A stretch of DNA of 55,522 nucleotides, taken from positions 1 through 55,522 of the forward strand of contig JAAUPS010000008.1 in NCBI GenBank assembly GCA_012033015.1. The letters are read 5' to 3'. The translations under genes and the position numbers were made by a program. The stretch comes from Phormidesmis sp. RL_2_1. Lineage in GTDB: Bacteria; Cyanobacteriota; Cyanobacteriia; Phormidesmidales; Phormidesmidaceae. The notes beneath the pieces are model-generated. The model was not told the origin of the DNA and ran no database searches. It saw only the letters and a program-made list of their open reading frames with translations. Of the stretch, positions 1 through 55,522 are shown piece by piece; the stretch's first letter is position 1, and every line of letters starts with the position of its first letter.

Positions 1-82
1 AAATTGGGTACAGCGACTTTAGTTATCGTAATGCTTTCAAGGGCAGCAGCCGATAGCTTGGAATGGTTCTATACCAGTAGTC

Positions 83-1724
83 TTAACTGATTATTAAACT
101 GTCTATTAGTGACCTTGAAAGGGCTGCCTCTAGAGGGCTAAACTCATGGGCCAAATAGCCCACTGCATACCGCGCCGGAATGCCAGCACCCCGCAGCAGT
201 AGGGTTGTGGCGCTGGCAAAATATTCGCAGTGGCCCGCCTGGATATGCAGTAAAAAATCGGAGATAGGCGTAGTTGCCGCATCCGGGCGCAGCAGATCCA
301 GAGAGTATTGAAAGTCTTGGAAATAGGCTGCAATTTGGCTGACCCTTTCTCGCTCAGGTTTACCGGCTATAGCAAGGCGCTTTAAAGTGGTTTCAATTGC
401 TGCTTTGTCTGCCTGAGGAATTTGTAAATCGGTGGCAGTAGGGGGAGCTTGAATGCCTTGCTCTGCATCGACATCCGTGATATTAAAATCAACGGTATAA
501 GCGGCATTGCCTGTGGCATCTACCTGCACTGCACCATACTGATTTTGCTGCATTTCGGCGACAGGCAATTGTCGGATCATGGTGGTTCCTTGGGGCAAGG
601 GGAGAACGCCGTCACCACGCTCCAAATCATCAGAAATTGTGATGGTTGTTACTTGCCGCTGCGGCGATGATAGTAGCCACTCACCCTCGGTTGTTCGTGG
701 TGGAACTGTCTCAAATAGAGAATTTGTCGCTGTCCAAGACGACAGTTGGTATTGATTGTAGGTCGCCTCACGTAGCAGTAAGGGGAAAATATCTGCTGCT
801 TTTTCGTCTGAGGTGCTGGTGGGTGGGTGCGCTGGCTTGATCTCTAGATGTCTCTTTGGCTCTTTCTTTGACTCTTTCTTTAGTTCTTCCTTTGGCTCTC
901 CCTGTAGGGCCATCTTTGGCGTTGGCGCTATGCGGAAGGCAATTTTACTCGACAGTTTGAGTTTGCCGACGGAGCCCATCCGCGTAGTATTTTCTCCGGG
1001 GTCAATGGCACCGATGGTCAAATCGCCCAGCATGGCAATCACCTGCGCTTCTAAACGTTGCTGAAACTGGGAGATTTGCACATGGCTGCTGAAGCCTAAG
1101 CCTGCAGATAAACAAAACAGTAAAACCCATACCACCCAGTTTGAGTGCTTGGGTCTGAGTGTCCACATTAGCAGTGCGCTTAAGGCCGTAAGGGCGCTAT
1201 AAAAAAATAAAACCATCGCTATCAGCAGCACTAGCCGCCAGCAGACAGATTGCGAAGTAGGGGTAGTAAAGATTAATCGGATAGCGCTGATAGCGAATTC
1301 CCTGAGTGGATGAATAGGCGTTTGAAAAGGTACTTGAGGAAGGCCCTGGGAAAGCGCTTGAAAAACTTTCACGCAACAGAGCTTGTACGCCTAAAGCGTA
1401 GGTCTGAATCATGACCAAAGGGAATGCTGCCACTGGCAGCCACTGCAATACGCTGTAAATAAAGAGCGATTTTTTGGTAATGCTCAGCACGACTAACAGC
1501 AGTGCCAAGATAACGCCACAAAGCTTAGCTACTTCTTTGAGATCTGAGGATGAAATTTCCCATCGTGGTGTTGCTATACGCCGAGCTTCTAGCAAAAGCG
1601 CCATGGGTAAAGCTACAACTATCAGTCCTGTTTGCCACCCCCAAAAGAGTGTGGCCAAACTACACAAGCTGGCACTGTTAAGTTGTTTTTCATGAGTTGG
1701 GTGATGGGTTTGAAGATTGATCAT
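83..1724 (-). pseudogene. TgpA-like transglutaminase-domain membrane protein, frameshifted and 3'-truncated
   Basis: ORFs 1197-1790 (N-terminal TM part) and 83-1372 (TM end plus transglutaminase core start HCEYFASATTLLLRGAGIPARYAVGYLAHEF) join in one reading if one base is removed from the A7 run near 1201-1207. The core ends just after the Cys region with unrelated sequence. Follows DUF58 and MoxR genes as in typical operons. Confidence 0.75.
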
Positions 1725-3109
1725 AGTGCCGACAAATCCGCTTGAATGCGGCCCAAATGCAAAATGTGAAGGCTGCTGTGGCGATCGCACAAACAGCTCA
1801 TATCGGGCGTATCTGTCAAACCCTGTTCATCAGAAATCACCAGCACCAGTATGGGAATGCCTGCGGCTTGAAGCTGTTCAACTAGGGCTATGCGATCGCG
1901 ATCCCAGTCTAAGAAAATGCAAATGCAGCCACTCAATACCGACAGCCTTTCCTGCACGATAGGCAGCAGCGAGCTAAACGGCTGATCTGGACAAGGCCCT
2001 ACTGAAGCAAGCAACGCTAACAAACGCTCTGTATTGCCGAGGGTACGCCCGATGGTGAAACAGTGGGCTTGTAAACCGACAAAGACCGTATCTAAAAGGG
2101 TTTCTTGGGATTGGCTATGATTGTTTGGGCCACGGTTTGGGCCACGGTTTGGGCCACCAGTTTGTAGGGTACAGACAAAAGAGGCTGCGATCGCCACGGC
2201 TTCTTCTAGGCGCTCATCACTATCCCCATCTGATTGAAATGTGTCTAAAATCAGCCCGTGACGAACAGAATATTCAGCTTCTTCTTCTTTAATAATCGGG
2301 TTGCCAATTTTTGCCCAGCTTTTCCAGTGAATTTTACGCGGAGAATCTCCCGGACGGTATTCTCGCAAGGCTCGAAACTCTGTAGAATCGCCCACCGAAG
2401 AGGCTAACGCCAACCCACCTGCCTGGTGCCGTCTTGCTCCAGGCAGATCCAGGTAAGGAAGCTGATAGCGCTTAGGGAGAATCAGTACAGTTTGAGGCAG
2501 ATCGAGCGTGACATAGTGGTTCACCAGACCCAGTGGATCGGGATGAGCCATTGTCAGCGTTTTAAACGACAACAGCCCTCGACGCAAAGGCATCACTTCC
2601 CCCCTTACCTCAGTTTCACCATTGGCCGCTAGGGGTGGCACCTCTATTGTTGGTGCGATCGCCCATTGCCGCTGGGCCAACAGCTTGAGCCATGCCCGCC
2701 TGGCTGCTGCTGAATTGTTTGAGCTTTGAGAAATTCGCTGAAAGTCTTGAAAACTGGGGAAAGTATCTGCAAAAGCCTCCATTAATGTGAGCCCCCGCTG
2801 GCGGTGGCGGGTTGGGTTATGCAGCAGCACCTGATATCGCAACGGCATCCCCACCGTGCCAAAACGAGGCAGGCTGCGAGTCGCCCTCAAACGGCAGCGA
2901 CCAAAGCGGCTAGCGGCAACTGCCACCCCCATCAAAGCCATCGTAAAAGCAAATACCTGATACGACAGACTTCGTTTAATATCAAGCCCAATCATGCCAG
3001 CCATCAAAAGGCAGCCCAACAGTCCTAAGCCGCTGGGCGTCAACCCCTTCAACAGCCACTGCTTGAGCCGATGGTTAAATCGCAACAATCGATAGAAAAG
3101 CCGATTCAT
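1721..3109 (-). CDS. DUF58 domain-containing protein
   Basis: Contains STEFRALREYRPGDSPRKIHWKSWAKIGNPIIKEEE, typical of DUF58; adjacent to MoxR ATPase. Confidence 0.9.
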   Translation of the reverse strand: MNRLFYRLLRFNHRLKQWLLKGLTPSGLGLLGCLLMAGMIGLDIKRSLSYQVFAFTMALMGVAVAASRFGRCRLRATRSLPRFGTVGMPLRYQVLLHNPTRHRQRGLTLMEAFADTFPSFQDFQRISQSSNNSAAARRAWLKLLAQRQWAIAPTIEVPPLAANGETEVRGEVMPLRRGLLSFKTLTMAHPDPLGLVNHYVTLDLPQTVLILPKRYQLPYLDLPGARRHQAGGLALASSVGDSTEFRALREYRPGDSPRKIHWKSWAKIGNPIIKEEEAEYSVRHGLILDTFQSDGDSDERLEEAVAIAASFVCTLQTGGPNRGPNRGPNNHSQSQETLLDTVFVGLQAHCFTIGRTLGNTERLLALLASVGPCPDQPFSSLLPIVQERLSVLSGCICIFLDWDRDRIALVEQLQAAGIPILVLVISDEQGLTDTPDMSCLCDRHSSLHILHLGRIQADLSAL

Positions 3110-3112
3110 CGC

Positions 3113-4096
3113 TCAAGCCGGAACCGGTAGGGTTTTCAGAATATCGCCAACCACACTGGCAGCCGTTTTACCGGCAAACTGTGCTGGCGATGACATAACC
3201 AAACGATGGGCTAAAACGGGCACAGCCATTTCTCGAATCTGATCTGGCGTGACAAAGTCATAGCCATCAAACAGTGCCAGTGCTTGGGAAACTTTCATTA
3301 ATGCCAGCGATCCTCTAGGACTAGCACCCAACTGGATGTCTTCAGCTCGGCGAGTCGCATTGACAATATCGACGACATAACGCCTGAGTTCTGGGCTGAC
3401 GCGTACCGTCTGTACCTGCTGCTTCAGCATAAAAATATCTGCTAGCGACACACAAGGGCGCAACTGTTCAATCGGATGACCCTGCGTTTGATGCAAGATT
3501 TGGTTGGATAAAATTTCCACCTCATCGGCTGGGCTGAGGTAACCCAACTGAAACTGTAAGGCGAAGCGATCCATTTGTGCTTCGGGCAGCGGGTAAGTGC
3601 CACGGGCATCTACAGGGTTTTGCGTGGCAATGACAAAGAACGGCGCAGGCAGCTTTTTTAAGCTGCCATCAATGCTGACTTGGGCCTCAGCCATCGCTTC
3701 TAGCATGGCCGATTGGGTACGAGGAGAGGCTCGGTTAATTTCGTCAGCCAGAATAATATTGGCGAAAATTGGCCCCTCGTGAAAGTGAAACGTGCGCTGC
3801 TCCGGATCGAGAATAGACACCCCCAAAATATCTGACGGTAGTAAATCTGGTGTAAATTGAATGCGCTTAAAAGAAACATCAACGGATAATGCGAGCGCTT
3901 TTGCCAGCGTCGTTTTGCCCGTGCCGGGATGATCTTCTAGCAGAACATGGCCGCCGCTGGCGAAAGCGGCTAGCAATTTACGCACTGCGGCAGATTGGCC
4001 TTTGACAACCTGTTGAATATTGTCTGCAAGTCGTTGATAAACTGCTTGAGCGGAAAGGTTTGCTTGCTCATGAACCGAAACCGTAGACATTGCCAT
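3113..4096 (-). CDS. MoxR-family AAA+ ATPase
   Basis: Walker A GHVLLEDHPGTGKTTLAKALA, Walker B IILADEINRASPRTQSAMLEAM, FFVIATQNPVDARGTYPLPEAQMDRF. Confidence 0.95.
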   Translation of the reverse strand: MAMSTVSVHEQANLSAQAVYQRLADNIQQVVKGQSAAVRKLLAAFASGGHVLLEDHPGTGKTTLAKALALSVDVSFKRIQFTPDLLPSDILGVSILDPEQRTFHFHEGPIFANIILADEINRASPRTQSAMLEAMAEAQVSIDGSLKKLPAPFFVIATQNPVDARGTYPLPEAQMDRFALQFQLGYLSPADEVEILSNQILHQTQGHPIEQLRPCVSLADIFMLKQQVQTVRVSPELRRYVVDIVNATRRAEDIQLGASPRGSLALMKVSQALALFDGYDFVTPDQIREMAVPVLAHRLVMSSPAQFAGKTAASVVGDILKTLPVPA

Positions 4097-4339
4097 TGCT
4101 TATGCTGTGAGTGCCGTTAAGTCAGTAAGTGTCGTTGAATCAGGGGAAGGAAAGTGCCGTTGAGTTAAAGGCGCTATTACCAGCGCTATATAGTGCTGAT
4201 ATGGTGTCGGTCGGGTTGATTGAGGAGGTTTGCTATATCAACTCAGATGGGTAACATCGAATAAATTTCATCAGCGTTGTTATTAGCGTTCCCGGTAGGT
4301 GTTGAGTGACGTCTACCGAAACACACGGGAGAATATTAG

Positions 4340-4412
4340 CCCATCGCCAGTCCATAGCCAGTCCATCGCTAGTCCATCGCTAGTCCATCGCTAGTCCATC
4401 GCTAGTCCATCC
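4340..4412. repeat. 11-bp tandem repeat (agtccatcgct), about 6 copies
   Basis: Direct reading of intergenic sequence. Confidence 0.95.
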
Positions 4413-4544
4413 CTCAGAAGAATCATTCCTAGAAGAAATATCCCCAAGGTCAACAGCCATGACTGACAGAGGGCTCTACTTTTCGTCTATACTTTTTTCG
4501 GCAAACGTGCTAAGCAAAGAGCACACTTTTAAGAGTTACCGGCC

Positions 4545-5333
4545 ATGGTTTCATCAATCTTCCTCATTCTCACCTTTATGATTTTTGGCTATGGTGCTAG
4601 CTCGGCGCGCATCATCAAAGAGGGCAATGCTGCTTTGGTCGAACGCTTAGGCCGTTACCGAGGCACCCTTGAGCCCGGATTACGGTTTATTGTGCCGCTG
4701 TTAGATTCCGTTGTCCTTGAAGATACGCTGCGAGAGCAAATTTTAGATATTCCGCCCCAACGGGCGATTACTAAAGACAGTGTGAATCTGGAGGTCGATG
4801 CGATTATCTACTGGCGAATTTACAATTTGGAAAGAACTTACTACGCCATTGAAAACGTTGAGTTTGCGATGCAGGAGCTGGTAGTGACGACCCTGCGCTC
4901 AGAGGTTGGCAAAATGGACTTCCAAAGCTTATTTTCTTCGCGGGAAACGATGAACCGTGCTCTGTTAGATGTGCTGGATGAGGCTACTGCACCTTGGGGC
5001 TTAAAGGTGAATCGGGTGGAGATTCAAAAGTTAGATCCACCCCAAAACGTCATTGATGCCATGCAGCAGGAGAAAGAGGCTGATTTTAAAAAGCGCGCCA
5101 CTATTTTGGAGGCTGAGGGAACTGTGAAGTCGATGCAACTCCTGTCTAAGGCGCTGCAGGAAACTGACAATCAGCGAGAAGTGCTGAATTATATGCTGGC
5201 GCAGCGATACGTAGAGGCCAATCAAAAAATCGGTGAGAGCCAAAACTCTAAAGTGCTGTTTATGGATCCTCGGGCCTTGACGGAGGGCTTGGTGGATTTG
5301 ATTAATGAAGGGGATAGCTCTAATTCGAGGTGA
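4545..5333 (+). CDS. SPFH/Band 7 (stomatin-like) protein
   Basis: IIKEGNAALVERLGRYRGTLEPGLRFIVPLLDSVVLEDTLREQILDIPPQRAITKDSVNLEVDAIIYWRI. Confidence 0.9.
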   Translation: MVSSIFLILTFMIFGYGASSARIIKEGNAALVERLGRYRGTLEPGLRFIVPLLDSVVLEDTLREQILDIPPQRAITKDSVNLEVDAIIYWRIYNLERTYYAIENVEFAMQELVVTTLRSEVGKMDFQSLFSSRETMNRALLDVLDEATAPWGLKVNRVEIQKLDPPQNVIDAMQQEKEADFKKRATILEAEGTVKSMQLLSKALQETDNQREVLNYMLAQRYVEANQKIGESQNSKVLFMDPRALTEGLVDLINEGDSSNSR

Positions 5334-5479
5334 TGGTGATTTTGATTGCTGGCGTTAGCGCCCAAGCTAGAGGCTAGCGCTTGAGATTCAGAGGCTAGCG
5401 CTTAAGATTAGTGCTTAAGACTAGTGCTTAAGATAAGGGGCTAGCGCTTTAGAATAGAGCTTTAGACGGATTTGTTTTC

Positions 5480-6655
5480 ATGGTGGCGATCGCAGAAACA
5501 GCAGATAAGGCCAATCAACCGGCCAATCAATTGGCCAATCAATCGGTCAATCAATTGGTCAATCAACCGGTCAATCAACCGGTCAATCAACCGGTCAATC
5601 AATCGGCCAGCTTGCCAAGCACCGACCTGCCCACCGATCTTCCCCTATTGGGCCGCTCTGTAGAATCGCTCACCCAATGGGTTATCCAGCAGGGCCAACC
5701 TGCTTATCGAGGCAAGCAACTACATCAATGGATTTACCACAAGGGGATTCGCTCGCTTGAGCAGGTGACGGTGTTTCCCAAACAGTGGCGCGCTCAGGTC
5801 AAAGATGTTCTGGTGGGGCGATCGCATCTTCACTATCGCTCTGAATCGCCCGATGGCAGTGTGAAATATTTGCTCAAGCTTACCGATGGCCACATCATTG
5901 AAGCGGTTGGCATTCCGTCTGATAAACGGCTAACGGTGTGCGTTTCTTCCCAAATTGGTTGTCCTATGGGGTGTGACTTTTGCGCTACTGGCAAAGGTGG
6001 TTTTGCTCGCAATTTGGCTATCCACGAAATTGTCGATCAGGTGCTTACTGTGCAAGAAGACTTTCACCGTCGGGTGAGTAATATTGTCTTTATGGGCATG
6101 GGTGAGCCTTTACTCAATACCGATAACGTGGTAGCAGCGGTGCGATCGCTCAACCAAGATATCGGCATCGGCCAGCGCATGATCACTATTTCCACTGTGG
6201 GCATTCCGGGTCACATTCGTCGCCTTGCTGAACAGCAACTGCAAGTTACTTTGGCTGTTAGCCTTCATGCCAGCAATCAAGCCTTGCGCGTTCAACTGAT
6301 CCCTAGCGCTGAGCACTATCCTCTGCAAGCCTTGCTAGATGAGTGCCGCGACTACGTCAAGCTCACAGGCCGTCGCGTCACCTTTGAGTACATTGTGCTG
6401 GCCGACCTCAACGATCACCCTGCCCATGCCCTAGAGCTAGCCCGTGAGCTGCGCGGCTTTCAAAGCCACGTCAACCTGATTCCTTACAACCCCATCAGCG
6501 AAGTTGACTACAAACGCCCCACCCGTCAACGGGTAGAAGGCTTCACCCAGCAGCTCAAAGACAAAGGTATTGCGGTGAGTGTCCGCTACTCCCGTGGGCT
6601 TGAAAAAGACGCCGCCTGCGGACAACTGCGCGCCTCTAAAGTCGCTGTGGAATAG
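5480..6655 (+). CDS. rlmN: 23S rRNA (adenine(2503)-C(2))-methyltransferase RlmN with repetitive N-terminal extension
   Basis: Radical SAM motif [44 protein letters not shown]-terminal [14 protein letters not shown]. Confidence 0.95.
5509..5604 (+). repeat. 12-bp coding tandem repeat x8 (gg[c/t]caatcaa[cc/tt/tc])
   Basis: Encodes [32 protein letters not shown] in rlmN. Confidence 0.95.
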
Positions 6656-6774
6656 AGTAGCCACTATGAAATAGAGGCCAGATAGACCGAGACGGCAGCT
6701 ATAGACCTCAGCTAGAGACCTCAGCTATAGAAACCTCAGCTATAGAGGCGGGCTAGACCTTGCCTTATTCGTCC

Positions 6775-7719
6775 TTATTCTGATGTTTGCGCGCCTGTCA
6801 GCCAAGTAAAATCAGCAAAATCGGGTTCTATCTCAGCCTCGTCAGGCACCAGCCGAACACTCACCTGTGCGACTTGTGGTAAACGGCGCATTACCCGACT
6901 CGGGATACCGTGATCGTAGGCAATATGACCTTCACCCACCAGTACAATGATCTGCCTTGTCGGCTCGGCGGTAAGCTGCTCTACGATGTGCTCAGCCATG
7001 GTCTCATCCCAAAGCACCTGAGCGGCAAAAAAGTTCTCAAACTCTAAGCTGTGACCGGCTCCGCCATGGGCTTTGAAAACTTCCATGAGCCGCTGCCGAT
7101 AATCAGGATCTTCAGTATCAATATCCGCTAAGGGTGGAATGTCGTCTAAATCTTCACCTTCGAGGCTAGCGAGTCCTTCGCGGGCCACTTTACGGGTTAC
7201 TTCTGCCGGTGTGTTGAGCGCAATCAGCGGAATTTGGTTGGCTTTGGCGTAGCGCAAAATCGGAGCGTAAAATTCCCAGTCATAGCCCCAGCGAGTTTCG
7301 TATTCGCTTTGGGCAATCAATTGCTCCTCACTGAGTTCACCGGCCAAGTAAGCCTCTAATACAGGCTGAAATGGGCGCTGAAACATTTCTAGGGCGATCG
7401 CAATTTCATGTTGTGCTGCTAGCGCCGCTACAATTTCCATCTGAGCGACATGGTCGGCTGCGTCGGTATGGGTCTCCGCTAAATAGACCACCACTGCAGG
7501 TGCGATCGCCTGCAAAATATCGGCATTGCCCGATGCCTCACCAGATGTACTCTGCTCCAAAGCTACGGGTAGCGGGGAGGGTGAAGATAATGGGGATGAT
7601 TGGACTCCCAGCGACTTTACAGACTGAGGTGTTGCTGAACAGCCGCTAGCGAATAGAGAAAGCACTAACAAACTACAAACAGCTTTTGAACGAAACAAGC
7701 AGCCGTCACTAAAGAGCAC
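6775..7719 (-). CDS. ChaN-family (haem-binding uptake, Tiki superfamily) lipoprotein
   Basis: Lipobox-like LFASGCSA; VVYLAETHTDAADHVAQMEI...ALEMFQRPFQPVLEAYLAGELSEEQL. ORF is open to 7860 but a GTG at 7719 just before the signal peptide is the more likely start. Confidence 0.85.
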   Translation of the reverse strand: MLFSDGCLFRSKAVCSLLVLSLFASGCSATPQSVKSLGVQSSPLSSPSPLPVALEQSTSGEASGNADILQAIAPAVVVYLAETHTDAADHVAQMEIVAALAAQHEIAIALEMFQRPFQPVLEAYLAGELSEEQLIAQSEYETRWGYDWEFYAPILRYAKANQIPLIALNTPAEVTRKVAREGLASLEGEDLDDIPPLADIDTEDPDYRQRLMEVFKAHGGAGHSLEFENFFAAQVLWDETMAEHIVEQLTAEPTRQIIVLVGEGHIAYDHGIPSRVMRRLPQVAQVSVRLVPDEAEIEPDFADFTWLTGAQTSE

Positions 7720-7875
7720 GTATATAGAGTCCAAATATAGAGTCCAAATATAGAGTCCAAATGGCAATTTAAATAGCAATTCATGCCGTTGGCAATTGAT
7801 GGCGAGCCCACGAGTGCAGCGCCCGTAACCTGTCGCCTTTTGCTGGCCCAACTTCAACATCTTTAGCCCAACATT

Positions 7876-8352
7876 TTAGGAGGCCGTAGCGATGTCGTTT
7901 TGCCGTCTCGACTTCAAAGATTTTCTGATGTTAGCCGTAGGCTTGCTGTTAGCGGCTTGACGTTTGGGCGAACTTGAATCCACTGATAATGCTGACTGAT
8001 TGATAGGTCTCGTTGCCTTCGCCTGTTGGGCCAGTGGTTTTTTGGTCAGTTTACCAGTGGGTTTACCAGTGAGTTTACCAGTGGGTTTACCAGTGGGTTT
8101 GCCAGTGAGTTTACCAGTGGGTTTACCAGCGGGTTGGTCAGCCTGAATAGCGACTGAGCCTAAAGCTGAGCGATGCAAACTAGGTGCTTGGTAGAGCGCA
8201 TTGACATCGTCAACCGGGCTGTCCCTTCGACCGCTCGCGAGGTTAGCAAAAATGGTTTGGCATACATTTTGGCTGGCTACCGTAGCCAAAAGGCGAGAAT
8301 CGCTGTAAATTCCCCATTTTCCACAAGGAAGCTGCTTAGAAGAGAAAATCAT
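7876..8352 (-). CDS. hypothetical protein with GKPTGKLT repeats
   Basis: 158-aa ORF; 12-bp repeats encode GKPTGKLTGKPTGKPTGKLTGKPTGKL. Confidence 0.5.
   Translation of the reverse strand: MIFSSKQLPCGKWGIYSDSRLLATVASQNVCQTIFANLASGRRDSPVDDVNALYQAPSLHRSALGSVAIQADQPAGKPTGKLTGKPTGKPTGKLTGKPTGKLTKKPLAQQAKATRPINQSALSVDSSSPKRQAANSKPTANIRKSLKSRRQNDIATAS
8048..8132. repeat. 12-bp coding tandem repeat, about 7 copies
   Basis: gtttaccagtgg unit read directly. Confidence 0.95.
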
Positions 8353-8632
8353 GATTTATAGGGCCAAATGTGGCGTAGCTCAATTTTAAAAAGGTTAGAT
8401 GTAGAAATAAAGTTTCAATTTAGTTTTATTTTATATTGATTGTTAAATATTATTTAAATTACTTTTTATTTGTTTTCACAAAAAACATTTTATGCGTTTT
8501 AGGAGTGCAGACCGTAACATGAGAAACATATTGCATCTGTCAAGTTTGGCAGGAGAGTAATCTCGACTGAAATCCTTTGCCAGTTGGTGGTTAGCATAAT
8601 TTTCTTGCAAATTAATCAGGACAACACCCTAC

Positions 8633-9105
8633 ATGCCCTACTCAATCAAACGCCGTAACTTTTTAAGTTGGATGGGCGTAGGCGCGATCGCGCTTCTTTC
8701 CCTGTCGCGCTTGCCGCCTGCACACCCAAAGCAGAAACAGAGGCCCCTACCGCGACAGCAGAGGATGCTTCGGCCCCTATCCCGACGGAGAGCGGTGGCG
8801 GTGAGTTTACCCTGGTTGGCACCACCGCCGAGCTGACACAGCAAGGTTTCCTCACTTCAGATGCTTTTAGTGAGCCGGTGATTGTGATTGAAGATCCTAC
8901 GAGTGCTGGCGCGCTGATCGCCCTTAGCGCCAAATGCACCCACACGGGCTGCACGGTCGCATGGCAAGAAGATCTCTTTGCTTGCCCTTGCCACGGCTCT
9001 AAGTTCAACCCCGATGGCAGCGTCGTCAACGGCCCAGCCGATAAGCCCCTAGCGCAGTACGCGGCCAAAATTGAAGGCGACTCAGTCCTCGTTGCAGCGA
9101 GTTAA
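8633..9105 (+). CDS. Rieske [2Fe-2S] protein with Tat-like/lipobox signal; apparent 1-nt frameshift
   Basis: CTHTGC and CPCHGS cluster motifs. MPYSIKRRNFLSWMGVGAIA is in one frame and ASFPVALAACTPKAE in the next; adding one base after gcgatcgc gives MGVGAIAASFPVALAAC. Confidence 0.88.
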
Positions 9106-9129
9106 ACGCCCCTTGAGGAGACCTTAGAG

Positions 9130-11111
9130 TCAGCTTTGGGTGAGGTAAAACGCAATCCGCTTTTCTAGCTGGTTGAGTGGTAAACCCTCGGCCCAATATT
9201 CACTGAGGGCATGACCAAAGGCCCACGCTTGCTGTTGGGCAGATTTCGGTGTAGCGGCAGTCCCATCGATTGAATCTGCTGCTGCAATATGGTTATTCAG
9301 CAGCAGTGGCCACAGCGCCAATAGATCAAAACTAGCGGCGCCCAGTCCCCCTTCAGTCAACAAAGAAAATAGCTCATAGGCCATCTGCAGCTTGCCGAGC
9401 ACCAGAGGAACCTCCTCGGCCGGAATCTTTTCGGTGAGCAGCACGCCTAGGGCGGGTGTGCCGGTAGTCAAGGTGGAAATAAACTGCAAAATAGGGCTTT
9501 TGAGCAGCTTTGTCAGTCCTTCGGTCGTTGCCATTTGAAAGGTGTAGCGGTCGATGATTTTGGCGGCGGCCGTTATGCGAGCTTCTTGACTGCGCAGAAA
9601 ACGGGCCAGCCGCAGTTGTTTGGCAGGCGCGATCGCACTCAGCAGCGCTTCTGCGAGTGCTTGGTCTCCCCAGGCCGATCGCTGCGCATTTTCAGCCACC
9701 AGTGGGAGCACTTGGGAGCAGTATGCACCCAGTTGTTCTGCCCGGTAGGCCACAGCCTCACGAATGGCGGTTTCCTTGGGCCACTGTCCGGTGCGCCAAT
9801 GGTAGGGCGGACTCCACTCACGAATGGGCCGCAGTTTATCGACTTGGCTGACAATGGTGATCGCAGGCAGATCACTCACCTCAGCGCGCATCTCTTGTAA
9901 AAAATCAGCGTCCATTTGTAGCGCTGGATCTAAAGCCGGGGTGACTAGCAACAACAGATCAGCTTCATGGGCATAGTCAATGACTTGCGATCGCAGTGCA
10001 GCTCCAGCCACCTGCTCATATCCTGGCGTATCCCAGAGCACCAAACTCTCCCCACTGTTGGCCTTGCCCACCCACTCGTCTTGCCAGCGATAGCTCTGTA
10101 TTTTATCCGTACTTGGCAGTACATCCACCGCTGCCTGCGGTGAACGAAATAAGGTATTAATCACACTGCTTTTGCCCGCCCCAGTCCGCCCTACCAGCAA
10201 AATATTGACCGGTTTTTGTTCAACACTGGCAGCCGGTTCAGCTCGCGATAGAATTTCTCTTAGGGTTTCAGTTTTGGCCTTAGCAATGGCTGGCACCTGC
10301 GCCGTAATATCAGCGAAAGCGACTTTAGCCCCGCCACCATAGAGCGCTACCGCCTGCTGGGCTAAATTTCGGAGTATTGCTTCGCGCAGCACGTTACTGA
10401 GGTTGAGCAATATTTCTTGGTTGGCTTGGTCGGTGTATTTGGCACTGGTTTGACGAGCGATCGCCGCTGCCGGATTCAGCACCCACTGCGCCCAGTTAAA
10501 AGCCTTGATAACCTTCTTTGCCGAGGGTTCTAACTTACGGTATAGCTCTACGCCCTCGACCATTTGCCCAATCGAAACTTGGCCCAGCACCGGCGAAAGC
10601 TTTTGCATGATCCGATCAGTGTCATCCACCGTGCCTCGAATCAAGCTGTAGGCTTCAGGCACATAGATATTGAGCAAAGGCCGTTTCACCTCTGATGATA
10701 GGCCTGGGATACCAATGTCACCAACGACAGCGCCCGCTGCCAAAAAGTTGGCCAATCTTCCCAAATGGGCGGATCTTCAGCCGCTACCTGCAACAATTGG
10801 GCAAGCTCAGCTTCTATCAGTTCACCTACATCACCCGCATCACCCGCAGCCAACGACAGTTGAGACTTTGCCTCAAGTTCAGCATTCACCTCAGCCACCA
10901 GAGCGGCTGATTGTGCCAAAGCTGGGCGAGTCCAGTGCACAACCAGCCACCGCCAGCCCAGCAGCACAAAAATCACCACTGCCCAAACCCAGTTCAGCCC
11001 CCAAGTGCGAATTTGCTGACTTGCAGCCATCAGCAAAAACACCACGATAGCGGCAATGGGCGCTACCAATACCGCAATCTGCCAAGGTTTAATGCGCACC
11101 CTTATACCCAT
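9130..11111 (-). CDS. membrane-associated GTPase-like protein, split by apparent frameshift near 10690
   Basis: ORFs 10686-11111 and 9130-10764. P-loop LLVGRTGAGKSSVINTLF, LVLWDTPGYEQ. Fusion would read ...LSLVTLVSQAYH-[P/Q]-EVKRPLLNIYVPEAYSLIRGT. Confidence 0.82.
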
Positions 11112-11162
11112 TTTGCGTCTTGCTTTTCTTTAGCCTTAGTCTAGTACACTAGACCGCTTGCG

Positions 11163-11238
11163 CTTACTTAGCCTGCTTGCACTTACTTAGCCTGCTTGCA
11201 CTTACTTAGCCTGCTTACGCTTACTTAGCCTGCCTACG
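11163..11238. repeat. 19-bp tandem repeat (cttacttagcctgcttgca), about 4 copies
   Basis: Read directly in intergenic DNA. Confidence 0.9.
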
Positions 11239-11892
11239 CTGATAGTTTATGGTTCGCTATTGCACTATCTGTTCTTGAACCATCTTCACCAGTGGCGATA
11301 GCACACGCTCAACATGCTCTCCGGATTGTTTTTGCTGAGTGAAAACCTGCAACCCACAGGACAAGGCAAGTAAACCCACTATGAATACCGAGCGCAGTAA
11401 TAGGTTAGGAGGACGCTTTAGGCGGCAATTTTTGAGAAAGGGATATGACACGTAAACGGGAGGTGATAAAGCAACGCAGGAAAAAAATCTATTTCTAAAC
11501 TATCTATAAAGTTGAGGCTATAAGTTGAAAAAATTGAAAAATCTTGTGATTGAGTCAATATTCACATAAAAATTGTATCAAAAAATACAATTTATTCAAA
11601 ATCTGAAAGCCAACGCTGAGACGATAGAGCACTCTTTGCAGTGTTGATTCCCCATCGTCACTTGCAATGTCACTTGCAATCATCCATGTCCAAACATGTA
11701 TTGTCTAAAGCTTAAAGCCTTTGTATATATTCTTATACAGTCAGTTTTGAGAAGCATCAGGAAAATTACATATATTACAAAAATGAAGAATCGAATGGGT
11801 ACGCCGCAAGCTCATCCATGCTGCAAGCTCATCCATAACGATCTAAACTTTAATGACGCTGCAAACTTCATCTCTAAGCTTCTCACCTCACC

Positions 11893-12321
11893 ATGATTCA
11901 GGCAAAAGCAGGCGATACGGTCAAAGTTCACTACACAGGCACCCTTAACAACGGTCAAATATTCGACTCTTCTAAAAGTCGTGAGCCGTTGGAGTTTACC
12001 TTGGGGAGCGGCATGGTGATCCCTGGATTTGATGAAGCTGTTACTGGGCTAGTACCTGGTGAATCGATCACCAAAACCATTCCCACTGCTGAAGCCTATG
12101 GCCCTTACCGGCCAGAAATGGTGGCAGACATTGAGCGAGCCAACATCCCTGCCGACTTTGAGTTAGAAGTTGGACAAAGACTTCAAATGCAAGTGCCTAG
12201 CGGTGAAGCTATGGCCGTTACTATTACCGATATTCAGGGGGATCAAATTACCCTAGACGGCAACCATCCTTTGGCCGGGCAGGATTTAACCTTTGAGCTA
12301 GAGTTAATCAGTATTGTTTAA
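11893..12321 (+). CDS. FKBP-type peptidyl-prolyl cis-trans isomerase (SlyD-like)
   Basis: VKVHYTGTLNNGQIFDSSKSREPLEFTLGSGMVIPGFDEAVTGLVPGE. Confidence 0.93.
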   Translation: MIQAKAGDTVKVHYTGTLNNGQIFDSSKSREPLEFTLGSGMVIPGFDEAVTGLVPGESITKTIPTAEAYGPYRPEMVADIERANIPADFELEVGQRLQMQVPSGEAMAVTITDIQGDQITLDGNHPLAGQDLTFELELISIV

Positions 12322-12434
12322 TTAGTATCGTTTAGTCAGTATTGTTGAGTCAGTATTGTTGAGTCGTTGAATCAGTGTGAGGTTATCCCTCATTGGGAGA
12401 CATTAGGACACATTAGGACAGGTTTTGATTAGGG

Positions 12435-13271
12435 CTAGCTCGACCTGTAAGCTTTGGGAGTCATCCCGGTTAGCTGTTTGAACTGTTTGCTCAAATGACT
12501 GTGACTGTTAAAGCCACAGGCGAGGGCAATATCAGTGATTAATCGATCTGTGTTTTTCAACAACTGCTTTGCGCATTCTACTCGCTGCTGCAGTAGATAT
12601 TGGTATGGCGATATGCCGAGGGACTGTTTGAATAAGCGACTGAAGTGAAATTGACTTATATCTAACAGTTGAGCTAGGTCGGCTAGTTTAATCTCTTGAT
12701 CGAGATGGACATCAATATAGTCTAAGATCTGCCGTAGCTGACGAGAGGGTAAGCCACCTTCGTAGATGGGTAAATGTGGTCTTGTTGTGGCGTGTTGCCT
12801 GAGCAAGTTTACGGCCAGAATATTAGAGAGAGAATCAATGTAAAGGCGGTTGGATAGTGAGCCCTGCTGAAGTTCGTTGAGTAGCATGGTGCTGATGGAT
12901 TCGAGCTGGGGATTGCGGGTCTGGAATTCGGGTTTTAGGGTGATGCGATCGCACTCTCCAACCACCGTCTCCCTCGCAACATTCCGCATAAACTCATCTG
13001 CTAGCCGAATTCTCAGGCAATGCTCCTCCCCCTCCCATCGCACAAACAGCGGTGTATTCGCTGGAGTAATTAATATCTCTCCTCGTTGGTACAAGCCTGT
13101 ATGTGTCTTGCCATCCTGGGCTTGTAGGTAATGAACCGGGCGAGTAGCCAGCGACATAAACAGCGTATGCTCACCTTCAAAGAGGCAGTTTGCCTCCCCA
13201 GGCGGATACCGCAGTAGATCGATTTGAACTTGTGTTGGGTCATTAATCGTTTCTATAGCTGTATTTTTCAT
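12435..13271 (-). CDS. AraC-family transcriptional regulator
   Basis: Two C-terminal HTHs: LADLAQLLDISQFHFSRLFKQSLGISPYQYL and ITDIALACGFNSHSHLSKQFKQLTGMTPKAYR. Confidence 0.93.
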   Translation of the reverse strand: MKNTAIETINDPTQVQIDLLRYPPGEANCLFEGEHTLFMSLATRPVHYLQAQDGKTHTGLYQRGEILITPANTPLFVRWEGEEHCLRIRLADEFMRNVARETVVGECDRITLKPEFQTRNPQLESISTMLLNELQQGSLSNRLYIDSLSNILAVNLLRQHATTRPHLPIYEGGLPSRQLRQILDYIDVHLDQEIKLADLAQLLDISQFHFSRLFKQSLGISPYQYLLQQRVECAKQLLKNTDRLITDIALACGFNSHSHLSKQFKQLTGMTPKAYRSS

Positions 13272-13429
13272 GACATAACTCAGTGTATCTATAGCTAAAC
13301 ATTAGCTAAATATTGTCGTACTTTTACTGAAAGCAGTACAGCTCGCTATTGAGGTGATCTGTACTTTTCTTTTTAGAGTCTGGTTGAAACACAATTGTGG
13401 TGACGATCAAGCCGGTCAATCTGGATGCT

Positions 13430-13933
13430 TCAATAGAGCCATTTGCTGTACTGTGGATGTGTTTTCATGTCTTCGTATACCCAAACCATTCGATCTAAAA
13501 ACCAGGTCTTTCCTAGGATGATCCAGGACAATCCGAAGACTGTCAAACAAGGTGACAAGGTGATGAGGCCAGTCAAGCAAATGGAAAATCCTACGACATT
13601 TACCATGTTGGTGAAGGCGATGACCGGATTGTGATGTTGTGGAATAGGCCGTTGCTGACGGTTTAGCCAGACGCGTTCGCCTAAGACGGCCTTGGACGCC
13701 CAGTGATGGGTGGTTTGTGGTCTGGGAAATATGCGAGGGTTGAGCCAAATCCAGATGAGCGCGATCGCACTTGGAACCACGGCTCCCCAGCCCAGCCAAA
13801 CCCGACTCCAAATAGCCATCACCAGAACCGGCAATGCCACATAGCGAGTCCACACGCTCCATGGGTTTGCATGGCGAGCCCAGACGCTATCGGTCATATG
13901 AAAGAAGCTTGCAACTTTCTGCATAACGGTCAT
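13430..13933 (-). CDS. DUF6653-like membrane protein
   Basis: MTDSVWARHANPWSVWTRY...LNPRIFPRP...WASKAVLGERVWLNRQ; family recalled from memory. Confidence 0.7.
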   Translation of the reverse strand: MTVMQKVASFFHMTDSVWARHANPWSVWTRYVALPVLVMAIWSRVWLGWGAVVPSAIALIWIWLNPRIFPRPQTTHHWASKAVLGERVWLNRQQRPIPQHHNPVIAFTNMVNVVGFSICLTGLITLSPCLTVFGLSWIILGKTWFLDRMVWVYEDMKTHPQYSKWLY

Positions 13934-13983
13934 TTTTAACCTCTCCTTTTAAGTTTTTAGAACGGTCTAAAGGGCGACTTCGG

Positions 13984-14385
13984 CTACTTTTTGGCAAGCA
14001 GCAGGATTAAGAACAGAGCGAGTAAGACAGCTTCGGTGCCCATTAGACCATTGAGGGTTTGGGCGTCTTCGGGTTTGAGGATGAAGTGCGATCGCAACAA
14101 GGTATACGGCACAAACTGCAATAGAACAATGCCACCGAAAACAAACCACGCCGACCAGCCCAGCCCCTTCCACAGGCTAACTGCGGCTACTACATCAAAT
14201 ATTAAGAGGGCGATATCCATACAGCGCCAGAGCAACGGCGTTGCCAGCCAGGGCGTTCCTGAGAGTCCTGCCATATTACCGATATGAACTGTAGCGCCAT
14301 AGGCTAGAAAAACTGCGACCAGCTTTGCATATCGAGCCGTCCAGGGTTGAAAAGAGGTTGAAAAAGTTGTGATATCAGATGTCAT
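13984..14385 (-). CDS. hypothetical four-TM membrane protein
   Basis: 133-aa hydrophobic ORF between DUF6653-like and CPBP genes. Confidence 0.6.
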   Translation of the reverse strand: MTSDITTFSTSFQPWTARYAKLVAVFLAYGATVHIGNMAGLSGTPWLATPLLWRCMDIALLIFDVVAAVSLWKGLGWSAWFVFGGIVLLQFVPYTLLRSHFILKPEDAQTLNGLMGTEAVLLALFLILLLAKK

Positions 14386-14412
14386 GTTTAATATCTCCTA
14401 TTGTTTTTGTCG

Positions 14413-15307
14413 CTAGGCAGAAAGAGAAGGCGCTAGCGATTGAACCATGATCAAAAAGGCGTGAACAAGCATATGGGCCAAAATGGCACTCTCTAGTCCA
14501 ACTTGCCAATACAGATATCCTGCTATATAGCTTTGGTCGCTTGGCTGAGGTACAGCATATTGGCTGAAACCATGACGTGACAACGGGCCAAGCAACGCGC
14601 TTGTACCGAATGCATCCGGCACAAGCTATAGTGCCAAACAAAGCATTACCGACAACGATGTAAAGCACTAAAGCAGGTGTTATTTCCGTACTGAGCACAG
14701 CTACTGCGGGTAGATGAAGTAAGCCAAAGACGATTGCAGAAACCAGGATAGAAATAACGACATATCTCATATAGGGTGTACCCTTTCGCCTTTGTAAAAA
14801 GCGCCATAAGGCCCACAAGAGGAATGTCATCAGCCCCCAACGCAGTACGATCTCCTCGGCAATACCCCCTTTTAGCAAGCGCACGATGAAAGGCACCGTC
14901 ATCTGAGACCCAGCGGATAGAAAGTCGCTTGGCAGAAAGGGTTTCAGGATTGCAAACCAGATAAGCGTTAAACCTAATCCCATGAGTCCACCCAGGGCAG
15001 CCGGGATGAGCTGCGGCTGTATTGCTTGCCACGGACGGACTGATCTATTGGCAATAGCTTCTGAGAAAGGAGCAGATAGAGCAACTTTTGGCGAAAGGAC
15101 AACGCCGCCCCAAGTCGCAACAGTCAGGAGTACCACAGACTGCAACAATCCAACTAGCTTGATTGCCAAGGGTGACAGCGGCACCGACTCAACAGACTCA
15201 GTTAAGATATCGATTGGAATATCGACCCACAGCGTAGATAGCTCACCAACAAATCCGGCTAACCATAGCAATAAAAACAGGGGCTTGTTGAAGGTTTGTT
15301 TAGTCAC
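14413..15307 (-). pseudogene. CPBP-family intramembrane metalloprotease, interrupted by a MITE-like insertion
   Basis: GGIAEEIVLRWGLMTFL and FGLLHLP motifs in ORF 14375-15307. C-terminal AGYLYWQVGLESAILAHMLVHAFLIMVQSLAPSLSA lies in another frame (ORF 14413-14622) after the insertion. Confidence 0.88.
14528..14628. mobile_element. MITE-like element, 101 bp, flanked by TA
   Basis: Ends TAGCTT...AAGCTA with TA at 14526-14527 and 14629-14630. Removing element plus one TA restores the CPBP reading frame (...FGTIAGYLYWQ...). Confidence 0.85.
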
Positions 15308-15397
15308 GTTTGTGCTCAGTTGAAAGCGATAACTTGATGATGAAAGCTTCTTGGCAAGACGTCTTACACAAAATCAGATATTTTATCGCTGCTTGCT

Positions 15398-15457
15398 ATA
15401 TCTACCCTCGCCGGATATCTACCCTCGCCGGATATCTACCCTCGCCGATATCTACCC
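15398..15457. repeat. 17-bp tandem repeat (atctaccctcgccggat), about 3 copies
   Basis: Read directly; overlaps the 3' end of the AraC ORF. Confidence 0.9.
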
Positions 15458-16341
15458 GGCGTTATGCCAACAGCGCGCTTGAAGTGGCGATTGAGATGGG
15501 CTTGACTAGAAAATCCGACCTGATAGGCGATTTCTGCAATAGAGAAGTCTTGTTTTTTCAGTAACTGCTGGGCTCTTTTTACCCGCTGTGAAATCACGTA
15601 CTGATGAGGTGCAAGGCTCATGGACTGTTTGAATAAATGAGCAAAGTAATGGGGACTGAGTTGCAGTAGATTTGCCAGCTCTTTTAATCCTAAGGCCTGA
15701 TCCAAATGAGTTTGAATATAGTTGAGAACCAGTTTGAGCTTTTGTTTTGATAAGCCGTCTGTGTAGGTTTTGGGCGAAGCCGGACGGGTGCTGTAGCACT
15801 GTAAAAGATGCACCATCAGGGTATGGGTGAGGGTTTCGGCGTAAATGCGATCGCCCTGTCCACCTGTTTCTAAAATGCCTTTGAGCCCGAGCGCAAGCTG
15901 ATAGAGCAAAGGGTCGGGCTTGGAAAATTGTGGCAATAGCTCAACTTCGTCAGGCGTAGCCGTTTCGTCTATAACTGTTGCTAAGTGAGCGGGAGATAAG
16001 TACAACGTTATGGCTTGTAATTCTATGTCCCAATACTGACCGTAGCTAAAGTTTGCAGGCACGATAATCGCACTGCCGACGGGTGATGTATCTTGCCATT
16101 CCCTGCCATCAGCGTAGCGCAGCATCTTAGGTGTCCGTTCTGCTTGGCAGGCAAAGGTAATGTAGTGATGGGGAACGATGGTTGCTTGGAATCCAGTGGC
16201 TCCAAACTTCCGATAGTCTAAGTTTAGGCCACTCCACCCAAGATCATGACTCGACAAAATAGGATGGTTGTCGAGCACTTGATCGACCTCTTCTCTAGAG
16301 TTCAATCGAATGGGGGCTGCTGACGTCCTGATTTGTGACAT
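15436..16341 (-). CDS. AraC-family transcriptional regulator
   Basis: LKELANLLQLSPHYFAHLFKQSMSLAPHQYVISQRV...IAEIAYQVGFSSQAHLNRHFKRAVGITPGRYRR. Confidence 0.93.
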   Translation of the reverse strand: MSQIRTSAAPIRLNSREEVDQVLDNHPILSSHDLGWSGLNLDYRKFGATGFQATIVPHHYITFACQAERTPKMLRYADGREWQDTSPVGSAIIVPANFSYGQYWDIELQAITLYLSPAHLATVIDETATPDEVELLPQFSKPDPLLYQLALGLKGILETGGQGDRIYAETLTHTLMVHLLQCYSTRPASPKTYTDGLSKQKLKLVLNYIQTHLDQALGLKELANLLQLSPHYFAHLFKQSMSLAPHQYVISQRVKRAQQLLKKQDFSIAEIAYQVGFSSQAHLNRHFKRAVGITPGRYRRG

Positions 16342-16344
16342 GCC

Positions 16345-16400
16345 TGTGGACCTCTTGCTGTGGATCTCTTGCTGTGGATCTCTTGCTGTGGATCTCTTGC
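16345..16400. repeat. 14-bp tandem repeat (tgtggatctcttgc) x4
   Basis: Read directly upstream of the AraC start. Confidence 0.95.
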
Positions 16401-16543
16401 TGTAGACTTTCCTTGTGGACCTCTCGCTGAGGGGAGCTAAACCGATAGCTAGGTTATCTACTGGAATTGTAAGTCACTGTTCCTAGAAGGGCCAATCAAC
16501 TAAAGATTGCTTCATTTTTTGAGCGATCGCAAGCACTCTTTTA

Positions 16544-16865
16544 GGCTCTGTTGCCAAAAATTATTAGAGATGGCATTCTTTCATCATGACCGCCCTGATG
16601 ATGCAGTAGCCCCCAAGATTTCGTTTGATGAATGAGTTCTGTGCTATTACATTTTCTGTGCAGCCCCTTGAGCGGATCCTTGCGAATCATGGCCAAAGCG
16701 CTTGGCGGATTAAGTTTTGTCTACCCTTCATAAATCGTTAGTGATTTGAGATACGGACAACATCGCTTGTCCAACTTAGGGCCGTAACTTAGGGCCGTAA
16801 GCCTGCACCTATCGGTAGATCGTCGTGTGCTCTACATTGACGCCACGCTCCTGCATGATTTCTTC
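16544..16865 (-). mobile_element. decayed IS6-family-like insertion sequence remnant
   Basis: Minus-strand translation gives EIMQERGVNVEHTTIYR*VQAYGPKL, LDKRCCPYLKS, TNDL*RVDKT and ALAMIRKD in shifting frames with stops. GGCTCTGTTGCCAAAAATT at 16544 resembles an IS6-family terminal repeat. Confidence 0.8.
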
Positions 16866-17032
16866 TTATTTTGGCAATACTGCCTCGTTGCCTGCCTTGA
16901 CGCTTATGCCTCAACACGTAGACCTCAACATGCGTGCAGATCAGCTATATTTTCTATACAGTCCTTAATCTCTGCATATTTTGGGCATCTTGAGCTGATA
17001 GGTTTAGGAACGACAAAGCTTTAAAAGCCGAG

Positions 17033-17830
17033 GTGATACTTATGGATTTTAAGACAGCGCTACAATACGCCATTTTGTCTCAAGATATTTATCAGGATTT
17101 TGCTAATATTCGCTTTCGAGGATGGTCGAGCGTTACCCCGACTTTGATTCAAAAGGCATCTACCGACACCCAGTTGGCTATTTTGGAAGATCCTGCTCAA
17201 CAACTGGCTGTGATTGTTTTTCGTGGTAGTGACGCCGAAAAAGACTGGAACACTAACTTGCAGTTTGACCAAGCAGAACAAGAATGGTCACGCCAAGAAA
17301 AAAAAGAGTTCAAAGAACAGATGAAAGCGGTGACAGAAACCGTCGCTGAGAGTAAAGATCTCGTTTATCCTGATGCTTACGGTGAACCTAGCCGCCCGGT
17401 CAGAATGCATAGTGGCTTCATTACCGCCTATTTATCGGTTCGTGATGGGATTCAAAACTATGTCAGCAACAGTAGCGCCACTCAGTATCACATTACAGGA
17501 CACAGTTTAGGTGGAGCCCTTGCCACCCTTTGCGCTATTGATATTCAGTACAATTTTGGCGATCGCGTAGCGGTAGAAGCCTATACTTTTGGTTCTCCCC
17601 GTGTCGGCAATGGGGCTTTTGTTGAATCTTACAATCGGCGTATACCCAATACTTGGCGAGTCGTTAACGGATGGGATGCCATAGTAGGTGTGCCGGTGCC
17701 TTGGCAAGGATACCGCCATGTGGATACGGCCATTAACCTAGAGCGCCGGTTCACTTGGCGCATTATTACCGGGAGCTTTCAAGACCACCGCATTGATTAT
17801 TATATTGAGGCGCTCAGAGAAAGAGCGTAG
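17033..17830 (+). CDS. class 3 lipase-family alpha/beta hydrolase
   Basis: YHITGHSLGGALATLCAIDI; AVIVFRGSDAEKDWNTNL; YTFGSPRVGNGAF. Confidence 0.93.
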   Translation: MILMDFKTALQYAILSQDIYQDFANIRFRGWSSVTPTLIQKASTDTQLAILEDPAQQLAVIVFRGSDAEKDWNTNLQFDQAEQEWSRQEKKEFKEQMKAVTETVAESKDLVYPDAYGEPSRPVRMHSGFITAYLSVRDGIQNYVSNSSATQYHITGHSLGGALATLCAIDIQYNFGDRVAVEAYTFGSPRVGNGAFVESYNRRIPNTWRVVNGWDAIVGVPVPWQGYRHVDTAINLERRFTWRIITGSFQDHRIDYYIEALRERA

Positions 17831-17865
17831 CTTGAAAGAGAGTGCCTAGCCTAGCGGTATGAGCG

Positions 17866-18498
17866 TTATTTCACCACCTTGAGCTGGGCGTGGTTCCAGT
17901 CATATTCCATGTAGGTAGCGGTTTCTAAGGCTGTTTCCATACCTAGCAGTTGGGCGACGACATACAGTGACATGTCGATTCCTGCCGAAATGCCAGCCGA
18001 AAGAATAATGTGACCATTGTCGGCGATGCGCGCTTTGGGGTGAACTTGGGCGGGCGAGAGCATTTCGGTAAGCTGGGCGATCGCACCATGGTGAGTGGTC
18101 GCCACCAATCCTTCTAAAAGCCCAATGCGAGCTAGCAACAGCGCCCCTGTACAGACCGAGAGCAGCTTTTCTGTGCTTTTGCTACATTGCTCAATCCAAT
18201 CTAGCAAAAGCTGATTGTCAATCTCTTTGCGAGTGCCAAAGGGGGTGCCATCAGAGCGGTAGCCACCCCCACCTGGCACCAGCAAAATATCGGGCGTAGG
18301 GCAGCTTTCTAAAGTGTAATGGGGATTTATGCTAAGCCCATTGCGGGCCAAAATAGGTGTGGTTTCAGCGACAGTGTAAACGTTAAAAGGATCGCTGCCG
18401 TCCCGTTTGCCCGTAATCGAAAACACTTCAAAAGGGCCAGCAAAATCTAACACTTCCACATCGTTGAAAATTAGGATGGCCACGTTTTTACGGTTCAT
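17866..18498 (-). CDS. DJ-1/PfpI (GlxA-like) family protein
   Basis: VAILIFNDVEVLDFAGPFEVFSI; DILLVPGGGGYR; LLSVCTGALLLARIGLL. Confidence 0.93.
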   Translation of the reverse strand: MNRKNVAILIFNDVEVLDFAGPFEVFSITGKRDGSDPFNVYTVAETTPILARNGLSINPHYTLESCPTPDILLVPGGGGYRSDGTPFGTRKEIDNQLLLDWIEQCSKSTEKLLSVCTGALLLARIGLLEGLVATTHHGAIAQLTEMLSPAQVHPKARIADNGHIILSAGISAGIDMSLYVVAQLLGMETALETATYMEYDWNHAQLKVVK

Positions 18499-18781
18499 GC
18501 TCAGTGCCGATAGCGTTAGATATTTTTAGACTATTTTCTAGGCCATTTCCAGACCATTTTTCTAGGCCATTTTTTAGACCATTTTTTAGACCATTGGCCA
18601 GATACTGCTGAGATAGACGATCTTTAAGGTGGCTGTTGATCGTCATCATAGTGCTGCGATCGCTTGATATCATTTAAAGATACCAGGGTAGTAAAGCGTA
18701 CCTCATCGGCAGTGATCTGGCACGGGCTAATCACTGGCCAGATGGTTGGCTAATTACTGGACGACAGGGGCAGCAAGGCTT

Positions 18782-20569
18782 ATGACAAAAACAAAACGCT
18801 TCAGCGCTTTCCCATTAGCAGATTCCCCATTAGCAGATTCCCCATTAGCAGCTCAATGCTGGCGCTATACCTTTGCAGGCGTCATGATCGCTGCGCTCGG
18901 TTTGCTCAATGCCTGCGCCGTGACGCTGCCATCTGATCAATCTGATCAATCTGATCAAAATGTTTCGGGTCGTGTTTCAGCAGATGGCTCAAAGCCATCT
19001 GCTGCAGAAACCTTGGCCTGTGACTCGCTCGAAGGTCAGCTCGAACCGCTGCCTATACCCCAAAATGCCGCCATCTTTGAACAGTTTGACTTTCAGCCTA
19101 AAAGTATTGAAGTCGCCAACAATACCGTAATCGTTCAAACGCCTCACTATACCTTTGCGCTTTGTCAAAATACCGGTACTTGGTCGATTGTCTCCACCGA
19201 ATCTGCGGCAGCAGAGACGAACGAGGATTTTGACTACGATCAGTTTTTGAGAGAAATAGCTGATCCTGAGTACGAAGAGATGACCGTGAATGGCGATATT
19301 TATGAGTATCGGATAAGGTTACAGGCTCCTTGGTTAACAGAACAGCTTAATTTATCAACCGCCGAAGCGCCGAGTAACCTCAAAGAAGCCGTCTATTTTG
19401 AGCTGAAAGCGCCCAATGGAGACATTACTACCCGCCAGCTCTACACCGTTGAAGAATTAAGATCAGCCCAGTTGGGGGCGAGCTTGGGTGAGCCCACAAT
19501 TGCTGGAGCAGTGATTACAGGTGAGGCGCTATGGTGGGCCGCAACGGCCAGTCAGGGAGAAGGAGACAGCGGTTTTGCCAGTTTGTTGCGCTACGACTTG
19601 GCTACCCAGGCCCTGACGGTGCAGCGGCCAGAAGACATTCAAGGTGAGCAAATTACCGCGATCGCAGCTACTGGCACCGACGAGAATTTAACCCTTTGGC
19701 TAGGCACCAAAATGGCCGCTGAGGGCAACCCCGCCTTACCGGCAAGTGGCCTGGTTGCCTATCAGCCTAGTACGCAAGCGCTGAAACAACACACTGTGAC
19801 TCACAGTCCGTTGGTCGGGGCGATTCCCTATCAGCTCACCGTGGCCGATGAGTCACTTTGGGTTGGCACAGGCAATGGGATTTGTCAGGTGGCATGGCAA
19901 GCCGCTGAGCAAGATAAAAGCTGGAATTGCTGGCGATTTACAGCAACGGCTACTTTACCGGCAGCAGGGGTAGATATTTATGCCAGTGCTTTGGCTAAGC
20001 AGCCAGCAGCCCAGCTAAAGGCACCGCAAGTAGAAGTGCTATGGGTTGATCAGATGCGCTCTAATCAAATCAATTCTGAGCAGACAGATTCAACCGCTGT
20101 CGATGCCACATCAATCGGGCCAGAGCGATGGCGCTATGAAGTGGCTTATGCCCCAGGCTTTGAGCTGCAGCTTCCTGAAGGTGGCTACCGGGTGACCAAC
20201 GAGGTGGCTCAGCGAATAGCTGGCGATGATCTGGTTTTTTGGCCGGGAAGAGAATGGCACTGGGCGGGCGATCGCTTTGTGCGCGGCCTTGATGAAGTGG
20301 CACTCAACCTAGTCGGCGGTGGCCCCCATGGCATAGGCGATGCCAATAACCGCGTTGGCTTTTCGTTCGATCACAACGCGATTCGTGGCGCTATCGAGCT
20401 GCTGGCCCTCAGTGCAGAAGGCACCAAACTACGCTATTACTCCGCCTGGATTGATGGTGATGATCTGCAAGTTTATCCAGAGGTGGTTGCTGCTAGTGCC
20501 CCCAAAACGGTAAGCCCTAATCCATTAGATACCATGGCTGCTGATTTACCGGCAGCACCTGGGCCATAG
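18782..20569 (+). CDS. hypothetical lipoprotein
   Basis: Lipobox-like LGLLNACAV, long ORF. In-frame 15-bp (18811-18850) and 9-bp tandem repeats near the N-terminus. Confidence 0.65.
   Translation: MTKTKRFSAFPLADSPLADSPLAAQCWRYTFAGVMIAALGLLNACAVTLPSDQSDQSDQNVSGRVSADGSKPSAAETLACDSLEGQLEPLPIPQNAAIFEQFDFQPKSIEVANNTVIVQTPHYTFALCQNTGTWSIVSTESAAAETNEDFDYDQFLREIADPEYEEMTVNGDIYEYRIRLQAPWLTEQLNLSTAEAPSNLKEAVYFELKAPNGDITTRQLYTVEELRSAQLGASLGEPTIAGAVITGEALWWAATASQGEGDSGFASLLRYDLATQALTVQRPEDIQGEQITAIAATGTDENLTLWLGTKMAAEGNPALPASGLVAYQPSTQALKQHTVTHSPLVGAIPYQLTVADESLWVGTGNGICQVAWQAAEQDKSWNCWRFTATATLPAAGVDIYASALAKQPAAQLKAPQVEVLWVDQMRSNQINSEQTDSTAVDATSIGPERWRYEVAYAPGFELQLPEGGYRVTNEVAQRIAGDDLVFWPGREWHWAGDRFVRGLDEVALNLVGGGPHGIGDANNRVGFSFDHNAIRGAIELLALSAEGTKLRYYSAWIDGDDLQVYPEVVAASAPKTVSPNPLDTMAADLPAAPGP
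18811..18850 (+). repeat. 15-bp coding tandem repeat (cccattagcagattc), about 2.7 copies
   Basis: Encodes PLADSPLADSPLA. Confidence 0.95.
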
Positions 20570-20739
20570 TGGCTCAATCACGGTGCGCTCAATCAATAGC
20601 GCGCTCAATCACGGTGCGCTCAATCACGGCGCGCTCAATACTGATCAGCATCTAGCCCTTCGCCCGTTTGCAGCCAGCTAGGTTGAATAACCGGCAAGCT
20701 ATCCTACAACACCTTTGGCAACACTTCTTGACAAAGCAG

Positions 20740-20778
20740 TAGCGCCAGGGAAGCTTTTTCTTGCAAGTCCTGGCGCTA
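20740..20778. terminator. candidate hairpin terminator
   Basis: Perfect 10-bp stem TAGCGCCAGG/CCTGGCGCTA between convergent genes. Confidence 0.5.
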
Positions 20779-20801
20779 GTTGTTCTTCCCCCTCTGCCTT
20801 G

Positions 20802-20834
20802 CTAGCCTTGCTAGTGAGGCACTAGCAAGGCTAG
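20802..20834. terminator. candidate bidirectional hairpin, 15-bp perfect stem, 3-nt loop
   Basis: CTAGCCTTGCTAGTG-agg-CACTAGCAAGGCTAG overlapping the stop of the permease gene. Confidence 0.6.
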
Positions 20835-22177
20835 AACCGCAGTAAGACATAGCTTGCTGATACCACAAGCTGTAGGGCCATAGTCGGCATACCGTACTTT
20901 AAAAACTTACCGAATGAAATGCGTTTGCCGCTTTGCTCGGCAATGCCAGCGGCCACAATATTTGAAGAAGCGCCTACCAGTGTGCCATTGCCGCCCAAGG
21001 TAGCGCCAAACATCATGGCATAAAACAAAGGCAATACCTCAGGTGGAAATTCTCCGACAAAATCAGGATTAAGAAATTCTGGGCCAAGTAAGCCAGCGCT
21101 GACCAAATACTGCTTGAGCAAAGGCAACATCGCCACCACCAGCGGAATATTGGGCACAACGCTCGACAACAGGCCAATGACAAACACTATGACCACATCG
21201 GCCAGCAAAATGTTATCGCCAATGACAATCGCCATCAATTCCGAGAGATGGCTAATCACACCGGTTTTCTCTAATCCGCCGATCAGCACAAAGGTGCACA
21301 TAAAGAAGATCAGCGTGCTCCAGTCCACGTCTTTGAGAATGTTGTTGACGGTATCGAGCCTGCTTTGGTGGGCGATGAGCAGCGCTAAGGCTGCGCCCAT
21401 CAGGGCTACAGCAGGTGGTGCTACTGGTACCGGAAAGCTCTCTCCTAGCACAAACAGCAGCAGCACAATTACCATCACGCCGCCGCCGAGTGCGAGAATA
21501 TCAGGGCGATGAATTTTGGGATGGGGAAGCTGGGTTAAGTCGGTCAATCGCCAGCGCCAAAGGTCGGCAAATAAAATGGGCAGCAGTGCGATGATGACTG
21601 CGATCGCCAAAATTCCCCCCAAACTCAGTCGGCCCAAATACTCTATAAAACTGATGTGAATCGCATCGCCTACAATAAACGTGGCCGGATCGCCTACCAA
21701 AGTCATTAAACCAGCGCTATTGGCCACAAACACCATCAAAATCAGCAGTGGGACAAAATCCACCCCAATTTCCTCGGCAATCGGTGGAATCAGGGGTGCT
21801 AATAGCATCACCGTCGTCGCATTGGGCAATACTGCGCAAATCGGGGTGGTAATCGCCACAATGCCCAGCATCAACCGCTTGCCTTGCCCTTGTGCCATCA
21901 CCACCATTTGGGTGGCCACATACTCAAAGACACGGGTCGGCTCAAAAGCGCGCACCAGCACCATTACGCCAAAAAATAGTGCCAATGTGGAATAGCTGTT
22001 GCCAATATAGTCCATCGCCTCGGTCAGGGTCATGACATGGACAAAGACCAACACCAATGCGCCTAGCAGTGCAGCTACGGTGAGATGTAGCTTTTCAGTC
22101 ATAATCGCGAGAATCACCGCCACAAATGTCACGCTCGCCACCAGCGCACTCCCATTTTCCATCTCAGCTATCCTCAA
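20831..22177 (-). CDS. SLC13/ArsB/NhaD-type anion/sodium permease
   Basis: Multi-TM ORF; VLPNATTVMLLAPLIPPIAEEIGVDFVPLLILMVFVANSAGLMTLVGDPATFIVGDA. Confidence 0.85.
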   Translation of the reverse strand: MRIAEMENGSALVASVTFVAVILAIMTEKLHLTVAALLGALVLVFVHVMTLTEAMDYIGNSYSTLALFFGVMVLVRAFEPTRVFEYVATQMVVMAQGQGKRLMLGIVAITTPICAVLPNATTVMLLAPLIPPIAEEIGVDFVPLLILMVFVANSAGLMTLVGDPATFIVGDAIHISFIEYLGRLSLGGILAIAVIIALLPILFADLWRWRLTDLTQLPHPKIHRPDILALGGGVMVIVLLLFVLGESFPVPVAPPAVALMGAALALLIAHQSRLDTVNNILKDVDWSTLIFFMCTFVLIGGLEKTGVISHLSELMAIVIGDNILLADVVIVFVIGLLSSVVPNIPLVVAMLPLLKQYLVSAGLLGPEFLNPDFVGEFPPEVLPLFYAMMFGATLGGNGTLVGASSNIVAAGIAEQSGKRISFGKFLKYGMPTMALQLVVSASYVLLRF

Positions 22178-22218
22178 TTAAATTGTTAAAGACAAAGGAA
22201 CTTAGAAGACGAAGGAAC

Positions 22219-22599
22219 TTAGAAAACGAACGGGCTCAAAAGACGGATGCTTTCGATACTTAAAATGGCGGCCCATACCAAAATGCTCAGTCCTGCCGCT
22301 GCTGCTGCAATATCTTTAGTTATGCGGATACGCTCATTTTGCTGAGGTTCTACAAAATCGCATAACACTTCAATAGCGCTATTGAACAGTTCAGAAACCA
22401 GCACGAGCCCCATGGCCAACAAAATTAAATTGACATCTATCCACTGGTGTAAGAAGAAAAAACTGCTCAAAATAGGCACCGACAGAACCACTTTATAGGC
22501 GACGCTAAAGTCGGTTACAACAGCAATATGAAGCCCTGAGAAAAATGTTCTGATCTTCTTGATCGGCTGATAGACCGGTGTGCGAAATTGCTTGGGCAT
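22219..22599 (-). CDS. dgkA: diacylglycerol kinase family protein
   Basis: LVSELFNSAIEVLCDFVEPQQNERIRITKDIAAAAAGLSIL. Confidence 0.88.
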   Translation of the reverse strand: MPKQFRTPVYQPIKKIRTFFSGLHIAVVTDFSVAYKVVLSVPILSSFFFLHQWIDVNLILLAMGLVLVSELFNSAIEVLCDFVEPQQNERIRITKDIAAAAAGLSILVWAAILSIESIRLLSPFVF

Positions 22600-22666
22600 A
22601 ACTCAACCACTCGTTGAAGAATCTAGATTCTTGGGGGCTAGATAGAAGGCGTTGTGAGATCGGCTG

Positions 22667-23773
22667 CTAGTGGTGCTCTGTCTGCTTTGCCAATCGTTTG
22701 TGCCGGATACTCTGCCATATTCGCCAGCCTAATAGGGCCAACATCAGCAGGGTCAGCGGCACAACAATTAGGCCAATCCACCCGACCCAAGGCGAATTAG
22801 GATTGGTCGCATTAGCGGCTAAGTAGCCCGCATACAACAGGTAGTAAACCAATAACAGAGCGCCCTCACGGCGAGAGACCCGGTTAGCAGTAAAGCAAAT
22901 GGGCAAGCACAGCACGGCGACGGCAATCATAATCGGGATGTCGAAAGAGATCGCTGCAGGCGAAACTACGATGCCTGCTGGAGATACTGCGCTAGAAAGA
23001 CCCAAGACTACCAAAATATTAAAGATATTGCTGCCCACCACATTGCCGACGGCAATATCGCTCTCGCCACGCAGACTAGCGGCAACTGATGTTGCTAGCT
23101 CCGGTAGGGACGTGCCAACAGCTACAATCGTCAGCCCAATAATCAAAGGACTTGCGCCCAAAAGTGTGGCCATTGTTACGGCGCTATTCACGAGCAGTTG
23201 CGAGCCTGCTACTAACATGACTAAGCCAGCGACCAACAGCACAGCGTTGAAAGCGAGGCTTTTTAATGAGTGCGATCGCGCCCCAAACTGATCATATTCA
23301 CTTTTGACGTCGAGATCTTTTTCCTGACGGCTTTGGTACAGCAAAAATAGCGTGTAGGCTATTCCCCCCAAGAACAAAATCACCCCATCTGAACGGCTCA
23401 ATTGCCCATCCCAACTAAACAACATCAAGAGGGCGGATACCCCAATCATGATCGGTACATCTAGCCGCACAAGCTGTTGGGCTACGACCAACGGCGCAAT
23501 CAAAGCAGATACACCGAGTATCAGCAGCACGTTGCAGATATTGCTGCCCACCACATTGCCCAATGAGATCTCGGCCTGCCCGGTGAGGCTAGCCTGTAAG
23601 CTGACAGCTAGCTCCGGCGCACTCGTGCCAAAGGCCACCACCGTCAACCCAATCACCAGTGGCGGAATGCCTACTGTAGCCGCGAGCTTAGAAGCGCTTT
23701 TGACCAAAAAATCTGCGCCGCCCACCAGCAGAACTAGCCCTGCAGCCAAAGCCACCACCGTCCAAACATTCAT
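22667..23773 (-). CDS. calcium/sodium antiporter (CaCA/YrbG family)
   Basis: Duplicated motifs GLTVVAFGTSAPELAVSLQASLTGQAEISLGNVVGSNICN and GLTIVAVGTSLPELATSVAASLRGESDIAVGNVVGSNIFN. Confidence 0.95.
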   Translation of the reverse strand: MNVWTVVALAAGLVLLVGGADFLVKSASKLAATVGIPPLVIGLTVVAFGTSAPELAVSLQASLTGQAEISLGNVVGSNICNVLLILGVSALIAPLVVAQQLVRLDVPIMIGVSALLMLFSWDGQLSRSDGVILFLGGIAYTLFLLYQSRQEKDLDVKSEYDQFGARSHSLKSLAFNAVLLVAGLVMLVAGSQLLVNSAVTMATLLGASPLIIGLTIVAVGTSLPELATSVAASLRGESDIAVGNVVGSNIFNILVVLGLSSAVSPAGIVVSPAAISFDIPIMIAVAVLCLPICFTANRVSRREGALLLVYYLLYAGYLAANATNPNSPWVGWIGLIVVPLTLLMLALLGWRIWQSIRHKRLAKQTEHH

Positions 23774-23933
23774 AAGCGTTGTTATTCCTATACTTTACTA
23801 ATTACCGTAAAAAGCAGAGTGTTAACGGCCGTGTACGCTAATAGTAAAGCGTGAATACATCCACGCTTTGCTATATATTCAAAAAGCCTATCGCCAAGTC
23901 TAGCACTAAAAAATAGTGTGAGCTTATCCTAAC

Positions 23934-25024
23934 ATGCCCAATCCCTTCGTTTTGCCGTCGCTCATATTCCGTAAAGACGACTTGGCGAAGGTTTGCACCC
24001 TGTTGGAAAATGATCGCGATTTTGTCATTACCGGCGTTCCTGGCATTGGCCGCCGGACCCTAATCCGCAACGCGGCCCGGCAAGCAGACGTGCGCTATTT
24101 AGAAATTGATTGTTTACGCTGCCGTAGCGCTAGCCAGTTCATGCGGCTGCTAGCTGATAGTATCAGCGATGGTTTTCAAGCGCCGAGCGAATTAGCCAAA
24201 ATTTATCAGTGGAGTCTCGATCAACCGCTGGCGCTCGATCAGACTTTGCCCAACCGGGCCCGTTTGGTGTGGTCAGTCGCTGCGGGGAAAGAGTGGGCAT
24301 TGTTTGCCAGTCTTTTGGCCTTGCCCCAGTACTTAGCAGAGGCGATCGCTGCCGAGTCGTGATTGTTTTTCACAATTTTCCCCATATCCGCGCTTGGGAT
24401 CGCCAGCGCAAATGGGAAAGTTATCTTTTGCAAGAAATTCAGCGCCAACAAAGGGTTAGCTATGCACTGATCGCGACGGTTGCAGAACCCTGGATGGTGG
24501 ACAGTAAACTGCCAGCGATTTTTCTAGCGCCGCTACGCGATGCTGACTTACAGCCTTGGATCGTCAGCAGTATGGCCACCGCCGGGCTTAAGTTTGATCC
24601 TGATGGTCAAAGCTTGGAGCTGTTTTTGAGCTACGCGCAGGGCCATATCAAAGATGCGATTACGCTTGCTCAGCGGATTTGGTGGGAGTGCCATGCTGTG
24701 GCAACAGATGCACCTTCGCGCATTATTCAGGCGTATCACGTTCACGGTAGTATGCTCTCTTTGGTGCAAGATATTGGCGTTACTTTTGAAGCTTTGCTAC
24801 TATTGCTGCCCCCCACCCAAGCCAAGCTGTTAGAGAGTTTGGCGCTAGATCCAACAGATAGTCCTCAGGCCAATGCCTATATTAAAAAACACTATCTCTC
24901 TCGTGGTGGGAGTTTGCAAGGTGCCCTCAGCAGTCTAGAGCACAAGGGGCTGATCTATGGCCCCCAATTTGGCTATCGGATTGCCTTACCCCTGTTCGAC
25001 TTTTGGCTAAAAAAAAGGCTTTAG
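23934..25024 (+). CDS. AAA-like ATP-binding protein, apparent 1-nt frameshift near 24350
   Basis: P-loop-like ITGVPGIGRRTLIRNAAR in ORF 23934-24362; continuation VVIVFHNFPHIRAWDRQRKWESYLLQEIQ in ORF 24209-25024. Confidence 0.75.
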
Positions 25025-25082
25025 GCGGTGATGCCTACTGAATTGGATAGCTGAATTCAGCTATCGGATGAAAAACAAGAGA

Positions 25083-25117
25083 CACCAGGTAACAGATCGC
25101 CGATTTGTTACCTGGTG
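25083..25117. terminator. perfect 12-bp stem hairpin after the AAA gene
   Basis: CACCAGGTAACA - 11 nt - TGTTACCTGGTG; no T-tract follows. Confidence 0.5.
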
Positions 25118-25348
25118 ATGATAGTAGTATGGTGAACTCCTTATTTACGCTGGTGATGCTGGTAAGTATGAGCATCGCGGGCTTTCAGGCATAATAGCTC
25201 AATCTCAACGTGACGATGCAGCCGGGATGAGAGTTCTGCTTGCATCCTTATTTTTTCAAAAAGTCCTTGTTCTCAAGCGCCCTCCATGCCCCTAAGGGTA
25301 GCCTAGGGGGCAGTAGCGCTAAAATAGCGATAGGTCATAAACTTCCTT

Positions 25349-26464
25349 ATGGGGCTAACAGCTATGGCTGACTGGAATAAGCATTTGCTTGACTATCACG
25401 CGCTGGGCGATCGCACCTTTGAGAGCCTTAACTTTGCCCGCTTGGAGACCAGTCCGGTTGGGCCTGTCACGAGCCGAGGATACAGTGATTTCTTTAAGTG
25501 CGAACGGTACGATGCGATTGAGTTTAGCCAACAACTGATAGCTTTGTTTGGCGATCTTTCGGTGCATTATCTCAAGCTGTTTGTTTATCCACAGCCGAGA
25601 GAAATTATCTACTATGGCTTTGCCTACCTGGAAAACTTTCAGATTGTGCCGGTGATTTTTGGCCATTCGGCAAACTTTGAGGCTTGGATGGGGGCGCTTT
25701 GCCCTTCTCCCGAAAAGCCCAAATTGTTGACAGTTGCCAATAATAAATTTGGAGGCGGGCTTGCCGTTGGGCCTGATTTATGGGCGCAAACGGCTGATTT
25801 TTTGCGCGCTCATGCCCCTAAGCACTATTTACAGACGCTGCATCAATCGATTAAGCAAGCTCATCTCAATAGCTTTAAGCTGCTCGATACGATGAAGCAG
25901 GTCGTTGATAGCGCTGAAACAGAACAGCTATGGCGTCAGTTTTCAGCACTCAAAGGCATAGCGCTAGGGGCTGGTAAACCTGTTGATACAGAGATTGAAG
26001 CCAAGATTGAGCAGTTTGCAGCGCTCACTGGGTTTGCGTTGCCGCTGGAGCTACAGGTGATTTATAGACTCACTGACGGGGCGTCTGAGGCGTTTGGGAA
26101 CTTAGATTTTTTATCCCTGAGTCAGGTGATGGACGTTTGGCAAGGCTGGCAAGAGATTTTTGACGATTGGACGATGGAAGAGTTGACCGGGGGGTGCTAC
26201 ACCTCTGATCGAGGCCAGACATTGGCGATGTATTGCAATCCATTTTGGGTGCCTTTTATTGACAATGTTTCAGGTAACTACTACGCGATAGATTTGATGC
26301 CCGGTGAACAGGGAAAGCAGGGGCAAATTATCGCCTTTGGCGCGGATACTGACCATATTCTTTGTCTGGCGGATAATTTGAATGATCTGTTGCGATCGCA
26401 CATTGCCCTGTTAGAAAACCCATCGGCTGATCACCCCTGGCGTCAGCACTTTTTCTTCAATTAA
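25349..26464 (+). CDS. SMI1/KNR4 (SUKH)-like protein with long N-terminal region
   Basis: C-terminal IEQFAALTGFALPLELQVIYRLTDGASEAFGNLDFLSLSQVMDVWQGW resembles SUKH domains. Confidence 0.75.
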   Translation: MGLTAMADWNKHLLDYHALGDRTFESLNFARLETSPVGPVTSRGYSDFFKCERYDAIEFSQQLIALFGDLSVHYLKLFVYPQPREIIYYGFAYLENFQIVPVIFGHSANFEAWMGALCPSPEKPKLLTVANNKFGGGLAVGPDLWAQTADFLRAHAPKHYLQTLHQSIKQAHLNSFKLLDTMKQVVDSAETEQLWRQFSALKGIALGAGKPVDTEIEAKIEQFAALTGFALPLELQVIYRLTDGASEAFGNLDFLSLSQVMDVWQGWQEIFDDWTMEELTGGCYTSDRGQTLAMYCNPFWVPFIDNVSGNYYAIDLMPGEQGKQGQIIAFGADTDHILCLADNLNDLLRSHIALLENPSADHPWRQHFFFN

Positions 26465-26715
26465 ATTCTTTAATTAAATAGCCAGCAGAGATAAATATTC
26501 AGCAGATGCTTGGCACGCCGCTATAGCCAATATCGAGCTGAAGCACTGTCTCTTCAAAATCGTCCATTAGCTGGCTAACTCTGGCATAGCCAATCTGTTC
26601 TCCAGTTTCTTCTCCAATAAGCTGAAACAATCTAGGAAAACAGGCGATTTATCCAAGAATGCATCCGGTACAGGCTATATGCTCGGGCTGTTGGGTCGCA
26701 AAACAACAAGAGTGA

Positions 26716-27542
26716 CTACAGACGAGCGATAAATGACGCAATCGCCTCATTCACAACCTTGGGATATTCTGCAATCATCAGATGCCCTGCATCCGGCAAG
26801 TGCAGATGTTCTCCACGCAAAAAGACCGCCGCTAGTGCTTCACCCATTTCCTTGCTGAACATAGAATCTTGCCCGCCGCTAATGACCAGCACAGGCACTT
26901 TAATCTTTTGAACCGCCGCCGCTCAAAATAGTTGTAGCCCCAGAATATTTCTAAGGCTTCATAGGGTTCAGACTCTGTGGGCACCGGAGACTCGTTTAAA
27001 AATCGCTCAATCGTTTGATGCTCGAATCGGCTGGAGAGCGTTTTGGTTTGTTGTTGTAGCCAGTTCCAGTGGAACAAATGCCGTCCGCCCCATGCCAACG
27101 CCTTCATCAGCGGGATTTCCCACCAGGGGGCCAAATCGTGGGTGCCACCTGCGACCAATATTAAGCCAGCCGCCTGATGCCGCTGCGCCCATTCCAAGCC
27201 AATGGGGACACCGTAGCTATGGCAGCACAGCACAGGCAAGGTGATGTTGAAGTGCCTGAGCAGCCGGGTGAGATCTCGCTGATGTCGGCCAATAGAGTAG
27301 CGATTGTAGTGGGAAGAGTCACCATGCCCTGCCAGGTCATAGTTCAAGGCTTCCCAGCCTTCAGCCTGTGCAAATTCGTACTGCGTGCGCCAGTTGTACC
27401 GGTTGCCCAACCCTCCGTGTAAAAACACTAGCGCTGGCGCAGACTGCTTCTGGATTGCTGGATTGGCCGCTGAGTGGGAAACCGCTATCGCGACCCGATT
27501 TCTAAGATGAATGAGCTGATAGTCGAGAGGCTGTGTGGTCAT
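26716..27542 (-). CDS. alpha/beta hydrolase, apparent 1-nt frameshift near 26910
   Basis: ALVFLHGGLGNRYNW...CCHSYGVPIGLEWAQRH in ORF 26832-27707; C-terminal VPVLVISGGQDSMFSKEMGEAL...DAGHLMIAEYPKVVNEAI in ORF 26716-26898. Confidence 0.85.
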
Positions 27543-27833
27543 GACTAATGACACCTGATTGACAGGGAATAGACGCTTAATTGAAACGAATTGTCGCCCT
27601 ATTGAAGTCATCCTTAACCCAGTAGCATGACTCAACATGGTCAAGACGTTGGCGAGGTGAAGACGACTGTCATTTTTGATGGGGGGGGCAATGTAACGAG
27701 CAATCAATCGAATATGCTTGAGTTCTTACTGTAAATGATGGGGCTGTTCGGCCAGACTTGCTATGCACAATACAGATGACGGCAGTATTTTATCTTTCTT
27801 ATCTTTCAAAGATAAAGCACCTCTTATAACACT

Positions 27834-30482
27834 ATGAACCGTCGAACATCTAGACAGCAGAGAATCGGCATTTGGAGTGCTTCGATTTTAACGGGGTTAG
27901 TTGGCATTGTGAATTTAGTCTCGGCAGTCGCCCCAGGCTTGCCGGGTCGCATGGACTGGCTCAGAGAGATTTTTCCCTTCGCAGTCAGGGCAGGCGGCCA
28001 CTTGTTCACAGCGATGACCGGATTCTTTTTGCTGACGCTTGCAGCCAACCTACTACGGCGCAAACGTTTAGCTTGGCTGATGGTAGTCCTTTTACTGATC
28101 GTTTCAATGATCAGTAATCTCGTCAAAGGGTTTGACTATGAAGAGAGTCTGCTCTCGGCGGTATTGCTCGCGCAGTTGCTGCTGACGCGCAACCTCTATA
28201 CCGCCCAGTCAGACAGACCTTCGATTATTCAAGGCTTGCGTGTTCTGGTTGGAGCGCTGCTCTTTACGCTCGCCTACGGCACGATGGGCTTTTTTTGGTT
28301 TGATCAGCATGGCGGGCAAACCTTCAGCCTAACGGGTGCAATGGTACAGACACTGGCGATATTTTTCACCGCCGATAATGCTGGACTGGTGCCCACCTAT
28401 CGCTTTGGTCAATTCTTTGTCGATTCTATTTATATCGTTGGAATTACGACAATACTCTATGCCCTGTGGATGCTGCTGCGACCTGTTATTTTTCGCACGG
28501 CAGCAGCCGATGAAGAACGCCGCCGCGCTCAGCAGATTGTAGAGCAGTACGGGCATTCTTCTCTGGCACGGTTCACGCTGCTAGACGATAAATCTTACTA
28601 TTTCAGTCCTTCGGGTCAGTCGGTGATTGCCTATGTGCCTAAGGGGAGGGGGGCGATCGCACTCGGCGATCCGATTGGGCCAAGCGAAGATCGCGCTGAG
28701 GCGATATTGGGCTTTCAGCAGTTTTGCGATCGCAACGATTGGCAACCCGCCTTTTACCAAACCCTACCTGAAGATCTAGCAACCTATCAATCTCTCGGAT
28801 TCCAAATCCTTAAGATTGGAGAGGAAGCAGTTGTCGATCTGAGAGCCTTCACCTTAGAGGGCAAAGCGGGCAAAAACTTACGCACCGCCATGAACAAGTT
28901 CAGCAAGCTAGGCTATCGCGTTCAGTTCTACACGCCACCGATTTCAGCCGACTTACTGCAAGAGCTGCGAGCCATTAGCGATCAGTGGTTAGCGCATGTG
29001 GAAGGAGCTGAGAAAAAGTTTTCTCTAGGCTGGTTTGACGATGACTACTTGCGGGACTGTGAAATCGCCGTCGTTCACAATAAATCAGATCAGCCAGTGG
29101 CCTTTGCCAACATTGTGCCGGAGTATCAGACAAAAGAAGCAACTATCGACCTGATGCGCCACCAAGCGGAGATAGAACGGGGTACGATGGATTTTCTGTT
29201 TGTTTCCATGCTCCAGCACTTTAAGGCGCTGAACTACGAGGGTTTCAATCTCGGGCTAGCAGCGCTCTCCGGAGTCGGTGAAACAGGCGAATCTACCCGA
29301 ATCGAAAAGGGGATGCACTATCTCTACGAGCATCTCAATCAGTTTTATAACTTTCAAGGACTTCGCGCCTACAAAGACAAGTTTCACCCTCATTGGGAGT
29401 CTCGGTATATTGTGTATCCTCGATTAGCAGCATTGCCTAATGTGGCGGTTGCACTGGTCAGAGCCGATTCGGACGATCGCCTAGGCGATTACTTTGGTAC
29501 TCAGTTCTTAAGCACTGTCCTCGCGAATAACCTTAAGAAGCTCTCTAGGTTTATGCCGGTGGTCGTCAGTGTGTTGTTGTTTGGGTTGTCCATTTGGGCG
29601 ATCGCACAGCAGCTCCAAAAATACCAGCTTCAAGATATTGTCACCAGTCTGCAAAACATATCTAGAACAGGCATACTGCTTGCTTTCGGTCTGACCTTTT
29701 TAGACTATATTTTTCTGACAGGCTACGATGCTTTAGCGACTCGATACGTTCGTCAGCCGTTGTCCTATCCCAAAACCGCACTGGTATCGGTGATGAGCTA
29801 TGCCATTAGTAACAGTGTTGGCTTTGCTTTGCTCAGCGGCAGCGCTGTTCGATACCGCTTCTACAGCAGATGGGGATTTTCTGCCGGGAAAATCGCTCAA
29901 ATTATCACCTTTTGCAATCTTAGCTTTTGGATAGGACTTTTTGTGGTTGGTGGCATTGCTTTTGTCGTAGAACCGTTGACGGTGCCTAAGCAACTGCAGC
30001 TCCCGTTTACGTCTATTCATCTGGTGGGATATGGCTTTTTGATTGCGATCGCAGCCTATTTGGTTTGGAGCGTGATTGGGCAACGGTCTTTACGCATCAA
30101 AAGCTGGGTACTGCCTCACCTTCCCATACAGCTTTCACTTGCCCAGGTTGCCGTCGCCGCCTGCGACTGGCTGTTGGCCGCCACTGTTTTATACGTACTG
30201 TTGCCGCCAACAGCATCCCAGTCTTTCTTTGGCTTTTTTAGCATCTATCTGCTCGCCCAGCTTACAGGCATTATCAGCAATGTTCCGAGTGGCATTGGTG
30301 TCTTTGAAACAGTCCTCGTTTTACTGCTCTCACCGCCAATCGCAACTGACCAGTTGTTGGGTGCGCTCCTGGCCTATCGAGCTATTTACTACTTCTTGCC
30401 ACTGCTGGTCGGCATTGTTCTCTTGATTGGATGCGAGCTGCGTAGCAAAAAGGGCGTCAAAGAACAGACTGAGCCATCGTAA
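27834..30482 (+). CDS. MprF-like bifunctional protein: DUF2156 phosphatidylglycerol lysyltransferase domain plus flippase-like TM region
   Basis: 882 aa; VIAYVPKGRGAIALGDPIGPSEDR, GKAGKNLRTAMNKFSKLGYRVQ; C-terminal multi-TM YALLSGSAVRYRFYS-like and IISNVPSGIGVFETVLVLLL. Confidence 0.88.
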   Translation: MNRRTSRQQRIGIWSASILTGLVGIVNLVSAVAPGLPGRMDWLREIFPFAVRAGGHLFTAMTGFFLLTLAANLLRRKRLAWLMVVLLLIVSMISNLVKGFDYEESLLSAVLLAQLLLTRNLYTAQSDRPSIIQGLRVLVGALLFTLAYGTMGFFWFDQHGGQTFSLTGAMVQTLAIFFTADNAGLVPTYRFGQFFVDSIYIVGITTILYALWMLLRPVIFRTAAADEERRRAQQIVEQYGHSSLARFTLLDDKSYYFSPSGQSVIAYVPKGRGAIALGDPIGPSEDRAEAILGFQQFCDRNDWQPAFYQTLPEDLATYQSLGFQILKIGEEAVVDLRAFTLEGKAGKNLRTAMNKFSKLGYRVQFYTPPISADLLQELRAISDQWLAHVEGAEKKFSLGWFDDDYLRDCEIAVVHNKSDQPVAFANIVPEYQTKEATIDLMRHQAEIERGTMDFLFVSMLQHFKALNYEGFNLGLAALSGVGETGESTRIEKGMHYLYEHLNQFYNFQGLRAYKDKFHPHWESRYIVYPRLAALPNVAVALVRADSDDRLGDYFGTQFLSTVLANNLKKLSRFMPVVVSVLLFGLSIWAIAQQLQKYQLQDIVTSLQNISRTGILLAFGLTFLDYIFLTGYDALATRYVRQPLSYPKTALVSVMSYAISNSVGFALLSGSAVRYRFYSRWGFSAGKIAQIITFCNLSFWIGLFVVGGIAFVVEPLTVPKQLQLPFTSIHLVGYGFLIAIAAYLVWSVIGQRSLRIKSWVLPHLPIQLSLAQVAVAACDWLLAATVLYVLLPPTASQSFFGFFSIYLLAQLTGIISNVPSGIGVFETVLVLLLSPPIATDQLLGALLAYRAIYYFLPLLVGIVLLIGCELRSKKGVKEQTEPS

Positions 30483-30483
30483 T

Positions 30484-30840
30484 GAATATATGCCGACCGC
30501 CACGCTGGTTGCTGTGGGCACTTATCTGGTTGCCCTACTGGGCCTGTTTGGGGTGGTGTTTGTGCCACCGCTAACCCGTCAAATTAGCGGGTTTACCAGC
30601 CAGTTGCCCGCTTTGGTTGCTGCAAGCAGTGATCGCCTGAAAGGACTAGAAACCTGGGCCAATCAACGGTAGCTGCCGATCGACATTAGTGCCATTGTTA
30701 CTCAGGCAGAAAGTGAGCTTTCTACTGAGCTTTCTACTCAGATTCAGATGCTCAGCAGCGACTTGGTCGGGGCCATTCTGGCGGCGATCGCTAACCTGCT
30801 TGATATTTACTCGACAGAAGCGACAGAAGCTATATGAAGT
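30484..30840 (+). pseudogene. AI-2E family transporter (PerM-like) remnant
   Basis: Same-frame reading TATLVAVGTYLVALLGLFGVVFVPPLTRQISGFTSQLPALVAASSDRLKGLETWANQR*LPIDISAIVTQAESELSTELSTQIQMLSSDLVGAILAAIANLLDI with an internal stop at about 30670. Confidence 0.65.
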
Positions 30841-30875
30841 GAGGGCGATCGCACTGATAGGAGATCAACGTGATT

Positions 30876-30929
30876 TGGCTACCCGAATCTGACTGGCTAC
30901 CCGAATCTGACTGGTTACCCGAATCTGAC
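30876..30929. repeat. 18-bp tandem repeat (tggctacccgaatctgac) x3
   Basis: Read directly. Confidence 0.95.
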
Positions 30930-31115
30930 ATTGTTGTATCAAAAGCTACAGCGCAAATACGCAACTGTCTAACAGTACCCTTGAGGGTAATTCAAAAGTT
31001 CAGTTGTTGCTCGTACAGTGTGGTTTAGACCAACCTCCAGTGAAGTCTTTTCTAAATAATTTTTGTCCTCCATTTGCTTGCTTGGATGGACGTTTCTCAT
31101 GGAGACAACTCAAAA

Positions 31116-32594
31116 ATGACAACAGCTACCTCGAAATTGCGCTTTTGGATCGACATGGCCTTAGAGTGTGTACGCCGTGACCACACCCCAACACTCAGCC
31201 CTGGCGATCAAAGAGGCCCGTTTTTGACCGCTCGCGCGTTGGGTATGGCCCTAGCCGCTCTGAATGATGCTCATGCCTATGCTTCAAACCGTATGCCCCT
31301 TTTAGACGTCCCCGCAACGACCGGACTAATAGGTGCAAATCCTGATATCGCAGGCGCTGCAGCTTGTGCGCAAGTACTCAGACTGCGATACCCCAATCAA
31401 GCACACTTACTAGAACCTGCTTGGCTACATTGGCTTGAATACTTTGGCTTCGGTGCAGCAGGTAGCCCTGCAGAAATGGCCGGACGTGCCTTTGGCGCGG
31501 CCCTTCACCAAAAAGGCGTCAACGATCCGGCCAATGCCGCTGCCGATCAGTACACCCCGACAGGCGCGCCCTACACCCATAAAGCTCCGCCTAACCAGCC
31601 CATGCAGCGCTATGCAGGTGCCATTTGGGGCCGCTCAATGCCACTATTGGCAACTCGGGTTGCCAATTTTCCACCGCCGCCAGGGCGCATCTCTGCAACC
31701 GTCGTCAGACCCACCCAGCACTATGCCGATGATTTTGCCAAAGTCGCGGACAAAGGTGACATCAACCGGACACCGGGCCAACCGGGCGTTCGCACCTTAC
31801 CGGAAGAAGTCGTGGGCATTGCCTGGGGCTACGACGGCCCGCCAGAGCTAGGCACACCACCCCGGCTATATATGCAGGTGGTGCTGACGGTGCTCGATGA
31901 CATTGAAGCGCGGATGCCCGGTAAGCTCACCCCTATTGACGAACTGAGCGTTATCGCTGGTATCGGTATTGCGATGGCAGATGCGGGCATTGATGCCTGG
32001 TTCTACAAATACAGTCCTAACCATATGATGTGGCGTCCGGCTGTTGGCATTCGCGAAGCCCTACGAGGCAATGGCGTTGCCGATCCCAACTGGCTACCGC
32101 TGGGTCGCCCAGATACGAACGGAGCGGGACTAGGTCTAACCCCAGACTTTCCAGCTTATCCCTCTGGCCATGCCACCTTTGGCGCATCGGCATTTCAGCT
32201 ATTACGACTCTTTTTGGTTGAAAAAGGTCTGGCTATCTTTGATGCCAATGGCGTTGATAATATCAGTTTTGATTTTGTTTCAGATGAGTTCAACGGTCGC
32301 AACAAAGATCCTAAAACCTTGCAGCCGCGTGAGCATCTGACACTAGGTCTGAGTAGTCTGTGGCAGGCAATTGTAGACAACTCTGTTAGCCGCGTCTATT
32401 TAGGTGTTCACTGGCAGTTTGATGGCATTACGATTCGTAATTCGGCAGGTACAGGTGATGACTTCGGGATTCCGAGTTCACCGAGTGCTCTGGGTAAAAC
32501 GGGTGGTGTTTGGCTAGGCACCCAAATTGCCAATCAAATTGCGGTAAAACTGGGTGTCACATCAGCGACCATTAACGCCTCAAAGACAGTGTAG
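31116..32594 (+). CDS. vanadium-dependent haloperoxidase / PAP2-superfamily protein
   Basis: FPAYPSGHATFGASAFQLLRLFL and NSVSRVYLGVHWQFDGI active-site motifs. Confidence 0.9.
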   Translation: MTTATSKLRFWIDMALECVRRDHTPTLSPGDQRGPFLTARALGMALAALNDAHAYASNRMPLLDVPATTGLIGANPDIAGAAACAQVLRLRYPNQAHLLEPAWLHWLEYFGFGAAGSPAEMAGRAFGAALHQKGVNDPANAAADQYTPTGAPYTHKAPPNQPMQRYAGAIWGRSMPLLATRVANFPPPPGRISATVVRPTQHYADDFAKVADKGDINRTPGQPGVRTLPEEVVGIAWGYDGPPELGTPPRLYMQVVLTVLDDIEARMPGKLTPIDELSVIAGIGIAMADAGIDAWFYKYSPNHMMWRPAVGIREALRGNGVADPNWLPLGRPDTNGAGLGLTPDFPAYPSGHATFGASAFQLLRLFLVEKGLAIFDANGVDNISFDFVSDEFNGRNKDPKTLQPREHLTLGLSSLWQAIVDNSVSRVYLGVHWQFDGITIRNSAGTGDDFGIPSSPSALGKTGGVWLGTQIANQIAVKLGVTSATINASKTV

Positions 32595-32625
32595 CGACAA
32601 CTTAAAACGGTCAATTTTAGAGATA

Positions 32626-32750
32626 TAGCTTGTGCCGGATGCATAACGCCGACGGCGAGGCTACGCCAACGGGCCAAGCGACACGCTTGGCCCGTTGGCA
32701 TGCAATGGCTTCAGCTAACATGCTGTACCTCAGCCAAGCGACCAAAGCTA
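32626..32750. mobile_element. MITE-like element copy 2, 125 bp, flanked by TA, with internal 16-bp perfect hairpin
   Basis: Begins TAGCTTGTGCCGGATGCAT and ends GTACCTCAGCCAAGCGACCAAAGCTA, inverse of copy 1. Internal GCCAACGGGCCAAGCG-aca-CGCTTGGCCCGTTGGC. Confidence 0.85.
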
Positions 32751-33059
32751 TAGTCGCTTGCGGTAAGTGACGTTGTCAGCTTTCAAGGCAGCCTCGATAA
32801 TCTGGTTATTGAGAATGCTTTGAAAGCGGAGTGCCTGTTCGTTCAGATAGTTTGCGCTTGAGTATTGCAACTGAGTATTGCAACTGAGTGCAGCATAGTA
32901 GAAGTATCTTTTTGTGAGCCCAGGTCATTTTCCTTTGCGGGCGGGGCGCTTGGCCATTTTTCTGGCTATGCAACAGTTTTAAGTCAGCGCCATTCCTCTA
33001 TAATTTGTTATTTGAATCCGTTGAGTAAAATCACCAGGCGTAACCGTTTGTAACACTTG

Positions 33060-35206
33060 ATGACAGCCGATGATGTGTGTGCGATTATTCCGGCGCTGAA
33101 TGAGGCTGAGACGATTGCTGGGGTGATTGCTGATTTGCAGCAACAGGGAATCGAGAAGATTTGTGTGGTGGACAATGGCAGTTGCGATCGCACTGCCGAA
33201 ATTGCTCAGCAAGCCGGTGCTCAAGTTGTTGTCGAACCTGTTCGTGGCTACGGTCAAGCCTGTTGGCGGGGGTTGCAGATGGCCCCAGTCGCCCAGTCCG
33301 ACTGGATTTTATTTTGCGATGGCGATGGTAGTGACGATCTGGGCCAACTGCCAGAATTATTGGAATTGCGCTCAGCGTATGACCTGATTTTGGGAAATCG
33401 GCGGGGAACGGTGGCGGGGCGATCGCAGCTCACAGCCGTACAAAATTTTGGCAATTGGCTAGCAACGCGTCTGATTGCTTGGGGTTGGGGGCAAGCCTAC
33501 GAAGATTTGGGGCCGCTGCGGCTGATTCGCAGACAGGCCCTTGAGCGGTTGGCCATGGCCGATCGCGGCTTTGGCTGGACGGTAGAAATGCAGGCTAAAG
33601 CCGCAGGTCAGGGCCTCAGCATTTGCGAGCGCCCGGTTAACTACCGGCCCCGCCAAGGGGGCCAGTCTAAGATTGCCGGGACAGTGCGAGGCAGCGTTAA
33701 GGCCGGTCAGGTCATTTTGACTACCCTGGCTGTGCTCTATTGGCAGAAAACCTGGCAGAGAATTCGGCAGAGAACCCGGCAGAGAACCCGGCAGTCGTTG
33801 GCGGCTGCGCGCTCAGCGGTTGGCCTTTGGGGTGCTAGGTTGGGACGCTTGATTGGCCCATTGATTGGCCCACCTGTTGATCTCCTCAATAGATGGCGAT
33901 CGCCGCAGTGGCAGCGCGCACTGTTGTGGATCGCGGCGCTCCTGCTGGTGGTCGGGAGTGTGCAAGCAGCTCCCTATGGTGACTTTTTAAATCAGCCCCA
34001 GGCAGTGCCCCAATTTTGGTGGGGGGCTGGGGTGATGGGTTTAGGATTTGGGCTGGCTTGGGGGTTGCAACGGGTTACTGGGGGGTGGTTTTGGGGAGTT
34101 GCGATCGCCCCTCGATTGATCCTTTTGGCCATGTACCCCGGTGACGATATCTGGCGCTACCTGTGGGAAGGGTATTTGCAAACCCAGGGCATCAACCCCT
34201 ACCTGCTAGCCCCCAATGCCGATAGCCTGATTCCCCTGCGGTTTGACTGGTGGGCGCAGATCAACCATCTAGATCACGCTGCCATTTACCCCCCGCTGGC
34301 GCAGCTTGGCTTTCGCCTGCTGGCCTCCATAAGCCTGGTGCCCTGGCTTTTTAAGCTGGCCTTTGTGGCTGCTGATTTGGCCATTTGTCAACTGTTGAGC
34401 CAACGCTTTGGCCATCGGCTCACCCTGCTTTATGCCTGGAATCCGCTGATTATTTATAGCTTTGCTGGCGGCGGCCATTACGATAGCTGGTTTCTCCTGC
34501 CCTTGGTCGCTGCCTGGCTGCTAGGCGAGCAGCCGGACAATGGCCATCTGTGCGATCGCCCGCCAACCCACGAACCCGCCCGTTTCACCCTTTGGCAAGC
34601 CATCGGCAGTGCCTGGTGCCTGGGGCTGAGCATTGCCATTAAATGGATGTCACTGCCTGTTCTGGCTTTTTGGCTTTGGTATAGCCGGCGGCAGGGATGG
34701 CTACTCGTTTTATTGGCCGGACTGTTACCCCTGGGTTTAGCAACTTTGCCCTTTTGTGATTGGGCAAGCTTGAGCTGCCCGGTCATTCCCCTGGGCTCAG
34801 ATTTTGTCACCCAGGGGCGCAGCGCGGCGCTACTGCAATTGCAGCCAATTGGATGTATGGCCTCCCGCTGGGCGGGGCGATGGGATGGTATTGGTTTCAC
34901 TCAAAGCGGCTAGGGCAGTTTATAGAACGCTATTTGACGACTCTAATGCTGCTATCGCCGATTATCCATGCCTGGTACTTTACCTGGCTGGTACCGTTTG
35001 CGGTGGCCAGTGGTAATTGGGGCACTCGCTGGGTGAGCTTATCGGCCTTTGTCTATTTTGCCTTGCCCCATGGGTTGGCTACAGGTACAGGTGACTGGAT
35101 GCTCAGTCAGCCGCAGCGGTGGTTCCTGTGGCTGCCCTTTATTTTGGGTAATCTGTACAGCTTGGTGGCCCAACGCCCCCTGGCGGAGTCTTTGACTAGA
35201 GACTAA
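33060..35206 (+). CDS. GT2 glycosyltransferase fused to membrane glycosyltransferase-like domain; apparent frameshift near 34840
   Basis: CAIIPALNEAETIAGVIADLQQQGIEKICVVDNGSCDRT; multi-TM C-half. ORF 34760-35206 continues with YGLPLGGAMGWYWFHSKRLGQFIERYLTTLMLLSPIIHAWYFTWLVPFAV. Confidence 0.85.
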
Positions 35207-35362
35207 GGACGGACTAAGGAGAGACTAAGGAACTGTCCTAGCGGCAAAACCTCACGGACAGAAACATCATCCGTCATAGCAGGAACTTATTTTGCTCTCA
35301 GCAATATTTCAGGTTGAGCGGTTTAGATAGCGCTATATTGCTTGTGCCGCTAGGTAACACCG

Positions 35363-36271
35363 GTGAAAAAAACAATGACAGAACAGCGTTTGAAAAAGCC
35401 TTACTCGAAGCAAAAACTAAGGCAGCAACCATTTTTGCTATGGGCGCTGATTCCTGTGCTGATTGGCTTGGGTGGCTGTCGCTTGCCCGTTTGGTCGTCC
35501 AAAGATTCTGGTTTAGCGATCGCCCAATCCTCTGGGGCAGCCGCTGACGCAACGGTGAATTTGCCAGCATTTGCGACTGTGCTATCGACCTACGTGGATG
35601 ACAAAGGACTGGTGAACTATGAAGCACTGCAGGCCAATCGCCAACAGCTAGATGCCTTTAATGCCTCCCTTGCGCTCACTACGCCAGCCACCTATGAAAG
35701 CTGGGAAGCAGCAGACCAAATTGCCTTTTTGATTAATGCCTATAATTCTTTGACTTTAAAAGCGATTATCGATGAATCGCCCATTAAAGCCAGCATTAAA
35801 GATATTCCAGGTGTCTGGCGGTTTGATCAGCACCCGATCTTACAAAGCCAGCAGACTTTGAACAACATTGAGCACGATATTTTGCGGGCTAATTTTTCTG
35901 AGCCGCGTATCCATGCGGCCCTAGTCTGTGCGGCGTTGAGCTGCCCTTACTTGCGCCAAGAGCCCTTCACTGGGGAAAATTTAGACGCTCAGCTTGACGA
36001 TCAAGTGCAGATTTTTTTAAGTCGGCCCGAGGCATTTGAAATTGATCGCGAAAACAATGAGGTGCGTCTTTCGGCTATTTTTGACTGGTTTGGCCAAGAT
36101 TGGGTGCCTGGCTTTGCTCCAGAATCTGGCTTTGCTGGCAATGACAATGAGCGAGCAGTGTTGAATTTTATCAGTGGCTATTTAGAAGAAACCGATCGGG
36201 CCTATTTGCAACAGGGTGATTATCAGGTTAGCTATAGTTACTATGATTGGTCGCTGAACCGTCAGCCTTAG
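35363..36271 (+). CDS. DUF547 domain-containing protein
   Basis: AFLINAYNSLTLKAII...PGVWRFDQHPIL...TLNNIEHDILRANFSEPRIHAALVCAALSCPYLRQEPFTGENLDAQL. Confidence 0.92.
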   Translation: MKKTMTEQRLKKPYSKQKLRQQPFLLWALIPVLIGLGGCRLPVWSSKDSGLAIAQSSGAAADATVNLPAFATVLSTYVDDKGLVNYEALQANRQQLDAFNASLALTTPATYESWEAADQIAFLINAYNSLTLKAIIDESPIKASIKDIPGVWRFDQHPILQSQQTLNNIEHDILRANFSEPRIHAALVCAALSCPYLRQEPFTGENLDAQLDDQVQIFLSRPEAFEIDRENNEVRLSAIFDWFGQDWVPGFAPESGFAGNDNERAVLNFISGYLEETDRAYLQQGDYQVSYSYYDWSLNRQP

Positions 36272-36275
36272 AGGG

Positions 36276-36966
36276 GTGCCATCTTTGACGACCCAAGCTA
36301 GCCAGCGCTGTCGGCTGTTGTTATTTGTTCGCTATCCCCAAATTGGCCACACCAAAACCCGCCTAATTCCGGCCTTAGGACCAGTCGCGGCCGCCGCGCT
36401 GCAACGCCAAATGACGGTGTATTTGTTGGCGCATCTTGCTCCCATAGAGTGGGATTTGCAAATTTATTTCACCGGTGGTTCCCATGTAGAAATGCGGGCT
36501 TGGTTGGGCTGCCAATGGCACTACCAGCAGCAGGTCAGCGGGGATTTGGGGGCTCGGTTGTGGGCAGGGTTTCAGCAGGGATTTGAGGGGATGCGATCGC
36601 ATCATTGCCATTGGGGCTGACTGTCCAGATTTGAGCGCGCAGCATCTTCAACAAGCCTTCTCACAGTTGGCCCACCCGGCCAGTCATCATGTGGTGATAG
36701 GGCCAGCTCAAGATGGTGGCTACTACTTGATTGGCTTACGCCGGTTAGACCAACCCTGCAATCGGCGGCTAAAAGACCTGTTTTGTCAGATCGACTGGGG
36801 CAGCGCGCGGGTGTTTCAGCAAACCTTGCAAAGGGCCGAGAAATTGGGGTTGAGCGTTGCTCAGTTGGAGGTATTAGCCGATATTGATCGGCCCGAAGAC
36901 CTGGCGATTTGGGAGAGAATTCAGTCGTTGGCTATTCGGCCATCAGGGGCTGAGATAGAGTGCTGA
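36276..36966 (+). CDS. TIGR04282-type (DUF2064) glycosyltransferase, apparent 1-nt frameshift near 36590
   Basis: LLLFVRYPQIGHTKTRLIPALGPVAAAALQRQM in ORF 36276-36620; DRIIAIGADCPDLSAQHLQQAF...VIGPAQDGGYYLIGLRR in ORF 36583-36966. Confidence 0.88.
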
Positions 36967-36994
36967 GATAGAGCGCTGAGATAGAGCGCTGAGA
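36950..36994. repeat. 13-bp tandem repeat (ctgagatagagcg), about 3.4 copies
   Basis: Read directly; starts at the 3' end of the DUF2064 gene. Confidence 0.95.
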
Positions 36995-37088
36995 TTGGCC
37001 CAGTGGCGAGGGTCTAGTGACTGGGTGAGAAGTTGTTCTACCTATTAGCCAGTTTGAGTTTATCAGAATTTGCAAGGTCACTTCCCTA

Positions 37089-38564
37089 ATGAAATCGCTG
37101 GCTGACTGGCTGTTTGGCATGATTCCAATACTGTATCTGGGGCTTTTGTCGGTAATTTCGCTCTATGGTTTTCACAAGGTGTTTACAGTTTGGCGTTTTT
37201 ACCAGCATAGGGCTGATCTAGTCAAGCCGCTATACACCTTCGAGACCGACGAACTGCCGAAGGTGACCGTACAGTTACCGATTTTTAACGAAATGTATGT
37301 GGTGGAGCGATTGTTGGGGGCGATCGCGCAATTTAACTATCCCCCCGAAAAGTTGCAAATCCAGGTGCTGGACGACTCTACCGACGAAACTCAACAGATT
37401 TGTCAGCAACAGGTTCGCAAGCTCCAACAGAACGGTTTTAATATTGACTACCTTCACCGAACGAACCGCCAGGGGTTTAAAGCTGGCGCGCTCGCCCAGG
37501 GTTTAAAGCAAGCGACAGGGGAGTTGGTGATGATTCTGGATGCGGACTTTATCCCCAGTGCTAGCATTTTGTTGCAAATGGTCGATTACTTTAGCGACCC
37601 CGCTGTGGGTATGGTACAGGGCCGCTGGACGCATATCAATCGACGATACTCGCTGCTCACCCAAGTGCAGGCCCTGATGCTAGATGGACATTTTGTCATT
37701 GAGCAAATGGCCCGCAATCGGTCGGGCTGTTTTTTTAACTTTAATGGCACTGCTGGTATCTGGCGAGTTCGCGCCATTGAAGCAGCCGGTGGCTGGCAAC
37801 ATACCACAGTTACCGAGGATCTCGACTTGTCCTACCGGGCGCAACTGCAGGGATGGCAGTGTGTGTATCTGCCCCATGTGGTGGTGCCAGCTGAGTTGCC
37901 CATGGAGATGAATTCGTTTAAGTCGCAGCAATTTCGCTGGGCCAAAGGGGCCAGTCAGGTTGCCAAAAAGCTGCTGGCTAGGGTATTTCGTGCCAAACTA
38001 CCGCTACATGTAAAGGTGGAGGCCCTGCTGCATTTGACCAATAACTTTAGCTATCTGTTGTTGCTGGCTTTAGTCTTATTGTCTTTACCCTACCAAATCT
38101 ATGTGGCCCAGCATTCCTGGCCGTATAATTTTCTGATTTATTTTCCAATTTTTGTGTGCACCACGCTAAATTTAGTGGGGTTTTATTGGGTGTCGCAGCG
38201 GGCGCAGGCTGGGCCGCTCTCTGGCTGGCAATTGAGCGGCCAATTGGTTTTGCTCATGAGCGTGGGCGTGGGCTTGAGCCTGAATCAATCGCTAGCGGTA
38301 TGCGATGGTTTGATACGCACCGGTACAGAGTTTATCCGCACCCCTAAGCATGGCATTATTCAAAATTCTGAAATTTGGACGAACAAAAAATATCGAGGTG
38401 CTAAGACCTGGGTGCTGTGTCTGGAAGTGATGATGCTGTTGTATCTGTTAGTCACTATTCTCTTTGCGCTTTATTACACCCACTATTTATCGCTGCCGTT
38501 TCTGTTGATGTTTTTAGCTGGCTATGGCTATGTGTTTGTGCTGGGCTTATTTCAGCGCCGATAG
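37089..38564 (+). CDS. GT2 beta-glycan synthase (cellulose/mannan synthase-like)
   Basis: VTVQLPIFNEMYVVERLLGAIAQFNYPPEKLQIQVLDDSTDET; ILDADFIPS; VTEDLDLSYRAQLQGW; QQFRWAKGASQ. Confidence 0.93.
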   Translation: MKSLADWLFGMIPILYLGLLSVISLYGFHKVFTVWRFYQHRADLVKPLYTFETDELPKVTVQLPIFNEMYVVERLLGAIAQFNYPPEKLQIQVLDDSTDETQQICQQQVRKLQQNGFNIDYLHRTNRQGFKAGALAQGLKQATGELVMILDADFIPSASILLQMVDYFSDPAVGMVQGRWTHINRRYSLLTQVQALMLDGHFVIEQMARNRSGCFFNFNGTAGIWRVRAIEAAGGWQHTTVTEDLDLSYRAQLQGWQCVYLPHVVVPAELPMEMNSFKSQQFRWAKGASQVAKKLLARVFRAKLPLHVKVEALLHLTNNFSYLLLLALVLLSLPYQIYVAQHSWPYNFLIYFPIFVCTTLNLVGFYWVSQRAQAGPLSGWQLSGQLVLLMSVGVGLSLNQSLAVCDGLIRTGTEFIRTPKHGIIQNSEIWTNKKYRGAKTWVLCLEVMMLLYLLVTILFALYYTHYLSLPFLLMFLAGYGYVFVLGLFQRR

Positions 38565-38610
38565 GGCTGTTTTTGGCGTGGTTCAGGAGAGGGTGATACT
38601 TTAGAGCGAA

Positions 38611-38633
38611 CCTCAGCCAAGCGACCAAAGCTA
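38611..38633. mobile_element. MITE end fragment (cctcagccaagcgaccaaagcta)
   Basis: Matches the terminal 23 bp of copy 2; followed by 11-bp repeats of tcccaaagcta. Confidence 0.7.
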
Positions 38634-38683
38634 TCCCAAAGCTATCCCAAAGCTATCCCAAATCTAGTAGCCAACCAGCCGGA

Positions 38684-39391
38684 CTAGCCCATATTTCGGC
38701 ATCTATCTAACCCTTCTAGAATTAGTTCTAGGCCAAACTCAAACTGGGCAATGCCGTCATAGTGGCCTGCTGCGACTTGAACGCTCAGCCTATGCATGTA
38801 GGGATATCGATCAGCCGGAATCATTGGGAGATAAGCCGCAGCGGTCGCAGAATATTCTGAGGCCGCTATCGGAAAGTTTAGCTCCTGCAGCGTAAATCCA
38901 TAGATGTGGCTATCCATCGCGTTCCAAGCGCGGTCGGCCAGTTCGCTCGAAAATCCAGCCTCCAACAAACAGCCCAGCGTAGCATCCACATAGCGCAACA
39001 TCGCCGGGCCTACATTAATGCGAGAGACCATCGGCAGACTCGCCCAGGGATGACGCAGCAGTACCTCATGAGCGGAAATAGCCCGTTGTCGCATGGCAGT
39101 TTTCCAGTCTACGCTCAGATCGGGCACCTCAATTTCACTAACGACAATATCGACAATGCCATCGAGCATGTCGTCTTTGTTGGCTACATGGTTGTACAAC
39201 GACATGGCTTTAACCCCTAGCGCCTGAGCCACTTTTCGCATGGAGAGTGACTCGATACCGCTGTCGTCAGCCAGACGCATCGCCGTTTTTAATATTCTCT
39301 TTTTGCTTAAAGGAACGCGGGACTTAGAAGCTGAAGAATTCGTCTTTGTCATGGAAAAATTGTTATCGTTATCGCCACAGATCGCACCCAA
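38684..39391 (-). CDS. TetR-family transcriptional regulator
   Basis: ILKTAMRLADDSGIESLSMRKVAQALGVKAMSLYNHVANKDDMLDGIVD. Confidence 0.93.
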   Translation of the reverse strand: MGAICGDNDNNFSMTKTNSSASKSRVPLSKKRILKTAMRLADDSGIESLSMRKVAQALGVKAMSLYNHVANKDDMLDGIVDIVVSEIEVPDLSVDWKTAMRQRAISAHEVLLRHPWASLPMVSRINVGPAMLRYVDATLGCLLEAGFSSELADRAWNAMDSHIYGFTLQELNFPIAASEYSATAAAYLPMIPADRYPYMHRLSVQVAAGHYDGIAQFEFGLELILEGLDRCRNMG

Positions 39392-39431
39392 GCTATTTTA
39401 TGAGGGGCCAATTCATTGACCATCTTGACAG

Positions 39432-39464
39432 ACTTACGGTGTATGTTAAACTTACACCGTAAGT
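39432..39464. promoter_or_regulatory. operator-like perfect inverted repeat (12-9-12) in the TetR/oxidoreductase intergenic region
   Basis: ACTTACGGTGTA tgttaaact TACACCGTAAGT; TTGACA at 39425-39430 just upstream. Confidence 0.85.
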
Positions 39465-39507
39465 TAAAAAAGCTCAAGTAACAGCTCAAGTAATATAGGC
39501 TTGCAAA

Positions 39508-40479
39508 ATGAAAGCAATTGTTCAGTCTGAGTATGGCCCCGCAGATGTTTTACGGTTGGCAGAGGTGGCCATGCCCATCTGCGATGATGATGGCGTGTTG
39601 GTGAAGGTAAAGGCGGCTTCTGTGAATGCGGGCGATTGGCATTTGATGAAAGGCGATCCGTTTTTGGCGCGGCCCATGTTTGGCGGATTGCTAAAGCCCA
39701 AGATTAAAACGCTGGGCTTTGATATTGCCGGACGAGTGGAAGCGGTGGGCAAAAACGTTATTCAGTTTTGCTCAGGCGATGAGGTGTATGGAGATATTTC
39801 TGACTATGGATTTGGCGCTTTTGCTGAGTATGTCTGCGTCCCGGCGGTAGCGCTAGCGCCCAAGCCGACAGCGCTCACCCTTGAACAGGCGGCGGCCATT
39901 CCGGGGGCGGCGATGACGGCCTTGCAAGCCTTGCGCGACCAAGGGCAACTACGGCCACAGCAGCGCGTTTTGGTCAACGGCGCGTCGGGCGGTGTGGGTT
40001 CATTTGCGGTGCAAATCGCCAAAGCGCTAGGCGCTGAGGTAACGGCTGTTTGTAGTACGCGTAAGGTGGATATGGTGCGATCGCTCCATCCCGATCACAT
40101 CCTCGACTATACAAAAACAGATATCACCCAAACCGGCCAGTCCTACGACCTCATTGTGGATGCGGCGGCTTACCGCTCAGTTTTTGACTATTTCTCTATC
40201 TTGAAACCTGAAGGCACCTACGTTTTGATCGGTGGCTCTACGGCGCGTTTATTTCAGGCAATGCTGTTGTCTCTTTGGTTTTCCAAGCCTCACCGCCGCC
40301 AAATCAAGTCTTTTATCGTCAAACCAAATCAGGCCGACTTACTCTTTCTCAAGGAGTTGATAGAAGCGGGCAAGATTAAGCCTTTTATCGATCGTACCTA
40401 CGCGCTGAGCGAGGTACCTATGGCCATTCGCCAGCTTGAGCAAAGGCAGGTGCGTGGTAAAGCCGTCATCCAGATTTGA
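39508..40479 (+). CDS. NAD(P)-dependent zinc-type alcohol dehydrogenase / quinone oxidoreductase family protein
   Basis: MKAIVQSEYGPADVLRLAEV; RVLVNGASGGVGSFAVQIAKALGAEVTAVCS. Confidence 0.93.
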   Translation: MKAIVQSEYGPADVLRLAEVAMPICDDDGVLVKVKAASVNAGDWHLMKGDPFLARPMFGGLLKPKIKTLGFDIAGRVEAVGKNVIQFCSGDEVYGDISDYGFGAFAEYVCVPAVALAPKPTALTLEQAAAIPGAAMTALQALRDQGQLRPQQRVLVNGASGGVGSFAVQIAKALGAEVTAVCSTRKVDMVRSLHPDHILDYTKTDITQTGQSYDLIVDAAAYRSVFDYFSILKPEGTYVLIGGSTARLFQAMLLSLWFSKPHRRQIKSFIVKPNQADLLFLKELIEAGKIKPFIDRTYALSEVPMAIRQLEQRQVRGKAVIQI

Positions 40480-40766
40480 GGTTGTTTGGCAAATTAGTTG
40501 GCAAATTAGAATGACGCTCGTCAGCTACCAATTGGTCTGACAAACTTGCACTGTTTGGTTTTTTCGTTTGTGGCGATCGCAACTCTTTTTACCCCAGCAG
40601 TAAAGGCCGAATATCCCTACAGTTCTGCTGACCTTGGCGAGATAAACAATATACGATACGCAACCGTCCGATGACAGGCGTCACGTATTTTAATGACGTT
40701 CTGCTATAGAGATCTCCTCACAGTTTTCTTAAATTGAGAGAATAATCAACTCACTAGGAAGCCAGT

Positions 40767-41870
40767 ATGACAATGACTTTTGCTACTCATTCAACAGCTA
40801 AATCGCTGACAACAGAGGTGTTGAATGAGCCTTTCTCCCAGCGAATCAATCCGATCGATGCCTATCTGAATACCCATGCTCAAGCGGGTCAATTTTCAGG
40901 AAGTGTTGCGATCGCTCATCCCAAAGAAGGCACAATCACTCGCAGCTACGGGCAGGCCAACCGAGAGCATGAAGTGCCCAATCACGCTCAAACCAAGTTT
41001 CGGATCGGTTCACTGACCAAGCAATTTACGGCAGTCTCTATCCTACAGCTACAAGAGAGAGGATTGTTAAACGTACAATCTCCCCTCTCGGCATACTTGC
41101 CCAACTATCCTCAAGGCAAGAAAATCACAGTCCACCATCTTCTCACACACACCTCTGGCATTTCTGAATATATAGATCCTGAAGCCTTTCCAGATTTTCT
41201 AGAGTGGATGCAGCGACCAACGACTCTAAGTCAGCTAACGAATCGCTTCAAAGAGCGACCGCTTGAATTTTCACCCGGAGAAAAGTTTAAATATTGCAAC
41301 TCGGGCTATGTTCTACTCGCTCAAATTATTGAAGTTGTCTCACAGCAATCCTACGCAGACTATCTTCAGACAAACGTTTTAGACCCTTTAGCCCTGCGCA
41401 ACACAGGTCATGAAGTTCCGCTAGCTGTCATTCCTCATCTAGCACAGGGATATTTACCGCTTGGGGATAATATCTACCTGCAAGCTAGCCCGTTCGATCT
41501 GAGCATTGCCCAAGGAGCAGGCGGACTGTATTCAACAGTAGAAGATCTCGCTCAATGGAATCAGTGGCTGTATAGCGAAGTTGCAGATCAAAGCATTTTG
41601 AGCAGAGCGGCTAGAGAAACAATGTTCACGCCTGCTGTGCCGATCAACCTAGAGGAGAGTTCTGATACTTGTTATGGCTATGGGCTAGCGCTAGATACTC
41701 ATTTGGAGCGATCGCGCATTCATCACCTAGGCGGGCTCAGCGGATTTGCCAGCGCCTTGGCATACTATCCAACAGAGAAACTCACAGTTGTTGTTTTGTC
41801 GAACCTTGAAACGGCTGTAGTTAGGCAGGTTGGCGAAGGCTTAGCGGCGATTGTTTTGGGAATCTCGTAA
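40767..41870 (+). CDS. serine hydrolase, beta-lactamase (class C/penicillin-binding) family
   Basis: KFRIGSLTKQFTAVSILQLQERG (SxxK); YCNSGYVLLAQIIE (YxN); HHLGGLSGFAS. Confidence 0.92.
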   Translation: MTMTFATHSTAKSLTTEVLNEPFSQRINPIDAYLNTHAQAGQFSGSVAIAHPKEGTITRSYGQANREHEVPNHAQTKFRIGSLTKQFTAVSILQLQERGLLNVQSPLSAYLPNYPQGKKITVHHLLTHTSGISEYIDPEAFPDFLEWMQRPTTLSQLTNRFKERPLEFSPGEKFKYCNSGYVLLAQIIEVVSQQSYADYLQTNVLDPLALRNTGHEVPLAVIPHLAQGYLPLGDNIYLQASPFDLSIAQGAGGLYSTVEDLAQWNQWLYSEVADQSILSRAARETMFTPAVPINLEESSDTCYGYGLALDTHLERSRIHHLGGLSGFASALAYYPTEKLTVVVLSNLETAVVRQVGEGLAAIVLGIS

Positions 41871-41876
41871 GCAATA

Positions 41877-41978
41877 TCGCTTTGGTCGCTTGGCTGAGGT
41901 ACAGCACGCTGGCTGAAGCCTCTATGTGACAACAGGCTAAGCGACGCGTGTGTACCGGATGCATTCGGTACCCGTATT
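41877..41978. mobile_element. MITE-like element copy 3 (degenerate)
   Basis: TATCGCTTTGGTCGCTTGGCTGAGGTACAGCACGCTGGCTGAAGCC...TGTGACAACAGGCTAAGCGACGCG...GTACCGGATGCATTCGGTAC aligns by eye with copy 1. Confidence 0.8.
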
Positions 41979-42007
41979 CTGATTCACACTCGTAATGGAT
42001 AATTGAT

Positions 42008-42421
42008 ATGAACGTACGAAAAACACCCCAAAAAGTATTGGAAGACATCAGGGTCAATATGAAGCTTGCAGCACTGTGGGCAAGTTTTATGTTCCTCTAC
42101 ATCTATGTAGATTATTTCCACTTATTTATGCCAGGCTCCCTAGAGGATATGCTGGCAGGGAAAATGTTTGTATTTGACATTACACAAGTCAGTCTATTGA
42201 TAGGACTGGTTTCGGTAACAATCCCAGCTCTGATGATTTTCCTTTCTATCGCCTTGTCAGCTAAAGTAAATCGTTGGACAAACATAATCGTGGCTACGGT
42301 TTATATTCCTTATACATTGTTCAATTTGGTAGGTGAGGCTTGGATACATATGGCGTTTGGCGCTGTTGTGGAAGTTATTCTTCTTGTGCTAATTATCTGT
42401 TATGCATGGAAATGGCGGTAG
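42008..42421 (+). CDS. DUF6326-like membrane protein
   Basis: LEDIRVNMKLAALWASFMFLYIYVDYFHLF; family recalled from memory. Confidence 0.7.
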   Translation: MNVRKTPQKVLEDIRVNMKLAALWASFMFLYIYVDYFHLFMPGSLEDMLAGKMFVFDITQVSLLIGLVSVTIPALMIFLSIALSAKVNRWTNIIVATVYIPYTLFNLVGEAWIHMAFGAVVEVILLVLIICYAWKWR

Positions 42422-42860
42422 TGCATTAATATACGGGACAGAGAAAAATCAGGGGACGCCATGGCAATGACAAGGGAGGGAGTCTAACCCATGACGATTG
42501 AGATCAAAACCGACTGATTTTAGGTAACACTGCTCCTCAGCAATCAGAACTCAGCAATGCCTGCTGAGATTGAGGCACAGGCTTTAATCATGATCTGAAA
42601 GTGTTACCCTCGCTTGAACCATACCTGCGATCGCGCTATTCAGCGCTGACGAGTTCCGCAATATCTATCTGCTTACGCTGCTTCGGGGCAAGTGTCATGA
42701 CAGATATCAGAGTCAATTCTACCAGCTCCAGATAGGCTTGAATATCCACCTGATTCGACAGCAGCATTTCGCGATACTGCTGTCGAATTTGGCCTAGCTT
42801 TTGTAGTGCAAGATCTGGGTCGGTTTGTAGCGTTTCCTGCCATTCATCTAGCAACAGTTG

Positions 42861-43001
42861 TCAGATTTTGACCGAGTAATTGAGTTGAACGGAGAGTACC
42901 AGTGGGCGATCGCTCATCGTGGTGAGACCTATCTGCTGTTCCATAAGTATGATCAAGCGCTTGCTGACTTCCAAAATGCATTTAATTGGACGATGGTTTA
43001 A
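42861..43001 (+). pseudogene. TPR-protein C-terminal remnant
   Basis: Reads SDFDRVIELNGEYQWAIAHRGETYLLFHKYDQALADFQNAFNWTMV*; TPR-like, no start codon. Confidence 0.7.
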
Positions 43002-43026
43002 CATGGGTGATAACAGATTTGCGTAT

Positions 43027-43052
43027 GTACTGAATGCATCCGACACACGCTA
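43027..43052. mobile_element. MITE end fragment
   Basis: GTACTGAATGCATCCGACACACGCTA versus GTACCGAATGCATCCGGCACAAGCTA of copy 1. Confidence 0.7.
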
Positions 43053-43101
43053 TATTTTTGCCGATTTACTGACTTGTGCTTAGGGCTAATCGCGCTCAGG
43101 G

Positions 43102-44706
43102 CTAATCATAATCACTGCCAGACCCGTACTTTAAAGCATCACGCCTGCGGTCAGCATAATATTGCTCTTGATCCGAGGTTTTGCGCGTATCAACGGTGCT
43201 TTCCATGGTATGGAGCAGACTGTAACGACCCAAACTGACAAAATGGCCTAGCCAGCTCACTACAGCGCTCATGCCTACTTGGGGCAAAATGCTGGCCACT
43301 AAGGCCGGATGGCGTAGGGCAGTGCGAAGCATGGTTTTGGCCAGTGCCGGAAACTGCACCACATCTTGTAAAAATGGGCGCAAAACATCATCGCCAAGGG
43401 CGGCCATATCCGCAAAAATGGTGGACAGCACATCGTTGATTTTGTTGGGTGCTAGGGTTTGGTTGATGCCAACACTCATCGATTTTTGAAACAGCCAAGT
43501 CACCGAAAGATTGGGCTGATAGGGCTGGAGCTGGGCTAGGGCTTTGCTGTCTAACAAATCAGCGCTGAGGGCGTCATCAATGCCTTGGCTTAGCCGTTCT
43601 AAATGGCGCACCATCGCCCCAAAGCCACCAAAACTCAGCGGTGATTGACTGCCGCTGCTGTCGCCAACAGCCAGAGTACGGTTCCAGGGATATCTCAGCG
43701 GGCTGTCTTTGTAGCAAGGAAAAAAGCCGAAAAGCGCACGAATAAACGTGAGCTGATCGAGAGAAATATTTTGATACTGGGGTAAAAGAGAGAAATAATC
43801 TTCAAACAAACTTTCTAGACTCGGTCGGCTAGGATGGGCATCTAGATAGGTGAATAGATAGGTGGTGCGGCCATCGCGGGCCGGAAATGCCTCCCAAAAG
43901 TATTGGCACTGGTTTTTGATTGGGGTAAAAGAAGCGATCAGATCGCCAGTTGTATTGTTGTCGTAACCTGTGGCACAAGTGCCAACTACCATGCAGACAG
44001 CATCTGGCGGCTTGCCCTGGCGAGCTTGCTGCACCATCGGCGAAAAGTGGCCCATGGCGTCAATCAGTAAGCGTGCAGTAATGGGTTGGGGCGATGGTTG
44101 AGTTGATGGTTGGGCTGGATCTGTTGTTTTAAGGCTAGGGCCTGTTTGAATGCTAACGCCGTTAGGGTGCACTGTGGCTGAGCGAAACGGTGTCTGTTCT
44201 AGCAGGGTGCCGCCGCTGGCTAAAAACTTTTGCTTGAGTGCTTCGAGCAAATACAGCGGATCTACACCAACATTGAGCACATCTGTGACCCAAAGCTCTT
44301 GGGCTGTTTGCGCTTTGTCACGATGAAAGGTAATGCGGGCAGGGTTGTATTGCGAGGCGATCGCTTCAGCGAGTTGGGCCTCACTTAACAGTTCTAACCG
44401 GATAAAAGTTTCTAGTTCACGCCGCGAAATATTCCATTCTTGAGCGCGTCCTTGCAGTTTACCGCGCTCTAGCAGCGCTACTCGCCACCCTTTTGCGGCT
44501 AGCGCTGCGCCTAGCAAAATCCCTAGCGTTCCCCCACAAATGGCGACATCAAATGTCACGGTATCTAACCCCGTGGGCTGTTCGACAATCACTGGCGAGA
44601 TGCTGCCTTGGCCGGACTGGTAAATGCGCCATCGCTGATCGGCTTTTTGGAGACCTACCCAAGGATTGCCGGGGATGGCGGATAGAATTTGTGCAGTTTT
44701 ATTCAT
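43102..44706 (-). CDS. FAD-dependent oxidoreductase, CruP/CruA (lycopene cyclase-like) family
   Basis: FDVAICGGTLGILLGAALAAKGWRVALLERGKLQGRAQEWNISRREL; LAVGDSSGSQSPLSFGGFGAMVRHL. Confidence 0.8.
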   Translation of the reverse strand: MNKTAQILSAIPGNPWVGLQKADQRWRIYQSGQGSISPVIVEQPTGLDTVTFDVAICGGTLGILLGAALAAKGWRVALLERGKLQGRAQEWNISRRELETFIRLELLSEAQLAEAIASQYNPARITFHRDKAQTAQELWVTDVLNVGVDPLYLLEALKQKFLASGGTLLEQTPFRSATVHPNGVSIQTGPSLKTTDPAQPSTQPSPQPITARLLIDAMGHFSPMVQQARQGKPPDAVCMVVGTCATGYDNNTTGDLIASFTPIKNQCQYFWEAFPARDGRTTYLFTYLDAHPSRPSLESLFEDYFSLLPQYQNISLDQLTFIRALFGFFPCYKDSPLRYPWNRTLAVGDSSGSQSPLSFGGFGAMVRHLERLSQGIDDALSADLLDSKALAQLQPYQPNLSVTWLFQKSMSVGINQTLAPNKINDVLSTIFADMAALGDDVLRPFLQDVVQFPALAKTMLRTALRHPALVASILPQVGMSAVVSWLGHFVSLGRYSLLHTMESTVDTRKTSDQEQYYADRRRDALKYGSGSDYD

Positions 44707-44789
44707 TCTTTTAGTATAGAAAAAAGTGAGCGACTAGAGGCCCCCTGTTGCTTGTAGGCTGGTATAAGGTAGGCGTCAAAGGGGGGCTG

Positions 44790-45935
44790 ATGATGGCACA
44801 AACGGGTGCGACAAAAGCAGGTATGGCACCAACGGGTGCGGCAAAAATAGGGGTGGCGGTTGTCGGCACTGGCTTTGGCCAAAAGGTGCATATTCCAGGG
44901 TTGCAGGCCCATCATCGGACTGAGGTTGTGGCTGTATGGAATGGCGATCGCACCAAAGCCCAACAGGTGGCCGATAGCTGCGGTATTGGTTTTGCCAGCG
45001 ATCGCCTTGCCGATATTTTGGCCTATGATGCTGTGCAGGCAGTGACTTTGGCGACGCCACCGTTTGCCCATTACGATATGGCCTGCGAGATTATTCAAGC
45101 AGGCAAACATCTGCTGTTGGAAAAGCCCGTCACTCGCTCAGTCGGTGAGGCCAAACACCTGCAGCAGCTAGCCGCCGAACATCAGGTGATGATTACCCCT
45201 GACTTTGAATTTCGCTATATTCCGGCGTGGCAACATTTTGCAGCGCTGCTCAGCCAAGGCATTGTCGGTCAAAAGCGGCTGATCAAAATTGACTGGTTGG
45301 CTTCTAGTCGGGCCAATCCGCAGCGCGCTTGGAACTGGTATGCCCAAAAGAGACTTGGGGGCGGGGCACTGGGCTCTATTGGCTCCCATACTTTTGACTA
45401 TGTGAACTGGCTATTTGGCCCTGCGGCTGAAATTGGGGCGACGCTGAGTACGGCTATTGCCCAGCGGCCTGACGCCCAAACCGGGGAGATGAAGCCGGTT
45501 GATTCGGATGATGTGTGTGCGATCGCGCTGACGCTTGCCGACAATACCCTGTGCCAAATCACCCTGAGCGCGGTGAGCTACGCCGGACGCGGCCACTGGA
45601 TAGAGGTGTATGGCGATAAAGGGACGCTGGTGATTGGCAACTCTAGCCAAAGTGACTATGTCAATGGGTTTAAGGTTTTTGCCAGTGAGCAGGGCGCTGA
45701 ACTTCAAGAGATTCCCACCCCGGAGCAATTTCAGTTTCCCAAAGTGTACACCGACGGGCGGATTGCGCCTTTTATCCGCGTGGTGAATCACTGGGTGAAC
45801 TGCATCGATGCCGGAAAAGAGAGCGCCCCCGGTATGCAAGAAGGGGTGTATGCCCAACTGCTGATGGATTTGACCCATCGCGCTGACGATGGCAAGACCC
45901 GACTGACCGTACCGTCACTTTATGGGATGGCTTAG
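44790..45935 (+). CDS. Gfo/Idh/MocA-family oxidoreductase
   Basis: VAVVGTGFGQKVHIPGLQAHHRTEVVAVW; HLLLEKPVTRSVGEAKHLQQLA; GGGALGSIGSHTFDYVNWLFG. Confidence 0.94.
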   Translation: MMAQTGATKAGMAPTGAAKIGVAVVGTGFGQKVHIPGLQAHHRTEVVAVWNGDRTKAQQVADSCGIGFASDRLADILAYDAVQAVTLATPPFAHYDMACEIIQAGKHLLLEKPVTRSVGEAKHLQQLAAEHQVMITPDFEFRYIPAWQHFAALLSQGIVGQKRLIKIDWLASSRANPQRAWNWYAQKRLGGGALGSIGSHTFDYVNWLFGPAAEIGATLSTAIAQRPDAQTGEMKPVDSDDVCAIALTLADNTLCQITLSAVSYAGRGHWIEVYGDKGTLVIGNSSQSDYVNGFKVFASEQGAELQEIPTPEQFQFPKVYTDGRIAPFIRVVNHWVNCIDAGKESAPGMQEGVYAQLLMDLTHRADDGKTRLTVPSLYGMA

Positions 45936-45959
45936 TTGGTAATGGGGTTTAGTTTATGG

Positions 45960-46011
45960 CCCTAGCCAGATAGCCCTAGCCAGATAGTCCTAGCCAGATA
46001 GCCCTAGCCAG
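45960..46011. repeat. 14-bp tandem repeat (ccctagccagatag), about 3.7 copies
   Basis: Read directly; overlaps the end of the histidine kinase ORF. Confidence 0.95.
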
Positions 46012-47410
46012 CAGACTCGGGCAGCACAACAGTAGCAGTGGTGCCTAATTCTGGTGTCGAGTGAAATGAGAGCATACCCCCATGGGCTTCTACAATCCGT
46101 TTGACAATTGCTAAACCTAGGCCATTGCCTGATGATTTGGTTGAAAAAAACGGATCGGTTAGGCGTGGGAGGACGTCTGCCGGAATGGGATCGCCGCCAT
46201 TGTGAATGGCTATTTGAATGCAGGGCGTGGTATGAGGCGCTGCTGGCTGTCTGGAGATCGTAATCGTAACGTCGTCGCCCGGATTGACTGCTTCGCAGGC
46301 ATTGCTGATCAGGTTGATCAATACTTGCTTGAGCTTGTTGCGATCGCCCATCACCATCAGCGGCAGATTTGGCGGCAAATTTGACGGCAGATTTGACGGC
46401 AGATTTGACGGCAGCGGGGCTGTTTGGATTTTGAGAAAACGCTCTTGAATACTGGGCTGATCGTCTAGCGCCGCCACCACATCTTGCACCAACTGATGGA
46501 TCTCAAGGGGCGCAGTCTCCAACACCTGTGGTTTAGCATATTGCAAAATTTCGTTGAGCAGCGTTTTTAGCCGCAGTTCTTCTTCAGCGGCCAACAGCAG
46601 CCGTTGGCGATTGCGTTCTGATAGCTCTAAACTTTGCAGGGCTTGCAGTCCCATGCCAATGGTGGTCAGAGGATTGCGAATTTCATGTACAATCATCGCG
46701 GTAAATTCGCCAATTGCCGCTAGCCGTTCTTTTTCAATGAGTTGAGCTTGGGCTGAGTGCAGTTCTGCGGTGCGTTTGGCAACTTCCGCCTCTAGGGTTT
46801 CATTAAACTTCAACTGCTTTTGGTAAAGCTGAAAATTATCAATGGCTGTTGTGGCCCTTTCTGCAAAAAGTTCAGCGCATCTGACTTCTTCTGCATTGAA
46901 CTCGCGGGGTGTTTTATGAAAACAACAGATGGTTCCTAGCAGGTTGCCCGTGGGCGATCGCAAGGGCACACCTAAATAGGCCCGATAGCCGTCTGGGGTG
47001 CGACCATACTCAGGTGTCTTTTGGCTGTCGGCAACCGTTAGCGAACAGCCTGTTTGCACCACGGTCTGGGCGACTTCGCCATGGAGCGGATAGGGCTCAT
47101 TGGGGGTATCTCCGAGATCTACACTACTGGCTAAAACTTGGTTAAATTCACCCAGATTTAGCGTCACCACCGACCAGTCCACCGTAATGAGTTCCGAAAC
47201 GCCCCTGGCAATATCGTTCAAATAGGCTTCTAAGCTGTGCTGCCGGAAACTAAGCGAAGTTAAATATTCCAGGGCAGCATGGGACAACCGATAGGGAATC
47301 ACAACTGACGGATGGGGGGGATCGGCCTGGGTCTCGAAAGGTGCCTCAAGAGATGCATTGAACCCTATCTGCGGTGCAGTGTTGTTCGCTTTAGTTTCGG
47401 GCTTGGCCAT
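46004..47410 (-). CDS. GAF-domain sensor histidine kinase
   Basis: GAF: YRAYLGVPLRSPTGNLLGTICCFHKTPREF; H-box IVHEIRNPLTTIGMGL; N-box LKQVLINLISNACEA; GNGLGLAIVKRIVEAHGG. Confidence 0.95.
   Translation of the reverse strand: MAKPETKANNTAPQIGFNASLEAPFETQADPPHPSVVIPYRLSHAALEYLTSLSFRQHSLEAYLNDIARGVSELITVDWSVVTLNLGEFNQVLASSVDLGDTPNEPYPLHGEVAQTVVQTGCSLTVADSQKTPEYGRTPDGYRAYLGVPLRSPTGNLLGTICCFHKTPREFNAEEVRCAELFAERATTAIDNFQLYQKQLKFNETLEAEVAKRTAELHSAQAQLIEKERLAAIGEFTAMIVHEIRNPLTTIGMGLQALQSLELSERNRQRLLLAAEEELRLKTLLNEILQYAKPQVLETAPLEIHQLVQDVVAALDDQPSIQERFLKIQTAPLPSNLPSNLPSNLPPNLPLMVMGDRNKLKQVLINLISNACEAVNPGDDVTITISRQPAAPHTTPCIQIAIHNGGDPIPADVLPRLTDPFFSTKSSGNGLGLAIVKRIVEAHGGMLSFHSTPELGTTATVVLPESAG
46361..46414 (-). 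repeat. 12-bp coding tandem repeat (cggcagatttga), about 4.5 copies
   Basis: Encodes LPSNLPSNLPSNLPPNLP in the histidine kinase. Confidence 0.95.
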
Positions 47411-47455
47411 GGTATGTGCCTATCGGGTATGTGCCTATCGGGTATGCGCCTGTCG
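47411..47455. repeat. 15-bp tandem repeat (ggtatgtgcctatcg) x3
   Basis: Read directly. Confidence 0.95.
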
Positions 47456-47490
47456 GAGTAATCTACCTCGTTAAAAGCTGGCGCTCGATT

Positions 47491-47542
47491 GTTGTGATGG
47501 TCATGTTGTGATGGTCATGTTGTGATGGTCATGTTGTGATGC
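47491..47542. repeat. 14-bp tandem repeat (gttgtgatggtcat), about 3.7 copies
   Basis: Read directly. Confidence 0.95.
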
Positions 47543-47559
47543 TTATTTTTCTTGAGCGG

Positions 47560-48579
47560 CTATCGCATACTTTGCTTTTTCTCTTTTTTGATGTCGCGGG
47601 TGCCAACAGCAGCCATTTCAGCGTCCATCAGGGTGCGTCCGGTAGCGGCTAGGTACACATCGTCTAGGCTCGGTTGGGATTGGGAAATGCCAAAGGTGGG
47701 TAAATCGGCTGCTTTAAGGGCGACTTGAACGGCAGAGAGGGCGTCAGACTGTTGATCGACAACAAGGTTTAAAGAATTGCCTTGGGCGCTATTGACGATC
47801 ACTTCTTGGACATTGGGCAGGGCGGCAAGGAGGTCGCGGGCGCGGTTGGCCTCAGGCGCGGTGGTAAATTCGCGAATGCGCAATGTGATGCGATCGCCAC
47901 CCACCTCAGCTTTTAAATCTGCCGGTGTGCCTGTCGAAATCACCTTCCCCGCATCAATAATTGCCACCCGATTGGCCAGCATATCGACTTCTTCTAAATA
48001 GTGGCTGGTGAGCAAAATGGTGGTGCCCTGTTCGCGCAACTGCCGTAAAAATTTCCACACTGCCGTGCGGCTCTCAATATCGAGCCCTACCGTGGGTTCA
48101 TCTAACACCAGCACAGCGGGCTGATGGAGCAGTCCTGCCGCCAGATCTAACCGTTTTTTTTGGCCGCCAGAATAGGTGCCTGTCTTTTTATCAGCAAGAT
48201 CTGCAATTTCTAAAAGATCTAGCATTTGCTCAATGCGAGCTTTGGCCGCCGCCTTCGGCAAATGATAAATCGCCGCCTGCAATTCCAGCAGTTCGCGCCC
48301 GGTGAGCACTTTATCCAAGGCGACCTCTTGGGCAATATAGCCCAACATTTGCCTTGCAGCCCGAGGGTTGGCCAGTACCGAAATACCGTTGAGTGTCAAT
48401 ATGCCTGCATCAGGCGTCATGAGCGTGCACAAACAGCGAATGGTGGTTGTTTTACCCGCGCCATTTGGCCCTAACAGTCCAAAAATCTCTCCAGATTCGA
48501 TGGTGAAAGAAACATCTTTGACGGCGGCGACATCGCCATAAGACTTTTTAAGATTTTCCACCAAAACAGCGGGGGCCAT
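47560..48579 (-). CDS. ABC transporter ATP-binding protein, daunorubicin-resistance (DrrA) type
   Basis: GLLGPNGAGKTTTIRCLCTLMTPDAG; TYSGGQKKRLDLAAGLLHQPAVLVLDEPTVGLDIESR. Confidence 0.94.
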   Translation of the reverse strand: MAPAVLVENLKKSYGDVAAVKDVSFTIESGEIFGLLGPNGAGKTTTIRCLCTLMTPDAGILTLNGISVLANPRAARQMLGYIAQEVALDKVLTGRELLELQAAIYHLPKAAAKARIEQMLDLLEIADLADKKTGTYSGGQKKRLDLAAGLLHQPAVLVLDEPTVGLDIESRTAVWKFLRQLREQGTTILLTSHYLEEVDMLANRVAIIDAGKVISTGTPADLKAEVGGDRITLRIREFTTAPEANRARDLLAALPNVQEVIVNSAQGNSLNLVVDQQSDALSAVQVALKAADLPTFGISQSQPSLDDVYLAATGRTLMDAEMAAVGTRDIKKEKKQSMR

Positions 48580-48630
48580 AGCTCACCTTTAGCAAGAGAC
48601 TGCTTACTATCTTAATAGCGGCTGTTCTAT

Positions 48631-48678
48631 CTGGGGTAATCTCTGGGGTAATCTCTAGGATAATCTCTGGGGCAATCT
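48631..48678. repeat. 12-bp tandem repeat (ctggggtaatct) x4
   Basis: Read directly; intergenic. Confidence 0.9.
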
Positions 48679-48699
48679 TTTAAGCCAGCCGCTAGGGGG

Positions 48700-49684
48700 C
48701 TAACCCAGCATCGGGATTGCGGCCATCATGGACTGCATACTGCTCGCGAGTGCAGCCATGCCATACCGGACGACCGGCAGCGAATCTATCACCATCATCA
48801 CCGAGAGCACCATCATGTAGAGAATGGAATATTTGAAAGTGTCACGGGCCAAGTCGAGATCATCATAGTGATGGCTGAGCTGCCAAGCCTTTTGAAAGAA
48901 AAACGTAGCCTAGGGCTGCTGCGCCAACTGCATATACTGCCCCACATACGCCCAAGGGATACACCAATAGCAACGTCAAAGGCACCAACCCGACGGTGTA
49001 GCGCCAAATTTGACGAGCGGTTGCCTGATTGCCGACCACCACGGGCATCATCGGTACATTTACTTTGGCATAATCATCTTGAATCAGCATGGCCAACGCC
49101 CAAAAGTGAGGCGGTGTCCACACAAAGACAATCGCAAAAATTACCCATGCGGCCAAGGTTAGCTCATTGGTCACCGCTGCCCAGCCCACCAAGGGCGGAA
49201 TGGCTCCAGCAGCGCCACCAATGACAATATTTTGCGGCGAAGTGCGCTTTAACCAAGTGGTATAGACGCCGACATACACAGCAATGCCCAGCATCGCTAG
49301 CGCCGCACTCAGCCAATTGGCAAATCCGGCTAGCAGTGCAAAAGACATCACCGCCATCACCAGCGCAAACAATAGCGCATCTTTGGGCTGGATACGCCCT
49401 GAAGGAATAGGCCGATGGCGGGTGCGCTCCATGTCGTAATCAATGTCGCGATCATAGATGCAGTTGATCGTTTGCGCCGAGGCCGCCGCCAGTGTGCCAC
49501 TCAATAACGTCACCAGGAGTAGCAGTGGGCTGACCCGGCCTTGGCCTGCGACCCACATGCCAGCGGCCGTCTCAATCAACAGCAGGGGAATAATGCGAGG
49601 CTTGGTGAGTTGCCAATAGCTGCGCAACACTTCACTAAAGTTGTCATGGTGTTGGCGTGAAGCCCAGGTGGAAGAAGTTTGCAT
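48700..49684 (-). CDS. ctaB: protoheme IX farnesyltransferase, apparent 1-nt frameshift near 48895
   Basis: [49 protein letters not shown]. The frame shift at TCAAAAGGC restores [41 protein letters not shown] to a stop at 48700. Confidence 0.92.
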
Positions 49685-49839
49685 AATAATCGATATTGCT
49701 TATCTCAAAAGGTTCAACAAGATGGGGCTAAATAAATCAGCCAGATGAAAGGGGAGCAGCGGATAGATTGCAATGTGCAGGTGAAGCGTTAGGGCATTGG
49801 CATCAAGGCATAGAAAGGCATAGAAAGGCATAGAAAAGA

Positions 49840-50863
49840 TTAAGGCGCGGTAGGCACAGGGATTGGCTGCGCGCGCAAGTCGCGCAGGGCCAGCACCGTA
49901 AAACCAACCAAGCAACCCAAAAGCGTAGCGCCAATGAGCTGATGGCAAACGGTCAAAGGCTCTACCTGCAGCCTGAGCTTAAACGTGGCCACACCGAGGG
50001 CAATTTGCAGGAGGACAAGCAGTCCGGCTGCATTGGCCAAGCTGCGCAGCCACTGACTCAGCGCTGGGGTGCGCCATACGCTGACAACCAAGTACAAGAC
50101 GGTGAGCGTTGGCGGAACGACACCTGCGATATGGGCATTCATGACACTGCACAAATCCGCCGTTCCAAAGCACAAATGCGCTGCCCAGCGAGAGCCGACT
50201 AGGCCACCGATAATACTTTGGCTGTAAACCAATAGGGCAGCGGCTAAGCCAATCCACGGCAGCTTACCCGTATTGCCTGTGGGTTGGTAGGGCATGAGCG
50301 CTGTGCCCATGACTAGCAGGGTGCAGAAAAACAGCAGTGCTGTCCCAAGGTGAGCGGTGACAATGTCAAATCGCAGCAGCTCAATGACGGTGAGGCCGCC
50401 GAGCAGACCTTGCACCAAGATGAGAAACAGTGCGCCCAGAGAGGCCCAAGGGAGCCAAGCAGGCAATGAGCGCCGATACCAACCGCTCAGCCCCACCAGC
50501 CCAATGGCCATCAGCCCAATCAAGGACGCTGTCTAGACGGTGAAACCATTCTAGAAACACTTGCAGATTCATTTGGGCGGTGGGCACGAGCTGACCGTAG
50601 CACAGGGGCCAGTCAGGGCAGGCAAGACCGGCATTCATGACGCGGGTGGCGCTGCCGACGGCCATGAGCAAAAGGGTTGCGATCGCCATTTTCCAAACCC
50701 ACCGCCGAATAAGCTGCTGGGCAGCCACTTGCTCAGGCATTGGCCCAGTAACTGGCCCAGCTACTGGCCCAGAGCTGGACTGGGAAGATCCTGCCCAATG
50801 CTCACCTGATTGCATAGAAAGAGGCTGGGACAAAGGCGTGTGAGAAAAACTAGAATTTGTCAT
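49840..50863 (-). CDS. ctaA: heme A synthase (COX15/CtaA), apparent 1-nt frameshift near 50530
   Basis: VGSATRVMNAGLACPDWPLCYGQLVPTAQMNLQVFLEWFHRLD in ORF 50381-50863; SLIGLMAIGLVGLSGWYRRSLPAW...RFDIVTAHLGTALLFF in ORF 49840-50523. Confidence 0.92.
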
Positions 50864-51707
50864 AGGAGAAATGGTTAGAAGAGATAAAATTTACCGAAGA
50901 AATGAATGATATTCAGCTCTTAAGGTTTGTTTTACTTTTTGTTCTTTCATTCGCATTCAATTCGCGCAGTTGGGTTTCTTGGCGTTATCTTGACCTCGCA
51001 AAATCTTCTCTGGGTGAAAATATAGCGCGCAAATCACAATTATTCTTTCGTTGTAGACATTTTCTTTCGATAGTCTGCTTTTGCTTAATGTTGCTTAACA
51101 ATCTGTCGAAATATTTGTGAGAATCTCTTTAAGAATGTCTAAGCATTTGGTCTGACTTTTGTGCTCGGATGGCTTCACCCGTTTGAAACTTTGAATGGCC
51201 TGTAAATGGCTTCCTACAGGCTTTTGCAGGCTGCTTAACCGCTGTGTATGGTCTGCAGATATTGCTTTGAAAGCCATGGCCAGAATGCCTTAAAGATTAA
51301 GGCTTAAAGATCAAAGTATCGCTATATACATCTCATGGGTAAGCTTTTGCGGTATGGCTAACGGGCGATGCATAAAATACTCAATTAACGCCTTAATCTA
51401 ACGCCTTAATCGCCTTAATCAACAGAAAGTTAAAGGCCCTTCTAAAAGCATTTCCAAAGAGCATTTCTAAAGAATATTTTTAAAGAGCATTTCTAAAGAG
51501 CATTTCCAAAGATTTTCTGTAGAGAACCTAGAGAAAATGTTAAAGCCTCAAACATGGCTTAAAAAAATGTTCATATCTCCCAAAAGAGCGCTACCTTATA
51601 TAAGCAATATCCAGGGAAGTGTGAAGATAATTGACTCTCTGTGTATGCTGATTGTTCTCGCCGTAAATGTATCGTAAATGTAAGCAACAGATCTGTTTAG
51701 ATCTGCA

Positions 51708-52790
51708 GTGAATACTGTGAACATTCCCAGTTCGATTCTGACTCTTTTGGTAGGTATTTTTGTTACCTTAGCAAGCCTTTGGTATGGCCAAAATCATGGC
51801 CTGATGCCGGTAGCAGCCTCTGCTGAAGCTGAGCTAGTTGATGGTTTGTTCAATACCATGATGACCATCGGCTTTGGTTTGTTTTTATTGGTGGAAGGGG
51901 CGTTGGTCATTGCGGCCTTTCGCTTTCGCCGCCAAAAGGACGACATGGGCGATGGCGAACATTTAGAAGGCAATATTCCTTTAGAGATCGTTTGGACGGC
52001 GATCCCAGCGGTGATTGTGCTGGGCATCTCGATTTACAGCTTTGACATTTACACCCGTATGGGTGGGCTCGATTTGATGAACCACAGCATGGCTCCGGCT
52101 GATACGCCTGCGGTTCAGATGGCGGCTCAGATGGCTGCCCAGTCTGATCAAGCCCAGCCTGATCAAGCCCAGTCTGATCAAATGGATAGCCAGATGGACG
52201 GCATACAGGTTGCCTACGCGCCTGGTGAAGGGGGATCGCCTTTGCTGGCCGATGCTAATGCAGGTATGGGCATTAGCCCCGGACAGGATATGGCTGCTCT
52301 ATTGTCTGTTGAGGTACAGGGCTTGCAGTATGCCTTTATTTTTAACTATCCCAACGGTATCGTTGATGGGGAACTGCATGTGCCCGTGAATACGCCTGTA
52401 GAGCTCAATCTCAATGCTCAAGATGTGCTGCACGCCTTTTGGATGCCTGAGTTTCGCATTAAGCAAGACATGATTCCTGGGCAAGAAACGAAGCTGGTGT
52501 TTAATGCCATTAAAGAAGGCACTTACCCGGTTGTGTGTGCTGAGCTGTGCGGTCCCTATCATGGGGGGATGCGTACCCAGATCATTGTTCACTCTGCTGA
52601 GGACTATGCCAGTTGGGTCGATAGCCGCGTGACGGCTATGGCCGCAGGCGATACCACTATTGCGCATTTGCCGAAAGCGCCTGCAGATCGCACTGAAGCT
52701 GAGTACTTAAATACATTTGTTGAGCCGATGCAGTTGGCCGTTGCGCCTGAGCGCTTGGCGGCGTTGTCTGGGCACAGTCATGCTCAGTAG
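51708..52790 (+). CDS. ctaC: cytochrome c oxidase subunit II
   Basis: CuA motif VVCAELCGPYHGGMRTQIIV; two N-terminal TM helices; IPLEIVWTAIPAVIVLGISIYSF. Confidence 0.95.
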   Translation: MNTVNIPSSILTLLVGIFVTLASLWYGQNHGLMPVAASAEAELVDGLFNTMMTIGFGLFLLVEGALVIAAFRFRRQKDDMGDGEHLEGNIPLEIVWTAIPAVIVLGISIYSFDIYTRMGGLDLMNHSMAPADTPAVQMAAQMAAQSDQAQPDQAQSDQMDSQMDGIQVAYAPGEGGSPLLADANAGMGISPGQDMAALLSVEVQGLQYAFIFNYPNGIVDGELHVPVNTPVELNLNAQDVLHAFWMPEFRIKQDMIPGQETKLVFNAIKEGTYPVVCAELCGPYHGGMRTQIIVHSAEDYASWVDSRVTAMAAGDTTIAHLPKAPADRTEAEYLNTFVEPMQLAVAPERLAALSGHSHAQ

Positions 52791-52901
52791 CTGTTTGATC
52801 ATGGCTGATGTCATGGCTTGATAATTTTGCCTCTGGTTTTGCCCCTGGTTTTGCCTCTAACAGTAACGGTCTTTAGCAACAACACTCTAGCAACAACAAT
52901 A

Positions 52902-54581
52902 ATGACAGTAACTTCTGAAGCAACGACACCGACCTCAGATGTGCCCATGCTCTTGGGCAATGAGCGCAAATGGACTGACTATTTTACGTTCTGTACCGAT
53001 CATAAGGTGATTGGTATTCAGTATTTGGTAACGGTCATTTCTTCTTTTATTTGGATTGGGGGAGCGCTGGCTACTGTCATGCGTACTGAGTTGGCTACGC
53101 CTGCACCTGATTTGGTGACGCCGGATGTGTACAACGGAATGCTGACGCTGCACGGCACAGTGATGTTGTTTTTGTGGATTGTGCCAGCAGGTGCAGGGCT
53201 GGCTAATTATCTCATTCCATTGATGATTGGGGCGCGGGATATGGCGTTTCCGAGGTTGAATGCGATCGCATTCTGGATGATCCCCCCTTCTGGTTTACTG
53301 CTGATCAGCAGCTTTTTCTTTGAGCCCGCCCAAGCGGGTTGGACATCTTATCCACCACTGAGTTTAACGACTGGGGCGGTGGGTGAAGGCATCTGGATTA
53401 TGAGCATTTTGGTTGGTGGCACCGCGTCCATTTTGGGCGGGCTCAACTTTTTGGTCACTATCTTAAAAATGCGAGTGCCCAGTATGTCGCTAACCGACAT
53501 GCCGCTCTTTTGCTGGGCGATGATTGCCACGTCTTTGCTGATTTTGATCAGTACACCGGTGCTGGCCGGGGCATTGATTTTGCTAGCCTTTGATTTGCTC
53601 GCAGGCACAGCATTTTTTAACCCCACAGGCGGTGGTAACCCGGTGGTGTATCAGCATATGTTCTGGTTTTACTCTCACCCGGCGGTTTATATTTTTGTGC
53701 TGCCGCTGTTTGGGGCAATTAGTGAGGTGGTGTCAGTACATGCGCGCAAGCCGATTTTTGGCTATCGGGCGATCGCCTATTCCTCCATTGTAATCAGCTT
53801 TTTGGGCCTGATTGTATGGGCGCATCACATGTTTACCAGCGGCACCCCACCCTGGTTACGCATGTTCTTTATGATCACCACCATGGTGATTGCCGTTCCT
53901 ACAGGTATTAAAGTATTCGGCTGGGTGGCTACACTCTGGCGCGGCAAAATCGCCTTCACCAGCGCCATGCTATTTGCTTTTGGCTTTATCGCGCTCTTTT
54001 TAATCGGCGGTATCAGCGGCGTCATGCTAGCAGCCGTCCCTTTTGATATTCACGTTCACGACACTTACTTTGTCGTTGCACACTTTCACTATGTGCTGTT
54101 TGGCGCTTCCGTTTTCGGTATATTCATGGCGGTGTACCACTGGTTTCCAAAAATGACCGGCCACATGATGAATGAGTTTTGGGGAAAAATTCACTTCACC
54201 CTTACTTTTATCGGTATGAATCTCACCTTTATGCCGATGCACGAGCTGGGCCTGATGGGCATGAATCGCCGTATTGCCCTGTACGATCCACAATTTACCG
54301 ATCTCAATGTGTTGGCTACTATCGGTTCGTACATCATGGCTGTTTCGACCATTCCTTTTTTAATCAATGCCGTATGGTCTTGGCGCTATGGGCCGAAGGC
54401 ACCAGCCAACCCCTGGCGAGCTTTGACGCTGGAGTGGCAGACGCTCTCACCGCCTCATATTGAAAACTTTGAAGAATTACCCGTGCTGAAAACGGGGCCT
54501 TATGACTACGGATTGGGCTATACCGCCGAAGAAGATCCGGCTGAGCTGTACGAGCACGCTGTGCCAGCATCCGCAGTTTAG
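52902..54581 (+). CDS. ctaD: cytochrome c oxidase subunit I
   Basis: YNGMLTLHGTVMLFLWIVPAGAGLANYLIPLMIGARDMAFPRLNA; HMFWFYSHPAVYIFVLPLFG; VHDTYFVVAHFHYVLFGA. Confidence 0.97.
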   Translation: MTVTSEATTPTSDVPMLLGNERKWTDYFTFCTDHKVIGIQYLVTVISSFIWIGGALATVMRTELATPAPDLVTPDVYNGMLTLHGTVMLFLWIVPAGAGLANYLIPLMIGARDMAFPRLNAIAFWMIPPSGLLLISSFFFEPAQAGWTSYPPLSLTTGAVGEGIWIMSILVGGTASILGGLNFLVTILKMRVPSMSLTDMPLFCWAMIATSLLILISTPVLAGALILLAFDLLAGTAFFNPTGGGNPVVYQHMFWFYSHPAVYIFVLPLFGAISEVVSVHARKPIFGYRAIAYSSIVISFLGLIVWAHHMFTSGTPPWLRMFFMITTMVIAVPTGIKVFGWVATLWRGKIAFTSAMLFAFGFIALFLIGGISGVMLAAVPFDIHVHDTYFVVAHFHYVLFGASVFGIFMAVYHWFPKMTGHMMNEFWGKIHFTLTFIGMNLTFMPMHELGLMGMNRRIALYDPQFTDLNVLATIGSYIMAVSTIPFLINAVWSWRYGPKAPANPWRALTLEWQTLSPPHIENFEELPVLKTGPYDYGLGYTAEEDPAELYEHAVPASAV

Positions 54582-54680
54582 TCTGGCTCTGAGCCCAGTT
54601 TTTTCAGGTCATTTTTTCAGGTCATTTTTTCCAGCCTTAGTTCTTTTGCTCTACTTCTTGATCTCTCCCTAACTTCAACT

Positions 54681-55298
54681 ATGCAAGGTTCTATCGATAC
54701 CGCCCAGGGCACCCTCAATATCGCCCAGGAAAGCGCAGCTAGCCATCATGAAGAGCATCCTGACCATCGGATGTTTGGGATTTTGGTCTTTCTATGTGCT
54801 GAAAGTATGCTCTTTATGGGGCTGTTCATCGCCTATATTACCTTTCGGCTAGTCGCTCCTGAGTGGCCGCCTGCGGGCACCCCGGAGCTAGAAATTTTGC
54901 TGCCGGGAATTAACTCACTGATTCTTATCTCCAGTAGCTTTGTGATCCACAAAGCAGATACTGCGGTCAAAAATAACAATGTGGGTGGTGTTACGACTTG
55001 GTTTACGATTACCGCCATCATGGGGTTAATCTTTTTGTTAGGTCAAGGCTATGAGTATGCCAACCTAGAATTTGGTTTGCGTGAAAATCTATTTGCCAGT
55101 ACTTTTTATGTGCTGACGGGCTTCCATGGTTTGCACGTATTTGTCGGGCTGCTACTGATGCTGGCGGTGCTGTGGCGGGCTCGCAAACCGGGGCATTACT
55201 CCAGCGAAAACCATTTTGGTGTTGAAGCGGTAGAGCTGTATTGGCACTTTGTCGATGTGATTTGGATTATTCTATTTATTCTGTTGTATATCTGGTAG
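54681..55298 (+). CDS. ctaE: cytochrome c oxidase subunit III
   Basis: FLCAESMLFMGLFIAYITFRL; TFYVLTGFHGLHVFVGLLLML; VELYWHFVDVIWIILFILLYIW. Confidence 0.95.
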   Translation: MQGSIDTAQGTLNIAQESAASHHEEHPDHRMFGILVFLCAESMLFMGLFIAYITFRLVAPEWPPAGTPELEILLPGINSLILISSSFVIHKADTAVKNNNVGGVTTWFTITAIMGLIFLLGQGYEYANLEFGLRENLFASTFYVLTGFHGLHVFVGLLLMLAVLWRARKPGHYSSENHFGVEAVELYWHFVDVIWIILFILLYIW

Positions 55299-55418
55299 GC
55301 CAGACTAAAAATCAGAATAAAGGCCAGAATAAAGGCCAGAATAATAACCAGATTCAAAACCAGATTCAAAACCAGATTAAAGGCCATGTCAACCACCAGA
55401 TTCAACAACAGATTCAAT
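55297..55418. repeat. degenerate tandem repeat (ggccagaataaa / accagattcaaa)
   Basis: Read directly downstream of the coxC stop; ORFs called here are likely spurious. Confidence 0.9.
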
Positions 55419-55522
55419 CCAATCGACATAGCCTGAAACACGGGTGTAATATTCCCAACGCCCATAATACCCTTCACCGATTGAAACGCTGCAGGAGAAG
55501 AATCTTGACCTGAGCTAACGCC

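Follow-up and report, generated by a model that had tools for sequence, protein, structure and literature searches.

The locus described here raised a simple question: what is the 101-bp sequence that separates two parts of a protease gene in the cyanobacterium Phormidesmis sp. RL_2_1, and how may it have come to lie there? The window (the whole stretch of 55,522 nucleotides that was analysed) holds this sequence at 14528-14628, where direct reading gave TAGCTTTGG...GGCACAAGCTA between two TA dinucleotides. The layout of positions 14526-14630, also read directly, is TA-TAGCTTTGGTCGCTTGGC...GCTTGTACCG-AATGCATC-CGGCACAAGC-TA-TA. The locus consists of the following features.

14375-15307, minus strand: open frame of 310 aa from the ORF list, running through the element into an unrelated, frameshifted tail.
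14413-14525, minus strand: the 3' remainder of the CPBP gene, AGYLYWQVGLESAILAHMLVHAFLIMVQSLAPSLSA with its stop, in a different frame from the 5' part; placed by a gapless, colinear alignment of homologues with the insert removed.
14526-14527, no strand: left TA of the target duplication, from direct reading, gene colinearity and filled and empty DNA pairs of other copies.
14528-14628, plus strand: the 101-bp MITE copy, with its TAGCTTTGGTCGC end on the left; read directly and supported by genomic copies.
14528-14545, plus strand: left terminal repeat TAGCTTTGGTCGCTTGGC; the 20-mer that includes the TA is conserved in 120 places, and the 77-bp class has a matching repeat at both ends.
14585-14596, minus strand: inner portion of the right-hand terminal repeat (GGGCCAAGCAAC, which is complementary to GTTGCTTGGCCC), by comparison with GGCCAAGTGACCAACGCTATA of the 77-bp class.
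14599-14626, no strand: right-end hairpin, with arms at 14599-14608 and 14617-14626 and the loop AATGCATC at 14609-14616.
14629-14630, no strand: right TA of the target duplication, on the same basis as the left TA.
14631-15307, minus strand: 5' part of the interrupted CPBP/Rce1-like gene, from its PF02517 match and from homologues in the family group.

The initial annotation had described a 101-bp element with TAGCTT/AAGCTA ends of 6 bp and a TA on both sides. The letters read as it said; the 6-bp ends were right, but the terminal repeats reach about 20 bp in the shortest members of the family, and in the window copy the hairpin separates the inner part of the right terminal repeat from the terminus. 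The element encodes nothing recognisable, and Rfam returned nothing meaningful within 14400-14750.

We then turned to the host gene, which the initial annotation had named as a CPBP protease gene that reads in one frame once the element and one TA are excised. The 5' part matched PF02517 over positions 5-71 of the 93-position profile, at E=7e-7 and 29.9 bits (cut-off 22.4), and the conserved motifs of the domain were found on both sides of the insertion, EEIVLR and FGLLH upstream and AHMLVH downstream. Of 59 genomes in the family group, 21, this one among them, have a homologue of the 5' part; none of the other six genus members does. Once the 101 bp and a single TA were removed, ...GNALFGTI-AGYLYWQVGLESAILAHMLVHAFLIMVQ aligned without gaps to about 20 homologues from relatives, the alignment running through ...NALFGTI-AGYLYWQVGLESAILAHMLVHAF... 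Both claims were borne out. As for orthologues that might carry the 101 bp as coding sequence, there were none among the intact CPBP homologues, all of which read straight across the site.

The target in the window was the TATA within this CPBP/Rce1-type membrane protease gene. The net gain of 103 bp shifts the frame such that EExxxR and FxxxH are kept, the final AHxxxH region is lost and an unrelated tail is gained; the insertion does not close the frame, which is open throughout the element. Judging from the conserved motifs, the 310-aa product is probably, or even very probably, inactive as a protease, because the element now lies between EEIVLR and FGLLH on one side and the last conserved region, AHMLVH, on the other. 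Since both flanking gene parts are otherwise open, the event is probably recent. The neighbours of the gene, all on the minus strand (12435-13271, 13430-13933 and 15436-16341), are a DUF6653 protein and two regulators of the AraC type, of which the second was assigned from its sequence alone.

The sequence is not private to this gene. Searching the own genome by blastn returned 40 scored copies, the best matching the window copy at 96% identity. Allowing up to one mismatch, the left end, taken as the 20-mer TATAGCNTNGGTCGCTTGGC, had 120 matches across the 5.56-Mb draft genome and the reversed pattern 0; a 23-mer occurred four times in the window against 0 expected. The repeat is therefore not a product of chance. 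Three size classes were apparent, of about 77, 101 and 126 bp: among 64 complete deduplicated copies, 28 measured 126 bp, 14 measured 101 bp and four measured 77 bp, with a few of other lengths. In the 77-bp class, both ends consist of the 20-bp repeat TATAGCGTTGGTCRCTTGGC or a sequence near it (loci L056, L068). The 101-bp class differs from this by 24 additional bases near the right terminus, which form the hairpin; copies of the 126-bp class contain one more insert, in the loop region of that hairpin. The element is thus short (<200 bp), non-coding, repeated and bounded by terminal inverted repeats, and the description as MITE-like proved apt.

The same window holds several other copies or fragments.

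32626-32750, minus strand: second near-complete copy, 125 bp, flanked by TA and with an additional internal insert (direct reading and pattern matches).
38611-38635, minus strand: truncated left end, followed by a short tandem array of its own terminus (pattern match and tandem-repeat search).
41875-41973, plus strand: degenerate copy in which the right terminus is not intact (pattern match).

Lone fragments of the right-end hairpin, with the rest of the element missing, lie at 26679 and 43054 on the minus strand (TATAGCCTGTACCGGATGCATTC, TATAGCGTGTGTCGGATGCATTC). The window also looks dense in tandem repeats: Tandem Repeats Finder gave 43 array rows over positions 1-55522, with periods mostly of 9-24 bp, and the array at 38625-38666 repeats the terminus of the truncated element.

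When the flanks of the 64 copies were joined, the window copy alone clearly broke a conserved gene, by a crude ORF test. One further 126-bp copy (L124, about 1320-1449, minus strand) lies exactly between a transposase-like and an HNH-like fragment, which suggests a rearrangement at the element. It was considered as a second gene interruption and rejected: joining its flanks merely fuses two unrelated fragments and does not restore an empty site.

The proposed TA duplication could be read at the DNA level, with one TA in empty sites and two in filled ones. In locus L028, a 126-bp copy lies inside a second repeat family, as GAGGAGAATGAC-TA-element-TA-TTGTCCTAACTCAC; the corresponding empty site, in L142, is GAGGAGAATGAC-TA-TTGTCCTAACTCAC, with a single TA (in short, GAATGAC-TA-element-TA-TTGTCC against GAATGAC-TA-TTGTCC). 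L142 and L251 match the joined L028 flanks at 29 of 29 bases across the junction. A further pair is formed by L025, filled, and L127 and L250, empty, and the CPBP homologues provide a third comparison. TA flanks are also general among the other copies, as the initial annotation had asked to see: the left ends inspected start with TA in 93 of 101 cases, and with TATAG in 86 of 101.

L025 and L030 are filled at the same TA of the second repeat family as L028, so that this one TA, empty in L142 and L251, has been hit several times independently by members of the window's family. Repeats in this genome therefore act as landing sites. At two other loci (L005, L026), a family member is nested in another, with different inner size classes. 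Here the two TAs are placed differently (TTCTG-TAGC...GCTATATAAAGG), which counts against a plain TA duplication, although the net added length fits; the arrangement lies in a related element, and the distribution of TA at its junction is unusual.

The bases beside the target are also biased. Position -1 is C or A in 60 of the 64 copies and position +1 is T or G in 53 of the 64, while -2 and +2 are mainly A/T. This bias is mirror-symmetric about the TA, in keeping with a transposase that works on double-stranded DNA and targets a palindromic TA, and not with the one-sided target of a Y1 transposase.

The hairpin near the right end varies in an ordered manner. In 34 distinct 101-bp copies from several genomes, 29 distinct stems surround a nearly constant AATGCATC loop. 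On average 8.97 of the 10 stem positions are paired, as compared to 7.18 when the arms are shuffled, and the maximum in 5000 shuffles of the 3' arms was 7.94; such shuffling leaves the relatedness of the copies in place, and the test is to be read as indicative. The changes between copies are compensatory, as in the stem pairs GCGTTACCCG/CGGGTAACGC (Leptolyngbya sp. BC1307, L178), GCTGGTACCG/CGGTACCAGC (L223) and GCGTTTCTCG/CGAGAAACGC (L020). Selection on the structure, or correction from arm to arm within the palindrome, would each give this pattern.

The same kind of end is found on the second abundant repeat family of this genome (TATAGCAAAGTTAAGGATGCATTCTGACTTTG..., L234-L261), where the hairpin has other stems; once, in L247 from position 1500, it stands nearly bare between TAs, as a unit of about 34 bp. 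Inside the second family there is also a near-identical counterpart of GTTGGCGTAGCCTCGCCGTCGGCG, the extra block found within 126-bp copies. A module GTTGGCGTAGCCTC(G/T)CCG... was likewise seen both in the hairpin loop of the 126-bp class (e.g. window 32626-32750) and inside the second family (L142:1630-1660), and the same place in the loop holds related but different inserts in BC1307 (L181), in Phormidesmis priestleyi (L187) and in L226. It is conceivable, if rather unlikely, that the right-end hairpin (TATAGC, a free stem, the AATGCATC loop, the complementary stem and GCTATA) is a portable mobile module that may swap between MITE families, its pairing rather than its sequence being kept either through a role in transposition or through constant correction by its own other arm.

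The family has a narrow distribution. By blastn, it was present in four of seven genomes of the genus, the own genome included, and in none of 31 other genomes searched. Pattern matches came from Leptolyngbya sp. BC1307, Phormidesmis priestleyi and one MAG labelled Limnothrix, and lone left-end matches from two other genera of the taxonomic family; plasmids and viral contigs gave no matches. The family is thus essentially confined to one Phormidesmis/Leptolyngbya-like genus.

How, then, would the element move? Very likely, it is a MITE mobilised by an enzyme whose gene lies elsewhere, most likely an IS630/Tc1-mariner-type transposase, which inserts with duplication of TA. A transposase acting in trans would recognise the ends, of about 20 bp, of the non-autonomous copy, which would be excised and then inserted at a TA, duplicating it. 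The duplicated TA target is itself a feature of the IS630/Tc1-mariner group, and ISY100, a cyanobacterial IS630-family element, offers a precedent (PMC2170065). IS630-family loci of the genus have the inverted termini TATAGCAAGCAGC (L080/L097) and TATAGCCATCC (L089), which have in common with the element the outermost TATAGC only. The IS630/Tc1-mariner assignment made in the initial annotation thereby gained the mirror-symmetric bias and the shared TATAGC as arguments and is a well-supported inference.

The IS630-type parent with the same ends, also called for in the initial annotation, was not found. None of the DDE_3-containing loci inspected in the seven genus genomes, which are drafts whose loci were sampled in part, shared its terminal repeats with the element. 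Inverted-repeat searches around each DDE_3 gene of the own genome and its congeners revealed no transposase gene between matching ends, and the left-end pattern led to no parent in 65 genomes of the order and a database of genome contigs. One candidate (L198) was taken as a divergent end beside a gene and rejected, the ORFs there giving no second end. Most of the DDE_3 genes detected in the own genome are broken or incomplete; since this genome is a draft of 436 contigs, the parent could sit in an unassembled repeat. Because a matching parent was not found, we class the element as a MITE that targets TA and behaves like those mobilised by IS630.

The missing parent would also suit mobilisation by another DDE-family transposase that leaves a TA or 2-bp duplication. 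This is improbable: it is the IS630/Tc1-mariner family that is established to duplicate exactly TA (PMC2170065), and the IS630-family elements of this very genus have the TATAGC terminus too.

We consider it very improbable that a Y1 (HUH) transposase of the IS200/IS605 or REP/RAYT-like kind moves the element in single-stranded form, with the right-end hairpin itself as the substrate and the TA as a left target that is not duplicated. A covarying stem around an unchanging AATGCATC loop would suit such an enzyme, and the genome has three Y1_Tnp genes or gene fragments. However, IS200/IS605 elements use a one-sided target, whereas the bias observed here is symmetric and the TA is found once in empty and twice in filled sites. 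Moreover, members of the 77-bp class lack such a hairpin and end in long inverted repeats, and inspection of the three Y1_Tnp matches showed none associated with the repeats: no full family end lies near them, with one loose hairpin match (L233). That the 101 bp is plain coding sequence, or a protease C-terminus specific to this lineage, with no insertion at all, has a negligible chance of being right: the frame is open across it, but the sequence recurs genome-wide outside the protease gene and the homologues, which lack it, are colinear across the join, which refutes this reading.

A high-copy, TA-targeting MITE family is now documented in Phormidesmis/Leptolyngbya-type cyanobacteria, and a clean gene knock-out together with empty sites at the DNA level fixes the boundaries of the element. 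For annotation, the family accounts for the frameshifted protease gene and for many short repeats in the genus. The covarying hairpin modules common to two repeat families are the part that specialists might pursue. We found no paper describing the family in a literature search conducted mostly outside subscription journals. Tiny mobile elements of this kind are well known; the family is new.

Small dispersed repeats of cyanobacteria were reportedly treated by Elhai et al. in 2008; the block GTTGGCGTAGCCTCGCCGTCGGCG behaves as a small dispersed module of this sort, whereas the element as a whole is longer, has terminal repeats and duplicates TA. The terminal repeat of the Correia elements of Neisseria also begins with TATAG. 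Correia elements, or NEMIS, are TA-ended MITEs with long terminal repeats and known filled and empty sites, and come in classes of about 107 and 155 bp that differ by an internal block (PMC2229807). The present family resembles them in these features, but its hosts belong to another phylum and its classes differ by the hairpin close to the right end and by another insert in the loop. RUP of Streptococcus pneumoniae (107 bp, about 100 copies, TA target) often sits in other mobile elements (PMC2229807), a nested habit seen here too; unlike the present element, for which no candidate parent was found, RUP has one in IS630-Spn1, its proposed mover (PMC2229807). ISY100 (ISTcSa) of Synechocystis, an IS630/Tc1-mariner element with 24-bp inverted repeats, inserts almost exclusively at TA and duplicates it (PMC2170065); it is likewise cyanobacterial with a duplicated TA target, but is autonomous, with 947 bp and a transposase. 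ERIC, or RU-1, of enterobacteria is a TA-ended, non-autonomous short repeat of 127 bp (PMC2229807, PMC2759123), as is the present element in kind, but with an unrelated host and a terminal repeat of 7 bp. All together, the element works like Correia/NEMIS, RUP and ERIC, the TA-ended, non-autonomous elements of about 100-150 bp (PMC2229807).
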